Shown here: in pieces, positions 1-64,000 of the stretch | Layout: each line of letters opens with the position of its first letter | Numbering within the stretch: position 1 is the first letter of the stretch | Assembly: GCA_902521485.1 (NCBI GenBank) | Contig: CABYRQ010000001.1 | Span: 1-64,000 of the forward strand | Source of the DNA: an uncultured Alphaproteobacteria bacterium | Lineage (GTDB): Bacteria; Pseudomonadota; Alphaproteobacteria; HIMB59 | Length of the DNA stretch: 64,000 bases | Direction: 5' to 3' | The notes under the pieces: generated by a model | Database searches by the model: none | Told to the model about the DNA's origin: nothing | The model's input: the letters and a program-made list of their open reading frames with translations, nothing else | Position numbers and translations under genes: made by a program

Positions 1-156
1 TGAAAAATATTGATATCTGAATTTTTTATCCTTTGTTATAAAAATTCCTTGCACTATCTCCCCATTTTGATGAACTTCTTCAAATAAACATGATAATTCT
101 AATGCGGTAATATTTTTGTTTATGAAAAATAATACTAAAAAAAATATATATCTCAT
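1..156 (-). CDS. partial CDS running off the left edge; exported small protein of unknown family
   Basis: Open frame from ATG at 156-154 (MRYIFFLVLFFINKNITALELSCLFEEVHQNGEIVQGIFITKDKKFRYQYFS) to position 1; signal-like N-terminus; 4-nt overlap with the yggS stop. Confidence 0.55.
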   Translation of the reverse strand, partial: MRYIFFLVLFFINKNITALELSCLFEEVHQNGEIVQGIFITKDKKFRYQYFS

Positions 157-788
157 AAAAATATAAGCGATCCAACTCTAATTATGTCTGATTGAAATCT
201 TAAAGCAATTTTGTAGTCATTGCTCATTCCCATACTTAATTTTAATTCTGTGTTTATTTTTTCTCGAAGCTCAATCATTTCTTTAAAATGATCTTTTGGA
301 TCAAGTATATTGGGTGGGATACACATTAAGCCATGGATATTAAGATTTCGATCAATTGAGTAATTATATAAATCTTCAAGGTCTTTTCTAGACACACCTG
401 ATTTTTGACTTTCGTCACCAATATTAACCTGAATAAAAAATTTTTTTGTTTTAATAGTTGTCAATTTCATTAATTGTTTTGAAATTTCATCTACTAACGA
501 AACTCTATCAATTGTTTGAATAGCATCAAATATTTTTAATGCATCCTTTACTTTATTTGTTTGGAGTGGGCCAATGAGGTGTAACTCTATATTTTTTTCA
601 TATAAATTTGATTTGTAATATTTCAATTTAGCTTCTTGAACTCTGTTTTCACCAAACAGCTTAAAACCTCTATTTACTAGTTCACTGATATCTTCATATG
701 ATTGATTCTTTGTAACAATCATCAAACTTGTAGATAAATTTTTTAAATCTGAAAGTATGGTATTGACATTTTTAGTATTGATACTCAA
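153..788 (-). CDS. yggS: YggS/PROSC family pyridoxal-phosphate homeostasis protein
   Basis: ORF 211 aa; FGENRVQEAKLK, LHLIGPLQTNKVK, VNIGDESQKSGV, GLMCIPP, MGMSNDY are YggS signatures. Confidence 0.93.
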   Translation of the reverse strand: MSINTKNVNTILSDLKNLSTSLMIVTKNQSYEDISELVNRGFKLFGENRVQEAKLKYYKSNLYEKNIELHLIGPLQTNKVKDALKIFDAIQTIDRVSLVDEISKQLMKLTTIKTKKFFIQVNIGDESQKSGVSRKDLEDLYNYSIDRNLNIHGLMCIPPNILDPKDHFKEMIELREKINTELKLSMGMSNDYKIALRFQSDIIRVGSLIFL

Positions 789-791
789 AGT

Positions 792-1751
792 TTAATTAAA
801 AAAATCTATTGTTTGATCCAGGTTTTTGTTTAAAAACTTTGCATCCTTGTTAGACAAAACCCCATCTGTGTTATTATTTAATTCATTATTGGTGATGAAA
901 TTTTTGACATCATCAATATTAACATTTACTGGCATGCCATATTGCTTTAGATGGTATAAAATTTCAACTAGGACCTCTTCAGTATTATTCAATAACTTCT
1001 GATATGAGATAATTTTACCTTTAAATGTATTTATTACGTTCTCGTCTGTCCATGATTTAATATTAACATTAATATTTTTTCTATTTTCATAAACCTTAAA
1101 AATTTGGTTTTTTTGAGTATGATTCAAGAATTGCTTATCATTATAGTTGAATAGCTCATCGTAAGAAGCCTCAGTAGAATTGTAGTTTTTTTTATATCTT
1201 AATAATAAATTTTCTGGTCTGTTAACTACATAAAAGTAGCAAAAGGTAATATTGGGATAAATAAAAAAATTTTTTTTGCTAGTCTCAAAAAATGAAGCGC
1301 AACTATTTAAAAACAAGTAATCTTTGTTAGCGTCAAATATCAGTAAATTTTGAAAAAAATTGGACTGCGTTATAAAATCATTAAACTGAATATCCTTTTC
1401 TTGGTTATTTTGTTTTAGATTAGTAAAATATTTGTTCAATGCGTTTGCATAGTTTTCAAAATAAAACGATAAATTAAGATTTTTGGACAGATAATATTCT
1501 AAGAAATTATTAATATATGAAAGATCTAAAAGATCATAAGAAATAGTCCAAATTATTTTTTTCTTATAAAATTCTGGGGGTAATGTAGTAAGAAGATTTT
1601 GAGAATTCCTTAATAATAGGAAAAAATTAATCTCATCTTTTTTTTTAACATCATGTATCAAATTGTATGCATTTTCAAATTTTTGATCTTTAATATATTC
1701 TTGGAATAGTTTTAAATTATAATTCAACTTAATTTTGTTTAACAAACTCAT
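792..1751 (-). CDS. divergent sulfotransferase-like protein with a degenerate PAPS-binding loop
   Basis: ORF 319 aa; IIWTISYDLLDLSYINNFLEYYL resembles the IWLASYPKSGNTWLR... start of marine sulfotransferases; YVVNRPENLLLRYKKNY resembles YIVRDPRNV..NHY; SWTDENV..KIISYQKLLNNTEEVL resembles the SW...IRYEDLL segment. Confidence 0.5.
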   Translation of the reverse strand: MSLLNKIKLNYNLKLFQEYIKDQKFENAYNLIHDVKKKDEINFFLLLRNSQNLLTTLPPEFYKKKIIWTISYDLLDLSYINNFLEYYLSKNLNLSFYFENYANALNKYFTNLKQNNQEKDIQFNDFITQSNFFQNLLIFDANKDYLFLNSCASFFETSKKNFFIYPNITFCYFYVVNRPENLLLRYKKNYNSTEASYDELFNYNDKQFLNHTQKNQIFKVYENRKNINVNIKSWTDENVINTFKGKIISYQKLLNNTEEVLVEILYHLKQYGMPVNVNIDDVKNFITNNELNNNTDGVLSNKDAKFLNKNLDQTIDFFN

Positions 1752-1772
1752 AACTATATATATGCTTAAATT

Positions 1773-3356
1773 ATGAATTTGGTGATGTCAAAAATAATTA
1801 ATCTTTTGAAAAATCAAAAATATCTTAGTGCTGAAAGGGAAATAAGACTCGAACTTGTAAATAACCCAAAATCATTTGATTTGAATAAAATTCTTGCCAT
1901 TACTTTATTATGGCAAGAAAAATATAACTCTGCTATTTCGAGTTTTAATAAGTGTTATGAAATTAACTCTCAAGATTATGATATTAACATTAACTTGGCT
2001 TTTATATTTAATAAAATTCAAAACTACGAACTATCTTTAAAATTTTCTAAAAATGCAAAGAAAATTAATCCCAATAGGGCAGAGGCTTATCATAATTTAG
2101 CTGATAGTTATCTTAATATTAATGATTTAATTAAGGCAGAAGAAAATATTCTTAAATCAATTGACTTAAGGGGGGGTCTTGGAACATTAGAAATTTTTAA
2201 TTACAAAGATACTCTAAACATTTACACCGATATTCTTTTTTCGAAAAGAGATGAAAAAAAATTTGTTGAAGTTTGTTTAGGCCTTCTAGATAAAGGAGTT
2301 TTTTTGGGTGACATATTTAGAAAGTTATTTAGAAGTGATAAAAATTCGATATCCAAAAAACATATTGGCAGTATGGAAAGTATTTTGCAAAAGATTGATA
2401 GTAATACAAATTACGTTGATCGCAATCGTACAAAAGCAAATATATATTCTTGCCTGGCAGAATATAATCAAAGTATCAATAAAGCTATTTCTGAAAAATA
2501 TTATATTAAATCAAATAAACTCATTTCTGAACTTCAAAGGTTTTCATTATATGACCGTCAAGAATATGCAAAAAATATAATTAATTTTTTTGAAGACTCT
2601 AAAATCAATATTCTTTCCAAACATTTACCTGCTGAATTAGGTGATGGATTAATATTTATAATTGGCATGCCTAGATCTGGAACAACTCTTACTGAGTCTA
2701 TTATATCAACTGCAGATAATAGCATTGCAGGTGGAGAAAAAGTTTTTTTTGCAAATCAATGTCGGCCAATGATAATGCAACATAAAAAAAGAAGTTTTAG
2801 TAATAATGATTTGTCAAGTCTGGGTCAACGATACCTTGATTTGATTAATATACAACGTCAGAACAAAAAATTTTTCGTAGATAAATATCCAGAAAATTAT
2901 CTCTATTACAAGTTTATAAGATATAGTCTGCCACATGCAAAGTTTATACATGTTCACCGTGATCCATGGGATAATGCTATTTCATTGTTTAAACAATATT
3001 ACATAGATCAAATATCTTATTCCTCGAGTTTTTTTGGAATTTCAATTGAATATGCAAATTATGAAAACATAATAAAAAAGTGGAAAGAAACTAAGGATCA
3101 TAATATTCTAGATGTAAGTTATGAAGACCTAGTATCTGATACAAAAAATACTGCAAATAAAATTTGGAAATTTTGTAATCTTCCCGGGTACTATGATGAG
3201 TCTAAGCGTAATAATTATTTTGCTCAAACGGCTAGTAAGTATCAAGTAAGAGAGAAGATTTACTCATCGTCTCTACAAAAGGAGGATTTTATTGAATTTA
3301 GAGAGGATTTTCTTCAAAACCTTGATAATCAAAGGAAATTTTGGTCAAATAATTAA
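1773..3356 (+). CDS. TPR repeat-containing sulfotransferase
   Basis: ORF 527 aa; N-terminal TPRs and C-terminal FIIGMPRSGTTLTESII P-loop and HVHRDPWDNAISLFKQYY. Confidence 0.88.
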   Translation: MNLVMSKIINLLKNQKYLSAEREIRLELVNNPKSFDLNKILAITLLWQEKYNSAISSFNKCYEINSQDYDININLAFIFNKIQNYELSLKFSKNAKKINPNRAEAYHNLADSYLNINDLIKAEENILKSIDLRGGLGTLEIFNYKDTLNIYTDILFSKRDEKKFVEVCLGLLDKGVFLGDIFRKLFRSDKNSISKKHIGSMESILQKIDSNTNYVDRNRTKANIYSCLAEYNQSINKAISEKYYIKSNKLISELQRFSLYDRQEYAKNIINFFEDSKINILSKHLPAELGDGLIFIIGMPRSGTTLTESIISTADNSIAGGEKVFFANQCRPMIMQHKKRSFSNNDLSSLGQRYLDLINIQRQNKKFFVDKYPENYLYYKFIRYSLPHAKFIHVHRDPWDNAISLFKQYYIDQISYSSSFFGISIEYANYENIIKKWKETKDHNILDVSYEDLVSDTKNTANKIWKFCNLPGYYDESKRNNYFAQTASKYQVREKIYSSSLQKEDFIEFREDFLQNLDNQRKFWSNN

Positions 3357-3365
3357 ACAAATAAC

Positions 3366-3389
3366 ATGTTGCAAAAATGCAACATTTTT
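3366..3389 (+). terminator. Rho-independent terminator after the TPR-sulfotransferase
   Basis: ATGTTGCA-AAAA-TGCAACAT perfect 8-bp stem followed by T run. Confidence 0.75.
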
Positions 3390-3500
3390 AGAGTTTTACA
3401 TATAATACAGAATTTAAGGTACATTTATTTAGCATAATAAATATTATTTCAACAGTTTTAATTAAAACTAAAATTAATAATTAAGAAAGGAATAATTATT

Positions 3501-4469
3501 ATGAAAAAACTAATGATCGCATTATCTGCAATCGCTGCAGCTGTTGGTTTTACAGCTACTGCAAAAGCAGATATTTCTGTATCTGGATCATCAAATGTTG
3601 CATATTTGTCAACTGCTGGTGACGGAGCAAATGACGAAGAGTTAGCTGTAGGTAACACTGTTAGCTTTGCAATGTCCACAACAACAAGTGGTGGTATTGG
3701 TATCTCTTCAAGCTTGGCATTATCAACTGACTATGACGGTAACAATAGTCAAACTGTTGATGGTGGTAATTCAGTAACTTTCACAACTGGTGGAGCAACA
3801 ATTGTAGTTGGTGATGTTGAAATCTCTGACACTATTGGTTCTGTTGGTGGTGTAGTTAATGGCCCACTTGACGATGCTAGTGACTTAGACTCAAGCGTAG
3901 GTACTGGATTTGTTGATGATGATGGTACTGGTGTTGAATTAACAACAGCAATGGGTTCTGCTTCATTAAACATTTCATATGTGTCTAATGATAATACAGA
4001 CAACTTTGGTGCATTAAACAGTAGCGCTGCTGGTGCAGACTCAGCAATGTCAGCTTCTATTACAATGCCATTTGGTGCTTACTCAGCAACAATCGGTGTA
4101 GCAGACTCAGACACAGGTGAGTCCTCTTCAGGTGCTTCAGTAAGTGGTACAATTGGTGGTGGAACAGTAACTGTAGGTTACTCTAACGTAACTACAATTA
4201 CAGGTAACGCTGACATTACTACTGCAGGTGACTCAGAAGTTATTGGTGCAACATACGTGATGGCTATGGACGCAGATACAACAATTTCTGTTGGTTATCA
4301 GTCAGCTAAAGATGCTGATAGTGAATCACACACACAAACAGATCTTTCAGTAGAAAGAGCTCTTGGTGGTGGTGCAACAGTATACCTAGACCTAAGAAAC
4401 TTAACTGGTGATACAGCTGCTAACATGGACGGAACTGCAATCGCATTCGGTACATCAGTAGCATTCTAA
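3501..4469 (+). CDS. outer-membrane porin (alphaproteobacterial porin-like, signal peptide)
   Basis: ORF 322 aa; MKKLMIALSAIAAAVGFTATAKA signal, Gly/Ser/Thr/Asp-rich beta-strand repeats, C-terminal Phe; SD AAGAAAGGA upstream; terminator downstream. Confidence 0.75.
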   Translation: MKKLMIALSAIAAAVGFTATAKADISVSGSSNVAYLSTAGDGANDEELAVGNTVSFAMSTTTSGGIGISSSLALSTDYDGNNSQTVDGGNSVTFTTGGATIVVGDVEISDTIGSVGGVVNGPLDDASDLDSSVGTGFVDDDGTGVELTTAMGSASLNISYVSNDNTDNFGALNSSAAGADSAMSASITMPFGAYSATIGVADSDTGESSSGASVSGTIGGGTVTVGYSNVTTITGNADITTAGDSEVIGATYVMAMDADTTISVGYQSAKDADSESHTQTDLSVERALGGGATVYLDLRNLTGDTAANMDGTAIAFGTSVAF

Positions 4470-4490
4470 ACTAGTATTTAACAATTATAA

Positions 4491-4525
4491 CCAGGTAGTT
4501 TGATTTTCAACTACCTGGTTTTTTT
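4491..4525 (+). terminator. Rho-independent terminator after porin
   Basis: CCAGGTAGTT-TGATTTTC-AACTACCTGG followed by TTTTTTT. Confidence 0.92.
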
Positions 4526-4569
4526 ATTTCTATCTTGTATAAAATTTTCAAATTAAATAATATCTTCTA

Positions 4570-5169
4570 ATGTTCAGGTCTTTGTTGTTACTAATTTTGG
4601 TTTTTTCTTTTCAATCATGTAGTAAAGGTTTACTTGATGGCGACTTAGAGAAGAATTTAAAAGCAATGGATAAAATGCACGGATATTGTAACAACCCATA
4701 TCGAACTTTTAGTAAAAAAGAAAAAAAAATATGTGAGGACAAAGAGAGAGCGGCTGGACCGGACGGTGAAATTGGAGAGCCATTAAACATTACGAAGATG
4801 ATTGAAGATTTTCGAAGTGGTGGAACAAATACTGTTTATCAAGGTATGTCTGTTAATAAAAATTTGTGGGAAGCATCTTTAATCTTATTGAATCAATATC
4901 CTTTAGATATTGTTGACTCACAAGGGGGTTTTATTTCTACAGATTGGATCATTGAAAAAGAAAATCTTAACCAAAGATGTTTGATAAAAGTTAATGTAAC
5001 TTCTCAAGAATTAGTATCTAACGGCGCAAGGGTAAAACTACTTTGTGAAGAGAAAGATGGGGATATCTGGTATCAAGACAATATTTCATATGAAGAGGAA
5101 GAAAAAATTTTAACACTTAAAATATTAGATATTGCAAATGAGTTAAGTGTAACTGAGAAACTTTCATAA
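4570..5169 (+). CDS. DUF3576-like lipoprotein upstream of leuS
   Basis: ORF 199 aa with lipobox (FSFQSC); synteny with leuS typical for DUF3576. Confidence 0.65.
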   Translation: MFRSLLLLILVFSFQSCSKGLLDGDLEKNLKAMDKMHGYCNNPYRTFSKKEKKICEDKERAAGPDGEIGEPLNITKMIEDFRSGGTNTVYQGMSVNKNLWEASLILLNQYPLDIVDSQGGFISTDWIIEKENLNQRCLIKVNVTSQELVSNGARVKLLCEEKDGDIWYQDNISYEEEEKILTLKILDIANELSVTEKLS

Positions 5170-5178
5170 AACACAGCA

Positions 5179-7542
5179 ATGCAAAAGAAGTACATTCTAG
5201 AGATGTTCCCATACCCTTCGGGTAACATACACATGGGGCATGTAAGGAATTATGTTATTGGTGATATATGCGCAAGATATCACAAACTTAAAGGTGATGA
5301 AGTCATTCACCCGATGGGTTGGGATGCATTTGGATTACCAGCTGAAAATGCAGCTATTCAATTTAATACGCACCCTCAAGATTGGACACTCCTAAATATA
5401 GAAAATATGAAAAGCCAATTAAAGAAACTCGACTTAGATTTAGATTGGGAAAAAGAATTAGCAACATGCAAAGAAGATTATTATCAATATCAACAAGAAC
5501 TATTTATAGACCTTTATGAAGCAGGTCTTGCTTATAAAAAAGATGCTTTAGTGAACTGGGACCCCGAAGATCAAACTGTACTGGCAAATGAGCAAGTTAT
5601 TGATGGTAAAGGTTGGAGAACTGGTGCAACTGTAGAGCAAAAAGTGCTTTCTCAATGGTTTTTTAAAATTACAAAATATGCTGAAGAACTTCTTAATGAT
5701 TTAGATGGGTTAGAACTTTGGCCAGAAAAAGTTAAAACAATGCAAAGAAATTGGATTGGTAAATCTATCGGTGCAGAAATAAGATTTAAAATCTCTGGAG
5801 AAGATGATCAACTGAATATATTCACAACGAGGCCGGATACTATATATGGAGCAACATTTATTGCCTTATCTGTAAACCATAGACTTGTAAGCAAGTTTTT
5901 AACAAAAGAAAAAATAAATGAGATTAAGAAATTATTTGCAGAAATTGATAATGAAAAAGAAAAAAAAGGTTATTTAATGGATATTAAATGTAAACATCCT
6001 CTTTTAGACAAAGAAATACCAGTCTACATTGCAAATTTTGTTTTAGATAATTATGGTGAGGGGGCTATATTTGGTTGTCCAGCTCACGACGAAAGAGATT
6101 ATGATTTTGCTATAAAATATAAAATACCAATTATTAAAGTTATTGAGTGTGAAGACAAAGATCTGCCTTTTACTCAAAATGGTAGAGTAATTAACTCTCC
6201 ATTGTTAAATGGTTTAGAAAAATCTGAAGCAATAAAAAAAATAATTAATTATTTTGAAGAAAAAGAAATTGGGAATAAATCAATTAATTATAAGCTAAGG
6301 GATTGGGGGGTATCTAGACAACGTTATTGGGGATGCCCAATACCCGTAATTTATTACGAAGATGGCACTTTCAGGGTTCTAGATAAAACAGAATTACCGA
6401 TATTGCTTCCTTATGATGTAAATTTAAACGGAAAAGGTAATGCATTATTAAATCATGATAGCTGGAGAAAAATTGTATGCCCAAAAACAAATAAAATTGC
6501 TTACAGAGAAACAGATACTTTTGACACATTTGTAGACTCATCTTGGTACTACATTAGATTTTTAAATAATAAGCTTGATAAGCCTTTCGACATAAAACAA
6601 GTAAATGACTATTTGCCAGTTGATAAGTACATTGGTGGTATAGAACACGCTATACTTCATCTTTTATACTCTCGTTTTTTTATGAAAGCGTTAAGAGATA
6701 TCTATAATTTAAAAGTAAATGAGCCTTTCAAGCAACTTTTCACTCAAGGTATGATAACGCATAAAACATATAGAACACAAAAAGATGAATGGATTATGCC
6801 AAGAGAAGTTTATCTAAATGAAGGAAGTCTTTTTAGGGAAAAGACAAATGAAATTGTTATAGAAGGTCCAACTGAAAAAATGTCTAAATCAAAGAAAAAC
6901 GTAATAGAACCAGACGAAATTCTGGAAAATTATGGTATCGATGCAACAAGGTTTTTCATGATATCTGACTCTCCCCCGGACAGGGAACTAGAGTGGACAG
7001 ACGAAGGAATACAAGGTTCTAAAAATTTAGTTCGAAGGATTGAAAGGTATTTTAAAGAAAATAGAACAGATATGAAACACGATACAGATAAAATGATAGA
7101 AAAATTTGTATTTAATATTGAAAAAAATATTTTGAGTTTTTCTCTGAACAAGTGTGTGGCAGATATTTATACCCTTTTTAATTATTTAGAAAAAGAGAAG
7201 ATATATTTGCATAATAGTGACATAAGTAAAAAAATACTAGTGTGTTTATACCCCATTGTCCCAAATATGGTTTTAAATTTATATAAGCAATTATTCGATT
7301 CAAAGAATATTGGTAATTGGCCAAAAATTAATAAGGAATTGTTGATAGAAAGAAGTATTAATTTACCTATACAGATACAAGGTAAATTAATTACAACAAT
7401 CAATACGAAAAAAGGTTATAAAGAAAACGAAATCTTAAAATCAATTTATAAGCTGGATAAGATTAAAAATAAAATACAAGATAGAAAGGTAACAAAAGTA
7501 ATTAATGTTCAGGATAAAATTATTAATATTATTTTTGACTAG
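5179..7542 (+). CDS. leuS: leucyl-tRNA synthetase (N-terminally short)
   Basis: [19 protein letters not shown] (HIGH), [28 protein letters not shown] editing domain, [10 protein letters not shown] (KMSKS). Confidence 0.95.
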
Positions 7543-7990
7543 TTTTTTATTTTTTTCGTGTACAAAAAATATCACAAATCAAGATAAGGTTAAATACAGT
7601 TTGGGTTATATTGGTGGAGAATACGATGGGTTGATTTTAAAAAATTTTTTAATAGATAATTTGACTTTCATGGGCCTATATAGCAATGAGTCAAATTACA
7701 AATTAATGCCAAGTATATCACATTCAACTACATTGTTTATCACAAATATAGACAACACTTCAGACAGAATGAAAATTGAGAGCGAATTGAATATTGAAGT
7801 GATTGATCAAAGACTAAATTGCTTAACACAAGAATTTAAAGAGACTAAATCTCAATTTTATATATTTGCAGATAGTGATAAATATATTAGTAACAAAATT
7901 GCAGAGAAAAAAATCAAAGAGGAAAATACTTACGCATTGGCAAAACAATTTATTAATAAATTAGAAATACCAAGCAAAATGTGCAAATAA
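7505..7990 (+). CDS. LptE-like LPS-assembly lipoprotein
   Basis: ORF 161 aa, lipobox LFFSC; position between leuS and the holA-like gene; overlaps leuS by 38 nt. Confidence 0.5.
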
Positions 7991-7994
7991 ATTA

Positions 7995-8618
7995 ATGAAT
8001 AATATTAAATGTATAGTTGATTTTGTAAGTAGTAAATCTGATACAAAACTATTGATTAATCAAGTTAGTGACACAATAGGTTTTTTTTATGTAAATCTTA
8101 TAGAAACAGAGGCAAAATCCAAATCCATAAAATTGAATTACGAAGAAGATTTTGTAAAAGAGACTGTTAATGATCTCTTTGTCAAAGAGGAAATATACTT
8201 ATATTTTACAACTAGTAAAAAAATTATAGAAAAATGTTTATACACAAATAAGAAATGTGTAATTTTTACAGACTACAAAAATTTTAAAGTATTTATAAAC
8301 AAAGTTTTAACAGTTAATGGATATAACTATCAAAAAGATATTAAATATTTCCTAAAAGATATACATTTAATCAAAGACTCTGAAATTATTGATTACTGTA
8401 CCTCATCGCCACATTTAACTTTTTCAGAGCTCTCGAAATATTTGATTAATAGCTCAAACTATATAAAAGAAAAAAAAATTAAGGAAAAAAATAATTTTAT
8501 TTTGGAAATTAGGAAAAGTCTTTTTGATTTAAAAAAATCTAACAAAAGCCCTCAGGAAATCTACAATATTTTAAAACTCGAAGTAAGATATAAAAAATTC
8601 AATTTTTTAATTTATTAA
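7995..8618 (+). CDS. divergent, shortened DNA polymerase III delta subunit-like protein (holA position)
   Basis: ORF 207 aa between the lptE-like gene and parB, the usual holA location; weak sequence resemblance only. Confidence 0.35.
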   Translation: MNNIKCIVDFVSSKSDTKLLINQVSDTIGFFYVNLIETEAKSKSIKLNYEEDFVKETVNDLFVKEEIYLYFTTSKKIIEKCLYTNKKCVIFTDYKNFKVFINKVLTVNGYNYQKDIKYFLKDIHLIKDSEIIDYCTSSPHLTFSELSKYLINSSNYIKEKKIKEKNNFILEIRKSLFDLKKSNKSPQEIYNILKLEVRYKKFNFLIY

Positions 8619-9426
8619 TTAAAAAATTATACTGTTCTAAATTTTCATAAAATATCTTTATGTTCCCTTTTCCTGTTTTGTTATAAGTTATTTTTGTTTT
8701 AAAACCGATTGTATTACTTAAATTTTTTTCCTCATGTAATAGATTAGGCTCAGTTATAGATCTTTTAATTTTATTGTTTTCAAGGTCTCTAACAGAAAAT
8801 TTACCATTTTCAATTTGCTTTAATATAGTTTCATTGAAATTATCAGGTGTTTTTCCAATCAAAGCTCTAGCATGGCCCATTGAAATCTTTCCCTTATTTA
8901 GAAGATCAAGAAAATATTCATGAAGGTTTAGTATGCGTAATAAGTTTGTGATGTGTGATCTACTTTTACCTACAATTTTGGCGAGGCTTTCGTGTGTATA
9001 ACTATTTTTATTTATCAATCTTTGATAGGCCTTAGCCTCCTCTACAACCTTTAAATCTTCCCTTTGGATGTTTTCAATAAGTGATATTTCATCTTTGTCT
9101 AAGTCATCGGGTAGCAACAAAGATGGCAATATTTTTAAATTAGATATTTGTGCGGCTCTCCATCTTCTTTCACCTGCTACTAAAGTATAGCTATCTAAAT
9201 CTCTTTTTACTAAAATTACAGGTTGAATTAAGCCATTTTTTTCAATTGATTGGGCTAATTCATCTATTTTTTCTTTATCAAACTCTTTCCTTGGCTGTGT
9301 TTCATCTCTAAATATTTTTTCAATTGGAATTAACAGAAGACCCCTTTGTTCAGATGTTTTTTGAAAAACTTCTTTATTACCCAATAAAGATGATAAACCT
9401 TTACCTAATTTTTTATTAGTTACCAC
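8599..9426 (-). CDS. parB: chromosome partitioning protein ParB
   Basis: KLGKGLSSLLG, LVAGERRWRAAQ, LIENIQREDL, GKSRSHITNLLRIL HTH. Confidence 0.96.
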   Translation of the reverse strand: MVTNKKLGKGLSSLLGNKEVFQKTSEQRGLLLIPIEKIFRDETQPRKEFDKEKIDELAQSIEKNGLIQPVILVKRDLDSYTLVAGERRWRAAQISNLKILPSLLLPDDLDKDEISLIENIQREDLKVVEEAKAYQRLINKNSYTHESLAKIVGKSRSHITNLLRILNLHEYFLDLLNKGKISMGHARALIGKTPDNFNETILKQIENGKFSVRDLENNKIKRSITEPNLLHEEKNLSNTIGFKTKITYNKTGKGNIKIFYENLEQYNFLINKLKN

Positions 9427-10180
9427 TTTTGTTGCTCCTCTCTAAAAATTCTTTTGCTAAAGCTATATATGCTTGTGATCCGCTACACTTCAAGTCATAA
9501 ATAATCGCTGGGAGACCATGGCTCGGCGCCTCAGATAATGTAACATTTCTTGGAACGTTAAACTTATATACGTTTGTATTAAAATATTCTCTTGCCTCTT
9601 TCTCAATAAGAGAAGATAAAGAATTTCTTTTGTCATACATCGTTAAAATTATTCCATTTAATTTTAAATTAATGTTCAAATTATTTTTTACTAATTCAAT
9701 AGTTTTGATTAGTTTAGATAGGCCCTCTAAAGCAAAAAATTCACATTGTACAGGTATTAATACTTCATCGCTAGCAGTTAAAGAACTAATCGTTAATAAG
9801 CCGAGTGTAGGGGGCGTATCAATGAAAATGTAATCATAGATATTCTTAATATTACCTATAAATTTTTTTAATAAATAGTTTCTATTATCATCATCAGCAA
9901 GTTCATATTCTGCAGCAGCTAAATCTTCGCATGCAGAAATAACATCTAATTTTGGAATTTGTGATTTTTGAATAGCATTATTTATATCTGTATCATCACT
10001 AAAAACTTTATAAATTGATCTATTAGTATTATAAGCGTTGAAAGACATGGAGGAGTTGTATTGAGGGTCCATATCTATTACCAAAACCTTCTTATCGATT
10101 GAGGCTAAAGCCGTAGCCAAATTTACAACAGTAGTAGTTTTACCTACACCCCCTTTTTGATTGGCTATTGTAATAATCAT
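9416..10180 (-). CDS. parA: chromosome partitioning ATPase ParA (likely start is the internal MIITIANQKGG)
   Basis: IITIANQKGGVGKTTTVVNLA deviant Walker A; ORF track extends to 10240 but ATG at 10180 fits the family start. Confidence 0.96.
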   Translation of the reverse strand: MIITIANQKGGVGKTTTVVNLATALASIDKKVLVIDMDPQYNSSMSFNAYNTNRSIYKVFSDDTDINNAIQKSQIPKLDVISACEDLAAAEYELADDDNRNYLLKKFIGNIKNIYDYIFIDTPPTLGLLTISSLTASDEVLIPVQCEFFALEGLSKLIKTIELVKNNLNINLKLNGIILTMYDKRNSLSSLIEKEAREYFNTNVYKFNVPRNVTLSEAPSHGLPAIIYDLKCSGSQAYIALAKEFLERSNKSGN

Positions 10181-10782
10181 TTTGCACTCATGATTATTAT
10201 TTTTGACTCTCTTGAAGTAATACTTGGATGTGTCTCCCAAAAATACTTTTGTGTATTAATTGTTTCAAGCTCAGTTAAATAGGACTTTCCTTTATGTAAT
10301 ATAAATTTTGTTTGTCTGTTAATTATTTTTTTTGTCATAGATATAATTTTTTCAATCGATGCAAAAGCACGTGCTGTTATATAGTCGACATTAAGATTTG
10401 ATATTTCTGATATGGATTTGTTATGTACAACATAGTTTAGTCCTAGCCTTAGTTTGCAATTTTCTAAAAAAGAGGATTTTTTTGGCGATTTTTCAACTAA
10501 ATGAAGGTTTTTAAAGCCTATAATTGACAAAATAATTCCTGGTAATCCTGCACCTGTTCCAATATCAATTACGGACTTTTCACGCTGAGGCAAATATTTA
10601 ACTATCTGTATGCAGTCTAATAAATGTCTTTCGTCTAAATCGGTTATTGTACTTTTACCTATTAAGTTCATAGTCTCATTTTCTTTGAGTAGTATTTTTT
10701 TATATTCAGTTAATTTGGTTAAAATTGATCTTCCATCGTCGAAATTGTCATTACAAAACTGTACTAACTTATTATTAAGCAA
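10177..10782 (-). CDS. rsmG: 16S rRNA (guanine527-N7)-methyltransferase RsmG
   Basis: SVIDIGTGAGLPGIILSI and operon position gidA-gidB-parA. Confidence 0.93.
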   Translation of the reverse strand: MLNNKLVQFCNDNFDDGRSILTKLTEYKKILLKENETMNLIGKSTITDLDERHLLDCIQIVKYLPQREKSVIDIGTGAGLPGIILSIIGFKNLHLVEKSPKKSSFLENCKLRLGLNYVVHNKSISEISNLNVDYITARAFASIEKIISMTKKIINRQTKFILHKGKSYLTELETINTQKYFWETHPSITSRESKIIIMSAK

Positions 10783-12631
10783 CTTTATTACCCTTAACTT
10801 TTTTATGTTTAACTATTTGAAATAGTGCGCTGGGTGTAATACCTGAAATTTTACCAGCGTCATGTAAATTTTCAGGTTTATGTTTGTTTAATTTTTCTAA
10901 AATTTCTTTAGATAAAGAAGGGATTTTATTGAAATCTATATTTGTTAAATTCATATTCTTATTTTTATAAAGTTGATCATAGGATTTTTTTTCTCTTTCA
11001 TAAAAAACATCATACTTCGAGTCAAAATATATTTTAGTTAATAATTTTTGAGTTATAGTGAGATTGAAAAATTTTTCGAATTTATCTTTAGAGGGATCTA
11101 AGAATTTTAAAACCTCAAATCCATTTCTTACCTTTCCATCTTTTTTTACTTTGATATTTTTTTTCATCAAATCATTTGGCGAATATTTAAGTTGATTTAA
11201 TTTATTTAATATTTTTTTTTCATTTTTTATATTTTTTGAAATAAAAGAATATTCAATTTTATTAAAAGACTTTGGGTTTATAATTGTTGAAAATCGTTCA
11301 TAAGAATTATCAGTTCTGAGCTTCAATCTATTTTCAGCTCTTGATGTAAACATCCTATATGGTTCTGTAACGCCTAATTTTGTTAAATCATCAACCAATA
11401 CCCCAATATAACTGTTATCTCTTTCAAAAACTTTTTCATTAAATTTTATTTTTTTTATTTTTATTGCAGCATGAATCGCTGCATATATACCCTGCCCTGC
11501 TGCTTCTTCATAACCTGTAGTTCCATTTATTTGGCCTGCTAAAAAAAAGTTTTCTATTTTTTTTGTTTCAAAATTATTTTTTAATTCTCTAGGGTCAACA
11601 GAGTCATATTCAACTGCGTATCCAAATTGATTTACCTCGCATTCTTCTAGACCTTTTATTGATCTTAAAAATTTTAGTTGGATCTTTTTATCTAAAGAAT
11701 TTGATATACCATTTGGATAAACTAGATCAGAGTTTAAACCCTCTGGTTCTAAAAAAATATTGTGACCGTTTCTATCTCCAAACTTTGTTATTTTATCTTC
11801 AATTGAAGGACAGTACCTTACACCTTGAGATTTAATTATACCTGAGTACATCGCTGACTTGTCAAGATTATCTCTGATTATTTTATGTGTCTTATTATTA
11901 GTTTTAGTAATGAAACAGTTGATTTTTATGTTCGTATTTTGTTTTGTAAAATATGATAGAAATATACCATTATTTTCAGATATCTGGGGCTCTAGAACAT
12001 CGTAATTAATAGATTTAGCATATATTCTCGGAGGTGTACCTGTTTTCAGCCTCATTGTTTTAAAATTCTTATTTATAAACTTTGCAAGAGCTTTTGAAGA
12101 GCTATTTCCTATTCTACCTGCTTCTTGCGACTCATTACCAAAATAAATCTTTCCATTGAGAAAAGTTCCTGTCGTAAGAATAACTGCCTTTGATTTTATT
12201 TTTCCAATATTAGATAGTTCAACGCCTATAATTTTATTATTTTTTTCTAATATATTAATAGCTTCGTCTTCAATAAGGTCAATTTTAGAAGATTTAATAA
12301 ATTTTTTCATGTTTTGAAAGTATAAATCTCTATCAATCTGAGCTCTTACACCCCATACTGCTGGACCTTTAGAAAGATTTAATACTCTGTAATGTATTGC
12401 TGATTTGTCACCAATTTTACAAATTACACCTCCTAAAATGTCAACTTCACTTGCTATATGTGTCTTACCAACTCCTCCAATACTAGGATTGCATGATAAT
12501 TTTCCCAAATCTGAGTAATTTTTAGTTATAAGTGCGGTTTTTAGGCCATATTTGTCAGAAATATTAGCTGCTTCTATTCCAGCATGACCAGCACCAATAA
12601 CTACAACATCATAATGTTCCACGTGAAACAA
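10775..12631 (-). CDS. mnmG: tRNA uridine 5-carboxymethylaminomethyl modification enzyme MnmG (TTG start)
   Basis: YDVVVIGAGHAGIEAA, LSCNPSIGGVGKTH, GTFLNGKIYFG, GTTGYEEAAGQG. Confidence 0.97.
   Translation of the reverse strand: MFHVEHYDVVVIGAGHAGIEAANISDKYGLKTALITKNYSDLGKLSCNPSIGGVGKTHIASEVDILGGVICKIGDKSAIHYRVLNLSKGPAVWGVRAQIDRDLYFQNMKKFIKSSKIDLIEDEAINILEKNNKIIGVELSNIGKIKSKAVILTTGTFLNGKIYFGNESQEAGRIGNSSSKALAKFINKNFKTMRLKTGTPPRIYAKSINYDVLEPQISENNGIFLSYFTKQNTNIKINCFITKTNNKTHKIIRDNLDKSAMYSGIIKSQGVRYCPSIEDKITKFGDRNGHNIFLEPEGLNSDLVYPNGISNSLDKKIQLKFLRSIKGLEECEVNQFGYAVEYDSVDPRELKNNFETKKIENFFLAGQINGTTGYEEAAGQGIYAAIHAAIKIKKIKFNEKVFERDNSYIGVLVDDLTKLGVTEPYRMFTSRAENRLKLRTDNSYERFSTIINPKSFNKIEYSFISKNIKNEKKILNKLNQLKYSPNDLMKKNIKVKKDGKVRNGFEVLKFLDPSKDKFEKFFNLTITQKLLTKIYFDSKYDVFYEREKKSYDQLYKNKNMNLTNIDFNKIPSLSKEILEKLNKHKPENLHDAGKISGITPSALFQIVKHKKVKGNKVA
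12615..12630. promoter_or_regulatory. parS: parS-like ParB-binding site spanning the mnmG start
   Basis: TGTTCCACGTGAAACA versus consensus TGTTTCACGTGAAACA (15/16), within 3.5 kb of parAB. Confidence 0.9.
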
Positions 12632-12632
12632 T

Positions 12633-13958
12633 CTACTTTCCTATGCAAAATTTGCTAAAAACTCTATCGTAAACATCATCGTTATTAATATAACCAAATT
12701 CAAAAGAAAAATCATCTAATATATTTCTCATTAGATGGGCTATGATCAAAATATCCTTTTCCTTAGCAATATCATTTTCATATTCTAAGATTCTTGCCAA
12801 AAAGTCTATTTCTTCTAAATTAAGATCGGTCATTTTATGCTTGTTTTTTACATATTTTCTATGAATCGATGATAATTTTAATTTCTGGTATATTTTGTCT
12901 CTCTCTATACTATGATTTATTTTAATATTATCTGATTTATATTTATAAATATCAGATTTTGTCTCAATTAAACTATAATTCTTATGTATCATGAAATCCT
13001 TGAAAAGTGCTGATATATCGGATTTTTTAGTATTTTGATCGATTAATACAAAAAAATGGTCAATTTCCCTCGATATTTTCTGTGCTTTTTTATAGCCATA
13101 TCTCTCTATTTTACCTTGTTTAGATCTTTGACCCGCTGTATCGAAGATTTCAAAGCGATTACTATTAATTATAAAGTCATTTGAAAGAATATCCCTAGTG
13201 GTGCCCTTAATATTTGTGACAATTGCTCTATCTTTATCGATAATTTTATTAAATAGAGTTGATTTACCAACATTTACCGGGCCTACCAACATAATTCTAC
13301 AAATATTTTTTTGTTCTATATTTGTTCTATTTTTGTGTAATAAATTATTACAGCTAGTAAAAAATACCCTTATCTTTTTCTTTATTTTATTAAAATTAAA
13401 ATCCTCATCATCAACGAAGTCTATGGAAGCAGTAATTTCTGAGAATAAATTTATAACTTCTTCTCTTAGAGGGGCAAGACCGCTGACCATATCCCCCTCA
13501 AAAAGAAGTTTTTTATCGTACTCTAAACCCGAAAAACTCTCGTTAGAAATTATTCCATTAATTGCCTTAGCTTGTTTTAGAGAATTCTTGCTATTTAGAA
13601 CAGATCTGTAAGAAAACTCTCCATTTTTTGCTAACCGTAAACCTGGGACTTTTAGGTTCTTTAATAACTGCTCAAACTGACTCGCTATCAGCGGTGAACC
13701 ATGTAAAAAAATTTCACAAACATCCTCTCCCGTAAAAGATTTGGGAGATTTAAAATATACTACACTACACTCATCCAATATGGTTTCATCTTGTTGGTAA
13801 ATTTTAACAATTCGGATTAAAGAGTGATCTTTAGAAAAATTTTTTTTGGTGATTTTCTTTAAAATATTCAAAACATCATCACCTGAAATTCTATAACCAA
13901 TAACTGGAGCTTTCACCAAGGGGGTAAAGTTTGAATATATTGTTCCAGACTTAAACAA
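12633..13958 (-). CDS. mnmE: tRNA modification GTPase MnmE
   Basis: LVGPVNVGKSTLFNKIIDKDRAIVTNIKGTTRD, DTAGQR, C-terminal FCIGK. Confidence 0.96.
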   Translation of the reverse strand: MFKSGTIYSNFTPLVKAPVIGYRISGDDVLNILKKITKKNFSKDHSLIRIVKIYQQDETILDECSVVYFKSPKSFTGEDVCEIFLHGSPLIASQFEQLLKNLKVPGLRLAKNGEFSYRSVLNSKNSLKQAKAINGIISNESFSGLEYDKKLLFEGDMVSGLAPLREEVINLFSEITASIDFVDDEDFNFNKIKKKIRVFFTSCNNLLHKNRTNIEQKNICRIMLVGPVNVGKSTLFNKIIDKDRAIVTNIKGTTRDILSNDFIINSNRFEIFDTAGQRSKQGKIERYGYKKAQKISREIDHFFVLIDQNTKKSDISALFKDFMIHKNYSLIETKSDIYKYKSDNIKINHSIERDKIYQKLKLSSIHRKYVKNKHKMTDLNLEEIDFLARILEYENDIAKEKDILIIAHLMRNILDDFSFEFGYINNDDVYDRVFSKFCIGK

Positions 13959-14024
13959 AACTTGGTTATTATAAATTTATAATTATTCTAGTCCACCTAT
14001 GAAAAGAACAAAAAGCATAATCAA

Positions 14025-14936
14025 TTGATATTAACTAAACCAAATCACATTAAAATTTATGGTCATAGAGGGGCTAGGGGAGACCTACCAGAAAATACTT
14101 TGGAAAGTTTTATGTATTTATTTGAAAATAAAATTACCGCTTACGAAACAGATATCTTACTTACCAAGGACTTAATTCCGGTCGTTTATCATGATTTTAG
14201 ATTAAATCCAGCCCTTACAAAAGATGCTCAAGGTAATTGGATCGAAGATAATGATATTAAAATTTTCGATTTAACTTATGAAGAATTGTCTGAATTTAAA
14301 ATTGGAGAAATTAATAAAAAATCTAAATACGGAAGGAGATTTAATAATCAAAAAAGTTTAGGGAAAATAAAAATCCCTAAATTATCTGATCTACTTGAAT
14401 TAACATCGAATTATATTTCAGATGATTTGATAATTAATTTAGAGATTAAATCAACACCTGTTGAAGACAACTTAACACCCCCTCCGAATGTAATGGCAAG
14501 ATTAATAATTGATGAGGTTAATAAAACAGAATTAAAAGATAAAATAATCTACTCGTCTTTTGATTGGAGAATTTTAAGAGAAATAAAAAATTTAGACTCC
14601 AAAGTCTCAAGAGCTTATTTAACATCTGAGCTTAAAGGAAAAATATATGATAAATCACCTTGGTTAGACTTCATGCCGTTATACGATAGCGATAGCAGAG
14701 AGTTACCCAGGCTTATCAAAACATTAGGCGGGGAGGCGTGGCATCCTAAACGTAAAGATATAGATAAAGGCGTGGTTAGAATTTCTCATGAGGAAGGACT
14801 TCCTGTGAACGTTTGGACTGTTAATGAAAAATATGAGATGTTGAGAATGATAGAATACGGTGTTGATGGAATTATAACAGATTATCCTTTGAGGTTAAAA
14901 GAGCTATGTAAGAAAGAAGGTGTGAATTGGTTTTAA
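14025..14936 (+). CDS. glycerophosphodiester phosphodiesterase
   Basis: YGHRGARGDLPENTLESF, VVYHDFRLN, VNVWTVNEKYEM..GVDGIITDYP. Confidence 0.93.
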   Translation: MILTKPNHIKIYGHRGARGDLPENTLESFMYLFENKITAYETDILLTKDLIPVVYHDFRLNPALTKDAQGNWIEDNDIKIFDLTYEELSEFKIGEINKKSKYGRRFNNQKSLGKIKIPKLSDLLELTSNYISDDLIINLEIKSTPVEDNLTPPPNVMARLIIDEVNKTELKDKIIYSSFDWRILREIKNLDSKVSRAYLTSELKGKIYDKSPWLDFMPLYDSDSRELPRLIKTLGGEAWHPKRKDIDKGVVRISHEEGLPVNVWTVNEKYEMLRMIEYGVDGIITDYPLRLKELCKKEGVNWF

Positions 14937-15036
14937 TTTTTGAAATTATATTATTTATGAATTGTAAAGATATGACGAAGAAAATAAATTGGACAACAAA
15001 ATAGTTAATAGAAAGTTAATTTATTTTTTATAAAAA

Positions 15037-17193
15037 TTGATGAAAATAATATTAATCTTATTATTCCTACTTCCCTGCATTTCTAATGGATTGACTTTTA
15101 AAGACGGTGAAGAAGTGGATAATTCTCAGTCTAATAAAACATCTCAAAATTCAAATAATATAGAAACCTTGAAAAGTGAAAATAAATCATTCAAGCCATT
15201 TGAATGTAGTAAATTAGATACTGAACACTTAAGAATAAACAATCTTAATAATTGCCTAATTGTTCAAGAACTTTCTAATAAATACGAGGTGAAATCACAG
15301 GATTTTGATACCAACACGTGGAACAGTCCACTTCTTTTAAGATATATTGATATTAATGGCGAAGTAAAAATTTTAGCTCATACTTGGAATAATGTAGTTG
15401 AGTGGGGGCAAAGCTCAAACAAACAACCATTTTCACATTTAGCAATTATAGATATCCCGAACCTAAGCATGATTTTCGAAAAAAAAATAAATCAGATAGA
15501 CTCTTACCACTATACTCTTCCATTAACAGCACGGAGAGTTGACACAATTGATACAGATAATGATGGTAACAAAGAAATAATTTATTTATCTAACAAAGAA
15601 GATGGCAGAAATAGAAATAGTAGCTGGAAAGACGTTAACTACATATTTGACTTAAATGACAATAGCTTGAGTAAATTTGGGTCTTCCCATTTTTCTCATG
15701 ACTTAATGTACACTGACTTTAATAATGACGGATTTCTTGAAGTGATTGATTATTTCTACGATCCAGGTGGGCAGATTGAGATTTGTGATTTAAAAAATAG
15801 TAAATGCACAAAAGCTAAAAATTCAAATCAATTTATCGAAATTGGCTTTAATCATATTTTGCCATCAAAAGATGGGGCAATTATTTTTGGTGGATGTCCA
15901 AATTTAGGTGATACATCATTTTGTTGGTCAAAAATCAATTACAAAAATAATAAAATTAGTTTTCAAAAACTTGATAGTTATGAACTAAAGCCTAAGCCTC
16001 AGGATGAGGCTCAGTTCTTAATATGGACAGGGGATGTTACTAAAAAGCCTGGTTACTGGGTTAAGGGTTCAGATAAAAAAGAATTTAAACAGGCAGATAG
16101 AGCATGGATGTCTACCACAATAGATTTTAATGATGATGGTTTTATGGATAGTATTGGTATTGAAAAAGAGGTTGTCTGTAAAAGAAAAGACTCGACTAAG
16201 CCTTTTAACCGAAGTGGTGGTGATTGCAAAGAGGAAGCATTCTTATATATTTTTGAGAATAAGGATAATAGTAATTTCGAGAAACATCAAATTATTCCAA
16301 CAACAATTAACGATGCATTTAGAATAGAGAAAGCTGATATAAACAAAGATGGAACGGTTGATTTGTATGGATTTAGAGAAGGTTATTTTAATCCATGGAG
16401 TGTTTGTAGTAGACCACAATTAAATTCAATTTACTTAAATAAAAATAATGAGTATTTTGTTCATGCTTCAAGTAAATTAATTGAAGAAAATTTTGGTCTT
16501 TATGGTTGCGAAAGAGCTTCCAGTTTTTTTGAGAAAGACGGACAATACTACCGTTTATTTTTGACAACCCCTAATGAAAAGGCTGATGTCGCTTATGTTG
16601 GCATAGAAAATTATACAGGTAAATTTTTATCTAATAAAACAGATATCGTAAATATTAAACGGCAAGATACTAACAATAAAGTAAATGATGAAAAAAATAT
16701 TTCTGAGGAATTTTTATCAATAGTTAGTATTTTAAATTATGTTAATCCATTAAATAAAACAGGGGTTAATTCATTTAAACCCATGTTAAAGCCAGTTTAT
16801 TTTGACTCACTTGGTATTAATTTAACAGGGGCGAAGCTAATTACTTTTGAGAAAGATTATGTAATGTATGAAGGATTATTCAATTATAAAGAGATTGAAT
16901 TTTCCATAACACTTTGTGCACAATACTGGGAAGAACATAAGTTTCTTGGTAATCTTGTTGGTTTTAATTATGCGAATGGTTTTGGTAATATCGAAAAGTT
17001 AAAAAAATATGGAATAGGTTGGTGTGGAAATACGATTGGCTTTGTTGGACATTGGGATGGAGATGAAACAATAAAAACTGAAACTGAATTATTCCCTTTT
17101 TTAAAGGAAATAGAAAAAAACTGGCCTAAAATATTAAGGAATTTCTCGATATTAGACGAAAGTCAAAATAAAATCGTAAAGGGTTGGAAATAA
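15037..17193 (+). CDS. exported protein with FG-GAP/VCBS-like D-x-D/N-x-D/N-G repeats
   Basis: ORF 718 aa; signal peptide; TDNDGNKEIIY, DFNNDGFLEVID, DFNDDGFMDSIG, DINKDGTVDLYG. Confidence 0.65.
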   Translation: MMKIILILLFLLPCISNGLTFKDGEEVDNSQSNKTSQNSNNIETLKSENKSFKPFECSKLDTEHLRINNLNNCLIVQELSNKYEVKSQDFDTNTWNSPLLLRYIDINGEVKILAHTWNNVVEWGQSSNKQPFSHLAIIDIPNLSMIFEKKINQIDSYHYTLPLTARRVDTIDTDNDGNKEIIYLSNKEDGRNRNSSWKDVNYIFDLNDNSLSKFGSSHFSHDLMYTDFNNDGFLEVIDYFYDPGGQIEICDLKNSKCTKAKNSNQFIEIGFNHILPSKDGAIIFGGCPNLGDTSFCWSKINYKNNKISFQKLDSYELKPKPQDEAQFLIWTGDVTKKPGYWVKGSDKKEFKQADRAWMSTTIDFNDDGFMDSIGIEKEVVCKRKDSTKPFNRSGGDCKEEAFLYIFENKDNSNFEKHQIIPTTINDAFRIEKADINKDGTVDLYGFREGYFNPWSVCSRPQLNSIYLNKNNEYFVHASSKLIEENFGLYGCERASSFFEKDGQYYRLFLTTPNEKADVAYVGIENYTGKFLSNKTDIVNIKRQDTNNKVNDEKNISEEFLSIVSILNYVNPLNKTGVNSFKPMLKPVYFDSLGINLTGAKLITFEKDYVMYEGLFNYKEIEFSITLCAQYWEEHKFLGNLVGFNYANGFGNIEKLKKYGIGWCGNTIGFVGHWDGDETIKTETELFPFLKEIEKNWPKILRNFSILDESQNKIVKGWK

Positions 17194-17195
17194 AA

Positions 17196-18452
17196 CTACT
17201 GATTCATACTGCTGAAAAACTCTTCATTAGTTTTACAGTCTTTCATCTTATCTAGAAGGAATTCCATGGCATCTACAGTGCCCATAGAGGATAGAATTTT
17301 CCTTAAAATAAAAACTTTTTGGAGATCCCCAGCATCTAAGAGTAAATCTTCTTTTCTGGTGCCTGACTTTTGAACATCAATTGCAGGATATGTTCTCTTA
17401 TCAGATAATTTTCTGTCGAGGACAATTTCTGAATTACCGGTACCTTTAAATTCTTCAAAAATTACTTCATCCATTCTACTACCTGTTTCTATTAGCGCAG
17501 TTGCAATAATTGTTAATGAACCACCTTCTTCTATATTTCTAGCTGCACCAAAAAATCTTTTAGGTCTTTGAAGTGCATTAGCATCTACACCACCTGTTAA
17601 AACTTTACCACTTGAAGGTACAACAGTGTTATATGCTCTTCCTAATCTAGTAATGGAGTCTAAAAGAATTACTACATCATATTTATTCTCAGCTAGTCTT
17701 TTAGCTTTTTCAATCACCATTTCTGCAACTTGGACGTGTCTTGCAGCTGGCTCATCGAATGTTGAACTAATTACTTCACCTTTAACAGATCGTTGCATAT
17801 CTGTAACCTCCTCCGGTCTTTCGTCTATTAAAAGAACCATTAGATAAACTTCAGGAAAATTTTCTGCAATTGACTTAGCAATTTTTTGTAGGATTACAGT
17901 TTTACCTGATCTAGGTGGTGCAACAATTAAAGATCTTTGTCCAGCTCCAACTGGAGCAATAATGTCTATAATTCTTGACGATAAATCTGTATCTGGTTTT
18001 TCTGTTTCTAAATTAAATTTTTTCTCTGGATAAAGAGGGGTTAGGTTATCAAAGTTTGTTTTGAATTTATTATTTTTAGCAATTTCTATAAAATTTACTT
18101 TGTTGGTTTCTACTAGTGCAAAGTATCTTTCGCCATCTTTGGGAGGACGAATTGGGCCCTCTAGTGTGTCACCTTTTCTAAGACCGTATTTCTTTATTTG
18201 ATTAGGGCTGACGTATATGTCATCTGGTCCTGGAAGATAATTAGAGTTTGCTGATCTTAAAAATCCAAATCCATCCTGCATTGTTTCTAATACGCCTTCA
18301 CCTATAATTTCTTCATTTTTCTCTGCAAATTTCTTTAGAACAGAAAAATATATGTCTTGCTTTTTTAAACCAGAGGCGTTTTCAATTCCTAAAGACTCAG
18401 CATAATCTAATAGTTCTTGAGGTTTTTTATCTTTTAGTTCGTTTAAATGCAT
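17196..18452 (-). CDS. rho: transcription termination factor Rho
   Basis: [50 protein letters not shown]. Confidence 0.97.
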
Positions 18453-18686
18453 ATTGGAAATTACCTAGATAGTCAGATACGTTGATATGGTATATAACAA
18501 AAAATAAAGAGAAAATATATATATTTATATATAGATATGTTGTTGTATGTCGAATGATGGGGATTAACATCTTCTTATTCAAAAAAACCTATATTTAAGT
18601 ACTTTTTTAGTTATTTAATAACAAATGTTGATAACTTAATATTAATAAATTAAAGGTAATTTTATTGTTAAAAACTCGAAAATTTC
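18453..18686. other. oriC: candidate chromosomal replication origin (rho-maf intergenic)
   Basis: AT-rich divergent gap; TGTTGATAA (revcomp TTATCAACA, one-mismatch DnaA box) at 18626-18634; AT-only stretch ATATATATATTTATATATAGATAT; parS about 6 kb away; rho/maf synteny near alphaproteobacterial origins. Confidence 0.5.
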
Positions 18687-19280
18687 ATGAATAACTCATT
18701 TAATCCACAATTAATCAAACAGGTTATCATAGGTACTAAGAGCCAATCTAGAAGAAAAATATTTAAATTAATGAATTTTAGATTTCAGTACAGATCACCT
18801 AACATAAATGAAAAAAAAGTAAAAGATTTAAATAATGATAAATATGATGCATTAAAAATTGCAAAAGCTAAGGCCGAATATCTTTCTAAAAAATATAGTA
18901 ATAAAATTATCGTAACTTTTGATACAACAATCCTATTTAAAAAAAAAACAATTTATAAATGTAACAATCCTGAATGTTGTAAAAGAACCCTTAAAGCATT
19001 TAATGATAAATCTCACGAACTTTACACGGCAATGATTTTTATGATCAATAACAATCTTATCAAAAGTACTCTTACAAAAACTAACATTGCTTTTAAAAAT
19101 ACAAGAGTGAGAGATATAAATAATTACGTTAATAAGAATTTTAAACAAGTGTCTAAAGCCGTAGGTTGTTATAATATAGAAGGAAAAGGAAATTTTTTTT
19201 TTAAAGATATATATGGTAGTTATTTCAATATTATTGGTATAGATATTATTAATTTTTTAAAGACATTAAGAAGTATCTAA
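18687..19280 (+). CDS. maf: Maf-like nucleoside triphosphate pyrophosphatase (divergent)
   Basis: IIGTKSQSRRKIFKLMNF, SPNINEKKV, TFDTTI (usual GADTVV), VGCYNIEGKG..F..IYGSYFNIIGI. Confidence 0.75.
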   Translation: MNNSFNPQLIKQVIIGTKSQSRRKIFKLMNFRFQYRSPNINEKKVKDLNNDKYDALKIAKAKAEYLSKKYSNKIIVTFDTTILFKKKTIYKCNNPECCKRTLKAFNDKSHELYTAMIFMINNNLIKSTLTKTNIAFKNTRVRDINNYVNKNFKQVSKAVGCYNIEGKGNFFFKDIYGSYFNIIGIDIINFLKTLRSI

Positions 19281-20090
19281 ATGAATAAAAAAAAAATAGG
19301 CATTGTAGCAAAAAAACTAAATCATTCACTATCGCCATTCATACATAATTATTGGTCAAGAAATAATAATTTTATTTATAGAAAATACGAGGTACAAGAA
19401 AAAAACATAGATAAGTTTTTCTATAATTATAGAAAAGATAAACGATTTGTTGGTTTTAATATTACAATACCATACAAAGAAAATATTATTGGTTTTTGCG
19501 ATAAAATTACCGCAAGAGCAAAAAAAATTGGTTCTGTAAATTTAATTTATAAAAAAAACAAAATAATTTTTGGTGATAACACAGATGTCATCGGTTTTAG
19601 TAAGACTTTTAATTCTTTGAAAATTAGAAACACAAAATCTGTATTATTGGTTGGTGCAGGAGGAGCCGCGAGAGCAATTTTATATTTTTTAAATCAAAAA
19701 AATATTGAAAAAATTGATATTTTTGCGACTTCTATAAGAAGAGAGGAAAACCTCAAAAAAAAATTTAAATTTGATCGTTTTCTGATCAGACCATCTCATC
19801 TCAAGAAAAGATATGATTTGATAATAAACGCATCCAGTGCAGGGATGACAAAAAAAAATAAAATAAGTAGAAATATCTTGAATTTAGTTAAGAAAGCTAA
19901 AGGAGTAATTGATATAGTTTATAACCCTATTGAAACAGATCTCTTAAAAAAAGCTAAAAAACATGACATAAAATTCTCAGGTGGATTGAAAATGCTTTTA
20001 GAACAAGCAAAACCATCATACGAAATATGGTCTGGTAAAAAGATAGAAATAGACAATAAAATTTATCAAATGCTTGTAAATAAATTATGA
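19281..20090 (+). CDS. aroE: shikimate dehydrogenase
   Basis: HSLSPFIHNYW, GFNITIPYKENI, DNTDVIGF, LVGAGGAARAI. Confidence 0.95.
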   Translation: MNKKKIGIVAKKLNHSLSPFIHNYWSRNNNFIYRKYEVQEKNIDKFFYNYRKDKRFVGFNITIPYKENIIGFCDKITARAKKIGSVNLIYKKNKIIFGDNTDVIGFSKTFNSLKIRNTKSVLLVGAGGAARAILYFLNQKNIEKIDIFATSIRREENLKKKFKFDRFLIRPSHLKKRYDLIINASSAGMTKKNKISRNILNLVKKAKGVIDIVYNPIETDLLKKAKKHDIKFSGGLKMLLEQAKPSYEIWSGKKIEIDNKIYQMLVNKL

Positions 20091-20644
20091 CCAAAGTTGC
20101 AGTTACAGGTAATATAGGATCAGGCAAAACTGAATTTATTAAATTTATCTCTAAGCTAGGTTTTTGTTGTATATCATCTGATGCTATAATTTCAAAACTA
20201 TACAATGATGACCGTACAAGAAAAATTATTTTAGAAAAATTGAAACTTCATGATCATAATTATAAAAAAGAAATTATTAAAATGTTACATAATGAAGAGT
20301 TTAATAGGAAACTTAAGAGAACAATATATCCTCTTTTATACGCCAAAAAAAAAATGATAGTCCAAAAACATCAATCTTATCAGCCAGTATTTTATGAAAT
20401 TCCATTGCTTTATGAAGAAAATTTATTCAATAATTTTAATGTCACGGTATTCGTAAACTCGGATACCACTAAGAGAAAACAAAGGGTTTTAAAAAGAGGT
20501 GTTACAGAAGATTATTTTAAATTAATGAATAATAAGCAGATTAAAGAGAATATAAAAATGAATAAATCAACTTTTACAGTAAACAATAATGGTTCAATCT
20601 TGAACTTACGTTTAAATATAATTAAATTATTAAACAAATTATGA
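20087..20644 (+). CDS. coaE: dephospho-CoA kinase
   Basis: VAVTGNIGSGKTEFIKF, SSDAIISKLY, EIPLLYEENLF. Confidence 0.93.
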   Translation: MTKVAVTGNIGSGKTEFIKFISKLGFCCISSDAIISKLYNDDRTRKIILEKLKLHDHNYKKEIIKMLHNEEFNRKLKRTIYPLLYAKKKMIVQKHQSYQPVFYEIPLLYEENLFNNFNVTVFVNSDTTKRKQRVLKRGVTEDYFKLMNNKQIKENIKMNKSTFTVNNNGSILNLRLNIIKLLNKL

Positions 20645-21321
20645 GAGAAATTATACTTGATATTGAGACCACAGGCTTAGAATTTAAAGAGGGACATAGG
20701 ATTATTGAAATTGGATGTATTGAACTTAACAAAAAAGAAGTCGGGGCAAACTATCATGAATATATAAATCCCTCTAAAACTCTTACTGAGGAGAATATTA
20801 AAATACACGGAATAACTAATGAATATTTATCAGATAAGCCGGTTTTTGAAGAGATCGCAGATAGCTTCTTAGAATTTATCCAAGATAGTTACATTGTTGC
20901 TCATAATGCATCTTTTGACATCGGTTTCTTAAACTTTGAGCTTGAGAAACTATCTAAACCGACAATATCGAAGGAAAGAGTTGTAGATACAATTAAAATT
21001 GCAAGACAACGGTTTCCAGGGCAGCAAGTATCATTAGACGCACTTATAAAGAAATTAAAAGTCACAACACATATAAATAGAGATCAACATGGTGCTTTAA
21101 AAGACGCTAAAATCTTGACTGATGTATATTTGGAGTTACAAGGCATAAACCAAATCGGATTGGAATTAAGTACGGCAAAATCAGAAAAAATTAACTTAGC
21201 TAGTGAGCCGAATTACTCATCCATCGTACTAACAAAAGAAGAGACAGAAGCCCATAAAGAGTTTATAAAAAATAAAATACCTAATTCAAATTGGGCTAAA
21301 ATGTTGAAAAACTATGAGTAG
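20641..21321 (+). CDS. dnaQ: DNA polymerase III epsilon subunit
   Basis: IILDIETTGL, GHRIIEIGCIEL, IVAHNASFDIGFLN, HGALKDAKILTDVYLEL. Confidence 0.95.
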   Translation: MREIILDIETTGLEFKEGHRIIEIGCIELNKKEVGANYHEYINPSKTLTEENIKIHGITNEYLSDKPVFEEIADSFLEFIQDSYIVAHNASFDIGFLNFELEKLSKPTISKERVVDTIKIARQRFPGQQVSLDALIKKLKVTTHINRDQHGALKDAKILTDVYLELQGINQIGLELSTAKSEKINLASEPNYSSIVLTKEETEAHKEFIKNKIPNSNWAKMLKNYE

Positions 21322-21826
21322 TGAATTTATAGATATTGTGCTTTTTGGAGCAATAGCGATATTTTTAGTGTATCGCCTAAGGAGCATTCTTGGATCCTCT
21401 GACGGAAAAATTGTGAATATTAGAACAAAAAAAAATCCTCAATCGAAGTTTAAACCTAAGATAGTTCCTAAAAATGATAATAACGAATTTTTAGAAGGCG
21501 CTAATAAAGCATATGAAATGATTGTTCAGGCTTATCAAAGTAACAGTATCGAAAAAGTCAAAGATTTACTTACACCTGAAGCAATGCAAGCGATGGAACA
21601 AGCAAAAGCACCCAAAGAAATAAAATTTTCTGAAGTAAAAAATAGTTCTATTTTATATGACAAATCCGATGACCTAAGACTAGTTAAGTCTGTGAAGTTT
21701 GAAACCGAACATTACAATGTTGCAAATAACGAAATTCTGAATGTTGTTGAAGAATGGGGTTTTGAAAAAGATAAAAAATCCTCCGATCCTAATTGGAAGC
21801 TTTTTTCTATAAAACTTGTCTCATAA
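21314..21826 (+). CDS. Tim44/TimA-like domain protein
   Basis: 170 aa, N-terminal TM, LFGAIAIFLVYRLRSILG; conserved dnaQ-tim44-smr synteny. Confidence 0.8.
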   Translation: MSSEFIDIVLFGAIAIFLVYRLRSILGSSDGKIVNIRTKKNPQSKFKPKIVPKNDNNEFLEGANKAYEMIVQAYQSNSIEKVKDLLTPEAMQAMEQAKAPKEIKFSEVKNSSILYDKSDDLRLVKSVKFETEHYNVANNEILNVVEEWGFEKDKKSSDPNWKLFSIKLVS

Positions 21827-22316
21827 AATTAAATTTAATTATAATAAACAGCAAAATAAAAAATCATTAGAAGAGCAACCTAATGAAAAAATTAGTATTT
21901 CAATCGGCGGTCCTATTGAGAAAAAAAAAAAGAGTGAAGATTTAAATAAAAAGAGTACAAAAATTAAAAAAATTTTTTATAAACCAGTTCTTTTGGATAA
22001 CAATCTTTATAAACAATTTAAAAATCAGCATTTTAGCAAAATCGATTTACATGGTCTTACAGTTGACCAAGCATACCAAAAATTAATCGAATATTTTTCA
22101 GTCAATTACAAGAAGAAAAACTTATTTCATATAGTGGTTACTGGCCTTGGCAATAAAACTAATGGAGAAGAATTTTTTACAGGAAAGATAAGAAGACAAT
22201 TTCCTTTTTGGTTAGATACAGAAAAATTTCAATTTATGATAAAATCATATTCGCCTTGTAAAATACGACATGGTGGTTTGGGTGCTTTTTATATTAAGCT
22301 TAAATCTAAAGAATAA
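21816..22316 (+). CDS. Smr domain protein (TTG start)
   Basis: KIDLHGLTVDQAYQKL, VVTGLGNKT, HGGLGAFYIKLK. Confidence 0.88.
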   Translation: MSHKIKFNYNKQQNKKSLEEQPNEKISISIGGPIEKKKKSEDLNKKSTKIKKIFYKPVLLDNNLYKQFKNQHFSKIDLHGLTVDQAYQKLIEYFSVNYKKKNLFHIVVTGLGNKTNGEEFFTGKIRRQFPFWLDTEKFQFMIKSYSPCKIRHGGLGAFYIKLKSKE

Positions 22317-23619
22317 ATTTCTTTTCGTCGGTTGGTTTTATCTCTGATTTTACTGCATCTATAACCCATGCTTTATTTACTATTTCAGTTTTTTGATCAC
22401 TTAGGTTTGCATCAAAACTAATTCTCTCAAGAATTTTTTCAAACATTGTTTGTAATCGTCGTGCACCAATATTTTCAACCTCAGTATTTATTTGTTCAGT
22501 GAGAGTTGCTATCTCTTCTAAAGCCTCATCTTCAAACTTTAATTCAATATTTTCTGTTGCAAATAATGACTTATATTGTTTGGTCAAACTATTGTCAGTT
22601 TCTTTTAGAATTCTAATAAAATCATCTTTTTTAAGTGCATTTAACCTAACCCTTACAGGTAATCTTCCTTGAAGTTCCGGGAGTAAATCACTTGGTTTGG
22701 ATTGATGAAAAGCACCAGACGCAATAAATAAAATATGATTTGTTTCGATTGTTCCATATTTTGTGCTTACAACTGTACCCTCAATAAGTGGTAGTAAATC
22801 TCTTTGCACACCTTCTCTTGAAACATCCCCACCTCGTCTCTCACTATTGGGCGCAATTTTGTCAATTTCATCTATAAAAACTATTCCACTTTCCTGGACA
22901 CTTTTAATTGCATTTTGAACAACATTTTGTTTTTCAGCGATTTTCTCAATTTCTTCTTGAATAAGCGGCTCATAAGCTTCACCTATTTTAAGTTTTGTTT
23001 TCTTTTTATTTTTTAAACCTTTACCAAATATATCATTCATATTAATCATTCCCATTTGAGCACCAGGCATTCCTGGTATGTCCAATGATTGAAAAGGATT
23101 AGATTTTTGATCTAAAGCTATTTCGATCTCTTTATCATTAAGTTGATTATCTCTTAACATTAACCGAAATTTTTCCTTAGTTTCTTCACTTGGATTGTCA
23201 CCAAGCAGTGCTTTTAAAACAATTTCTTCTGCGTTTGTTTTGGCTTCATCTATAAAACGATCTCTTATCTTTTTCTTTTCTAAATTAATTGCAACTTCAA
23301 TTAAATCCCTAATTATTTGTTCGACATCTCTTCCAACGTATCCAATTTCTGTAAATTTAGTTGCCTCTACTTTTATAAAAGGTGACTGTGTAAGTTTAGC
23401 TAATTTTCTTGCAATCTCAGTTTTGCCGCAACCTGTTGGCCCAATCATTAATATATTTTTTGGGATGATATCATCTCTGAGAGTTTCATCTTTTACATTT
23501 AACCTTCTCCACCGATTCCGAAGGGCTATGGCGACTGCTTTTTTTGCATCATCTTGACCAATCACATAGCGGTCAAGTTCTTCTTTAATAACTTTTGGTG
23601 TAAGAGACTGGCTATCCAT
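22306..23619 (-). CDS. hslU: ATP-dependent protease ATPase subunit HslU
   Basis: LDRYVIGQDDAKKAVAIALRNRWRR, MIGPTGCGKTEIARKLAK, GIVFIDEIDKIA. Confidence 0.97.
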   Translation of the reverse strand: MDSQSLTPKVIKEELDRYVIGQDDAKKAVAIALRNRWRRLNVKDETLRDDIIPKNILMIGPTGCGKTEIARKLAKLTQSPFIKVEATKFTEIGYVGRDVEQIIRDLIEVAINLEKKKIRDRFIDEAKTNAEEIVLKALLGDNPSEETKEKFRLMLRDNQLNDKEIEIALDQKSNPFQSLDIPGMPGAQMGMINMNDIFGKGLKNKKKTKLKIGEAYEPLIQEEIEKIAEKQNVVQNAIKSVQESGIVFIDEIDKIAPNSERRGGDVSREGVQRDLLPLIEGTVVSTKYGTIETNHILFIASGAFHQSKPSDLLPELQGRLPVRVRLNALKKDDFIRILKETDNSLTKQYKSLFATENIELKFEDEALEEIATLTEQINTEVENIGARRLQTMFEKILERISFDANLSDQKTEIVNKAWVIDAVKSEIKPTDEKKFIL

Positions 23620-24170
23620 TAAATTTTAATCTCTGTGATGTTTAGAGTATCATTTGTATAAATACAAAGCTCTGCTGCAACTTTAAGTGACTCTGCCGCA
23701 ATTTCTTTTGCAGACAAATTAGATTTTCTTTTTAGAGCCCTTGCTGCGCTTAGGGCAAAGTTGCCACCTGATCCAATTGCAACTATACCTTCTTGAGGTT
23801 CTAAAACGTCTCCTGTTCCACTAATAAGATATGTTTCACTTTTATCAGCTGCAATAATCATTGACTCCAATCTTCTAAGATACCTATCGGTTCTCCAATC
23901 CTTAGCTAGTTCGACACAAGACCTTTTTAAATTATATGAAAATTCTTCGCACTTTTTCTCTAGTCTATCAAAAAGAGTCAGTGCATCAGCGGTTGATCCA
24001 GCAAACCCAACAATAATTTGATCATTATGAAATGTTCTAATCTTATTGGCGTTTGACTTAATTACAGATGTTCCCAAAGTTACTTGTCCGTCAGATGCTA
24101 TAACAACACTCTCATTATCACGAACGCAAACAACAGTTGTCGAGCGTATTATTGTTTTATTTTTATCCAT
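23619..24170 (-). CDS. hslV: ATP-dependent protease subunit HslV
   Basis: STTVVCVRDNESVVIASDGQVTLG, AIGSGGNFALSAARAL. Confidence 0.97.
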   Translation of the reverse strand: MDKNKTIIRSTTVVCVRDNESVVIASDGQVTLGTSVIKSNANKIRTFHNDQIIVGFAGSTADALTLFDRLEKKCEEFSYNLKRSCVELAKDWRTDRYLRRLESMIIAADKSETYLISGTGDVLEPQEGIVAIGSGGNFALSAARALKRKSNLSAKEIAAESLKVAAELCIYTNDTLNITEIKI

Positions 24171-24208
24171 TATTCCTATAAATATAGGTACTAAATAGCT
24201 AATTACAA

Positions 24209-24793
24209 ATGCGTGAATTTACATTTAATAGAGACACAAAAGAAACAAAAATATCAATAAAAATTAACCTTGACGGCTCAGGAGTAAATAAAATTGATAC
24301 TGGGATTGCTTTTTTTGATCATATGCTTCAACAAATAAGTACTCACAGCTTGATAGACTTAGAGTTAAAATGTGATGGAGACCTAAAAGTTGATATGCAC
24401 CATACTGTTGAAGATGTTGGCATTGCTTTAGGCGAGAGTATAAAAAACGCACTTGGTGATAAAAAAGGTATAACACGATTTGCATATTCTTATGTTTCTT
24501 TTGATGAAACATTAACAAGATCAGTCATTGATCTTTGTAATCGCCCGTATTTTATTTGGAATGTTAAAACATCATTAGAAAAAGTTGGTGAAATGGACCA
24601 AGAGTTATTTTCGGAATTTTTTAAATCTATAGTTACTGAGTCAAGAATGAATTGCCATATCGAAACGTTATACGGAAAAAACAATCACCATATCATTGAG
24701 AGCTGTTTTAAATCATTTGCGTTATCCTTGAAAAAAGCAATATCTGTTGACCCCAGAAAAACAAGTATTCCTAGTTCTAAAGGGAAACTTTGA
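24209..24793 (+). CDS. hisB: imidazoleglycerol-phosphate dehydratase
   Basis: DTGIAFFDHMLQQISTHSLIDL, HHTVEDVGIALGE, DPRKTSIPSSKG. Confidence 0.97.
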   Translation: MREFTFNRDTKETKISIKINLDGSGVNKIDTGIAFFDHMLQQISTHSLIDLELKCDGDLKVDMHHTVEDVGIALGESIKNALGDKKGITRFAYSYVSFDETLTRSVIDLCNRPYFIWNVKTSLEKVGEMDQELFSEFFKSIVTESRMNCHIETLYGKNNHHIIESCFKSFALSLKKAISVDPRKTSIPSSKGKL

Positions 24794-25419
24794 AAAAAAA
24801 AGTCATAGGACTTATTGATGGGCAATCCGGAAATATTGGATCGATTAATAAAGCAATTAAAGATATTATAAAAGGAAGGCCATATCGATTAAAGATTATT
24901 AAAGGTCATTTCAACTATTCTTCGTTTGATAAAATTATTTTGCCTGGGCAAGGTGCTTATGCCACTCTTATGTCAAATTTAAAAAAATTAAAAATTATTA
25001 AACCTCTAAAAGAATACTTAGAAAATAACTCTTCATACTTAGGTATTTGCGTCGGGATGCAAATTTTATCTGATTGGGGATACGAAGATAAAATTACAAG
25101 AGGTTTAGGAGTTATTAGCGGAGACATTAAAAAATTTAGAAATAAAAAACTTATAATTCCCCATATGGGATGGAACACAATTAACTTAAATAATGATGAC
25201 ACTATTATTACAAATAGTTTCGATAAGAAGGATTTTTACTTTGTTCATAGTTACATCTTCCAAAACATTAAAAAATCAGATGTTTTAGCTTTCACTCTTT
25301 ATGGTCAAAAATTTCCTTCTATTATAAAAAAAGGCAACATTTATGGAGTGCAATTTCATCCTGAAAAAAGCCACAAACACGGCCTAAATTTGATAAAAAA
25401 TTATATTTTGAAATCATGA
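24790..25419 (+). CDS. hisH: imidazole glycerol phosphate synthase subunit HisH
   Basis: GQSGNIGSI, ILPGQGAYATLMSNL, YLGICVGMQIL, GVQFHPEKS. Confidence 0.95.
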   Translation: MKKKVIGLIDGQSGNIGSINKAIKDIIKGRPYRLKIIKGHFNYSSFDKIILPGQGAYATLMSNLKKLKIIKPLKEYLENNSSYLGICVGMQILSDWGYEDKITRGLGVISGDIKKFRNKKLIIPHMGWNTINLNNDDTIITNSFDKKDFYFVHSYIFQNIKKSDVLAFTLYGQKFPSIIKKGNIYGVQFHPEKSHKHGLNLIKNYILKS

Positions 25420-26126
25420 ATATATTTCCAGCAATTGACATAATAGATGGAAAATGTGTGAGACTAAAAAAAGGTATCGCCGATGATAAAACAACCTATC
25501 AGTACTCCCCCCTTGATATGGCTAAAACATATCAAGATGCAGGTTTCAATACTATCCACGTTGTAGACTTAGATGCTACTTTAGGAAAAGGTAATAACAA
25601 TCAAGTTCTGAGCCAAATTAGAAGAAAAATTGATATTAATATTGAAGTTGCTGGCGGTATAAGAAGTAAAGATGCTATTATTGAAAAAATTAATGAGGGT
25701 TTTAATACAATTGTAATTGGAACCTTTGCAATAAAGAATATTGATGATGTTTTAAATTTTGAAGATTCATTAATAGAAAAACTGTCAATTGCTTTGGACA
25801 TAAAAAACAATAAAATTGCTTCTCATGGCTGGCAAGAAACAACTAATCAATCTTTAAAGCATATCATAGATAAATATAACAACCGGCCCATTCATTCCTA
25901 CTTTGTCACTGATGTTGCTAACGATGGAATGCTGTCTGGATTAAATATGGGAAGATTTAATTCTATAAAAAAATTAACTGATAAGCACATTACTATCGGA
26001 GGAGGGGTTAAGGATCTAAACGATATTAAATTGAGCAGATCAAATGGTTTCAAAAATATTGTCGTAGGTAAAGCTATATACGAAAATAAAATATCTATAG
26101 ATAGTCTGGCCAAGTTCAATGCTTAA
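25416..26126 (+). CDS. hisA: HisA isomerase
   Basis: IFPAIDIIDGKCVRLKKG, HVVDLDATLGKG, VAGGIRS. Confidence 0.96.
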   Translation: MNIFPAIDIIDGKCVRLKKGIADDKTTYQYSPLDMAKTYQDAGFNTIHVVDLDATLGKGNNNQVLSQIRRKIDINIEVAGGIRSKDAIIEKINEGFNTIVIGTFAIKNIDDVLNFEDSLIEKLSIALDIKNNKIASHGWQETTNQSLKHIIDKYNNRPIHSYFVTDVANDGMLSGLNMGRFNSIKKLTDKHITIGGGVKDLNDIKLSRSNGFKNIVVGKAIYENKISIDSLAKFNA

Positions 26127-26871
26127 AATAAGAATAATTCCATGCCTTGATGTAATTAAAAATAAAGTTGTTAAGGGTGTTAATTTTAAAAACATAAGAG
26201 TCATGGGTAACGCAGTTGAAATGGCAAAATATTACTCTTTATCAGGGGCTGACGAGCTTTGTATGCTTGATATAAATGCATCATACCAAAATAGAAAAAC
26301 ATTTATTAAAACTGTTGAAGCTATAGCTAAGGTAATAAATATCCCCTTAACTGTAGGAGGAGGAGTTTCTGTTTTGAATGATATAACAGATTTACTCAAT
26401 GCAGGAGCAGATAAGGTATCTATTAATTCCGCAGCAGTGAAAAATCCAAAATTAATTAGACAAGCCTCATTAAGACATGGTTCTCAGTGTATTGTTGTGG
26501 CAATTGATGGGAAAAGACATAAAAATAAAATGAAAGTAGTTATAAAAGGAGGCAGAGAAATCACTAATCTTGAACTTATTTCTTGGGCTAAGCAGGTGCA
26601 ATCTCTGGGGGCCGGAGAAATATTAATGACTTCAATGGATACAGATGGTGTTCAAAACGGTTTCGATAGTAATATGCTAAAAAAAGTAACTAGTAATGTA
26701 GGTATTCCTGTAATTGCTAGTGGTGGTGTTGGAAGTCTGGAGCATTTTTATTTAGGTCATTTGACAAAATCCACTGGTTTGTTAGCCGCGAGCGTATTTC
26801 ACTCTAGAAAATATAAAATTAAGACTGTAAAAAAATATCTTAGTAGTAAAGGTGTCCCTGTCAGATTATGA
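26119..26871 (+). CDS. hisF: imidazole glycerol phosphate synthase subunit HisF
   Basis: RIIPCLDVIKNKVVKGVNF, LTVGGGVS, GADKVSINSAAV, ASGGVGSLEHF. Confidence 0.96.
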   Translation: MLKIRIIPCLDVIKNKVVKGVNFKNIRVMGNAVEMAKYYSLSGADELCMLDINASYQNRKTFIKTVEAIAKVINIPLTVGGGVSVLNDITDLLNAGADKVSINSAAVKNPKLIRQASLRHGSQCIVVAIDGKRHKNKMKVVIKGGREITNLELISWAKQVQSLGAGEILMTSMDTDGVQNGFDSNMLKKVTSNVGIPVIASGGVGSLEHFYLGHLTKSTGLLAASVFHSRKYKIKTVKKYLSSKGVPVRL

Positions 26872-27203
26872 GCTATGATAAAGAAAATATTTTCGCAAAA
26901 ATTTTAAAAGATGAAATTCCTTGTGATAAGGTTTTTGAAAATGAGTATGTGCTTTCATTCAAAGATATTAGCCCAAAAGCAAAAACACATATCTTAATTA
27001 TACCTAAGAAATCCCTGATTGATATTTCTGATTTTTTACAAAACGCAGACAACTTATATCAAACTAATTTTTGGAAATCCGTCGATGAAATTATAGATAT
27101 TTTAGGTTTAAGAGATAAAGGTTTTCAAATTAAAACACATAAAGGCAAAGACGGTGGTCAAGAGGTTTTTCATTTCCATTTACATTTGTTGGCAAATGTT
27201 TAG
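26868..27203 (+). CDS. HIT family protein
   Basis: ENIFAKILKDEIPCDKV, HILIIPKK, GGQEVFHFHLHLLA (HIT motif). Confidence 0.93.
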   Translation: MSYDKENIFAKILKDEIPCDKVFENEYVLSFKDISPKAKTHILIIPKKSLIDISDFLQNADNLYQTNFWKSVDEIIDILGLRDKGFQIKTHKGKDGGQEVFHFHLHLLANV

Positions 27204-27204
27204 T

Positions 27205-27768
27205 CTACCTTGCCTGAATATAATTAATTACATCTAATACACCTTTTATGGTTTTAGCATGTTCAATTACCATATCTATTTCTTTTTGATCACTAGAAAC
27301 ACCAAAAAGATATACAATTTGTTTTTGTACCTCAAAGTCGTATTTAAATTTCTTTATATTCGAATCCGTGAAAATCTTTGTAAAAAGTTGCGTACTTATG
27401 AATTTGTCTTTGGCTATATCATCAAGTCCATATCCAGTATCAATTGAAATTTCATTTAAAACTTCATTTACACCATTTTGTTGCCAAGCTAGTCTTACTG
27501 CCTCTAAGCGCATGTCGCCGTAGGGAACTACGCCTGTTAAAAGAACCTTACCTAATTCAACTTCAACATCAATCCTAGTAAATAGAGTTGCGTCATATGA
27601 AAAGTATTTTTCTTTAATACCAAGTTTAATTGTGGCATCGTCCCAACTTTCACTAAATGTTTTTTCATCTTCATTTTCCTTAATGACAGTTTTTGCTCCT
27701 GTAGATACAAGTGACGGACCGCAGCCAATAAAAAATAGTGATAGTAGAATTATAAAATGCTTAGTCAT
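27205..27768 (-). CDS. BON-domain lipoprotein
   Basis: lipobox FIGCG; DATIKLGIKEKYF..ATLFTRIDVEVELGKVLLTGVV. Confidence 0.85.
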   Translation of the reverse strand: MTKHFIILLSLFFIGCGPSLVSTGAKTVIKENEDEKTFSESWDDATIKLGIKEKYFSYDATLFTRIDVEVELGKVLLTGVVPYGDMRLEAVRLAWQQNGVNEVLNEISIDTGYGLDDIAKDKFISTQLFTKIFTDSNIKKFKYDFEVQKQIVYLFGVSSDQKEIDMVIEHAKTIKGVLDVINYIQAR

Positions 27769-28579
27769 CTTTTAAATTGATTGATAATTTATAAAAATCA
27801 TTTCTAGATATTTTATACTTACTTTTAAGCTGTTGATAAGCCTTTTTTACACCTACCTCTCTAATTATCTCCTTAATCTCTTTTAAATCGAAATCTTTAA
27901 TCTTGTCAGTCTCTTTTTCAACACTAACAGCTAAAACTAACTCACCTTTAATTCCAGAGTAATTAAAGTTTTCATAATTTTTGTGATCTATATGTATTCT
28001 TTCCTCAAATAGTTTTGTCAGTTCTTTAAGTATTACAATTTCAAATGTTTCAGAAATAGAGGCAATAGCATAAACGTCTTTACGTAATTGTTGTTTAGTT
28101 GAGTAAATAATTAAATTATTAATTCTATTCTCTAAGAGAGTTTTTTCTTTATGTTCTTTTTTTTTGGGAAGAAAACCAACAAAGGTAAATTTTTTTTTAT
28201 TTAAAAAACCACTTAGTTGAATACCTGGGATTAAGGCGCTAGCACCAGGTATTGAATATACATTTACCTGATTTTCAAACATAAAATTTATTAATTGGTT
28301 TCCAGGATCTGATATAAGGGGAGAACCAGAGTCTGATATCAATGATATCACTTGATTAGATTTTAATAATTTATATATGTAATCTTTCTTTTTATTAAAG
28401 TCGTGATCAGTGTATTTAGATAATGATGTTTTGATATCATATCTTTTCAAAAGCTTTTTACTATTAGTAGTGTTCTCACATAAAATTAAATTAGAATTTT
28501 TTAAAACATTTATAGCTCTTAATGTGATATCATCTAAATTTCCTATGGGAGTTGAAACTAAATAGAGACCTGGGTTCAT
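27761..28579 (-). CDS. rsmI: 16S rRNA (cytidine1402-2'-O)-methyltransferase
   Basis: GLYLVSTPIGNLDDITLRAINVL, SLISDSGSPLISDPG, IPGASAL, FVGFLPKK. Confidence 0.95.
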   Translation of the reverse strand: MNPGLYLVSTPIGNLDDITLRAINVLKNSNLILCENTTNSKKLLKRYDIKTSLSKYTDHDFNKKKDYIYKLLKSNQVISLISDSGSPLISDPGNQLINFMFENQVNVYSIPGASALIPGIQLSGFLNKKKFTFVGFLPKKKEHKEKTLLENRINNLIIYSTKQQLRKDVYAIASISETFEIVILKELTKLFEERIHIDHKNYENFNYSGIKGELVLAVSVEKETDKIKDFDLKEIKEIIREVGVKKAYQQLKSKYKISRNDFYKLSINLKDD

Positions 28580-28580
28580 T

Positions 28581-29657
28581 ATGAGTTTATTTAAAAATTT
28601 AACTATATTACTAACATTAATATCATTTTTTAGTTGTGCCCCAACAACAATCGAGAAAAAAAAGCCGATTGAAAAGGCACCAGAAAAAGTTGAAGAGATA
28701 GAAATTGTTGAAGAGATAGAGGAGGAAATAGAGAAAGTTGAGACAATAAAGAAGCCATCAAAACCTGGAGATAAAATAATTGATTTTAATAATATCGATA
28801 AAATAATTGTTTTTTTATCAGACGACGAAATTTTAACATCCTTGTTTTATGATGTTTTTATAAAAGAAATCGATAACTTTCCTGATATCAAAAAAATAGA
28901 ATTTATCTATTCAATTGATGAAATACAAAACTCAATCGACAATTCTCTCATTATAGGCCCCACCAATTCAAAAGATTTGTTCGACTTGCCAAATAAACTC
29001 GGTGAAAATACATTTACGATTTCTTTATCAAATGACTTCTCTGTAATGAATAAGTATGCAGATAATGAAATCATTTTCGTATTTAGTAGCCCTTACCAAC
29101 ACGTTGAAATACTTGGAGATTATATCAATTCATCAAACTCACTTGGTGTATTATACAAACAAAACGAATATGGATTGAAATTATTTGAATATTTTAAAGA
29201 TACCTACCCACTAAAATATATTAAATCATCTCCATTTGGAGACAGCGCAGTAGATTTGGAATTATCAGTGAAGTTGATGGGAGACTTAAATACATATGAT
29301 AACATAATTATTTTTGATGATACTTTTAGTTATAAAGATTTAGTGGGATATTTAGCAACAGAGGACGGAACTTATCCTCTTGAGAGAACATTCCTAATTG
29401 ACAATTTTTTAGAGCAAAGAAAGAATTTAGAAAATTATTATAAGCCTATTAATCGGACTTTCTTGCAAAATATCGATTTGACTACCATGGATGAACCGCA
29501 TCGGGAGTTCTTCTTCAGGACCTCAGTAAAAATATCACTAACTGTTGCTAATCAAATTTTAAAAAATAATTTTTTACCAAGTGCTATTGATTTAGAGGAT
29601 TTTGGAAGATTGCCTATAGAAAATATGATGATTAATTATCCTGTGATATTTGATTAG
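28581..29657 (+). CDS. LpoA-like penicillin-binding-protein activator lipoprotein
   Basis: lipobox SFFSCAP, acidic linker, periplasmic-binding-like domain; divergent from rsmI as in many proteobacteria. Confidence 0.65.
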   Translation: MSLFKNLTILLTLISFFSCAPTTIEKKKPIEKAPEKVEEIEIVEEIEEEIEKVETIKKPSKPGDKIIDFNNIDKIIVFLSDDEILTSLFYDVFIKEIDNFPDIKKIEFIYSIDEIQNSIDNSLIIGPTNSKDLFDLPNKLGENTFTISLSNDFSVMNKYADNEIIFVFSSPYQHVEILGDYINSSNSLGVLYKQNEYGLKLFEYFKDTYPLKYIKSSPFGDSAVDLELSVKLMGDLNTYDNIIIFDDTFSYKDLVGYLATEDGTYPLERTFLIDNFLEQRKNLENYYKPINRTFLQNIDLTTMDEPHREFFFRTSVKISLTVANQILKNNFLPSAIDLEDFGRLPIENMMINYPVIFD

Positions 29658-30279
29658 ATAATTTTTTAAAAGCCTCATACCTGTGAGAATTTATTAATTT
29701 TTGTTCCTCATTCATTTCAGCGAATGTCTTATTATTGTTTGTAGGAATAAAATATGGATCATAGCCAAAACCATTATTACCTCTTTTATTTTTTATTATA
29801 TAACCTGGAATGGATCCTGATACCATATATCTTTGGTTTGTTCCTAAAACGCAAATAGAACAAAAAAAAGATGCATCAATATAACTTAAACTTTCAAATT
29901 TGCTAAAAATAAAATCTATAACTTTTTGCTCACCGCCTAATTTTTTTGCCTCTCTTGCTGTCTTTATCCCTGGATAGTTTTTTAATTTATTTACAACAAA
30001 TCCACTATCATCACATAGTACAAGTGTATTTGTTTTATTTAAAAAATATTTTGATTTTATTTCACAATTTTCCTCAAAAGTTTTACCATCTTCAGTTGGT
30101 TCACCAATATTGTTAAACTCATTTAGATTTAAAAATTCATATTCATTAAATAGATTGAAGTGCTTTATATAAAAAATAAATTCCTTTAATTTTCCAGTAT
30201 TATTAGTGCCAAGTAATAAATTATTTTTCAATTGCCAAGTTTTGAATATTGAAAATTTCTGGCATCGATCCCTCAACAA
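29632..30279 (-). CDS. rdgB: non-canonical purine NTP pyrophosphatase (RdgB/HAM1)
   Basis: LLGTNNTGKLKEF, GKTFEENCEIKSKY, CDDSGFVVNKL, PGIKTAREA, GNNGFGYDPYFIP. Confidence 0.94.
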   Translation of the reverse strand: MLRDRCQKFSIFKTWQLKNNLLLGTNNTGKLKEFIFYIKHFNLFNEYEFLNLNEFNNIGEPTEDGKTFEENCEIKSKYFLNKTNTLVLCDDSGFVVNKLKNYPGIKTAREAKKLGGEQKVIDFIFSKFESLSYIDASFFCSICVLGTNQRYMVSGSIPGYIIKNKRGNNGFGYDPYFIPTNNNKTFAEMNEEQKLINSHRYEAFKKLSNQISQDN

Positions 30280-30946
30280 GTTCTATGAAACTCATAATTG
30301 TTTTCTTGCTAAATTTAGCCTCTTCACCAGTAGATTGAAATTCAATAAATTGACCATCATTTGCCATTACTACATTACAATCTACTTCAGCACTCGAGTC
30401 TTCAATATAATTTAAATCTATGCATGATGTTCCCTTAACAACACCTACCGATATTGCTGCAACTTGATTTACTATAATTGCCTTTGATAAGTTAAATTTA
30501 TTTTTGAACTCATTAATTGATCGAACAAGACTAACATATCCACCAATGATAGATGCTGTCCTTGTTCCTCCATCAGCACTAATTACATCACAATCAATCT
30601 TGATAGTTTTTTCGCCAAGTATATCTAAATTAACAGCACATCTTAAGCTTCTCCCAATAAGTCTCTGAATTTCTTGTGTTCTTCCAGATTGTCTACCTTT
30701 GGCTGCCTCTCTGTCCATTCTTTCAGATGTAGAAGAAGGTAACATACCATATTCTGCGGTTAACCAACCTTTTCCAGAATTTCTTAAAAATCCAGGTACT
30801 CTATCTTCAATAATCGCTGAGCAACAAACATGAGTATTTCCTAATTTTACTAGACATGATGATTGATTATTTGGTTGAAAGCCTGGAATTATTTCTAAAT
30901 TTCTAATTTTAGAAAGTTCTCTATCATTTCTTGTATATCCAGACAT
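30221..30946 (-). CDS. rph: ribonuclease PH
   Basis: GWLTAEYGMLPSSTSERMDREA, RTQEIQRLIGRSLR, DCDVISADGGTRTASIIG. Confidence 0.97.
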   Translation of the reverse strand: MSGYTRNDRELSKIRNLEIIPGFQPNNQSSCLVKLGNTHVCCSAIIEDRVPGFLRNSGKGWLTAEYGMLPSSTSERMDREAAKGRQSGRTQEIQRLIGRSLRCAVNLDILGEKTIKIDCDVISADGGTRTASIIGGYVSLVRSINEFKNKFNLSKAIIVNQVAAISVGVVKGTSCIDLNYIEDSSAEVDCNVVMANDGQFIEFQSTGEEAKFSKKTIMSFIELVEGSMPEIFNIQNLAIEK

Positions 30947-30987
30947 TTATGTTTTATTATTTTAAATTATAAGATTAATTAAGATTA

Positions 30988-32010
30988 ATGAATAAAAAAA
31001 TTACTGATATTGGAGCAAGATCAAAACTAATATTCAAGTCTCTTGTTGAAAGTTACTTGAAAACAGGTGAGCCTATGGGCTCCAAAGCACTTAGTTCAAA
31101 AATTTCTTATAAACTCTCACCAGCAACAATAAGAAATGTTTTAAACGAAATAAATTTTCACGGACTCATACAAAAAGGTCATTTCTCTGCAGGTAGTATA
31201 CCAACTGATTTAGGTTTACAATTTTATACTCATGCACTTTTAGAGCCAGGATCAATTAGTAAAAGTGAAAAAGAGATTATTGAGAAATCATCTAAAATGA
31301 ATAATCTTTTAAATGAACAAGAAATAATCACTAACACTTTAAATGGCCTATCTAATCAAGCTAGTCTTGTTATTAATAATGAAAAAATAACAAAAATTAA
31401 AAAAATTGACTTTCACAAAATTGATAACCATAAGGTAATATTCATTATTGAGCATGAAGATGGGTATACGTCTAATAGAATAGTAGAAATTGATGAAAAT
31501 ATTCAGACAGAAGATTTAAATAGTATTGGCAACTTTATAAATAAGTTTTCAAAATATATGACGCCTACAGAAATTCAAAATAATATAAAAACTTTTATAA
31601 AATCTGCAAAAAGTCAAATAACCAACACTTCAAAAAAACTACTTCTTAAAGGTATAAAAATTGAAAAGTCTCAAAATACAGAAACTTTTTTTGTTAGAGG
31701 TCTGCCAAATTTAATTAAGAATAATTTAGAAACAGATCTAGACAGTATAAATGAGCTTTTGAGTGATATTGAAACAGGTAAAATGGCAAACAAAATGATT
31801 AAGGCCTTGAAAAAATCAAAAGGAGTGCAAATATTTATAGGAAGCAATACAAACTTTTTTAAAAATACAAACTTATCTATGATTTTATCAAATTATAAAA
31901 CTAAAAATGGACTCACTGGTGCTATTGGTGTAATAGGCCCAAAAAGAATTGATTATCAGCGAATTGTTCCTATTGTGAGCTATATGTCTGAAACAATATC
32001 AAAAAAATAA
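30988..32010 (+). CDS. hrcA: heat-inducible transcription repressor HrcA
   Basis: LVESYLKTGEPMGSKALS, LSPATIRNVLNEI, GSIPTDLGLQFY. Confidence 0.93.
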   Translation: MNKKITDIGARSKLIFKSLVESYLKTGEPMGSKALSSKISYKLSPATIRNVLNEINFHGLIQKGHFSAGSIPTDLGLQFYTHALLEPGSISKSEKEIIEKSSKMNNLLNEQEIITNTLNGLSNQASLVINNEKITKIKKIDFHKIDNHKVIFIIEHEDGYTSNRIVEIDENIQTEDLNSIGNFINKFSKYMTPTEIQNNIKTFIKSAKSQITNTSKKLLLKGIKIEKSQNTETFFVRGLPNLIKNNLETDLDSINELLSDIETGKMANKMIKALKKSKGVQIFIGSNTNFFKNTNLSMILSNYKTKNGLTGAIGVIGPKRIDYQRIVPIVSYMSETISKK

Positions 32011-32020
32011 AGGAACTATT

Positions 32021-32644
32021 ATGGAAGAAGAAAAGAAATACAAAGATCAAGCTCAGCAAGAAGAAGATTTTACAGAAGATCAAGAAACCAATGTGAATGA
32101 TGTAGATGAAAATTCAGATACTAATGAGGATGAAATCCAAAGACTCAAAGAGGAAATTGAGAGTTTAAAAGATCAAAGGTTAAGAGCTGTTGCTGAACTA
32201 GAAAACTTAAGAAAAAGGGCAGAAAAAGATCAATCAGATGCACTTAAATATGGTATAGCTAACTTTGCAAAAGAAATCATTAATATCGGTGACAATATCG
32301 AAAGAGCAAAATCAAGTATTTCAGAGGAAGTGAGATCCAATGAAAGCATTAAATCTGTCGTGGATGGCTTAGATCTAATTGCACAATCTACAATGGCCAC
32401 TTTCGAAAAAATTGGCATCAAAAAAATTGAAAGTATAAACCAAAAATTTGATCATAATTTACACCAAGCCATGATGGAAATTGAAAAAAATGACTGTGAG
32501 CCCGGAACTATTGTCCAAGAACTAATTCCAGGCTACACTTTGCATGATAGGTTGCTAAGACCAGCAATGGTAGGGGTATCAAAAAAATCTCAAGAAAATC
32601 AAGACGATAAAGCAATTAAAGAAGAAGAGAAATCCGAAAAGTAA
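32021..32644 (+). CDS. grpE: nucleotide exchange factor GrpE
   Basis: RLRAVAELENLRKRAEKD, FDHNLHQAMMEIE. Confidence 0.95.
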   Translation: MEEEKKYKDQAQQEEDFTEDQETNVNDVDENSDTNEDEIQRLKEEIESLKDQRLRAVAELENLRKRAEKDQSDALKYGIANFAKEIINIGDNIERAKSSISEEVRSNESIKSVVDGLDLIAQSTMATFEKIGIKKIESINQKFDHNLHQAMMEIEKNDCEPGTIVQELIPGYTLHDRLLRPAMVGVSKKSQENQDDKAIKEEEKSEK

Positions 32645-32667
32645 GAAAATTCAATGGTTTTAATGCT

Positions 32668-32695
32668 CTTGAATTAAGTAAGTATCAACCCATAT
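32668..32695 (+). promoter_or_regulatory. putative sigma-32 (RpoH) promoter for dnaK
   Basis: CTTGAA-N15-CCCATAT upstream of dnaK; close to the sigma-32 consensus. Confidence 0.55.
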
Positions 32696-32734
32696 AAATA
32701 TAAGATTATTTATTTTTTAAAGTAGGAAAACAAA

Positions 32735-34666
32735 ATGGCTAAAGTAATTGGAATTGATTTAGGTACCACCAACTCTTGTGTGGCGATAATGGATGGAAAG
32801 AATCCAAAAGTAATAGAGAACTCTGAGGGTGCTAGAACAACACCTTCTGTTGTAGCTTTTACTGAAAGCGAAAAACTAATTGGTCAATCTGCAAAAAGAC
32901 AAGCAGTTACAAACCCCGAAAATACACTTTATGCCGTAAAAAGATTTATTGGCCGAAGTTTTGAAGATGACACTGTGCAAAAAGACGTAGGGTTATCTCC
33001 ATTTAAAATTATTAAAGGTAACAACGGGGACGCATGGGTTGAAGCTCATGGTGAAAAATATAGCCCTAGTCAAATCTCTGCATTTATTCTTCAAAAAATG
33101 AAAGAGACAGCTGAGTCTTATACAGGTGAAACTATTACACAAGCAGTGATAACAGTTCCTGCTTATTTTAATGATGCACAAAGACAAGCAACTAAAGATG
33201 CTGGTAAAATTGCTGGATTAGAAGTTTTAAGAATCATTAACGAACCAACCGCTGCCTCACTAGCATATGGATTAGATAAAAAACAATCAGGCACTGTAGT
33301 TGTCTACGATTTAGGCGGTGGCACATTTGATGTATCAATTTTAGAGGTGGGAGATGGTGTATTCGAAGTTAAGTCTACAAATGGTGATACACACTTAGGT
33401 GGTGAAGACTTTGATTTAAGAATTATTGATTTTCTAGCTAGTGAATTTAAAAAAGAGCAAGGTATAGATTTAAAAAATGATAAATTAGCTTTACAACGTT
33501 TAAAAGAGGCTGCTGAAAAAGCTAAAATTGAATTGTCAAGTTCAACTCAAACAGACGTAAATTTACCTTTTATTACTGCTGATCAATCTGGCCCCAAACA
33601 CTTAAATGTGAAACTTACCAGAGCTAAGCTTGAAGAGTTGGTTGACGACTTGCTCCAAAATACAATTGAACCTTGTAAAAAAGCTCTTAGTGACGCTGGT
33701 CTTTCAGCAAGTGACATAAACGATGTCATTTTAGTTGGGGGAATGACAAGAATGCCAAAAGTAACAGAAATTGTTAAAAACTTTTTTGGGAAAGACCCTA
33801 GTAAAGGTGTTAACCCCGATGAAGTTGTGGCTATGGGAGCAGCCATCCAGGCAGGTGTTTTACAAGGTGATGTAAAAGATGTCTTACTTTTAGATGTGAC
33901 ACCACTTTCTTTAGGTATAGAAACACTAGGTGGAGTATTCACTAAGTTAATTGAAAGAAATACAACTGTTCCAACAAAAAAAAGCCAAGTATTTTCAACA
34001 GCAGAGGACAATCAAAATGCCGTTACTATCAGAGTCTTTCAGGGCGAAAGAGAAATGGCCGCTGATAACAAGCTTTTAGGTCAATTCGATTTAGTTGGCA
34101 TACCTCCTGCTCCAAGAGGAACACCACAAATTGAGGTGACTTTCGATATTGACGCTAACGGTATTGTCAATGTATCTGCAAAAGATAAATCTACAGGTAA
34201 AGAGCAACAAATTAAAATCCAAGCATCTGGTGGCCTATCAGATGAAGAGATTGACAAAATGGTTAAAGATGCTGAAGCTAATGCTGAAACTGATAAGAAG
34301 AAAAGAGAAGAGGTTGATGTTAAAAATCAAGCCGATAGTCTTGTCTTTCAAGTGGAAAAAAACATAAAAGAGCATGGCGATAAAATCAGTCCCGAAGATA
34401 AGTCTAAAATAGAAGCAGACTTAAAAGATTTAAAAGAAGCGCTCGAAAAAAATGAGATTGAGACCATAAAACAAAAAACAGAAGACCTAACTCAATCATC
34501 CATGAAGATGGGCGAAGCTATGTACAAAGATCAACAATCATCTGAGGCACCTGGTGCAGAGCAACCTAAGCAAGAAGATAACACTAATGAAACTAAAAGC
34601 GATGATGATGTTATAGACGCAGACTACGAAGAAGTAGACGACGATAAAAAAGCAAGCGGACAGTAA
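32735..34666 (+). CDS. dnaK: chaperone DnaK
   Basis: [42 protein letters not shown]. Confidence 0.99.
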
Positions 34667-34689
34667 CTCTTAGCTTGTTTTAAAATATT

Positions 34690-35769
34690 ATGGCTGAGGA
34701 TTTTTATGACACTCTTGGTATATCCCGTGAAGCTAGTGACTCTGAAATAAAAAGTGCTTACCGAAAATTAGCAATGAAATATCATCCTGATCGAAATCAG
34801 GGTGACTCTGATGCTGAACAAAAATTTAAAGATGTGAGCCAAGCATATGAAATTTTAAAAGATCCAAAAAAAAGACAAACTTATGATCAATTTGGTCATG
34901 CTGCTTTTGAACAAGGTGGTGGTGGAGCTGGTGGATTTGGCCAACAGGGCTTTGGTGGTTTCTCAGATATTTTTGAAGATATTTTTGGTGCATTTGGTGA
35001 GGGCGGTCAGCGCGAAAGTAGAGGCGATGATTTGCGCTACGATGTTACTATTGACCTAGAAGAGGCTTTTACCGGAAAATCATTAGAAGTAACTATACCC
35101 AAAATGATTAATTGTCCTGAACAGCATAGTTATAAAAGTTGCTCTACTTGCCAGGGTTATGGAAAAGTTAGAACACAGAGCGGGTTTTTTTCAATGGAAA
35201 GGACCTGTGGTAGGTGTGGCGGAACTGGGCAAGAAATGAAAGGTCGATGCTCAAAATGTAGTAATACGGGACGAATTAAACAGAATAAAAAAATTCAAAT
35301 AAAAATACCTGCTGGAGTTGAAACAGGTAACAGAATTAGAATGAGCGGAGAAGGAGAAGCTGGAGAAAGAGGCGGCTCCTATGGGGACCTTTACGTTTTT
35401 ATAAATATAAATAACCACAAACTTTTCCAAAGAGAACGAGATAACATCATTTGTGATGTTGCTATACCTTTTACTACAGCAACTCTGGGTGGAAATATTG
35501 AAGTTCCTACTATAGAAAAAAAAATGGTTAGTGTTTCCATACCAAAAGGAATGCAGTCAGGTCATAAACTTAGAATCAAAGGTAAGGGAATGAGCATTCT
35601 GAGAACAAACACAAGAGGCGATATGATTGTTAAAGTACATGCTGAAACACCAGTAAACTTATCTTCAGATCAAGAAAAACTTTTAAATCAATTTAATGAA
35701 ACCCTTACTAAGAAAAATTCTAAAATGACAGAAGGGTTTTTTGATAAAGTAAAAAAAATGTTTAATTAA
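34690..35769 (+). CDS. dnaJ: chaperone DnaJ with reduced zinc-binding region
   Basis: DFYDTLGISREASDSEIKSAYRKLAMKYHPDRN; only three recognisable CxxC motifs. Confidence 0.96.
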   Translation: MAEDFYDTLGISREASDSEIKSAYRKLAMKYHPDRNQGDSDAEQKFKDVSQAYEILKDPKKRQTYDQFGHAAFEQGGGGAGGFGQQGFGGFSDIFEDIFGAFGEGGQRESRGDDLRYDVTIDLEEAFTGKSLEVTIPKMINCPEQHSYKSCSTCQGYGKVRTQSGFFSMERTCGRCGGTGQEMKGRCSKCSNTGRIKQNKKIQIKIPAGVETGNRIRMSGEGEAGERGGSYGDLYVFININNHKLFQRERDNIICDVAIPFTTATLGGNIEVPTIEKKMVSVSIPKGMQSGHKLRIKGKGMSILRTNTRGDMIVKVHAETPVNLSSDQEKLLNQFNETLTKKNSKMTEGFFDKVKKMFN

Positions 35770-36284
35770 TGAATTACCGTTTTGATTTTATCGAAACACC
35801 AATAATTAAACTTTTTGCCCTAGATAGTTCAGAGGGAATTCACTTTCTTATAAAAGATGGTGATAAAAGAATTAAAAATATACTTAAATTATATAATCCA
35901 ACTAAAGGTTTAAAATTAAAAAAAGTAAACGAACAAATAAACAATTTTTTGAAAGGTAAAATTTCTATACAAAAAAATATCAAAATAAAGTTCCTCGAAG
36001 GAACTACATTACAAAAAAAAGTTTGGACAGAAATTATTAAAATTCCGTACGGTCACACGATTTCTTACACAGATCTTGCTATAAAAATAAAAAGACCAGA
36101 TACAGTAAGAGCTATAGCTTCAGCGGTTGGTAAAAATCCTGTTGGATTATTGGTCCCTTGTCACAGAGTAGTGAGAAAAAATGGAGATCTAGGTGGATAT
36201 ATGTGGGGCGAAAAATTTAAGAGAAAAATACTAGATATAGAGGGTAGAGGAACGGCTGACTCGACATATAGAGGAGGAAAGTGA
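35769..36284 (+). CDS. ogt: methylated-DNA--[protein]-cysteine S-methyltransferase
   Basis: IPYGHTISYTDLAIKI, RAIASAVGKNPVGLLVPCHRVVRKNGDLGGY. Confidence 0.95.
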   Translation: MNYRFDFIETPIIKLFALDSSEGIHFLIKDGDKRIKNILKLYNPTKGLKLKKVNEQINNFLKGKISIQKNIKIKFLEGTTLQKKVWTEIIKIPYGHTISYTDLAIKIKRPDTVRAIASAVGKNPVGLLVPCHRVVRKNGDLGGYMWGEKFKRKILDIEGRGTADSTYRGGK

Positions 36285-36299
36285 GATACCGAATCAGCC
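36254..36299 (-). ncRNA. candidate structured RNA, copy A: hairpin with anti-SD loop
   Basis: Minus strand GGCUGAUUCG / CGAGUCAGCC: 10 bp with one U-G wobble (a C-A mismatch on plus); 26-nt loop contains CACUUUCCUCCUC; GC-rich island at ogt 3' end. Confidence 0.4.
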
Positions 36300-36375
36300 C
36301 CCGCATGAATGCTAACTGAACACTAATAAATATTTTGATATAGTCAAAAGTTGTTCAAGTGTTAAATATCCAAAA

Positions 36376-37647
36376 ATGAGCTTAAAATCGATTTTATCCT
36401 ATAGTTTTCAGTCATTTTACCTTGCTGGAAGTTTTTTATTATTATTTGTTTTTTTGCCCACATTTTACAATTTATCAATTGGTATCTCTTTAAGTGTTAT
36501 CGGTCTAGTAATACTAATATCTAGATTTTTTGATGTCTTTTCAGACTTTTTAATTGGTTATTTAACAGAAAAAAGAATTATTTCAGGTCGATCAAGAAAA
36601 AATCAAATTCTTTTAGGCATAATAATATTTATTTTTTCCTTATTTGGTCTTTATGTTTTCCAATCTTCTAATATTTATTATTTTATTTTTTTTTATAACT
36701 TAGCATTAATAAGTTACTCAATCGCAATTATTCCTTACGATTCAATAGTTATTGACCAAAAAAAAATTTTAAAAAAAAGGTTTCGTTTGGCAGCAGTTAA
36801 AGAAGTATTTGCAATATTAGGAGTTCTTGCAGCTCTAGTTATTCCAACGGCTATCTCAAATTTAAATGGTGTTGAGCTATTAAACCCAGATGTTATAAAA
36901 ACAAGTGGTTTTATTTTTATTTTTCTTGCAATTATTGGAGGATTAATCTTTTATTTTTTCTACGATGATGAACTAAATTACAAGTCAAGTGAAATTTCTT
37001 GGATAAAATTAAAATCCTTCATTGAAAAAAATAAAAAAATCTTACCTTTCTCATACATTACATTTTTTAATTTACTTGCTAATAATTTTACCGCCAATTT
37101 ATTTATTATTTTTGTGTCTGAATATTTAGGTCTTAGTGATTATGCAGGACATCTATTAATTTTGTATTTTCTTATAACATTAATTTCAACACCATTTTGG
37201 TATTTTTTTGGAAAAAAATTTTCAAATATGTTTTTATTACAGATTGGAACCAGTATAACTATTTTTGGCTTTTTATTTGTTATTTTTACTAGTAGTAATA
37301 ATTGGCAAATATATATATTTGTCATTCTTATTACAGGAATTGGAATTGGAATTGATCTCATAATACCCCAGATTGAGTTAGCTGATATTTTAGATCTGAA
37401 TAATGAAAATCGCTTATCACAATTTTTTACTTCATTTTTCTCAATAATAAGAAAAGCCGCTGTTGGAATAGCTGCTGGTATAGCATTAACGGGATATGGT
37501 TACTTACAATCAATAAATTTTACCATTCACCCGAATATTCCAAATATAATGATATTTTATTTTTTTATACCGCTTACCATTAAATTGTTCGTATTAATCT
37601 TAGTAATGAGATATAGAAGTAAATTCAATGTCTCAATTAGAGAGTAA
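36376..37647 (+). CDS. MFS/GPH-type transporter
   Basis: 12-TM hydrophobic ORF; RFFDVFSDFLIGYLTEKRIISGRSRKNQILLG. Confidence 0.85.
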   Translation: MSLKSILSYSFQSFYLAGSFLLLFVFLPTFYNLSIGISLSVIGLVILISRFFDVFSDFLIGYLTEKRIISGRSRKNQILLGIIIFIFSLFGLYVFQSSNIYYFIFFYNLALISYSIAIIPYDSIVIDQKKILKKRFRLAAVKEVFAILGVLAALVIPTAISNLNGVELLNPDVIKTSGFIFIFLAIIGGLIFYFFYDDELNYKSSEISWIKLKSFIEKNKKILPFSYITFFNLLANNFTANLFIIFVSEYLGLSDYAGHLLILYFLITLISTPFWYFFGKKFSNMFLLQIGTSITIFGFLFVIFTSSNNWQIYIFVILITGIGIGIDLIIPQIELADILDLNNENRLSQFFTSFFSIIRKAAVGIAAGIALTGYGYLQSINFTIHPNIPNIMIFYFFIPLTIKLFVLILVMRYRSKFNVSIRE

Positions 37648-38500
37648 AAAACACATAATTTACATATTAGGCACTATTGCCTTTTTCTTATTCTCAATTG
37701 CAGACACAATAATAAAGTTAATTGGAGATTTATATAAAGACACAGTTATATTTTCCATAGCTAGTTTTTCTGCAATTATTCCAGTGCTCTTTTATTTATT
37801 TTACAGAAAGAGCTTAGAAGAAATAAAAACAAATAATTATAAACTTCATTTTATAAGAGGTATCTTGATGACTTTGACTTATTATTTCGTAGTAAAAGGA
37901 ATTATTTTATTACCTTTATCCATAGCATATCCAATAATTTTGTCAGCTCCAGTATTACTCTCTATAATGGGAATAGTAATTTTAAAGGAATCGATTTACC
38001 TATCAAAAATAATTTCTTTAATACTAGCTATGATTGCTGTTTTTATGGTCTCGGGTTTTAGTTTGAACGCAGGTTTTAATGCTTTGGGAGTAATATTTCT
38101 AATTTTAGGAGTATTTTCATTAGCATGTTTAGATTTTTCAGTGCGAGTTTATGGGAAATCTGAAAGAACTATGGCTTTGACTTTCTATAGCATGGGAATT
38201 ACTGGCATAATTTTCACAATATTTTCAATTAATCATTACAAAGATATCGCTTTATATGATTTTTTTATAATGGTGGGAGCAGGACTTATTGATGGTGTGG
38301 CCATGATGATCTTAATTTATTCTCTTAGGAGAATAGAAGCTTCATTTTTTAGCATCACACATTATTCACAGATCATTTTCGGTATAGTAATTAGTATTGT
38401 CGTTTTTAATCACTACCCCTCAATTATAGAATTATGCGGTGCTATTTTAATAATAATTTCTGGATATCTTGTTTACTCTAAATTAAAAAAGCTAAATTGA
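37628..38500 (+). CDS. EamA/DMT family transporter
   Basis: 10-TM; two EamA-like halves, FIRGILMTLTYYFVVKGIILLPLSIAYPIILSAPVLLSIMGIVILKE. Confidence 0.87.
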   Translation: MSQLESKKHIIYILGTIAFFLFSIADTIIKLIGDLYKDTVIFSIASFSAIIPVLFYLFYRKSLEEIKTNNYKLHFIRGILMTLTYYFVVKGIILLPLSIAYPIILSAPVLLSIMGIVILKESIYLSKIISLILAMIAVFMVSGFSLNAGFNALGVIFLILGVFSLACLDFSVRVYGKSERTMALTFYSMGITGIIFTIFSINHYKDIALYDFFIMVGAGLIDGVAMMILIYSLRRIEASFFSITHYSQIIFGIVISIVVFNHYPSIIELCGAILIIISGYLVYSKLKKLN

Positions 38501-38917
38501 TCGCTTTTCCATTGGATAAATAGAGCAACCTGAAATTTTCCATTCCCCATTGTCTTTAATAAGCGAGTACATTGCTAAATAAGAAACATTATCTTGCGAG
38601 ACGATCTGTAGTTGATGATAAATTGCTCCTTCAAAAAATTTTGATTCCATAAAATAGTAATTTTTAGGATTATAAACAGGCTCATAATAGTTTTTCACCA
38701 TACTCATAAAATCTTGGGGATTATTGAACCTCATTTTAATGTAAGGTGAGGCATGAAAGAAGGCCCCTTCAGCATCCTTGTTAATAAAGGCCTTGAGTTG
38801 ACTTTCAATCACAGCTTGTGTTTCACTAAACTCATTTTTATCAATAATTTCTGCAATCGATATAGTGTTAAAAAGTAAAAGGCATAAACTGGTGTAAATT
38901 AATTTTTTAAACTGCAT
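38492..38917 (-). CDS. DUF4864-like exported protein
   Basis: QAVIESQLKAFINKDAEGAFFHASPYIKMRF...MVKNYYEPVYNPKNYYF. Confidence 0.75.
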   Translation of the reverse strand: MQFKKLIYTSLCLLLFNTISIAEIIDKNEFSETQAVIESQLKAFINKDAEGAFFHASPYIKMRFNNPQDFMSMVKNYYEPVYNPKNYYFMESKFFEGAIYHQLQIVSQDNVSYLAMYSLIKDNGEWKISGCSIYPMEKRSI

Positions 38918-38947
38918 AGTATTTATATGCGTAATTAAGCATTATAG

Positions 38948-39490
38948 ATGAAAATCATTTTAATTGTATTCGCCTTGTTTTTGAACATATCTTATAGTTA
39001 TGCAGATCAAAATAGCCCAAAGCTAGATGAGTTATTCAGTCAGCTCTACGAGGTAAAGGACTCAAAAGAACAAAGTCTAATTATATCAAAAATATGGGGA
39101 GAATGGATGAAAATTGAAAACCCAGATGTAAAAATAGTAATGGATAATATTTCAAACTTTTTTAAATCTAAAAATTATCGATCTGCGATTTCAGCTTTAA
39201 CTCTTGCTATTGAGTTAGAACCAAATTACGCAGAGGCATACAACAAAAGGGCAACTTTTTATTTTATGATGGGAGACTATGAAAACTCTATGAGAGATAT
39301 TGAAGCTACATTGTATCTTGAACCAAGACATTTTGGTGCATTAGATGGTCTGAGTAGAATTCTTATAAGTTATAAAAATTATGATGGAGCACTTAAGGTT
39401 TATCAAGAAATGAAAAAGTTAATGCCAAATGATTTGTCTGTCGATATGAAAATTGAAAATCTAAATCAAATGATGTCAAAGGAAACTTAA
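38948..39490 (+). CDS. TPR-repeat exported protein
   Basis: ALTLAIELEPNYAEAYNKRATFYFMMGDYENSMRDIEATLYLEPRHFGALDGLS. Confidence 0.85.
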   Translation: MKIILIVFALFLNISYSYADQNSPKLDELFSQLYEVKDSKEQSLIISKIWGEWMKIENPDVKIVMDNISNFFKSKNYRSAISALTLAIELEPNYAEAYNKRATFYFMMGDYENSMRDIEATLYLEPRHFGALDGLSRILISYKNYDGALKVYQEMKKLMPNDLSVDMKIENLNQMMSKET

Positions 39491-39540
39491 ATTATTCAAT
39501 TGGTTAATAAAATAGATTAATGAAATAATGAAATTTATTG

Positions 39541-39589
39541 CCCCTTGCCACCTTCCTCCTCGACAATGTCTCAACCCAAGCGGCTAGGG
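39541..39589 (+). ncRNA. candidate structured RNA, copy B: hairpin with anti-SD loop
   Basis: CCCCUUGCC ... GGCUAGGGG stem (8 of 9 bp) enclosing CACCUUCCUCCUC; GC-rich island in AT-rich intergenic; shares the loop motif with copy A. Confidence 0.4.
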
Positions 39590-39713
39590 GACAGGTATAA
39601 TATTCGAATTTTGGTTGATATGAAACAGATTTCTTATAATTTAAAAAGCCTATCAAATAAGAAAAATATCGTTATAGATGTTATTTAAAAATTAATTAGT
39701 TATAAATTGAGCT

Positions 39714-40853
39714 GTGAAAAAAAAATTTAACACAAAAGTAATTCACTCTGGGCATGGCCCAGATAAAGAAACGGGAGCGGTTATGCCACCGATACATCTT
39801 TCATCAACCTTCAAACAAATGGAGCCTGGAAATTTTGAATATGAATATGCCAGGACTAAAAACCCCTCTAGAGATGTACTAGAAAAATTACTGGCACAAA
39901 TTGAGTCTGGTGATAAAGCTTTTGCATTTGCATCTGGCATGTCAGCAATTAATACAGTTTGTGACTTATTTGGCACCAACTACCATATAGTTTGTTCTGA
40001 TGATGTCTATGGAGGTACACGTAGGTTATTTGATAAAGTTAAATCAAACATTGACGTCACTTACATCGACTTTGATAAAAATATAAATTGGAATGATGAA
40101 ATAAAAGAAAACACAAAATTTATATGGATTGAAACACCCTCAAACCCTTTAATGAAAATTGTAGATATCAAAAACACTGTCAGCATTGCAAGTGAATTTA
40201 AATTACCAGTGATTTGTGATAATACATTTGCCTCTCCTTTCAATCAGAGGCCACTTGAATTAGGTGCAGATATGGTAGTGAGTTCTTCAACAAAATATTT
40301 AGGAGGTCACTCTGATATTGTTGGCGGGTCTATTGTTATTAAAGAAAATAAGGAATACGCTGAAAAAATTTCTTATATCCAAAATGCAGTTGGGGCTGTC
40401 CCCTCTCCCTTTGATTGTTATTTATTAACAAGAAGCATTAAAACACTTTCCGTAAGAATGAAGCAACATAATGAAAATGCTATTACCGTGTCTAATTATT
40501 TATCCAATCATCCTAAGATAGAAAAAGTTTTCTTTCCAGGTATTGATGAAAGGTATAAGGAAATTGCAGAAAAACAAATGGATGGTTTTGGTGGAATGAT
40601 GTCTTTTGTAATTGACTCAGATATTAAAGGGGTAAAAACTTTTCTAAAAAATTTAAATTTATTTACACTCGCGGAAAGCCTAGGAGGAGTTGAAAGTTTG
40701 ATCGAGCATCCAGCAATCATGACCCATGCTTCTATAGATCCATCAATTAGAGAGAAATTAGGCATATCAGAAACATTACTAAGAATATCTGTGGGTATCG
40801 AGGATGTAGATGATTTGATCTCAGATTTAGACCAAGCCCTATCAAAGATTTAA
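39714..40853 (+). CDS. cystathionine gamma-lyase/synthase family PLP enzyme (GTG start)
   Basis: TKVIHSGHGPDKETGAVMPPIHLSSTF, FASGMSAI, DNTFASPFNQRPLELGADMVVSSSTKYLGGHSD. Confidence 0.93.
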   Translation: MKKKFNTKVIHSGHGPDKETGAVMPPIHLSSTFKQMEPGNFEYEYARTKNPSRDVLEKLLAQIESGDKAFAFASGMSAINTVCDLFGTNYHIVCSDDVYGGTRRLFDKVKSNIDVTYIDFDKNINWNDEIKENTKFIWIETPSNPLMKIVDIKNTVSIASEFKLPVICDNTFASPFNQRPLELGADMVVSSSTKYLGGHSDIVGGSIVIKENKEYAEKISYIQNAVGAVPSPFDCYLLTRSIKTLSVRMKQHNENAITVSNYLSNHPKIEKVFFPGIDERYKEIAEKQMDGFGGMMSFVIDSDIKGVKTFLKNLNLFTLAESLGGVESLIEHPAIMTHASIDPSIREKLGISETLLRISVGIEDVDDLISDLDQALSKI

Positions 40854-40854
40854 A

Positions 40855-41847
40855 ATGAGAGACATAGTTGATTTTATTGGCAATACGCCACTTATTAAAC
40901 TTAAATATCCATCTGAAATTACTGGTTGTAATATTTATGGTAAAGCAGAGTTTATGAATCCAGCTGGTTCCATTAAAGATAGAACAGCACTGGGTATAAT
41001 CCTTGATGCTGAGGAGAACAATTTAATTCAACCAGGTGGCACTGTCGTTGAGGGTACCTTTGGAAACACAGGTATTGCTTTAACAATGATTAACAATGCT
41101 AGAGGATACAATACTATAATTGTAATGCCTGACGGTGCATCAGAGGAGAAGCAAAGCATTTTAAGGAACATGGGGGCAAAGCTTAAAGTTGTTCCAACTA
41201 AACCTTATTCTGATCCGGGTAATTATCAGCATGTATCAAAGAGGTTAGTTGAAGATCTACAATCAAAAGGAGAGACTTCAGTTATGTGGGCAAATCAATT
41301 TGATAACACAGCAAATTATAAATTTCACGCGAAAACCACAGCTAAAGAAATATTTAATCAGCTTGAAGGAAAAGTAGATGGTTTTACTTGTGCAATTGGG
41401 TCGGGTGGAACATTAGCAGGTACATCTATTGGACTCAAAGAATTAAATTCAAATATAAAAATAGCTTGCACAGATCCACAAGGTGCTCAAATGTATAATT
41501 ATTTTAAATATTCTAAATTGGAAGTTAAAGGCGATCCATCAGAAACGGAGGGAATAGGTCAGTATAGAGTTACAAAAAATGTTGAACCTTCCCTTGTTGA
41601 TTTCTCATACCATATTACTGATTATGAAGCGTTTGAGCTTTTATATAAAATGGTCAAAACAGAAGGCTTATTTCTTGGTTCTAGCTCCGGAGTAAATGTA
41701 GCAGGGGCTATCGAAATGGCCAAAGAAATGGGACCAGGTAAAAACATTGTTACAATTTTGTGTGATGATGCTAACAAGTATTTTAGTAAGCTATATAACA
41801 AAGATTATCTGATATCAAAAAAACTTCCCGTACCTGAGTGGCTTTAA
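40855..41847 (+). CDS. cysteine synthase / cystathionine beta-synthase family protein
   Basis: IGNTPLIKLKYPSE, AEFMNPAGSIKDRTAL, EGTFGNTGIALTMI, GSGGTLAGTSIGLKE. Confidence 0.93.
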   Translation: MRDIVDFIGNTPLIKLKYPSEITGCNIYGKAEFMNPAGSIKDRTALGIILDAEENNLIQPGGTVVEGTFGNTGIALTMINNARGYNTIIVMPDGASEEKQSILRNMGAKLKVVPTKPYSDPGNYQHVSKRLVEDLQSKGETSVMWANQFDNTANYKFHAKTTAKEIFNQLEGKVDGFTCAIGSGGTLAGTSIGLKELNSNIKIACTDPQGAQMYNYFKYSKLEVKGDPSETEGIGQYRVTKNVEPSLVDFSYHITDYEAFELLYKMVKTEGLFLGSSSGVNVAGAIEMAKEMGPGKNIVTILCDDANKYFSKLYNKDYLISKKLPVPEWL

Positions 41848-41851
41848 AATA

Positions 41852-42397
41852 TTAATCACTATCAAAAGTCATTCTTTTTAAAGTTCTATCTTTTAAAACA
41901 AAATGGTGCATAAGTGCAGCTCCTGAATGTATAAAAAATAAAACTAATAAAACATTACTAGAATATTCATGGAAACTTTTGAACAAATACCTTAAATCAC
42001 TGTTGTGATCTAATAAATTTATCAATTCAAAATTTAAAAACATTACTGTGTCACCTTGTAAGTTTGTAAGGATGTATCCAGACAATGGTTGTAAAAAAAA
42101 TATTGAGTAAAATAAAAAATAATTAGTTTTTGCAACATTAATTAATATTTTATTTTTTAAGATAGGTTTAGGCCTAATATTAATAAATTTCCAACTTAAT
42201 CTAAATATGGCTAGGACAAGAATTGAAAGGCCTAGCGTGTTGTGTATCATCAATATTTCATAATAATACTCAAAATTGTTCTCTAAATTTTTACCTAATA
42301 AGTATGTTGCAATTATAAGAGCGGCCATAATCCAATGGAATAACTTGCTAATTAAGCCGTAATTATCTGCGCTGTTTGCTAACCTCATAATCTTCAA
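41852..42397 (-). CDS. cytochrome b561 family protein
   Basis: SKLFHWIMAALIIATYLLG, HNTLGLSILVLAIFRLSWK, FHEYSSNVLLVLFFIHSGAALMHHF. Confidence 0.9.
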   Translation of the reverse strand: MKIMRLANSADNYGLISKLFHWIMAALIIATYLLGKNLENNFEYYYEILMIHNTLGLSILVLAIFRLSWKFINIRPKPILKNKILINVAKTNYFLFYSIFFLQPLSGYILTNLQGDTVMFLNFELINLLDHNSDLRYLFKSFHEYSSNVLLVLFFIHSGAALMHHFVLKDRTLKRMTFDSD

Positions 42398-42425
42398 TTA
42401 TGTATGTTAATATTGTTGACCATAA

Positions 42426-43220
42426 ATGAAATTAAAAAATTTATTTTTATCGTTATTTTTATTTTTTTCCATTAGTGTTTATTCAAAAGATTTTATAGTC
42501 ATTCAATCCACTACAAGTATTGCTAATACGGGCTTGCTTGATCTTTTAGCATCAGAATTTAAAAACAAAACTGGAATAAAAGTAAGACCTATTGCAGTTG
42601 GAACCGGCAATGCTATTGCAAACGCAAAAAGGGGCGATGGAGATTTATTATTCGTTCATTCAAAAAAAGATGAATTAGAATTTATAGATGAGGGCTACGG
42701 TGTGCAAAGATATGAGGTTATGTACAATAAATTTATTTTAGTTGGTCCAAAATTTGACTCACTGAAAATATCACAAGAGGAAGATATTTTATCCGCATTA
42801 AAAAAAATATATAACTCAGAATACAAATTTATTTCAAGAGACGATAATTCTGGAACTCATAAAAAAGAACAAGAATTATGGAGTTTGGCAAATATCAAAA
42901 AATTTGATCCTGATAAATATATAAAAACCGGGACAAGCATGGCCAATACATTAAATATCGCCGCTGAAATTGATGCCTACACGATAAGTGACAAAGGCAC
43001 CTGGCTATCTTTTAAAAACAAAAATAATTTAAAAATTCTTTTTGAGGGTGGTGATAAATTACATAATCCTTATGGAATTATTGCAGTCAACCCTGAAAAA
43101 TTTCCTCATGTTGAGTATAAAAAATCTCAGAAGTTCATTGAATGGTTGATTACAGGTGATGGCAAAGATGTTATTAATAAGTTTACATATAACGGTGAAA
43201 AGTTGTTTCATACCAATTAA
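42426..43220 (+). CDS. tupA: tungstate ABC transporter substrate-binding protein TupA
   Basis: IQSTTSIANTGLLDLL, GTGNAIANAKRGDGDLLFVHSKKDE, SRDDNSGTHKKE. Confidence 0.92.
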   Translation: MKLKNLFLSLFLFFSISVYSKDFIVIQSTTSIANTGLLDLLASEFKNKTGIKVRPIAVGTGNAIANAKRGDGDLLFVHSKKDELEFIDEGYGVQRYEVMYNKFILVGPKFDSLKISQEEDILSALKKIYNSEYKFISRDDNSGTHKKEQELWSLANIKKFDPDKYIKTGTSMANTLNIAAEIDAYTISDKGTWLSFKNKNNLKILFEGGDKLHNPYGIIAVNPEKFPHVEYKKSQKFIEWLITGDGKDVINKFTYNGEKLFHTN

Positions 43221-43230
43221 TATTACCTAA

Positions 43231-43878
43231 ATGCTAAGTTTTGAAAAAATACAATCCGCAGTTTTTATTACAATTTATGTAAGTATTTTTTCAACATTAA
43301 TTGCATTTTTTTTATCTATGATTTTTGGCTATTTAATTGCTATTTATCAATTCCAATTAAAAAAACCAATTGTAATCTTCTTAAGTTCTCTTACATCTAT
43401 CCCTCCCGTATGTGCAGGGCTATTAGTCTATTTACTTATAAGCAGGTCTGGCCCCTTAGGTTGGATGGAAATTCTATATTCACCTATAGCAATGATCATT
43501 GCTCAGATCGTAATTATCTTCCCAATTATGATAACTTTAATAATTAAAAACATTGAAGAGGATTATCCAATTTATAGAGATGAATTAATGTCTTATGGAG
43601 CTTCAAAAAAAGATATAATTTTCTTACTCTTTTCAAATAAAACAAATATATACATCACTGTTCTTTTACTAGGTTTTGGCAGGGCTATAAGTGAGTATGG
43701 GGCAGCTGCAATTGTAGGAGGCTCAATTGATCATTTTACAAGAAACATGACAGCGACAATAGCTTTAGAAACTTCTAAAGGGAATGTTTCATTAGGTATA
43801 GTTTTAGGAACAATATTAATTTTCCTCACACTTTTAATATCAATATCTCTTAATTTTTTAAATAAAAATAATGATTAA
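43231..43878 (+). CDS. tupB: tungstate ABC transporter permease TupB
   Basis: TM ORF with GASKKDIIFLLF...GFGRAISEYGAAAIVGGSI. Confidence 0.9.
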   Translation: MLSFEKIQSAVFITIYVSIFSTLIAFFLSMIFGYLIAIYQFQLKKPIVIFLSSLTSIPPVCAGLLVYLLISRSGPLGWMEILYSPIAMIIAQIVIIFPIMITLIIKNIEEDYPIYRDELMSYGASKKDIIFLLFSNKTNIYITVLLLGFGRAISEYGAAAIVGGSIDHFTRNMTATIALETSKGNVSLGIVLGTILIFLTLLISISLNFLNKNND

Positions 43879-44476
43879 AGTCAATAATATCTCATATACG
43901 ATTAATGGAAAAAATATTCTTTCAAATATTAATCTAAATGTCACACGAAACAAAATTACAGTTATTACTGGAAAAAATGGTTCTGGTAAAAGCTCTCTTA
44001 TAAAAATTATAAATAAAATTATTATTCCTGATAAAGGAACAATTAACTCTGAATATTCTGAACCTATACCGATGCTTTTTCAAAAACCTATTTCCTTAAA
44101 TAAAAGCTTAGAGGATAATTTTCTGCTATTAAGCAAATTAAAGAAATCCAAAGTAAATAAGTTCTACTTTAATCTATTTAAATTAAATAAATTAAAAAAA
44201 CGTAAATTTCAAAATTTGTCAGAAGGAGAAAAACAGAAAGTATTTATTTCTAGATTTATGAGCTATGAACAAGATTTAATCATTTTAGACGAACCTAACC
44301 AGAACCTTGACCTAGAGAGTGAAAAGATTTTTTTTACATCACTGTCTAAAGTTAAAAATAAAACTGTTCTTTTATCTCTTCACAATATGAGTCTTGTAAA
44401 AAAATTTGCAGATCACGTGATAGTTTTAGACTCAGGAAAAATTGTATTTAACGATATTTCTTCAAAATTTTTTTAA
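43871..44476 (+). CDS. tupC: tungstate ABC transporter ATPase TupC
   Basis: VITGKNGSGKSSLIKI Walker A, LSEGEKQKV signature, LIILDEPNQNLD Walker B. Confidence 0.9.
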   Translation: MIKVNNISYTINGKNILSNINLNVTRNKITVITGKNGSGKSSLIKIINKIIIPDKGTINSEYSEPIPMLFQKPISLNKSLEDNFLLLSKLKKSKVNKFYFNLFKLNKLKKRKFQNLSEGEKQKVFISRFMSYEQDLIILDEPNQNLDLESEKIFFTSLSKVKNKTVLLSLHNMSLVKKFADHVIVLDSGKIVFNDISSKFF

Positions 44477-44499
44477 TGTTCCTGCAGTAATTTACTGAT

Positions 44500-44931
44500 A
44501 TGCTAAAAACACATATCATGATTAAAAGTTTTCTTGCGTTAATATTTTTATTCCCATTATTGGCTTACTCTAACCCTGTGCTTGATCGGCAAGAGTCCAT
44601 GAGGGACTTCAATAAATTAATGAGAGCTGCAAACAATTTAATCAAAGATGATATGATTAATGATGACTTGGCAGGAATTTATGAAGAAATCGAAAATATA
44701 ATGAGAGTTTACCCTACTTTATTTCCAGACGATTCATTTGGAGGTAAGTCAAAAGCTAGTACTGACATAATTGACAATAGAGAATTATTTAATCAAATTG
44801 CAAAAGAAACAGAAGACAACGCAGCACTTGCAAAATTATCTGCATTAGAGGGAGATTTTGAAAGTGTTCAACAATTTCACCAAAATCTATTTGGAAGCTG
44901 TAAGAGTTGTCACTCTCGCTTCAGAGATTAA
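44500..44931 (+). CDS. class II cytochrome c (cytochrome c' family)
   Basis: signal peptide; C-terminal CKSCHSRFRD heme motif. Confidence 0.88.
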   Translation: MLKTHIMIKSFLALIFLFPLLAYSNPVLDRQESMRDFNKLMRAANNLIKDDMINDDLAGIYEEIENIMRVYPTLFPDDSFGGKSKASTDIIDNRELFNQIAKETEDNAALAKLSALEGDFESVQQFHQNLFGSCKSCHSRFRD

Positions 44932-44936
44932 TAAGA

Positions 44937-45335
44937 GTGAACCTTTTAAAAAAATTTTTTCTATTTTTTTTTCTGTCAACTAATTTATTATTTGCTCAGA
45001 GTAATTCAATGAACTACACACCTATAGATACTGAAGAGTCGTTTAAAAGAATTCAAGAGGGTGCAATTGTGATTGATGTTAGATATCCAAAAGAGCATAA
45101 TATGATTCGAATTGAAAACTCACACAATATTCCTTTTAAAGAAATAACTGTTGAAAAAATCAACTCCATAAACCCCGATAATAAGGATATTATTATTCAC
45201 TGCACCGCAGGTATTACATCTAAAAAGGTTGCAGATAATCTTGTTTCTGAAGGGTATCAGGGAAATATTTATGAAATGGACAAAGGTTTAATAGATTGGA
45301 TTAATTTAGGTTTTAAAACCGAGCAAGGTACATAA
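44937..45335 (+). CDS. rhodanese-like domain protein (exported; GTG start preferred over ORF-track 44907)
   Basis: GAIVIDVRYPKEHNMIRIENSHNIPF, IIIHCTAGITSKKVADNL. Confidence 0.9.
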   Translation: MNLLKKFFLFFFLSTNLLFAQSNSMNYTPIDTEESFKRIQEGAIVIDVRYPKEHNMIRIENSHNIPFKEITVEKINSINPDNKDIIIHCTAGITSKKVADNLVSEGYQGNIYEMDKGLIDWINLGFKTEQGT

Positions 45336-45353
45336 TTCATAAATTTATAAACT

Positions 45354-45524
45354 CTAAGAAAAATAGTTAGTGCTGAACATATAGTAAACCATATATCCGA
45401 TAAGTCCTACAACTAGCAAGACTAGGGGTATTACTGATATTGTAAAAGCCTCCCTAAATTTCTTATTAAAAATTAATAAACTAGCTAGTAATAAAATAAG
45501 AAGAATTAATGCAAGTCTAATCAT
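45354..45524 (-). CDS. small (56 aa) membrane protein, absent from the ORF track
   Basis: ATG 45524-45522 to TAG 45356-45354: MIRLALILLILLLASLLIFNKKFREAFTISVIPLVLLVVGLIGYMVYYMFSTNYFS; two hydrophobic segments. Confidence 0.55.
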   Translation of the reverse strand: MIRLALILLILLLASLLIFNKKFREAFTISVIPLVLLVVGLIGYMVYYMFSTNYFS

Positions 45525-45598
45525 AAGTTAATTTTAGCATAAAATTTAATAATTTTGCTATTCCATATCTACTAATTTATGTATAACAAGTCTTAATT

Positions 45599-46378
45599 AT
45601 GTCTATAACAAAAATTGCTATCGCAGGGGCATTAGGAAGAATGGGAAATAATCTCATAAATTCTGCTCTATCGAATAATAACGTTGAGCTCGTTGGAGTA
45701 TTTGATGTTAAAGATATTGATCCTAGCTTTATTAATAAAAATCATATTCAAGGAAATGTTTTTACTACAAGAGAAGAGTCATTTGATAAAGCAGATATAG
45801 TTATAGATTTTACAACTCCTAAGGCCTTATTTAATTTCACGGAAGCTGCCGTTTCTAATAACACTGGTTTAGTTATTGGCACGACAGGACTAGATGAAAG
45901 CCATTTTAATCTTTTAAAGCAAACAAGTAATTCAACAAAAGTACTTTACGCACCGAATATGAGTTATGGTGTTAATACATTTTTCGAAATAGCAAGAAAA
46001 GCCGCAAAACATTTAAAAGATTTTGATATAGAAATAATTGAAACACATCACCGACACAAAAAGGATGCTCCTAGTGGAACAGCTTTAAAGCTTGGAGAAG
46101 AGATTGTAGCAGAACTCGGGCTATCCAAATCAAATTTTAATTTTAAACGTCATGACCAAAAAGACCAAAGAAAAGAAAATGAAATTGGTTTCTCCTCTAT
46201 TAGAGGTGGAAACATTCCAGGTGAACATACTGTCATATTTCACGGTGACAATGAGTCTGTAAAATTAACACACAAGGCCCACAACAGAAAAATTTTTTCT
46301 GATGGCGCTATTCAAGCAGCAGTATGGTTATCATCAAAGGAAAAAGGCTTTTACACCTTTAAAGATATGATTAGCTAG
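45599..46378 (+). CDS. dapB: 4-hydroxy-tetrahydrodipicolinate reductase
   Basis: KIAIAGALGRMGNNLI, DFTTPKAL, GTTGL, ETHHRHKKDAPSGTALKLGE. Confidence 0.97.
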   Translation: MSITKIAIAGALGRMGNNLINSALSNNNVELVGVFDVKDIDPSFINKNHIQGNVFTTREESFDKADIVIDFTTPKALFNFTEAAVSNNTGLVIGTTGLDESHFNLLKQTSNSTKVLYAPNMSYGVNTFFEIARKAAKHLKDFDIEIIETHHRHKKDAPSGTALKLGEEIVAELGLSKSNFNFKRHDQKDQRKENEIGFSSIRGGNIPGEHTVIFHGDNESVKLTHKAHNRKIFSDGAIQAAVWLSSKEKGFYTFKDMIS

Positions 46379-46805
46379 ACGAGGAGCTGTACTTCTCAAT
46401 AATTCTTTTTAATTTTTTCCTTCTATTCTCACTCAAAAAACTAGCAAAGAATTTTTTCTTTCCAGCATAATTTACGCTTAATGAATTTTTTTCATTCTTT
46501 ATCTTCAACCAATTTAAATTATAACTGTTTTGTTCAATAACCTCATCTCCATCAAGCCGCTCTAATTGCATAGATTTTGATTCTAATGAAATTTTTTCTG
46601 TTTTTCTTAAACTCTTTACAAAAAAATAAGTGCATACGACCAAAATAGAAAATTCAACAATACCAAATATGATTATCGGCCAAGCACCAACTAATAAAAA
46701 TCTTCCACCAATGAAAATGATCAAAAAACCTGTAATGAATAAAAAAAATAGTATTTGAAGATTTGTCAGACTCCTATTTGGTTTGATATGAAGCTTTCTG
46801 GTCAT
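46371..46805 (-). CDS. DUF2244 family membrane protein
   Basis: KPNRSLTNLQILFFLFITGFLI; two TMs; C-terminal FASFLSENRRKKL. Confidence 0.75.
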   Translation of the reverse strand: MTRKLHIKPNRSLTNLQILFFLFITGFLIIFIGGRFLLVGAWPIIIFGIVEFSILVVCTYFFVKSLRKTEKISLESKSMQLERLDGDEVIEQNSYNLNWLKIKNEKNSLSVNYAGKKKFFASFLSENRRKKLKRIIEKYSSSSS

Positions 46806-46868
46806 TTGTATAAGTTTATAAAATTATATTTATATTTATAATAGATTTAATAGCACACCAATAATAAT

Positions 46869-47522
46869 ATGAAAAAACAAGAAAGAGCAAACGTAGTATT
46901 GGATAATTTAAACAAATTTTATCCAAATATCCCAATCCCTCTTAAACATAAAAATGTATATGAGCTTTTAATAGCAGTTTTATTAAGTGCTCAATGCACA
47001 GATGAACGTGTGAATAAGATTACACCTTTACTATTTAAAACGGCAAATAATCCCCATGATATGGCAAAGGTGCCTGTTAATAAAATTTATAAAATTATTA
47101 AACCATGTGGACTTGCACCTAAAAAATCAAAAGCTATTTCTAAACTCTCAAAAATATTAATTAAAAAATACAATGGTAGGGTCCCAGAGACTTTTGAAGA
47201 TTTAGAAAATTTACCGGGAGTTGGCCATAAAACAGCGAGTGTAGTAATGTCCCAAGGTTTTGGTCACCCTGCATTTCCTGTAGATACACATATTCATCGT
47301 CTAGCACAAAGGTGGGGTCTGACAAATGGTAAAAATGTAGTCCAAACTGAATTAGATATTAAAAAATTATTTCCTGAGGCAACTTGGAACAGACTTCATT
47401 TACAAATGATTTTTTATGGAAGAGAATATTGCAAAGCTAGAAGCTGCTTTGGTGTTGAATGCAAAATTTGCACAGACTGTTATCCAAACAGAACAAAGGC
47501 TATAAAAGTAAAAAAACCCTAA
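46869..47522 (+). CDS. nth: endonuclease III
   Basis: LLIAVLLSAQCTDERVNK, LPGVGHKTASVVMS, FPVDTHIHRLAQRWGLT; C-terminal cysteine cluster. Confidence 0.95.
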   Translation: MKKQERANVVLDNLNKFYPNIPIPLKHKNVYELLIAVLLSAQCTDERVNKITPLLFKTANNPHDMAKVPVNKIYKIIKPCGLAPKKSKAISKLSKILIKKYNGRVPETFEDLENLPGVGHKTASVVMSQGFGHPAFPVDTHIHRLAQRWGLTNGKNVVQTELDIKKLFPEATWNRLHLQMIFYGREYCKARSCFGVECKICTDCYPNRTKAIKVKKP

Positions 47523-47585
47523 TTTTCTATAGATTGTCTATGAAAAAAAACAGAATAATGTATAAAAATAAACTTATTTACCATT

Positions 47586-50500
47586 ATGAAACAAATTAAG
47601 AAAATATTAATTGCTAACAGAAGTGAAATTGCAATTAGAATATCTCGTGCAGCAACTGAATTGGGCTTTAGGACTGTATCCATTTACTCGTACGAGGATC
47701 GTTTTGCACTGCACCGCTTTAAAACAGACGAAAGCTATCTTGTTGGATCAGGATTAGGTCCTATTCAGGCTTACCTAGATTACAAAGGTATCGTACAAAT
47801 TGCTGTTAATTCAGGTTGTGATGCCATCCATCCAGGATACGGTTTTTTATCTGAAAACCCAGAATTTGCTGATGAATGTGCAAAACATAATATTATTTTT
47901 GTTGGACCTTCTCCAAAGATTATGCGATCACTTGGAAATAAAGTAGAAGCTAAAAAAACTGCAAGCAAAGCTAAAGTACCAACAATACCTTCCACAGGAC
48001 CCTTACCAAAAGATTTAAAAAAATGTAAAGACCTTGCAAAAAAAATTGGTTATCCAATTATGCTCAAAGCATCCTGGGGTGGCGGCGGTCGCGGAATGCG
48101 AGTGATCAGAAAAGAAACAGAATTAGAAAATCAAATCAACACCGCTAGGAGAGAAGCTAAAAGTGCTTTTGGAAAAGATGATGTATTTTTTGAAAAGTTA
48201 ATCGAAAAAGCCTTTCATGTTGAAGTTCAGATAATTGGCGATACGCATGGAAATATAGTTCACCTTTTTGAAAGAGATTGTTCTCTTCAAAGACGACACC
48301 AAAAGGTAGTAGAAAGAGCTCCTGCTGCCTACCTATCTGACAAAGAGAGAAATGAGATTTGTAACGCAGGTGTTAGAATAGGAAAACAAGTTAATTATTC
48401 ATGTGCGGGAACCGTAGAGTTCTTAATGGATGCTAAATCTAGAGATTTCTTCTTCATTGAAGTTAATCCAAGAGTTCAAGTTGAACACACTGTAACAGAA
48501 GAAATTACTGGTATTGATATAGTAAAAGCTCAGTTCCTCTTAGCAGCTGGTTCTAAAATTGGAGATGATATATGTGGTGTGCCAACTCAAAAAGACATTC
48601 ATATGAAAGGACATGCTATCCAATCAAGGGTTACAACAGAAGATGCCACTAATGATTTTGCTCCAGATTACGGTAAAATTAACGTTTATAGATCTGCAAG
48701 TGGCCTAGGAATAAGACTAGATGCTGGAACTGCATCTACTGGTACGGTTATTACTCCTTATTATGACTCTCTTTTAGTTAAAGTAACTGCAAAAGGCCAA
48801 ACCCCTATTGAAGCAAAGAGACGAATGAATAGAGCATTGAGTGAATTTCGCGTCAGAGGTGTAAAAACAAATATACCTTTTTTATTAAAGTTAATTAACC
48901 ACAAAGGTTTCGATGTTTTTAAATACCATACAAAATTTATAGATAGTGAAAAAAGTTTATTTCAATTCTCTGGTCGAAAAGATAGGGCAACCAAAACATT
49001 AAACTTCTTAGCTGAAGTTATTGTCAATGGTAACCCAGAAGTCGCTAATAGACCAAAATTAAGAGAGACAACACCAGCAAAGCTCTCAGACTATGGAATA
49101 TCTAGATCAAAAAAAGCTCAAGAGACTGTCAATAAAACATATAAACAAATTTTAGATACTAATGGTCCATCTGCTGTTGCTGAGACTGTGCTAAAAGAAA
49201 AACAATTATTAATTACAGATACTACCTTTAGAGACGCTCATCAATCTTTGATTGCAACTCGAATGAGAACACAAGATATGTTAGGCATAACTGACCTATA
49301 TGAAGAAAGACTTAAAAATTTATTCTCAGTTGAGTGTTGGGGTGGTGCAACTTTTGATGTTGCATTAAGATTTTTAAAAGAGGACCCATGGGAACGTCTA
49401 GAAAAGTTACGTGAACAAATGCCCTCAGCCCTATTACAAATGTTATTCAGAGGATCGAATGCTCTTGGATATACAAACTATCCCGATAATGTTTTAAGAA
49501 GGTTTATACAACTTTCCGCTCAGTCTGGGATTGACGTTTTTAGAATATTTGATGCACTAAACTGGATTGAAAATATGAGAGTCTCTATTGATGAAGTATT
49601 AAAATCTGGAAAAATCTGTGAAGCTTCTATTTGTTACTCTGGCGATTTATCGTCTCCAGCAGAGAAAAAATATACACTTGATTATTACTTAAAAATGGCG
49701 CAAAAGCTTGAGAAAATGGGAGTTCACTTTCTTGCAATCAAAGATATGGCAGGCTTGTGTAAACCCAAGGCAGCAAAAATTTTATTCAAAGAATTAAAAA
49801 AAAGCATAAAAATTCCAATTCATTTCCATACGCACGATACAAGTGGAAATGGTGTTGCAACATTGCTCAATGCCTCGGAAGCAGGGGTAGATATTGTTGA
49901 TGTAGCAATTGACTCATGGTCTGGCTTCACATCGCAACCTAGTTTTGGTGCAGTTTTAGAGTCTCTTGATGGCAATAAAAGAGATCCAAAAATTTCTTCT
50001 GCTGTTGTCAGGACAGCTGCAAATTATTGGGAAGGTGTTAGAAAACAATACCAACCTTTCGAAAGCAAAACTCGTACTAGTATGTCAGAAGTATATTTAC
50101 ATCAGATGCCAGGTGGCCAGTACACTAATTTAAGAGAGCAAGCAAGGTCAATGGGTATTACAGACGAGAGATGGCCAGAACTTGCATCAATGTATGCCGA
50201 AGTGAACAAAATATTTGGCGATGTAATTAAAGTTACACCTATATCTAAGGTTGTTGGTGATATGGCAATTTATATGTTGGCAAATAATATTCAAATTCAA
50301 GATGTTTTAGACCCTAAAAAGGATGTTGGCTTTCCTGCATCAGTCATCGAATTCTTTAGTGGCCGATTAGGTCAACCATATAAAGGTTTTCCAAAAGCAC
50401 TCCAAAAGAAAATTTTAAAAGGAAAAAAACCAATTAATTATAGATTTGGATCAAAGTTACCCTCATTAAAAATTAAAAATAGAACGAAGGAATTGGAAAA

Positions 50501-51050
50501 GAAGTATAGTGAGACTATTTCAGAGAAAGATACAATTTCACAAATATTTTTTCCTGAGGTTTTTGATGAGTATATAAAACACAAAAAGAAATTTGGTAAT
50601 ACTAGTGTTATCCCAACATCAAACTATTTCTTTGGGATGAATACAGGGGAAGAGATATATGTTTCTATAGAACCTGGTAAAACACTTATAATAAGATATT
50701 TCACTTTAAGTGAGCCAAACGAAAAAGGTTACAGGACAGTATATTTTGAATTGAATGGCCAGGCCAGATCAGTTGACATTAAAGATAATTCAATTGCAGT
50801 TGACGATTTAGCTAAAGAAATTGCTGATCCTAGCAACAAAGATCATGTTGCGGCTCCAATACCTGGTTTACTTGTAGACGTTGCTGTTACTGAGGGAATA
50901 AAAGTGCCAAAGGGTGCTAAATTATGCACTATTGAGGCCATGAAAATGGAAACGGTTATCTACGCAGACCAACCTGGAATAGTTGAGAGACTTTGCGTAA
51001 AAGCCGGTGAAAATATTGAGGCTCAGCAACTTTTATTAATTATAAAATAA
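47586..51050 (+). CDS. pyc: pyruvate carboxylase
   Basis: biotin carboxylase (HPGYGFLSENPEFA), carboxyltransferase (TDTTFRDAHQSLIATRMRT), biotinyl motif EAMKMET; 1154 aa. Confidence 0.98.
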   Translation: MKQIKKILIANRSEIAIRISRAATELGFRTVSIYSYEDRFALHRFKTDESYLVGSGLGPIQAYLDYKGIVQIAVNSGCDAIHPGYGFLSENPEFADECAKHNIIFVGPSPKIMRSLGNKVEAKKTASKAKVPTIPSTGPLPKDLKKCKDLAKKIGYPIMLKASWGGGGRGMRVIRKETELENQINTARREAKSAFGKDDVFFEKLIEKAFHVEVQIIGDTHGNIVHLFERDCSLQRRHQKVVERAPAAYLSDKERNEICNAGVRIGKQVNYSCAGTVEFLMDAKSRDFFFIEVNPRVQVEHTVTEEITGIDIVKAQFLLAAGSKIGDDICGVPTQKDIHMKGHAIQSRVTTEDATNDFAPDYGKINVYRSASGLGIRLDAGTASTGTVITPYYDSLLVKVTAKGQTPIEAKRRMNRALSEFRVRGVKTNIPFLLKLINHKGFDVFKYHTKFIDSEKSLFQFSGRKDRATKTLNFLAEVIVNGNPEVANRPKLRETTPAKLSDYGISRSKKAQETVNKTYKQILDTNGPSAVAETVLKEKQLLITDTTFRDAHQSLIATRMRTQDMLGITDLYEERLKNLFSVECWGGATFDVALRFLKEDPWERLEKLREQMPSALLQMLFRGSNALGYTNYPDNVLRRFIQLSAQSGIDVFRIFDALNWIENMRVSIDEVLKSGKICEASICYSGDLSSPAEKKYTLDYYLKMAQKLEKMGVHFLAIKDMAGLCKPKAAKILFKELKKSIKIPIHFHTHDTSGNGVATLLNASEAGVDIVDVAIDSWSGFTSQPSFGAVLESLDGNKRDPKISSAVVRTAANYWEGVRKQYQPFESKTRTSMSEVYLHQMPGGQYTNLREQARSMGITDERWPELASMYAEVNKIFGDVIKVTPISKVVGDMAIYMLANNIQIQDVLDPKKDVGFPASVIEFFSGRLGQPYKGFPKALQKKILKGKKPINYRFGSKLPSLKIKNRTKELEKKYSETISEKDTISQIFFPEVFDEYIKHKKKFGNTSVIPTSNYFFGMNTGEEIYVSIEPGKTLIIRYFTLSEPNEKGYRTVYFELNGQARSVDIKDNSIAVDDLAKEIADPSNKDHVAAPIPGLLVDVAVTEGIKVPKGAKLCTIEAMKMETVIYADQPGIVERLCVKAGENIEAQQLLLIIK

Positions 51051-51082
51051 TTTTTATCTTAATAATATGATAACAATTTACC

Positions 51083-52021
51083 GTGGTTAAAAAGATTATA
51101 ACTGCCAAACACAGAGGTTTTTGTGCTGGAGTTGAGAGAGCCGTTGAAATGGTCGAAAAAAGCCTTTTGAAATATGGAGCTCCAGTTTATGTCCGTCATG
51201 AGATTGTTCATAACAAATTTGTTGTCAATAATTTGAGAGATAAAGGCGTTGTATTCGTAGACTCGCTAGAAGAAATTCCTAAAAATACAAAACAACCAGT
51301 AATTTTTTCTGCGCACGGTGTTGCACAAAGAGTAATTAACAAAGCCAAAGATTATAATCTATTATTTTATGATGCCATCTGCCCATTAGTCAGTAAGATT
51401 CATAAAGAAATAATTCAATTAGAAAAAAACAAATATAAGATAATTATGATCGGCCATGAACATCACCCTGAAGTTGACGGGACAGCTGGACAGCTAATGG
51501 ATATTAGCAATTTAACTTTAGTTCAAAATATTGAAGATGTTGAGAAATTATATTTCCCATCAAATCAAAAACTCGCCTACATTACACAAACAACCTTATC
51601 GGTTTTTGATACACAAAGTATTGTTGATGCTTTAGAAAAAAAATTTCCTTCAATTCTAGCTCCTAAAAAATCTGATATTTGCTATGCAACTTCAAATAGA
51701 CAATTATCTGTACAAGAAATGTCTAAAAATGTTGATGCTTTTTATGTGATTGGTGCCCACAATAGTTCCAATTCAATTAGGTTAGTCGAAACTGCTAAAA
51801 GATTTGGTTGTAAACATAGTGAGCTAGTTGAAAATATAAACGACTTTGATTATTCAAATTTATCAGAATTTAATACAATAGGTTTGACAGCTAGCGCATC
51901 TGCTCCTGAAGAACAATTAAATTTATTCATTGATCAAATAAAAAAGGTTTATTCAATCGAAGTTTTAAATTTTAAAGAGGACGAAAACATCACCTTTAAA
52001 ATACCTAATTTTCTCAATTAA
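51083..52021 (+). CDS. ispH: 4-hydroxy-3-methylbut-2-enyl diphosphate reductase (GTG start)
   Basis: AKHRGFCAGVERAVEMVE, VRHEIVHNKFVV, FSAHGVAQ, DAICPLVSKIHKE. Confidence 0.96.
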   Translation: MVKKIITAKHRGFCAGVERAVEMVEKSLLKYGAPVYVRHEIVHNKFVVNNLRDKGVVFVDSLEEIPKNTKQPVIFSAHGVAQRVINKAKDYNLLFYDAICPLVSKIHKEIIQLEKNKYKIIMIGHEHHPEVDGTAGQLMDISNLTLVQNIEDVEKLYFPSNQKLAYITQTTLSVFDTQSIVDALEKKFPSILAPKKSDICYATSNRQLSVQEMSKNVDAFYVIGAHNSSNSIRLVETAKRFGCKHSELVENINDFDYSNLSEFNTIGLTASASAPEEQLNLFIDQIKKVYSIEVLNFKEDENITFKIPNFLN

Positions 52022-52829
52022 ATTTTCTTCTATAAAAGATATCTACTAAAGTCATATGGGGAAGAGTTAATGCCGCTAATCCAATAAACAGTGTCTTTAT
52101 AAAGGACTCATCAAAAGAAAAACTCTTATGAAGATAGATAATTGCTAAGCTGCCGCCGACCCATGTTAAGATAGTAAAAGAAATGGTAGTTATAGTTATA
52201 AATTTGTTATTTGATAGATATTTGGATGTATCTTTTAGTATTGATTTAACATGTTTAAAAGTATGAATGAAACAAAAATAGATAGAAAATGCCACGAGCG
52301 GTTCTGTTAAAAATATTACAAATAAAATAATAGACATTTCTAAAATCCCCAATCTTAATTTTGTAAATTTAATTGCCAAATATGCATATCTAATCAAAAG
52401 AAGAAAGTAACAAACGTAAACAATATATAGATATTCTTGAAATTGATTAAAAGATTGATTTGATAAAAAAGTAAATATCTCAAATGTTTCGTTAGTGTGA
52501 AAAAAAATAATCCCAAATACAATATTTAAACCATGCGTTAAAGAAACAGACCATTTATATTTCTTCAAGCCTAGATAGGACCAGTCACATAATCCAAAAT
52601 GAACGACACTCATTAAAATGAATAAAATTAAAGCAATTATGGAAAAGTAAATCCAAAATATAATCACTGCGGCAGAAATAATTAAATATAAGAATACAAA
52701 TATAAAAAAATCTTTTCTTGTCTTATACCCTAACAGTGCAGCTACAGCTCCGTCAAATGAACCATGCGGCACACCTATAAATGACACCATGCAAAGAGCA
52801 AGTAAAGATATAAAGCTTAATTCATACAT
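52014..52829 (-). CDS. blh: Brp/Blh family beta-carotene 15,15'-dioxygenase
   Basis: MVSFIGVPHGSFDGAVA, VHFGLCDW, LPHMTLVD; polytopic; next to crtY. Confidence 0.9.
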   Translation of the reverse strand: MYELSFISLLALCMVSFIGVPHGSFDGAVAALLGYKTRKDFFIFVFLYLIISAAVIIFWIYFSIIALILFILMSVVHFGLCDWSYLGLKKYKWSVSLTHGLNIVFGIIFFHTNETFEIFTFLSNQSFNQFQEYLYIVYVCYFLLLIRYAYLAIKFTKLRLGILEMSIILFVIFLTEPLVAFSIYFCFIHTFKHVKSILKDTSKYLSNNKFITITTISFTILTWVGGSLAIIYLHKSFSFDESFIKTLFIGLAALTLPHMTLVDIFYRRKFN

Positions 52830-53915
52830 TTAATTACGAATGGTGCTTAAGGCACTTTTTATAAATTTAATTTTTGGCATTGACATAATGACCTTTAATT
52901 TTGTCGGAAAATCAGCTATACCCATCATAAATGATGCAAATTCATTGCCATTTAAAGAGTAAGCCATATTAATAAAAACCTTCTCTGTTCCACTATTATT
53001 TTTCAGATAATTCACAAACACCTTATCCATCCATTTATCAAAATATGAGTGATGATCTTTATTAATATTTTCAAAATTTAATATTATGTTTTTTAGAAAA
53101 AAGGAAAAAGCATACCCTGTTGATATTTTGGTGGCACCACCTCTTGAACCGATATTAATATAATTTTTACTTGATTTGTTTTCAATATCATACATTGGTA
53201 ACGCCCCTTTTTCTTCATCAACTATTTTATATTCAGATAAATTTAATTTTGTCTCAATGTATTCTAATATCTGTTTTTGATACCAATCATCCTCTTGGAT
53301 TTCTGAAGAAAAAACTGTTGACTCAACTAACATTCTATTTTCATCTATTGGTAAACAATACATAAAATGTAATCCCATTTTTTGTTCAACGCGAAAATCC
53401 ATTAAGGTCACACTATTACTATTTATCATTTGTTTAGTCTCTATAAGGTATCCAAAAAAATGCTGTTTTACTTTTTCATTTTCTAATTTCGGCGTACGAG
53501 AGTCATAAATTTTCTTAGCAAAAATTTCCTCACCATTCTCTAGCTTGATTTCATAGTATTTTTTTAAATTCGTAATACTTTGAACATTGAACTCTTTAAT
53601 TGATAAGTTTTCTAAACCTTTTAAGCAATAATTTTTCCAATCTTGGTATCTTATAGTGCAATAGGGTAAATCCTTAGTTTCATGTTTTATATGATTATTT
53701 GTTATGTAAAAGTTCCAGCAAAACCATTTTTTTTGTGCAAGGCTATCAAAATCTTTCATCCAATCTGTCAGCCAAAATGCAAAAAAATTATTTCTTTTGC
53801 TATGATAATTTTTATCAATGCCAATTAAACTAATACTAGTTCCCTTATACTTTAATTTTGCAGTAGCAAGGGCACTAGCACCCATACCCAAAAATGCTAC
53901 ATCATATATTTTCAT
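52830..53915 (-). CDS. crtY: lycopene beta-cyclase
   Basis: DVAFLGMGASALATAKL, FFGYLIETK, VTLMDFRVEQKMGLHFMYCLPIDENRMLVEST, GALPMY, GSRGGATKISTGYAFSFF. Confidence 0.9.
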   Translation of the reverse strand: MKIYDVAFLGMGASALATAKLKYKGTSISLIGIDKNYHSKRNNFFAFWLTDWMKDFDSLAQKKWFCWNFYITNNHIKHETKDLPYCTIRYQDWKNYCLKGLENLSIKEFNVQSITNLKKYYEIKLENGEEIFAKKIYDSRTPKLENEKVKQHFFGYLIETKQMINSNSVTLMDFRVEQKMGLHFMYCLPIDENRMLVESTVFSSEIQEDDWYQKQILEYIETKLNLSEYKIVDEEKGALPMYDIENKSSKNYINIGSRGGATKISTGYAFSFFLKNIILNFENINKDHHSYFDKWMDKVFVNYLKNNSGTEKVFINMAYSLNGNEFASFMMGIADFPTKLKVIMSMPKIKFIKSALSTIRN

Positions 53916-54777
53916 TTTTAAAAGAGCCCCTAACTGGTTTGTAGGATTTAAAAATATTTTTTAAAAATAAAAATTCAGGTATAGAAATTATTGTAATCCA
54001 TAACTTTTCTATTTTGTTTAAATAAACTCTTTCAAGCTTGTAAGCATAACCACTACTTTTAATCTTTTCACCAATCCCTTTGTAAATTTTTGCTGCAAAA
54101 AATATTGCTAGTCTGGTTCTAAGAGGAATAAATTTCATACCAGAAAAACCGTTCGAATAGAATTTATCAGAGAGTTCAATTAAATTTTTAATAGATAATT
54201 CAATCAATTTTTTTTTTTGATCATCTAACTTATTATCTATCAGGTCACTGATTGAGACTTGCCCTAACCATTCTTTTGGTAGATATAACCTATTCATTTT
54301 TGCGTCCTCGTAAACATCTCTTGCAATATTTGTTAGTTGCATAGCAATTCCTAAATCAATAGCATGCTTTCTTGCTTCAGTATCTTTGGTATTAATTATT
54401 GGTAACATCATCAAACCCACTGTTCCAGCAACCTTGTATGAGTAATCTATTAATTCTTTCTCATCTGTAACTCTGACGTTCTGCTGATCGCTGATCAAAC
54501 CATCTATTAGATCCTTTAAAATACCAAGGTTAATATTATTTTTTTTAAAAAAGATATTTATCTCAGAGCTCTCATTTTCATTTATTTGATTAAATATATT
54601 TTTTATTTGAGAAGAGGTATCTAACTTCGAATTATCTGCCACATCATCTAGATATCGACATATGCTGTAGAGCCTTGAAGCTGCAATTCTATTTTTTTTG
54701 GGTAAAAAAAAACTTGCCCAATAAAAACTTTTACCTTCCGATTTAATGCTATAGGTATTTGTTTTAAATGATGTCAC
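53902..54777 (-). CDS. crtB: phytoene synthase
   Basis: SFYWASFFLPKKNRIAASRLYSICRYLDDVAD, AMQLTNIARDVYEDA, RLYLPKEWL. Confidence 0.93.
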   Translation of the reverse strand: MTSFKTNTYSIKSEGKSFYWASFFLPKKNRIAASRLYSICRYLDDVADNSKLDTSSQIKNIFNQINENESSEINIFFKKNNINLGILKDLIDGLISDQQNVRVTDEKELIDYSYKVAGTVGLMMLPIINTKDTEARKHAIDLGIAMQLTNIARDVYEDAKMNRLYLPKEWLGQVSISDLIDNKLDDQKKKLIELSIKNLIELSDKFYSNGFSGMKFIPLRTRLAIFFAAKIYKGIGEKIKSSGYAYKLERVYLNKIEKLWITIISIPEFLFLKNIFKSYKPVRGSFKNENI

Positions 54778-54778
54778 C

Positions 54779-56266
54779 TTAATGACTAACTTTGAAATCC
54801 TTAATTATAAGCTTTTCTATTACTTTAGCAGAGCACAATACGCCAGGTATTCCGGCACCTGGATGTGATCCCGCAGCTGAAAAATATAAATTTGGTATTT
54901 TCTTATCTTTGTTGTGATAGCGAAACCATGCTGATTGAGAAAAAATTGGTGCCACGGAAAATCCAGCTCCGTATTTTGATCTATAATCATTTTTAAAATC
55001 CTCAGGAGTCATCCAGAATTCTGCCTCAATGTTTTCTTTTAGTCCTGGCATAATAGTTTTATCCAGTGCTTCAACTATTCTATCCTTAAGTTTCGGACCC
55101 TCTGAATTCCATTGAACATTTCCTTGAAGATTAGGAACAGGGCATAACACATAAAAACTATCACATCCTTCTGGTGCAAAAGTATCATCTGTTGCTGTTG
55201 GACGATGAAGATAAAGTGAAAAATCCTCAGTCAAAATCTTTTTCTCAAAAATATCGTGAAGGAGCTCTTTATATCTTTCAGACATCCAAATAGTGTGGTG
55301 AGCGACATCAGAGAATTTTTTCTTCGATCCAAAAAAAAGAACATAAAGGCCCATAGAGTAATGTGTAAATTTCTTAGGTTTGAGAAGACTATCTCTGGAG
55401 TATTCTGATGGTAACATTTCACTGTAAACTGTAGGGGGATCTGCATTACAAATCACAAGATCCGCAGGTATTTTTTTTCCGTTATTAAGCACCACGTTTT
55501 CTACTCTACCATTTATAATGGAAATTTGCTCTACATCGGTTTCTTTATTAATAGTAATACCATTTCTTAACATTAAATTTTCTAACTCTCTCACAATTTT
55601 ACCTGTGCCTCCCATGCAAAAGTACACCCCCCACTTTCTTTCAAGATAGTGTATTAATGCATATATAGATGTTGTAGTGAACGGATTGCCCCCAACTAAT
55701 AAAGGATGTATCGAAAATGCCTTCCGCAGATACTTATTTTTTAATTTGCTATTTACCAATTGACTGACTGTTAAATAACTTTTGAGTTTTATTAACGATG
55801 GTATTTGCTTTGCCATTTCCCAAAAGGAAATAAATGGCTTGTCCGATAACTTTTCGAAACCTATCTCAAAAATATCTTTTGAAGTTTTTAATAATTTGTC
55901 ATACCCATCAACATCATTTTCATCAAATTTCCTTATTTCATTATTTGTATCTTCGATAGATGGTCGATAATCAAAAGTTTTTCCATTGTGAAAGTAAAAT
56001 CTGTACCAAGGATCTAAGGATTTAAAATTTAAGTAATCTTTTAGGTTTTCACCAAATAATTCAAAAAGTTCTTCAAATAAGAAGGGCGCTGTTATGACAG
56101 TTGGTCCAGCATCGTGTCTATAACCGTCTTTTTCGAAAACTCTTGCTCTTCCGCCAAGCATGTTAAGTCTTTCAAGCAGCGTGACATCAAAACCAAGTTT
56201 TCTGCACCTTAGGGCAGCAGCTAGTCCTCCAAAACCTCCACCAATAACTACAACTCTCTTACTCAA
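54779..56266 (-). CDS. crtI: phytoene desaturase
   Basis: VVVIGGGFGGLAAALRCRKLGFDVTLLER, RHDAGPTVITAPFLFEELF, FSAAGSHPGAGIPGVLCSAKV. Confidence 0.95.
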   Translation of the reverse strand: MSKRVVVIGGGFGGLAAALRCRKLGFDVTLLERLNMLGGRARVFEKDGYRHDAGPTVITAPFLFEELFELFGENLKDYLNFKSLDPWYRFYFHNGKTFDYRPSIEDTNNEIRKFDENDVDGYDKLLKTSKDIFEIGFEKLSDKPFISFWEMAKQIPSLIKLKSYLTVSQLVNSKLKNKYLRKAFSIHPLLVGGNPFTTTSIYALIHYLERKWGVYFCMGGTGKIVRELENLMLRNGITINKETDVEQISIINGRVENVVLNNGKKIPADLVICNADPPTVYSEMLPSEYSRDSLLKPKKFTHYSMGLYVLFFGSKKKFSDVAHHTIWMSERYKELLHDIFEKKILTEDFSLYLHRPTATDDTFAPEGCDSFYVLCPVPNLQGNVQWNSEGPKLKDRIVEALDKTIMPGLKENIEAEFWMTPEDFKNDYRSKYGAGFSVAPIFSQSAWFRYHNKDKKIPNLYFSAAGSHPGAGIPGVLCSAKVIEKLIIKDFKVSH

Positions 56267-56293
56267 GATAGTTAAAGTATATGAAATTTAGAC

Positions 56294-56325
56294 AAAAAAA
56301 AACCAGGCAAGTTAGCCTTGCCTGG
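56294..56325 (-). terminator. Rho-independent terminator between proteorhodopsin and crtI
   Basis: Minus strand CCAGGCAA-GGCTAAC-TTGCCTGG followed by TTTTTTTTT. Confidence 0.92.
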
Positions 56326-56348
56326 TTTAAATAGGTTATAAAGCTTTA

Positions 56349-57116
56349 TTAAGCTTTTTTGCCTGAAGATGCTACAGCAGCAGCCCAAATAACTGCGACA
56401 AAAGCAATCTTATTCACAACGTCAGCAACGTTATAGATAACGTTTAGAGTTACAGCATCAGCTCCTCCAGTTAAGTAACCGAAGAAATATCCTAATGGAT
56501 AAATTGCCCAACCAACTGTAACGATCCATCTCATTGTGTTGAAAGCTGTTTGAACAGCTGCAGGACATTTGTCAGCAGCAGCTTTACCAGCTTCACCAGC
56601 AAAAATTTCATATAAAATGTATGCCCAACCAGCTAGACCTACAATGAATCCTGCCCATGCGTTGATGAAGCCAGCTTCACCAGCATAACCAGCAACAAGC
56701 ATCACTAAAGTACCGATTAACAGTCTCCAGAAAATACCAGCTGACACTGCAGCAACTGCAGCAAGGATAATGTAGAATTCAATCATCTGTAATGGAACAG
56801 TGATTAACCAGTCAACATATCTATAAACAGTAGGTGTATCACCTGTTGTTACCCATACTTCTCTCATATAAAAGTAGTGTACTGCGGCAACTAGACAAAC
56901 AAGACCACCAAGTGCAAGAGATGTCTTCCACTTACCTGATACGTTGTTAGTTTCTAGGAAAAAGAATGCAGTAGCGGCAACCATACACATTGAGATAACC
57001 CAAAAAGATATCCCAACAAAGTCGTCTGGCGCTAAGCCAACGCTTGCAGAAGCTATTCCTGGCAGTGCTACTAAAGCAGCTGTTGGGATAGCCATAGATT
57101 TTAAAAACTTAATCAT
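56349..57116 (-). CDS. proteorhodopsin (green/blue family; Gln at tuning site)
   Basis: RYVDWLITVPLQMIEFYIILAA (Asp97, Gln105, Glu108 equivalents), VHYFYMREVW (His75), VADVVNKIAFVAVIW (Schiff-base Lys). Confidence 0.98.
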   Translation of the reverse strand: MIKFLKSMAIPTAALVALPGIASASVGLAPDDFVGISFWVISMCMVAATAFFFLETNNVSGKWKTSLALGGLVCLVAAVHYFYMREVWVTTGDTPTVYRYVDWLITVPLQMIEFYIILAAVAAVSAGIFWRLLIGTLVMLVAGYAGEAGFINAWAGFIVGLAGWAYILYEIFAGEAGKAAADKCPAAVQTAFNTMRWIVTVGWAIYPLGYFFGYLTGGADAVTLNVIYNVADVVNKIAFVAVIWAAAVASSGKKA

Positions 57117-57132
57117 TGAGTACTCCTTTTCT

Positions 57133-57222
57133 TAAGTTCTAAAACTTATAACAGAATCCTAAATGTAAGGATTTGTTAATTTCAGGGGATTATAGGTATA
57201 AATTGCAAAAAAAAAATACCTA
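57133..57222. promoter_or_regulatory. three inverted repeats in the proteorhodopsin upstream region
   Basis: TAAGTT-CTAA-AACTTA (57133-57148), AATCCT-N7-AGGATT (57155-57173), TAGGTAT-N16-ATACCTA (57193-57222). Confidence 0.35.
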
Positions 57223-57255
57223 ATATGACTTTTATTAATATATTTTGGGAGTATA

Positions 57256-57477
57256 GTGGGTAAAAAAATGGCTATTTTTCAAGATAGTGTACTGTTTAAT
57301 GGGTTTTTATTCTTTTTATCCACACTATTGCTATGGATAATACTGAAATTCAATAAAAGCTACATAAATAACAAAAAAACTAAGAAAATCATTAATTTCT
57401 TTGTTTACCTCGTTTTTATAGGTGTAATTGTATTCATTTTCGATAATCACACCTCTCATTACTTGGATAACTTGTAA
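57256..57477 (+). CDS. small two-TM membrane protein (GTG, or ATG at 57268)
   Basis: 73 aa, two hydrophobic stretches; 4 nt before crtE/ispA. Confidence 0.6.
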   Translation: MGKKMAIFQDSVLFNGFLFFLSTLLLWIILKFNKSYINNKKTKKIINFFVYLVFIGVIVFIFDNHTSHYLDNL

Positions 57478-57481
57478 TTAA

Positions 57482-58381
57482 ATGAAAATAAATGAAAACT
57501 TCGAGAAAAAGCAAATCAAATCATTTTCTTTAAATTTTGATAAAAAGCTTATTAGACATATCCAAAAATTAAAGTCACCAGATAAACGAATTAAAAAGGC
57601 AATGATTTATTTTGCCAAAACTGGTGGAAAGAGGATTAGACCGTTCTTGCTTTATCGAATGGGTTTATATTTAAATATAATGCCAAAAATATTAGATGAC
57701 TTTGCCCTTTCGATAGAATGTGTTCACCTGCACTCATTAATACACGACGATTTACCGTCTATGGATAACGATGACTATAGAAGGGGTAAATTAACTGTGC
57801 ATAAAAAATTTGATGAGGCCACTGCTGTCTTAGCAGGAGATATGTTTCAAGTTTTGTCAGTAAAAACGTTAGTAGAGTCAAAAAATCTCTCTGATAATCA
57901 GAAAATCAAATCAATACAGATGCTTTCAAAAGCTAACGGTATGCAGGGTTTAATAGCTGGACAATCTATGGATATTTACATGAAAAAAAATTCTACCATA
58001 AAGGATATAGAGAAAATGCATCATTTAAAAACTGGTGCATTATTTAGCTTATGCTTCAATCTTCTTCTAAACGTAAAAAAATTAAATGAAAATAAAAAGA
58101 GAGAGCTAAAAAAAATTGGAGATACAATTGGAAAAATTTTTCAAGTTACCGATGATATGCTTGATAGATGGGGAAATGAGAAAAAAGTTGGAAAGAAAAT
58201 TAAAAAAGACTCACAAAAAGCAAATATTGCTTATAAGCTTAATCTTATTGAATGCACTAGGCATTTAAGACTGATTCAAAATAGAAATTACAGAGCAATG
58301 CAAAATTTCTTTTATAAAAAGAGGGAACCCTTGCTATATATGTCGAGTCTTGTTAATTTTATCGTTAACCGTATTAGATGA
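57482..58381 (+). CDS. polyprenyl (geranylgeranyl/farnesyl) diphosphate synthase
   Basis: HLHSLIHDDLPSMDNDDYRRGKLTVHKKF, LQVTDDMLD-like VTDDMLD, GGKRIRPFL. Confidence 0.92.
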   Translation: MKINENFEKKQIKSFSLNFDKKLIRHIQKLKSPDKRIKKAMIYFAKTGGKRIRPFLLYRMGLYLNIMPKILDDFALSIECVHLHSLIHDDLPSMDNDDYRRGKLTVHKKFDEATAVLAGDMFQVLSVKTLVESKNLSDNQKIKSIQMLSKANGMQGLIAGQSMDIYMKKNSTIKDIEKMHHLKTGALFSLCFNLLLNVKKLNENKKRELKKIGDTIGKIFQVTDDMLDRWGNEKKVGKKIKKDSQKANIAYKLNLIECTRHLRLIQNRNYRAMQNFFYKKREPLLYMSSLVNFIVNRIR

Positions 58382-58418
58382 ATAATCATTTTTATAAATA
58401 TGAAATAACACATAGCTA

Positions 58419-58892
58419 ATGACAATAAATGAAAATGATTTAACGAATGCTCGAACCGCTTGGGGAAAGGGCATGATTGCAATTTCACAAGCTTATGAAA
58501 AAAAAGGTATTGATCAAGCTATTTTAGTTGCAAACGAAATGTTAGATAATCTTTATGGGTTTGAGTTAGGAGCAGTATTATTTAAACCAACTCTGAGTGG
58601 CGGTAATCAAACATTTCGATTAGACAAAGAGGGAGCGCTTTCATACTTTGTTGGAAATAATCCAAAGTACCCTAAAGACAGTGGGTTTGGAATTAAAGAT
58701 TGGTTCGAAGTCAAATCAGAAACATCATCTGTGTTTATAGATCAAAATGTAGCAATGTGGATGGGTTGGGTAACGTTGATTAACAAAGAAGGAACCGCTG
58801 TTAAAGTTGATAAGAGCTGGGGATATAAAAAAACCGAAAATGGCATATTAAAAATAGTTTTGCATCACTCTTCGCTGCCTTATAAAGCTTGA
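58419..58892 (+). CDS. SnoaL/NTF2-like small protein
   Basis: 157 aa; MLDNLYGF..AVLFKPT, FVGNN, SWGYKKTENGILKIVLHHSSLPY pattern. Confidence 0.5.
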   Translation: MTINENDLTNARTAWGKGMIAISQAYEKKGIDQAILVANEMLDNLYGFELGAVLFKPTLSGGNQTFRLDKEGALSYFVGNNPKYPKDSGFGIKDWFEVKSETSSVFIDQNVAMWMGWVTLINKEGTAVKVDKSWGYKKTENGILKIVLHHSSLPYKA

Positions 58893-58976
58893 GTAAATAT
58901 TTATTTTTAGAAAATCCGAAATTCATTTAACTTTTTAAATAGAGTAAGTTTTTTTAAAAATTCTTTTAACGTAAAT

Positions 58977-59375
58977 CTAATTATCGTTAACTTTTACTAT
59001 GTGTTCTATTGGTTTCCCCTTAATAGTAAACTGATCATGGAGATAGGAATGAATTGTAATTTTGATAAAGTTTTCTTTCAGATTAAAAAAACGTTGAGGT
59101 ACGTGTACCCAGTCAGAATAAATTCTTGTGATTCTTATATCATTTATAAAAAGCTGTAAATATCCAGAGTTTGAAATATTTTCACCTCCAATTTCTGAAG
59201 GGTTTAGATTAAAATTTTTTAAATCTATAAAAATATTGTAACCATCAATTTTATCTTTGATGACTGTTAAATTAATTGAAGGGTAAGGCTTATCAGCATC
59301 TATCTGATTTCCTGGATGATGAGCAAAACAATTTACTGAGAAAAATAAAATAAATATCCCATACTTAAATTTCAT
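58977..59375 (-). CDS. exported conserved protein of unknown function
   Basis: signal peptide; YNIFIDLKNFNLNPSEIGGENISNSGYLQLFINDIRITRIYSDWVHVPQRFFNLKENFIKITIHSYLHD. Confidence 0.55.
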   Translation of the reverse strand: MKFKYGIFILFFSVNCFAHHPGNQIDADKPYPSINLTVIKDKIDGYNIFIDLKNFNLNPSEIGGENISNSGYLQLFINDIRITRIYSDWVHVPQRFFNLKENFIKITIHSYLHDQFTIKGKPIEHIVKVNDN

Positions 59376-59416
59376 AATTAAGAATTATATTATTTGTTAT
59401 TAAACAATTATCTATT

Positions 59417-59836
59417 TTAAATATCAGTACACAAATCTTTTGAGTATGTTTCGATAAACAAATTCATTTTATAGTTGTAAATCGTAATATTTATTATTGT
59501 TTTATCTACAGATCTGTTTTGTATAAAGATTCTACAATTATCAGTGTTATATCTGTGGAGTTCATAAACACTCTCAATTTTTGAAAAATCAACTTTTCCA
59601 TATTTTAAAATTAAATCATTTAGCGATTTATTTAAAAATAGTTCTACACCTTTGAAATGCTCAACTATTTCATCACTTTCCTCAACAGTTTCCTCTACTT
59701 CAGGGGTATATATAATTTTAGGTACAGGCTCTGGTTTTATTACTTTCTCTTCTACATCAGTTGTTTCACAGCTTGTTGCTATAATCAGAAAAGAAATAAA
59801 AATAAAATATTTAGATAATTTAACTAAATTCATCAA
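59417..59836 (-). CDS. lipoprotein of unknown function
   Basis: lipobox IATSC; acidic/proline linker; small C-terminal domain. Confidence 0.55.
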   Translation of the reverse strand: MMNLVKLSKYFIFISFLIIATSCETTDVEEKVIKPEPVPKIIYTPEVEETVEESDEIVEHFKGVELFLNKSLNDLILKYGKVDFSKIESVYELHRYNTDNCRIFIQNRSVDKTIINITIYNYKMNLFIETYSKDLCTDI

Positions 59837-59959
59837 ACTCTTAAATCAATAAGAACACATATTGCTCATGCAATTTCTATATTAAAAACACGATAAGACA
59901 ATCAAAACAAATCTCCAACATACTTTTTTCATCTAAATATTTAGTTTATAATCATCTTT

Positions 59960-60871
59960 GTGAGAATTAAATACGAGCAACCGTCTGTTTGCCATCAATC
60001 ATATAAAAGTGTTCTAGGTCAAAGACCAATTTGGGATTGGAGGCACGATAAGCTGTTATGGGTGGATATTTATGAAAATAAAATAATTGAAACTGATCAA
60101 GATAATAACGAAGAACGTCAATATTCAGTACAAGACGGTGTCACCAATATTCTTTTACAAGATAATAAAAATTACATCATGAGTTCATACGACTCTCTGT
60201 ATTCAATTCATCTCTCATTATCTAAAAAGCAGCTTCTAACAAAGATCAATTTTGAAAGTCCAAATAATAGGATTAATGATGCAGACATAGATTTAAATGG
60301 ACAAATTTGGATATCAACAATGGATATTCAACAAAAGTCTCAGACTGGAAAAGTTATATGTCATGACTCCAATTTAAAACCAATTTACTCAGATAACTCC
60401 TATATTATTTCCAATGGACCTGTCTTTGACTACGAGAGAAACGTAGGTTACGTAACTGACTCTATAAAAAGAGTTATTTATATTTTTGATATCAATGATT
60501 TGTCAGGCAATGGAATAAATAAAAAAGTTTTCCTTTCCATGAACAAAATCGATGGAAACCCAGATGGAATGACAGTTGATAAAAATGGTAACTTATGGGT
60601 AGCAATGTGGGGAAGTGGCAAAGTTTGTTGTTTTGATAAAAAAGGTTCACTTAAATTAATTTTACAACTTCCTGTTTCAAAAGTAACAAGTTGCACTTTT
60701 GGTGGTAAAAATCTCAATGAGCTTTTTATTACAACTGCATCTGTTGGTCTCAACGACATTGAAGCAGAAAGACAACCGCATGCAGGAAAACTGTTTAAGT
60801 TTGTTACCCAAGAACAAGGTTATGCTTCAAATTGTTATAGATCTGAAAATATCCCTGATTTGTATCATTAA
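59960..60871 (+). CDS. SMP-30/gluconolactonase family protein (GTG start)
   Basis: LGQRPIWDWRHDKLLWVDIYENKI, NRINDADIDLNGQIWISTMD, DGNPDGMTVDKNGNLWVAMWGSGKV. Confidence 0.93.
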   Translation: MRIKYEQPSVCHQSYKSVLGQRPIWDWRHDKLLWVDIYENKIIETDQDNNEERQYSVQDGVTNILLQDNKNYIMSSYDSLYSIHLSLSKKQLLTKINFESPNNRINDADIDLNGQIWISTMDIQQKSQTGKVICHDSNLKPIYSDNSYIISNGPVFDYERNVGYVTDSIKRVIYIFDINDLSGNGINKKVFLSMNKIDGNPDGMTVDKNGNLWVAMWGSGKVCCFDKKGSLKLILQLPVSKVTSCTFGGKNLNELFITTASVGLNDIEAERQPHAGKLFKFVTQEQGYASNCYRSENIPDLYH

Positions 60872-60873
60872 GT

Positions 60874-61092
60874 ATGAAATTTAATCAATCTCAGATTAGC
60901 GAAATAATTCAAATGGCTTGGGATGATCAAACAAATTTTAGTCATATCAAAAAAATTTATGAAATTGATGAGGGTGACGTTAAAAAAATTATGAAAAAAA
61001 ATATTAAACAAAAAAGCTATGAAATTTGGAGAAAGAGAATTCACCAAAGAAGTGCCCAAAAGACACAACTAAAAGGAAAAGATTATGTCTAA
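60874..61092 (+). CDS. TIGR03643/DUF2805-like small protein
   Basis: QISEIIQMAWDDQTNFSHIKKIYEIDEGDVKKIMKKNIKQKSYEIWRKRI. Confidence 0.8.
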   Translation: MKFNQSQISEIIQMAWDDQTNFSHIKKIYEIDEGDVKKIMKKNIKQKSYEIWRKRIHQRSAQKTQLKGKDYV

Positions 61093-61549
61093 AGCATTAT
61101 TTGGAGCAGGATGTTTTTGGGGGCCTGAAAAAAAATTTTCTGAGATCAAAGGTGTGATTGAAACCCAAGTAGGCTACTCTCAAGGCTTAACTGATAAAAC
61201 TTCTTACGAAGAAGTTTGCAAAGGTAATACAAACCATGCTGAAGTCGTTTTCTTAAAATTTGATGAAAATCTCGTTTCATATACCAACCTTGTTGAGTTT
61301 TTTTATCAAATTCATGATCCAACAACTTTAAATCAACAGGGCCCAGATCGAGGATCACAATACCGATCATTGATAGGCTACTATGACGAAACTCAATGTG
61401 AAATAGCAAAGCAGATCACAGACAAGTTGAACGAAAGCCAATTTAATCAAAAAATTACTACGATTATAGAACCCGTAAAGAATTACTGTCCTGCTGAGGA
61501 TTACCATCAAAAGTATATGGAAAAAAAATACTCTTTTTTAAATTTTTAA
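61085..61549 (+). CDS. msrA: peptide-methionine (S)-S-oxide reductase
   Basis: ALFGAGCFWGPEKKF, VGYSQG, FFYQIHDPTTLNQQGPDRGSQYRS. Confidence 0.97.
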   Translation: MSKALFGAGCFWGPEKKFSEIKGVIETQVGYSQGLTDKTSYEEVCKGNTNHAEVVFLKFDENLVSYTNLVEFFYQIHDPTTLNQQGPDRGSQYRSLIGYYDETQCEIAKQITDKLNESQFNQKITTIIEPVKNYCPAEDYHQKYMEKKYSFLNF

Positions 61550-62199
61550 ATCGGAGAGTAGGGATAAATTATTTTTGGGAACTTATAATTAGATTTTTTC
61601 TTATAATGCTTTTTAATAAAATAATTTGATTTCAATTTTGTTGGCGAAATAATTTTATTTTTAATAAAGCTAAATTCAGAAATTTTTTTTATTTTTTCTA
61701 ATCCATTTCCTATTAAAAAATAGTTCTGACTAAATATATCCACAAGATTTGAGTCAATTTTTAAAGTTTTTGTCTTTCCAATTAATCTCCCTGATGTATC
61801 AATCTGTTGAATAGCTAAATCTTTTCTATTTGTGTCAATCACACACAAGACATTTTTAGTAAGTTTTTTGTTAATACCTAAAAAGAAATGCTCAAAGATA
61901 GAATAACCCACAATTTCTACTTTATGATCTATAAAAAAGCCTTTCATAAGCGAGTGACAATTTCTTATTGCTGTAAAGCGTGCTGGGCCATAATTTAGAT
62001 GCAATTTTTTGATATGATCAGCCTTTATTTTTGTTTTAGTTACTAAGTTTTGTAGCAATTCCGATAATATTTTTTCATGTCCATACTCACTTTTTATAGT
62101 TTTATCCCAAATGATTTTTTCATTTTTAAATAAAGTAATTGAACAGTATGATAAAGAGCTATCGATGCCGATTTCAAAATTTTTTACTTTACTGATCAT
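61546..62199 (-). CDS. tsaB: tRNA threonylcarbamoyladenosine biosynthesis protein TsaB
   Basis: IGIDSSLSYCSITLF, HEKILSELLQNL, LNYGPARFTAIRNCHSLMKGF. Confidence 0.82.
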   Translation of the reverse strand: MISKVKNFEIGIDSSLSYCSITLFKNEKIIWDKTIKSEYGHEKILSELLQNLVTKTKIKADHIKKLHLNYGPARFTAIRNCHSLMKGFFIDHKVEIVGYSIFEHFFLGINKKLTKNVLCVIDTNRKDLAIQQIDTSGRLIGKTKTLKIDSNLVDIFSQNYFLIGNGLEKIKKISEFSFIKNKIISPTKLKSNYFIKKHYKKKSNYKFPKIIYPYSPI

Positions 62200-63166
62200 T
62201 TTTGTGTCAAATTTTACTTTTCAAATTAGTACATCCTATGCAACAAGTGTGAATGATACAATTCCAAATAATATTTTAATGTATCATCGATTTGGTGAAA
62301 ATAAGTATCCCTCAACAAATATACGCGAAGAGCAATTAGTAAGTCATATAGAGTATTTAATGGATCAGGGGTTTAATTTTATCTTTGCTAGAGATCTTTT
62401 GTTTGAAGATAAATTACAAAAAAAAACTATTTCAATAACTGTAGATGATGCATATTTATCATTTTTTGAGGTTGGATTACCTATTTTTGAAAAGTATGAG
62501 ATACCAGTCACTCTTTTTTTAAATACAGAAAACGTCGGTGGACAAAACTACATGAATTGGACTCAGCTTAGAAGTGCAATAAGTCGTGGTGTAGATATTC
62601 AAAACCACACACATTCTCATTCAAGTTTATCTAGTCTTAGTGAAATTGAAATTGTGAATGAAATAGAAAAATCACAGGATCTTATTTTTAAAAATTTAGG
62701 TATTACTCCAAATTTATTTGCTTATCCTTTTGGTGAAAATAGCACTACTGCACAACAAGTAGTTTCTCAGTATTTTGATGCTGCATTTGGACAACATTCA
62801 GGTGCCTTTTCAATTAATCAAAAATATTTTATACCAAGATTCCCCCTAAATGAGAATTACGGATCTATTAATAGAATAAAAGATGCATCAAGTGTTTTAC
62901 CTTTCAATAATGTGCTTATTGAACCCAGCAACCCTTATCAAAGTGAGCCTATTAGTAGATATGCTTTAGATTTTAACGAGGACTCTTCCAACATAAATTG
63001 TTTTATAAGTGATTTTCAAGGATCATTTAATCCAACAATTACATACCTTAATAATAAGTTATTAGTTGAACTTAATCGTTTACCTGTAAAAGGCAGACTT
63101 AGGTTCAATTGCACAAAAGTTAATAATGGTATTTTCTGGTTTGGTTATCAGTATTTAGTTAATTAA
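62165..63166 (+). CDS. polysaccharide deacetylase family protein, exported (internal ATG preferred; ORF track starts at 62111)
   Basis: ILMYHRFGENKYPSTN, ISITVDDAYLSFFEVGLPIFEKYEIPVTLFLNT, IQNHTHSHSSL. Confidence 0.9.
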   Translation: MPISKFFTLLIIFVSNFTFQISTSYATSVNDTIPNNILMYHRFGENKYPSTNIREEQLVSHIEYLMDQGFNFIFARDLLFEDKLQKKTISITVDDAYLSFFEVGLPIFEKYEIPVTLFLNTENVGGQNYMNWTQLRSAISRGVDIQNHTHSHSSLSSLSEIEIVNEIEKSQDLIFKNLGITPNLFAYPFGENSTTAQQVVSQYFDAAFGQHSGAFSINQKYFIPRFPLNENYGSINRIKDASSVLPFNNVLIEPSNPYQSEPISRYALDFNEDSSNINCFISDFQGSFNPTITYLNNKLLVELNRLPVKGRLRFNCTKVNNGIFWFGYQYLVN

Positions 63167-63995
63167 ATTTAAATCGATCAAATTCTTGAAGATTATTTGA
63201 AGCAATGATCAGCTCTAATTTATCGACATATTTATCGCCGATCTCAGCATAGGCTGCTAAATATTTCACTTTCATACTAATAGGGTCTGTGTATTTTATG
63301 CGCTCATCAATTCGTCTAATGACACGAAAATTATAATAAGCTTGATGAGTATTGATGTTAAACATATACGCTTCAACACTCTCTGATAAATTTTTAAATT
63401 TTAAAACTGCGTGAGATTTATCCTCATCCCTATCTTGAGGAATGATACCTTTGTCTTCACTTGTAGTCCACTGACCATAAAGAGCATTACCCTCAGTTGC
63501 AAATCTAGACTGTCCCCAACCACTTTCAATAATTGCTTGTCCAAGAGCTAGTGACACTGGAATAATATTAATACGTTGTTTAAGTTTTCTAAAAAGTTTT
63601 GTGTTAATTTCGCTATAATCTAATTTATATTTTTTTGATAACCTAATAATCTCGTCAGTTTCGTTTTTATTTAATTCTTTTCTAGCAAATTTTTTTTCTA
63701 TATTTATTACCATTCTTCTTTCTTGCATAATTGAGGTATTCGAATTGTAAATCAAAGGAAGTGTTACGAGGTAAAATAGTTTTTTCTTTGTTGGAACATC
63801 TTGTATTTCTGAAAAATCATCAGGTAATTCTGATATTATAGGAAGATGACCAATATTTTCTTGCGTTAAAATTTCAGGAATAAAATTATTTTTTTTATAA
63901 TATTTATTTAAATCAACCCAATTATGAAATTCTCCTGCGTTAAGAGATGAATTTAATAAAAATCCAAAAAAAAAAAGTAAAAGACTAGACTTCAA
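63159..63995 (-). CDS. Bax-like glucosaminidase domain protein
   Basis: IPVSLALGQAIIESGWGQSRFATEGNALYGQWT, VEAYMFNINTHQAYYNFR. Confidence 0.9.
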   Translation of the reverse strand: MKSSLLLFFFGFLLNSSLNAGEFHNWVDLNKYYKKNNFIPEILTQENIGHLPIISELPDDFSEIQDVPTKKKLFYLVTLPLIYNSNTSIMQERRMVINIEKKFARKELNKNETDEIIRLSKKYKLDYSEINTKLFRKLKQRINIIPVSLALGQAIIESGWGQSRFATEGNALYGQWTTSEDKGIIPQDRDEDKSHAVLKFKNLSESVEAYMFNINTHQAYYNFRVIRRIDERIKYTDPISMKVKYLAAYAEIGDKYVDKLELIIASNNLQEFDRFKFN

Positions 63996-64000
63996 CGGGT

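Follow-up and report, generated by a model that had tools for sequence, protein, structure and literature searches.

The window, the whole 64,000-nucleotide stretch that was analysed, belongs to a genome of 1.19 Mb (32 contigs, 78.5% complete) and carries two short conserved elements, designated here A and B. The ORFs flanking A were named by eye as dnaJ, an ogt-like gene and a transporter gene, and A overlaps the 3' end of ogt. The stop codon of the ogt-like ORF lies inside A in the window's group and ahead of A in some distant relatives. A peptide encoded on the plus strand of A was considered and rejected, as its apparent frame, inspected by eye, does not stay open: L062 differs in length by one base and L059 has a stop. 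B is located between a TPR gene and the genes for a gamma-lyase and a cysteine synthase. Further along the plus strand, at 42426-44476, three consecutive ORFs were read by eye as an ABC importer consisting of a binding protein, a permease and an ATPase, with tungstate or molybdate as a possible substrate. ARAGORN found no tRNA or tmRNA near A or B in the window and in the corresponding loci of 12 relatives. The features assigned to the two elements are as follows.

36249..36318, minus strand: A, a putative conserved RNA with a short hairpin followed by a long hairpin with an anti-Shine-Dalgarno (anti-SD) loop; the ends are approximate
36271..36283, minus strand: CACUUUCCUCCUC in the loop of A, of the anti-SD type, from the sequence and predicted fold
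36320..36347, minus strand: candidate promoter of A, TTGACT-N16-TAGTGT, read by eye and absent from the consensus scan list
39539..39592, minus strand: B, a putative conserved hairpin RNA (GUCCCCUAGCCGCUUGGGUUGAGACAUUGUCGAGGAGGAAGGUGGCAAGGGGCA), from pair counts, conservation and a covariance model
39549..39561, minus strand: GAGGAGGAAGGUG segment of B, complementary to the A loop, from the sequence and a duplex scan
39597..39624, minus strand: candidate promoter of B, TTCATA-N16-TATTAT with a weak -35 box, from a pattern scan (9 of 12)

On the plus strand, CCCCTTGCC (39541-39549) and GGCTAGGGG (39582-39590) form a stem with 8 of 9 pairs, as described in a sequence-only reading made previously, and the enclosed loop is CACCTTCCTCCTCGACAATGTC, as quoted there. 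The start given for the hairpin, 39541, was correct, and its end lies one base further than the 39589 given, at 39590. A loop related to SD and anti-SD sequences was confirmed as well. The plus-strand fold (-15.1 kcal/mol, z -1.45) is unremarkable on its own, and that of the minus strand reaches -23.1 kcal/mol (z -2.53). B stands above chance because of its conservation and not because of the plus-strand fold alone. Among 25 relatives, only 2 of 54 positions of B vary, as compared with 42 of 48 in the left flank, toward the TPR gene; on the promoter-bearing side of B, 8 of 58 and 8 of 63 positions vary. The whole hairpin is conserved, the loop segments as much as the stem, and in the alignment of regions upstream of the lyase gene B is nearly unchanged while the flank on the TPR side has turned over. 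For the core of A, 6 of 58 positions vary in 25 relatives, as compared with 55 of 89 in the adjoining ogt coding sequence.

The strand on which each RNA would be made was judged from the pairing in relatives. When the same B stem was scored on either strand in six aligned variants, standard pairs filled 73 of 78 cells on the minus strand versus 57 of 78 on the plus strand, counts that are not independent events because the sequences are related, and that come from a stem model derived from the minus strand, in which the hand-aligned row of the most diverged variant (G015) favours the stem by construction. At two positions of the stem, five or six of the six sequences have a G-U pair when read on the minus strand but no standard pair on the plus strand, and substitutions in L030, G030 and G015 likewise give G-U pairs on the minus strand only. 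One pair switches from C-G to U-A in G015, and in two cells (L030, G015) pairing is lost whichever strand is read. The stem of A shows standard pairs in 214 of 219 cells on the minus strand versus 160 of 219 on the plus strand. As judged by these patterns, with which the folding energies of B are consistent, the B RNA is most likely encoded by the minus strand, and so, most likely, is the A RNA. That B is a structured RNA produced from this strand is considered highly probable.

Models for A and B were built from the alignments and run on 149 genomes of the order, and each identified its element in 42 genomes, all within one genus. The B covariance model gave a single match in each of the 42 positive genomes, and the A model one match in nearly all, with one extra weak match in G032. 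Whenever a single contig was found to carry both A and B, they share a strand and are separated by 2.7-4.3 kb. A is conserved more deeply than B: two genomes in which B was not detected, G024 and G013, have A as well. A scan of 386 genomes of the class for A and B returned only weak scattered matches of 24-26 bits; the one for A, in G258, is inside coding sequence, and the out-of-genus matches were therefore taken as chance, L242 and L243 being left out of the closer look. In the 1.19-Mb genome, the 13-mer core CACYTTCCTCCTC has only two matches with at most one mismatch, at the A and B sites. A separate scan of genome contigs from public records for an exact 19-mer also picked up many unrelated coding matches. 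The element had been proposed to be a repeated or palindromic one, but A and B each occur once per genome and their stems differ, and a dispersed repeat was rejected on these grounds.

For B, which precedes the lyase start by 124 nt in the window and in close relatives, a role as a plus-strand leader or riboswitch of the gamma-lyase and cysteine synthase genes had been suggested. Of 60 genomes, 59 gave matches to the gamma-lyase, some of these being distant paralogues. However, the plus strand pairs less well, and a distance of ~0.86 kb separates B from the lyase gene in G030, G009 and G026, where B keeps its place after the TPR gene. In G030 (locus L209), the ORF at 7465-8217 intervenes between B and the lyase gene, and the TPR gene is on the other side of B; B is therefore not an element of the lyase gene. 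The element was thus found neither on the coding strand of that gene nor directly upstream of it across relatives, and we regard this suggestion as most improbable. In agreement with the statement that no known SAM riboswitch class was recognised, an Rfam 15 scan identified no family at its gathering threshold in the window, and a relaxed search (E up to 10) around A and B gave only chance-level matches.

On the minus strand, the start of an lldD-like gene for an alpha-hydroxy-acid dehydrogenase directly follows B, 7-15 nt after it, in G015 (L206), G009 (L210), G060 (L211) and G026 (L213); these genes were named by eye, that of G060 from the gene start only. The lldD gene was located beside B in G009, G026 and G015, in the last of these as two pieces with an internal stop, and in the lldD-bearing relatives it lies between the TPR side and B. 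B might therefore have originated on the minus strand as a leader that controls lldD translation: with AAGGGG, the 3' arm of its stem, 7-15 nt before the lldD start, the hairpin would hide the ribosome binding site. After the loss of lldD, B might persist in a role of its own unrelated to A. However, B is nearly invariant in G030, G031 and the window's clade, where lldD was not found, and in G024 and G013 lldD is present while B was not detected. Furthermore, the DnaJ tree needs four changes of lldD presence, at least two of them forced by well-supported branches, and the retention of B after losses of lldD argues for a function of its own. An origin as an lldD leader, with no relation to A, is considered unlikely, if deserving of attention. 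Upstream of lldD in G013 (L208, ~8166-8186, minus strand), TCCTCAT...ATGAGGA forms a small perfect palindrome with AGG directly after it; it is perhaps an unrelated hairpin at the same place.

B is palindromic and begins 49 nt past the TPR stop codon, as would suit a palindrome acting at the DNA level or a site at which transcription of the TPR gene terminates. Neither would be in keeping with the equal conservation of loop segments and stem, with the G-U asymmetry, which points to RNA, or with the intervening position of lldD in the lldD-bearing relatives. No U-tract terminator was recognised for A or B, which is contrary to a terminator at B and counts against stand-alone RNAs as well. A DNA-level palindrome or TPR terminator is very unlikely. 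Upstream of A, TTGAC[AT] and TANNNT occur at constant spacing with a variable spacer sequence, the variants being read by eye, and a TANTAT motif a few bases ahead of the B stem, likewise recognised by eye, is kept in most lineages. The pattern scan that returned the candidate B promoter yields, as a whole, no more promoter-like sites than shuffled sequences.

B had been described as a copy of the A motif. The CACTTTCCTCCTCTATATGTC sequence of A sits at 36263-36283 on the minus strand, and A is therefore an inverted, not a direct, counterpart of B, 3.3 kb off. It is A on the minus strand that resembles B on the plus strand, and if both RNAs come from the minus strand, as is most likely, the 21-nt likeness amounts to complementarity of the predicted transcripts, which are then not alike. 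The loop of A carries CUUUCCUCCUC, and 5'-CACUUUCCUCCUC-3' of A can form 13 contiguous pairs, plus further pairs, with 5'-GAGGAGGAAGGUG-3' of B. When both strands of the 374-kb contig were scanned for duplexes, B was the best trans partner of the A loop after A's own antisense and outranked all 27,672 background tiles, and A ranked second for the B segment when B's own antisense was excluded. Thus, the complementarity is above the genomic background, as looked for in an sRNA and its sponge, but it is weaker in G030, G031 and G015, where 15-30 of 27,672 background tiles equal the own A-B pair. In a matrix of pairings across lineages, the own pair tops its column in two cases, G015 and (by a margin of just 0.5 kcal/mol) G030, and is not the best for the window type, G026 and G031. 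As co-evolution of A and B is weak, the connection between them is carried by conservation of both sequences and not by covariation between them. Since the B segment is also SD-like, part of its match to A could reflect SD likeness. The A-B link is suggestive.

In the predicted fold of B, the strongly SD-like GAGGAGGAAGGUG is mostly unpaired, and its GGAGG segment might bind the 3' end of 16S rRNA, making B a ribosome decoy. However, conservation extends beyond the SD-like core to the entire hairpin, and a decoy would account neither for the additional pairing potential with A nor for the fixed linkage; this role appears improbable. Target prediction for A is too weak to use: among the 200 best tiles there are 17 contacts with ribosome binding sites, as compared with ~7.5 expected, and the gene calls are crude.

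In Caulobacter crescentus, the UUUCCUCCCU core of the sRNAs SisA-D (alphaR8/MmgR family) is blocked by the G/A-rich loop of the sponge CrfA, and the SisA/CrfA pairing is assisted by Hfq (PMC12559287). The arrangement of A and B would be similar, with an anti-SD core in one RNA (UUUCCUCCCU in SisA, UUUCCUCCUC in A) and a G/A-rich match in a second. Membership in the family is not implied, as A lacks the alphaR8 features tested. The first 8 of 10 positions of the A core are identical to the alphaR8 10-mer, so the full 10-mer is not present. While the alphaR8 core is single-stranded, that of A is inside a hairpin loop; alphaR8 RNAs have a Rho-independent terminator, whereas no terminator-like site follows A on the minus strand; and alphaR8 is usually beside the gene for N-formylglutamate amidohydrolase (FGase), whereas A is beside ogt and dnaJ. 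Hfq helps alphaR8 pairing, whereas for A and B no Hfq (PF17209) was found in 11 genomes of the order, including G000 and G030, by a search that recovered the positive controls, Caulobacter among them; the genome holding the window is 78.5% complete.

On its minus strand, A also shares with the ar15/AbcR sRNAs (RF02345) a stem GCUGA...UCAGC enclosing a UUUCCUCC loop, but it scores only 11.7 bits (E 3.4) against the RF02345 gathering score of 40. The rhizobial sRNAs SmelA075 and SmelA099 have CCUCCUCCC loops in three or four such hairpins (PMC3927594). A resembles them in showing an anti-SD sequence in a hairpin loop, and differs in having one such hairpin and in that the complementary motif is carried by B. 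The structured RNA candidates of Candidatus Pelagibacter ubique (PMC2704228) are comparable as conserved intergenic RNAs of small-genome marine alphaproteobacteria; the CCUCC motif is absent from the main text of that paper, to which the comparison is limited.

In view of their conservation, structure, strand preference, single copy number, fixed linkage and complementarity, A and B are best read as a genus-restricted small-RNA pair, for which we infer transcription, binding to each other in the cell and regulatory roles. As a free-standing hairpin RNA of ~52-60 nt, B would be encoded by the minus strand, and its transcription would run away from the gamma-lyase gene. Its G/A-rich segment would pair with the anti-SD loop of A, which presumably represses mRNAs by covering their SD sequences, and B would act as an antagonist (sponge) of A. 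This reading as a whole, with B both a stand-alone minus-strand RNA and an antagonist of A, is put forward tentatively, as not quite an even chance, and the antagonism taken by itself is conceivable but in some doubt. The lldD-leader origin is its main rival, and the two could hold together.

Ocean bacteria with small genomes are thought to have little regulation. It is rather doubtful, if possible, that a genus of streamlined marine alphaproteobacteria in which no Hfq was found keeps in place a two-RNA cassette made up of an anti-SD RNA and a dedicated antagonist, with stable hairpins doing the pairing. If true, RNA-level control would have been retained in small-genome ocean bacteria, under constraint above that of its surroundings, and Hfq-free pairing of an sRNA with its sponge would become testable with two short RNAs.
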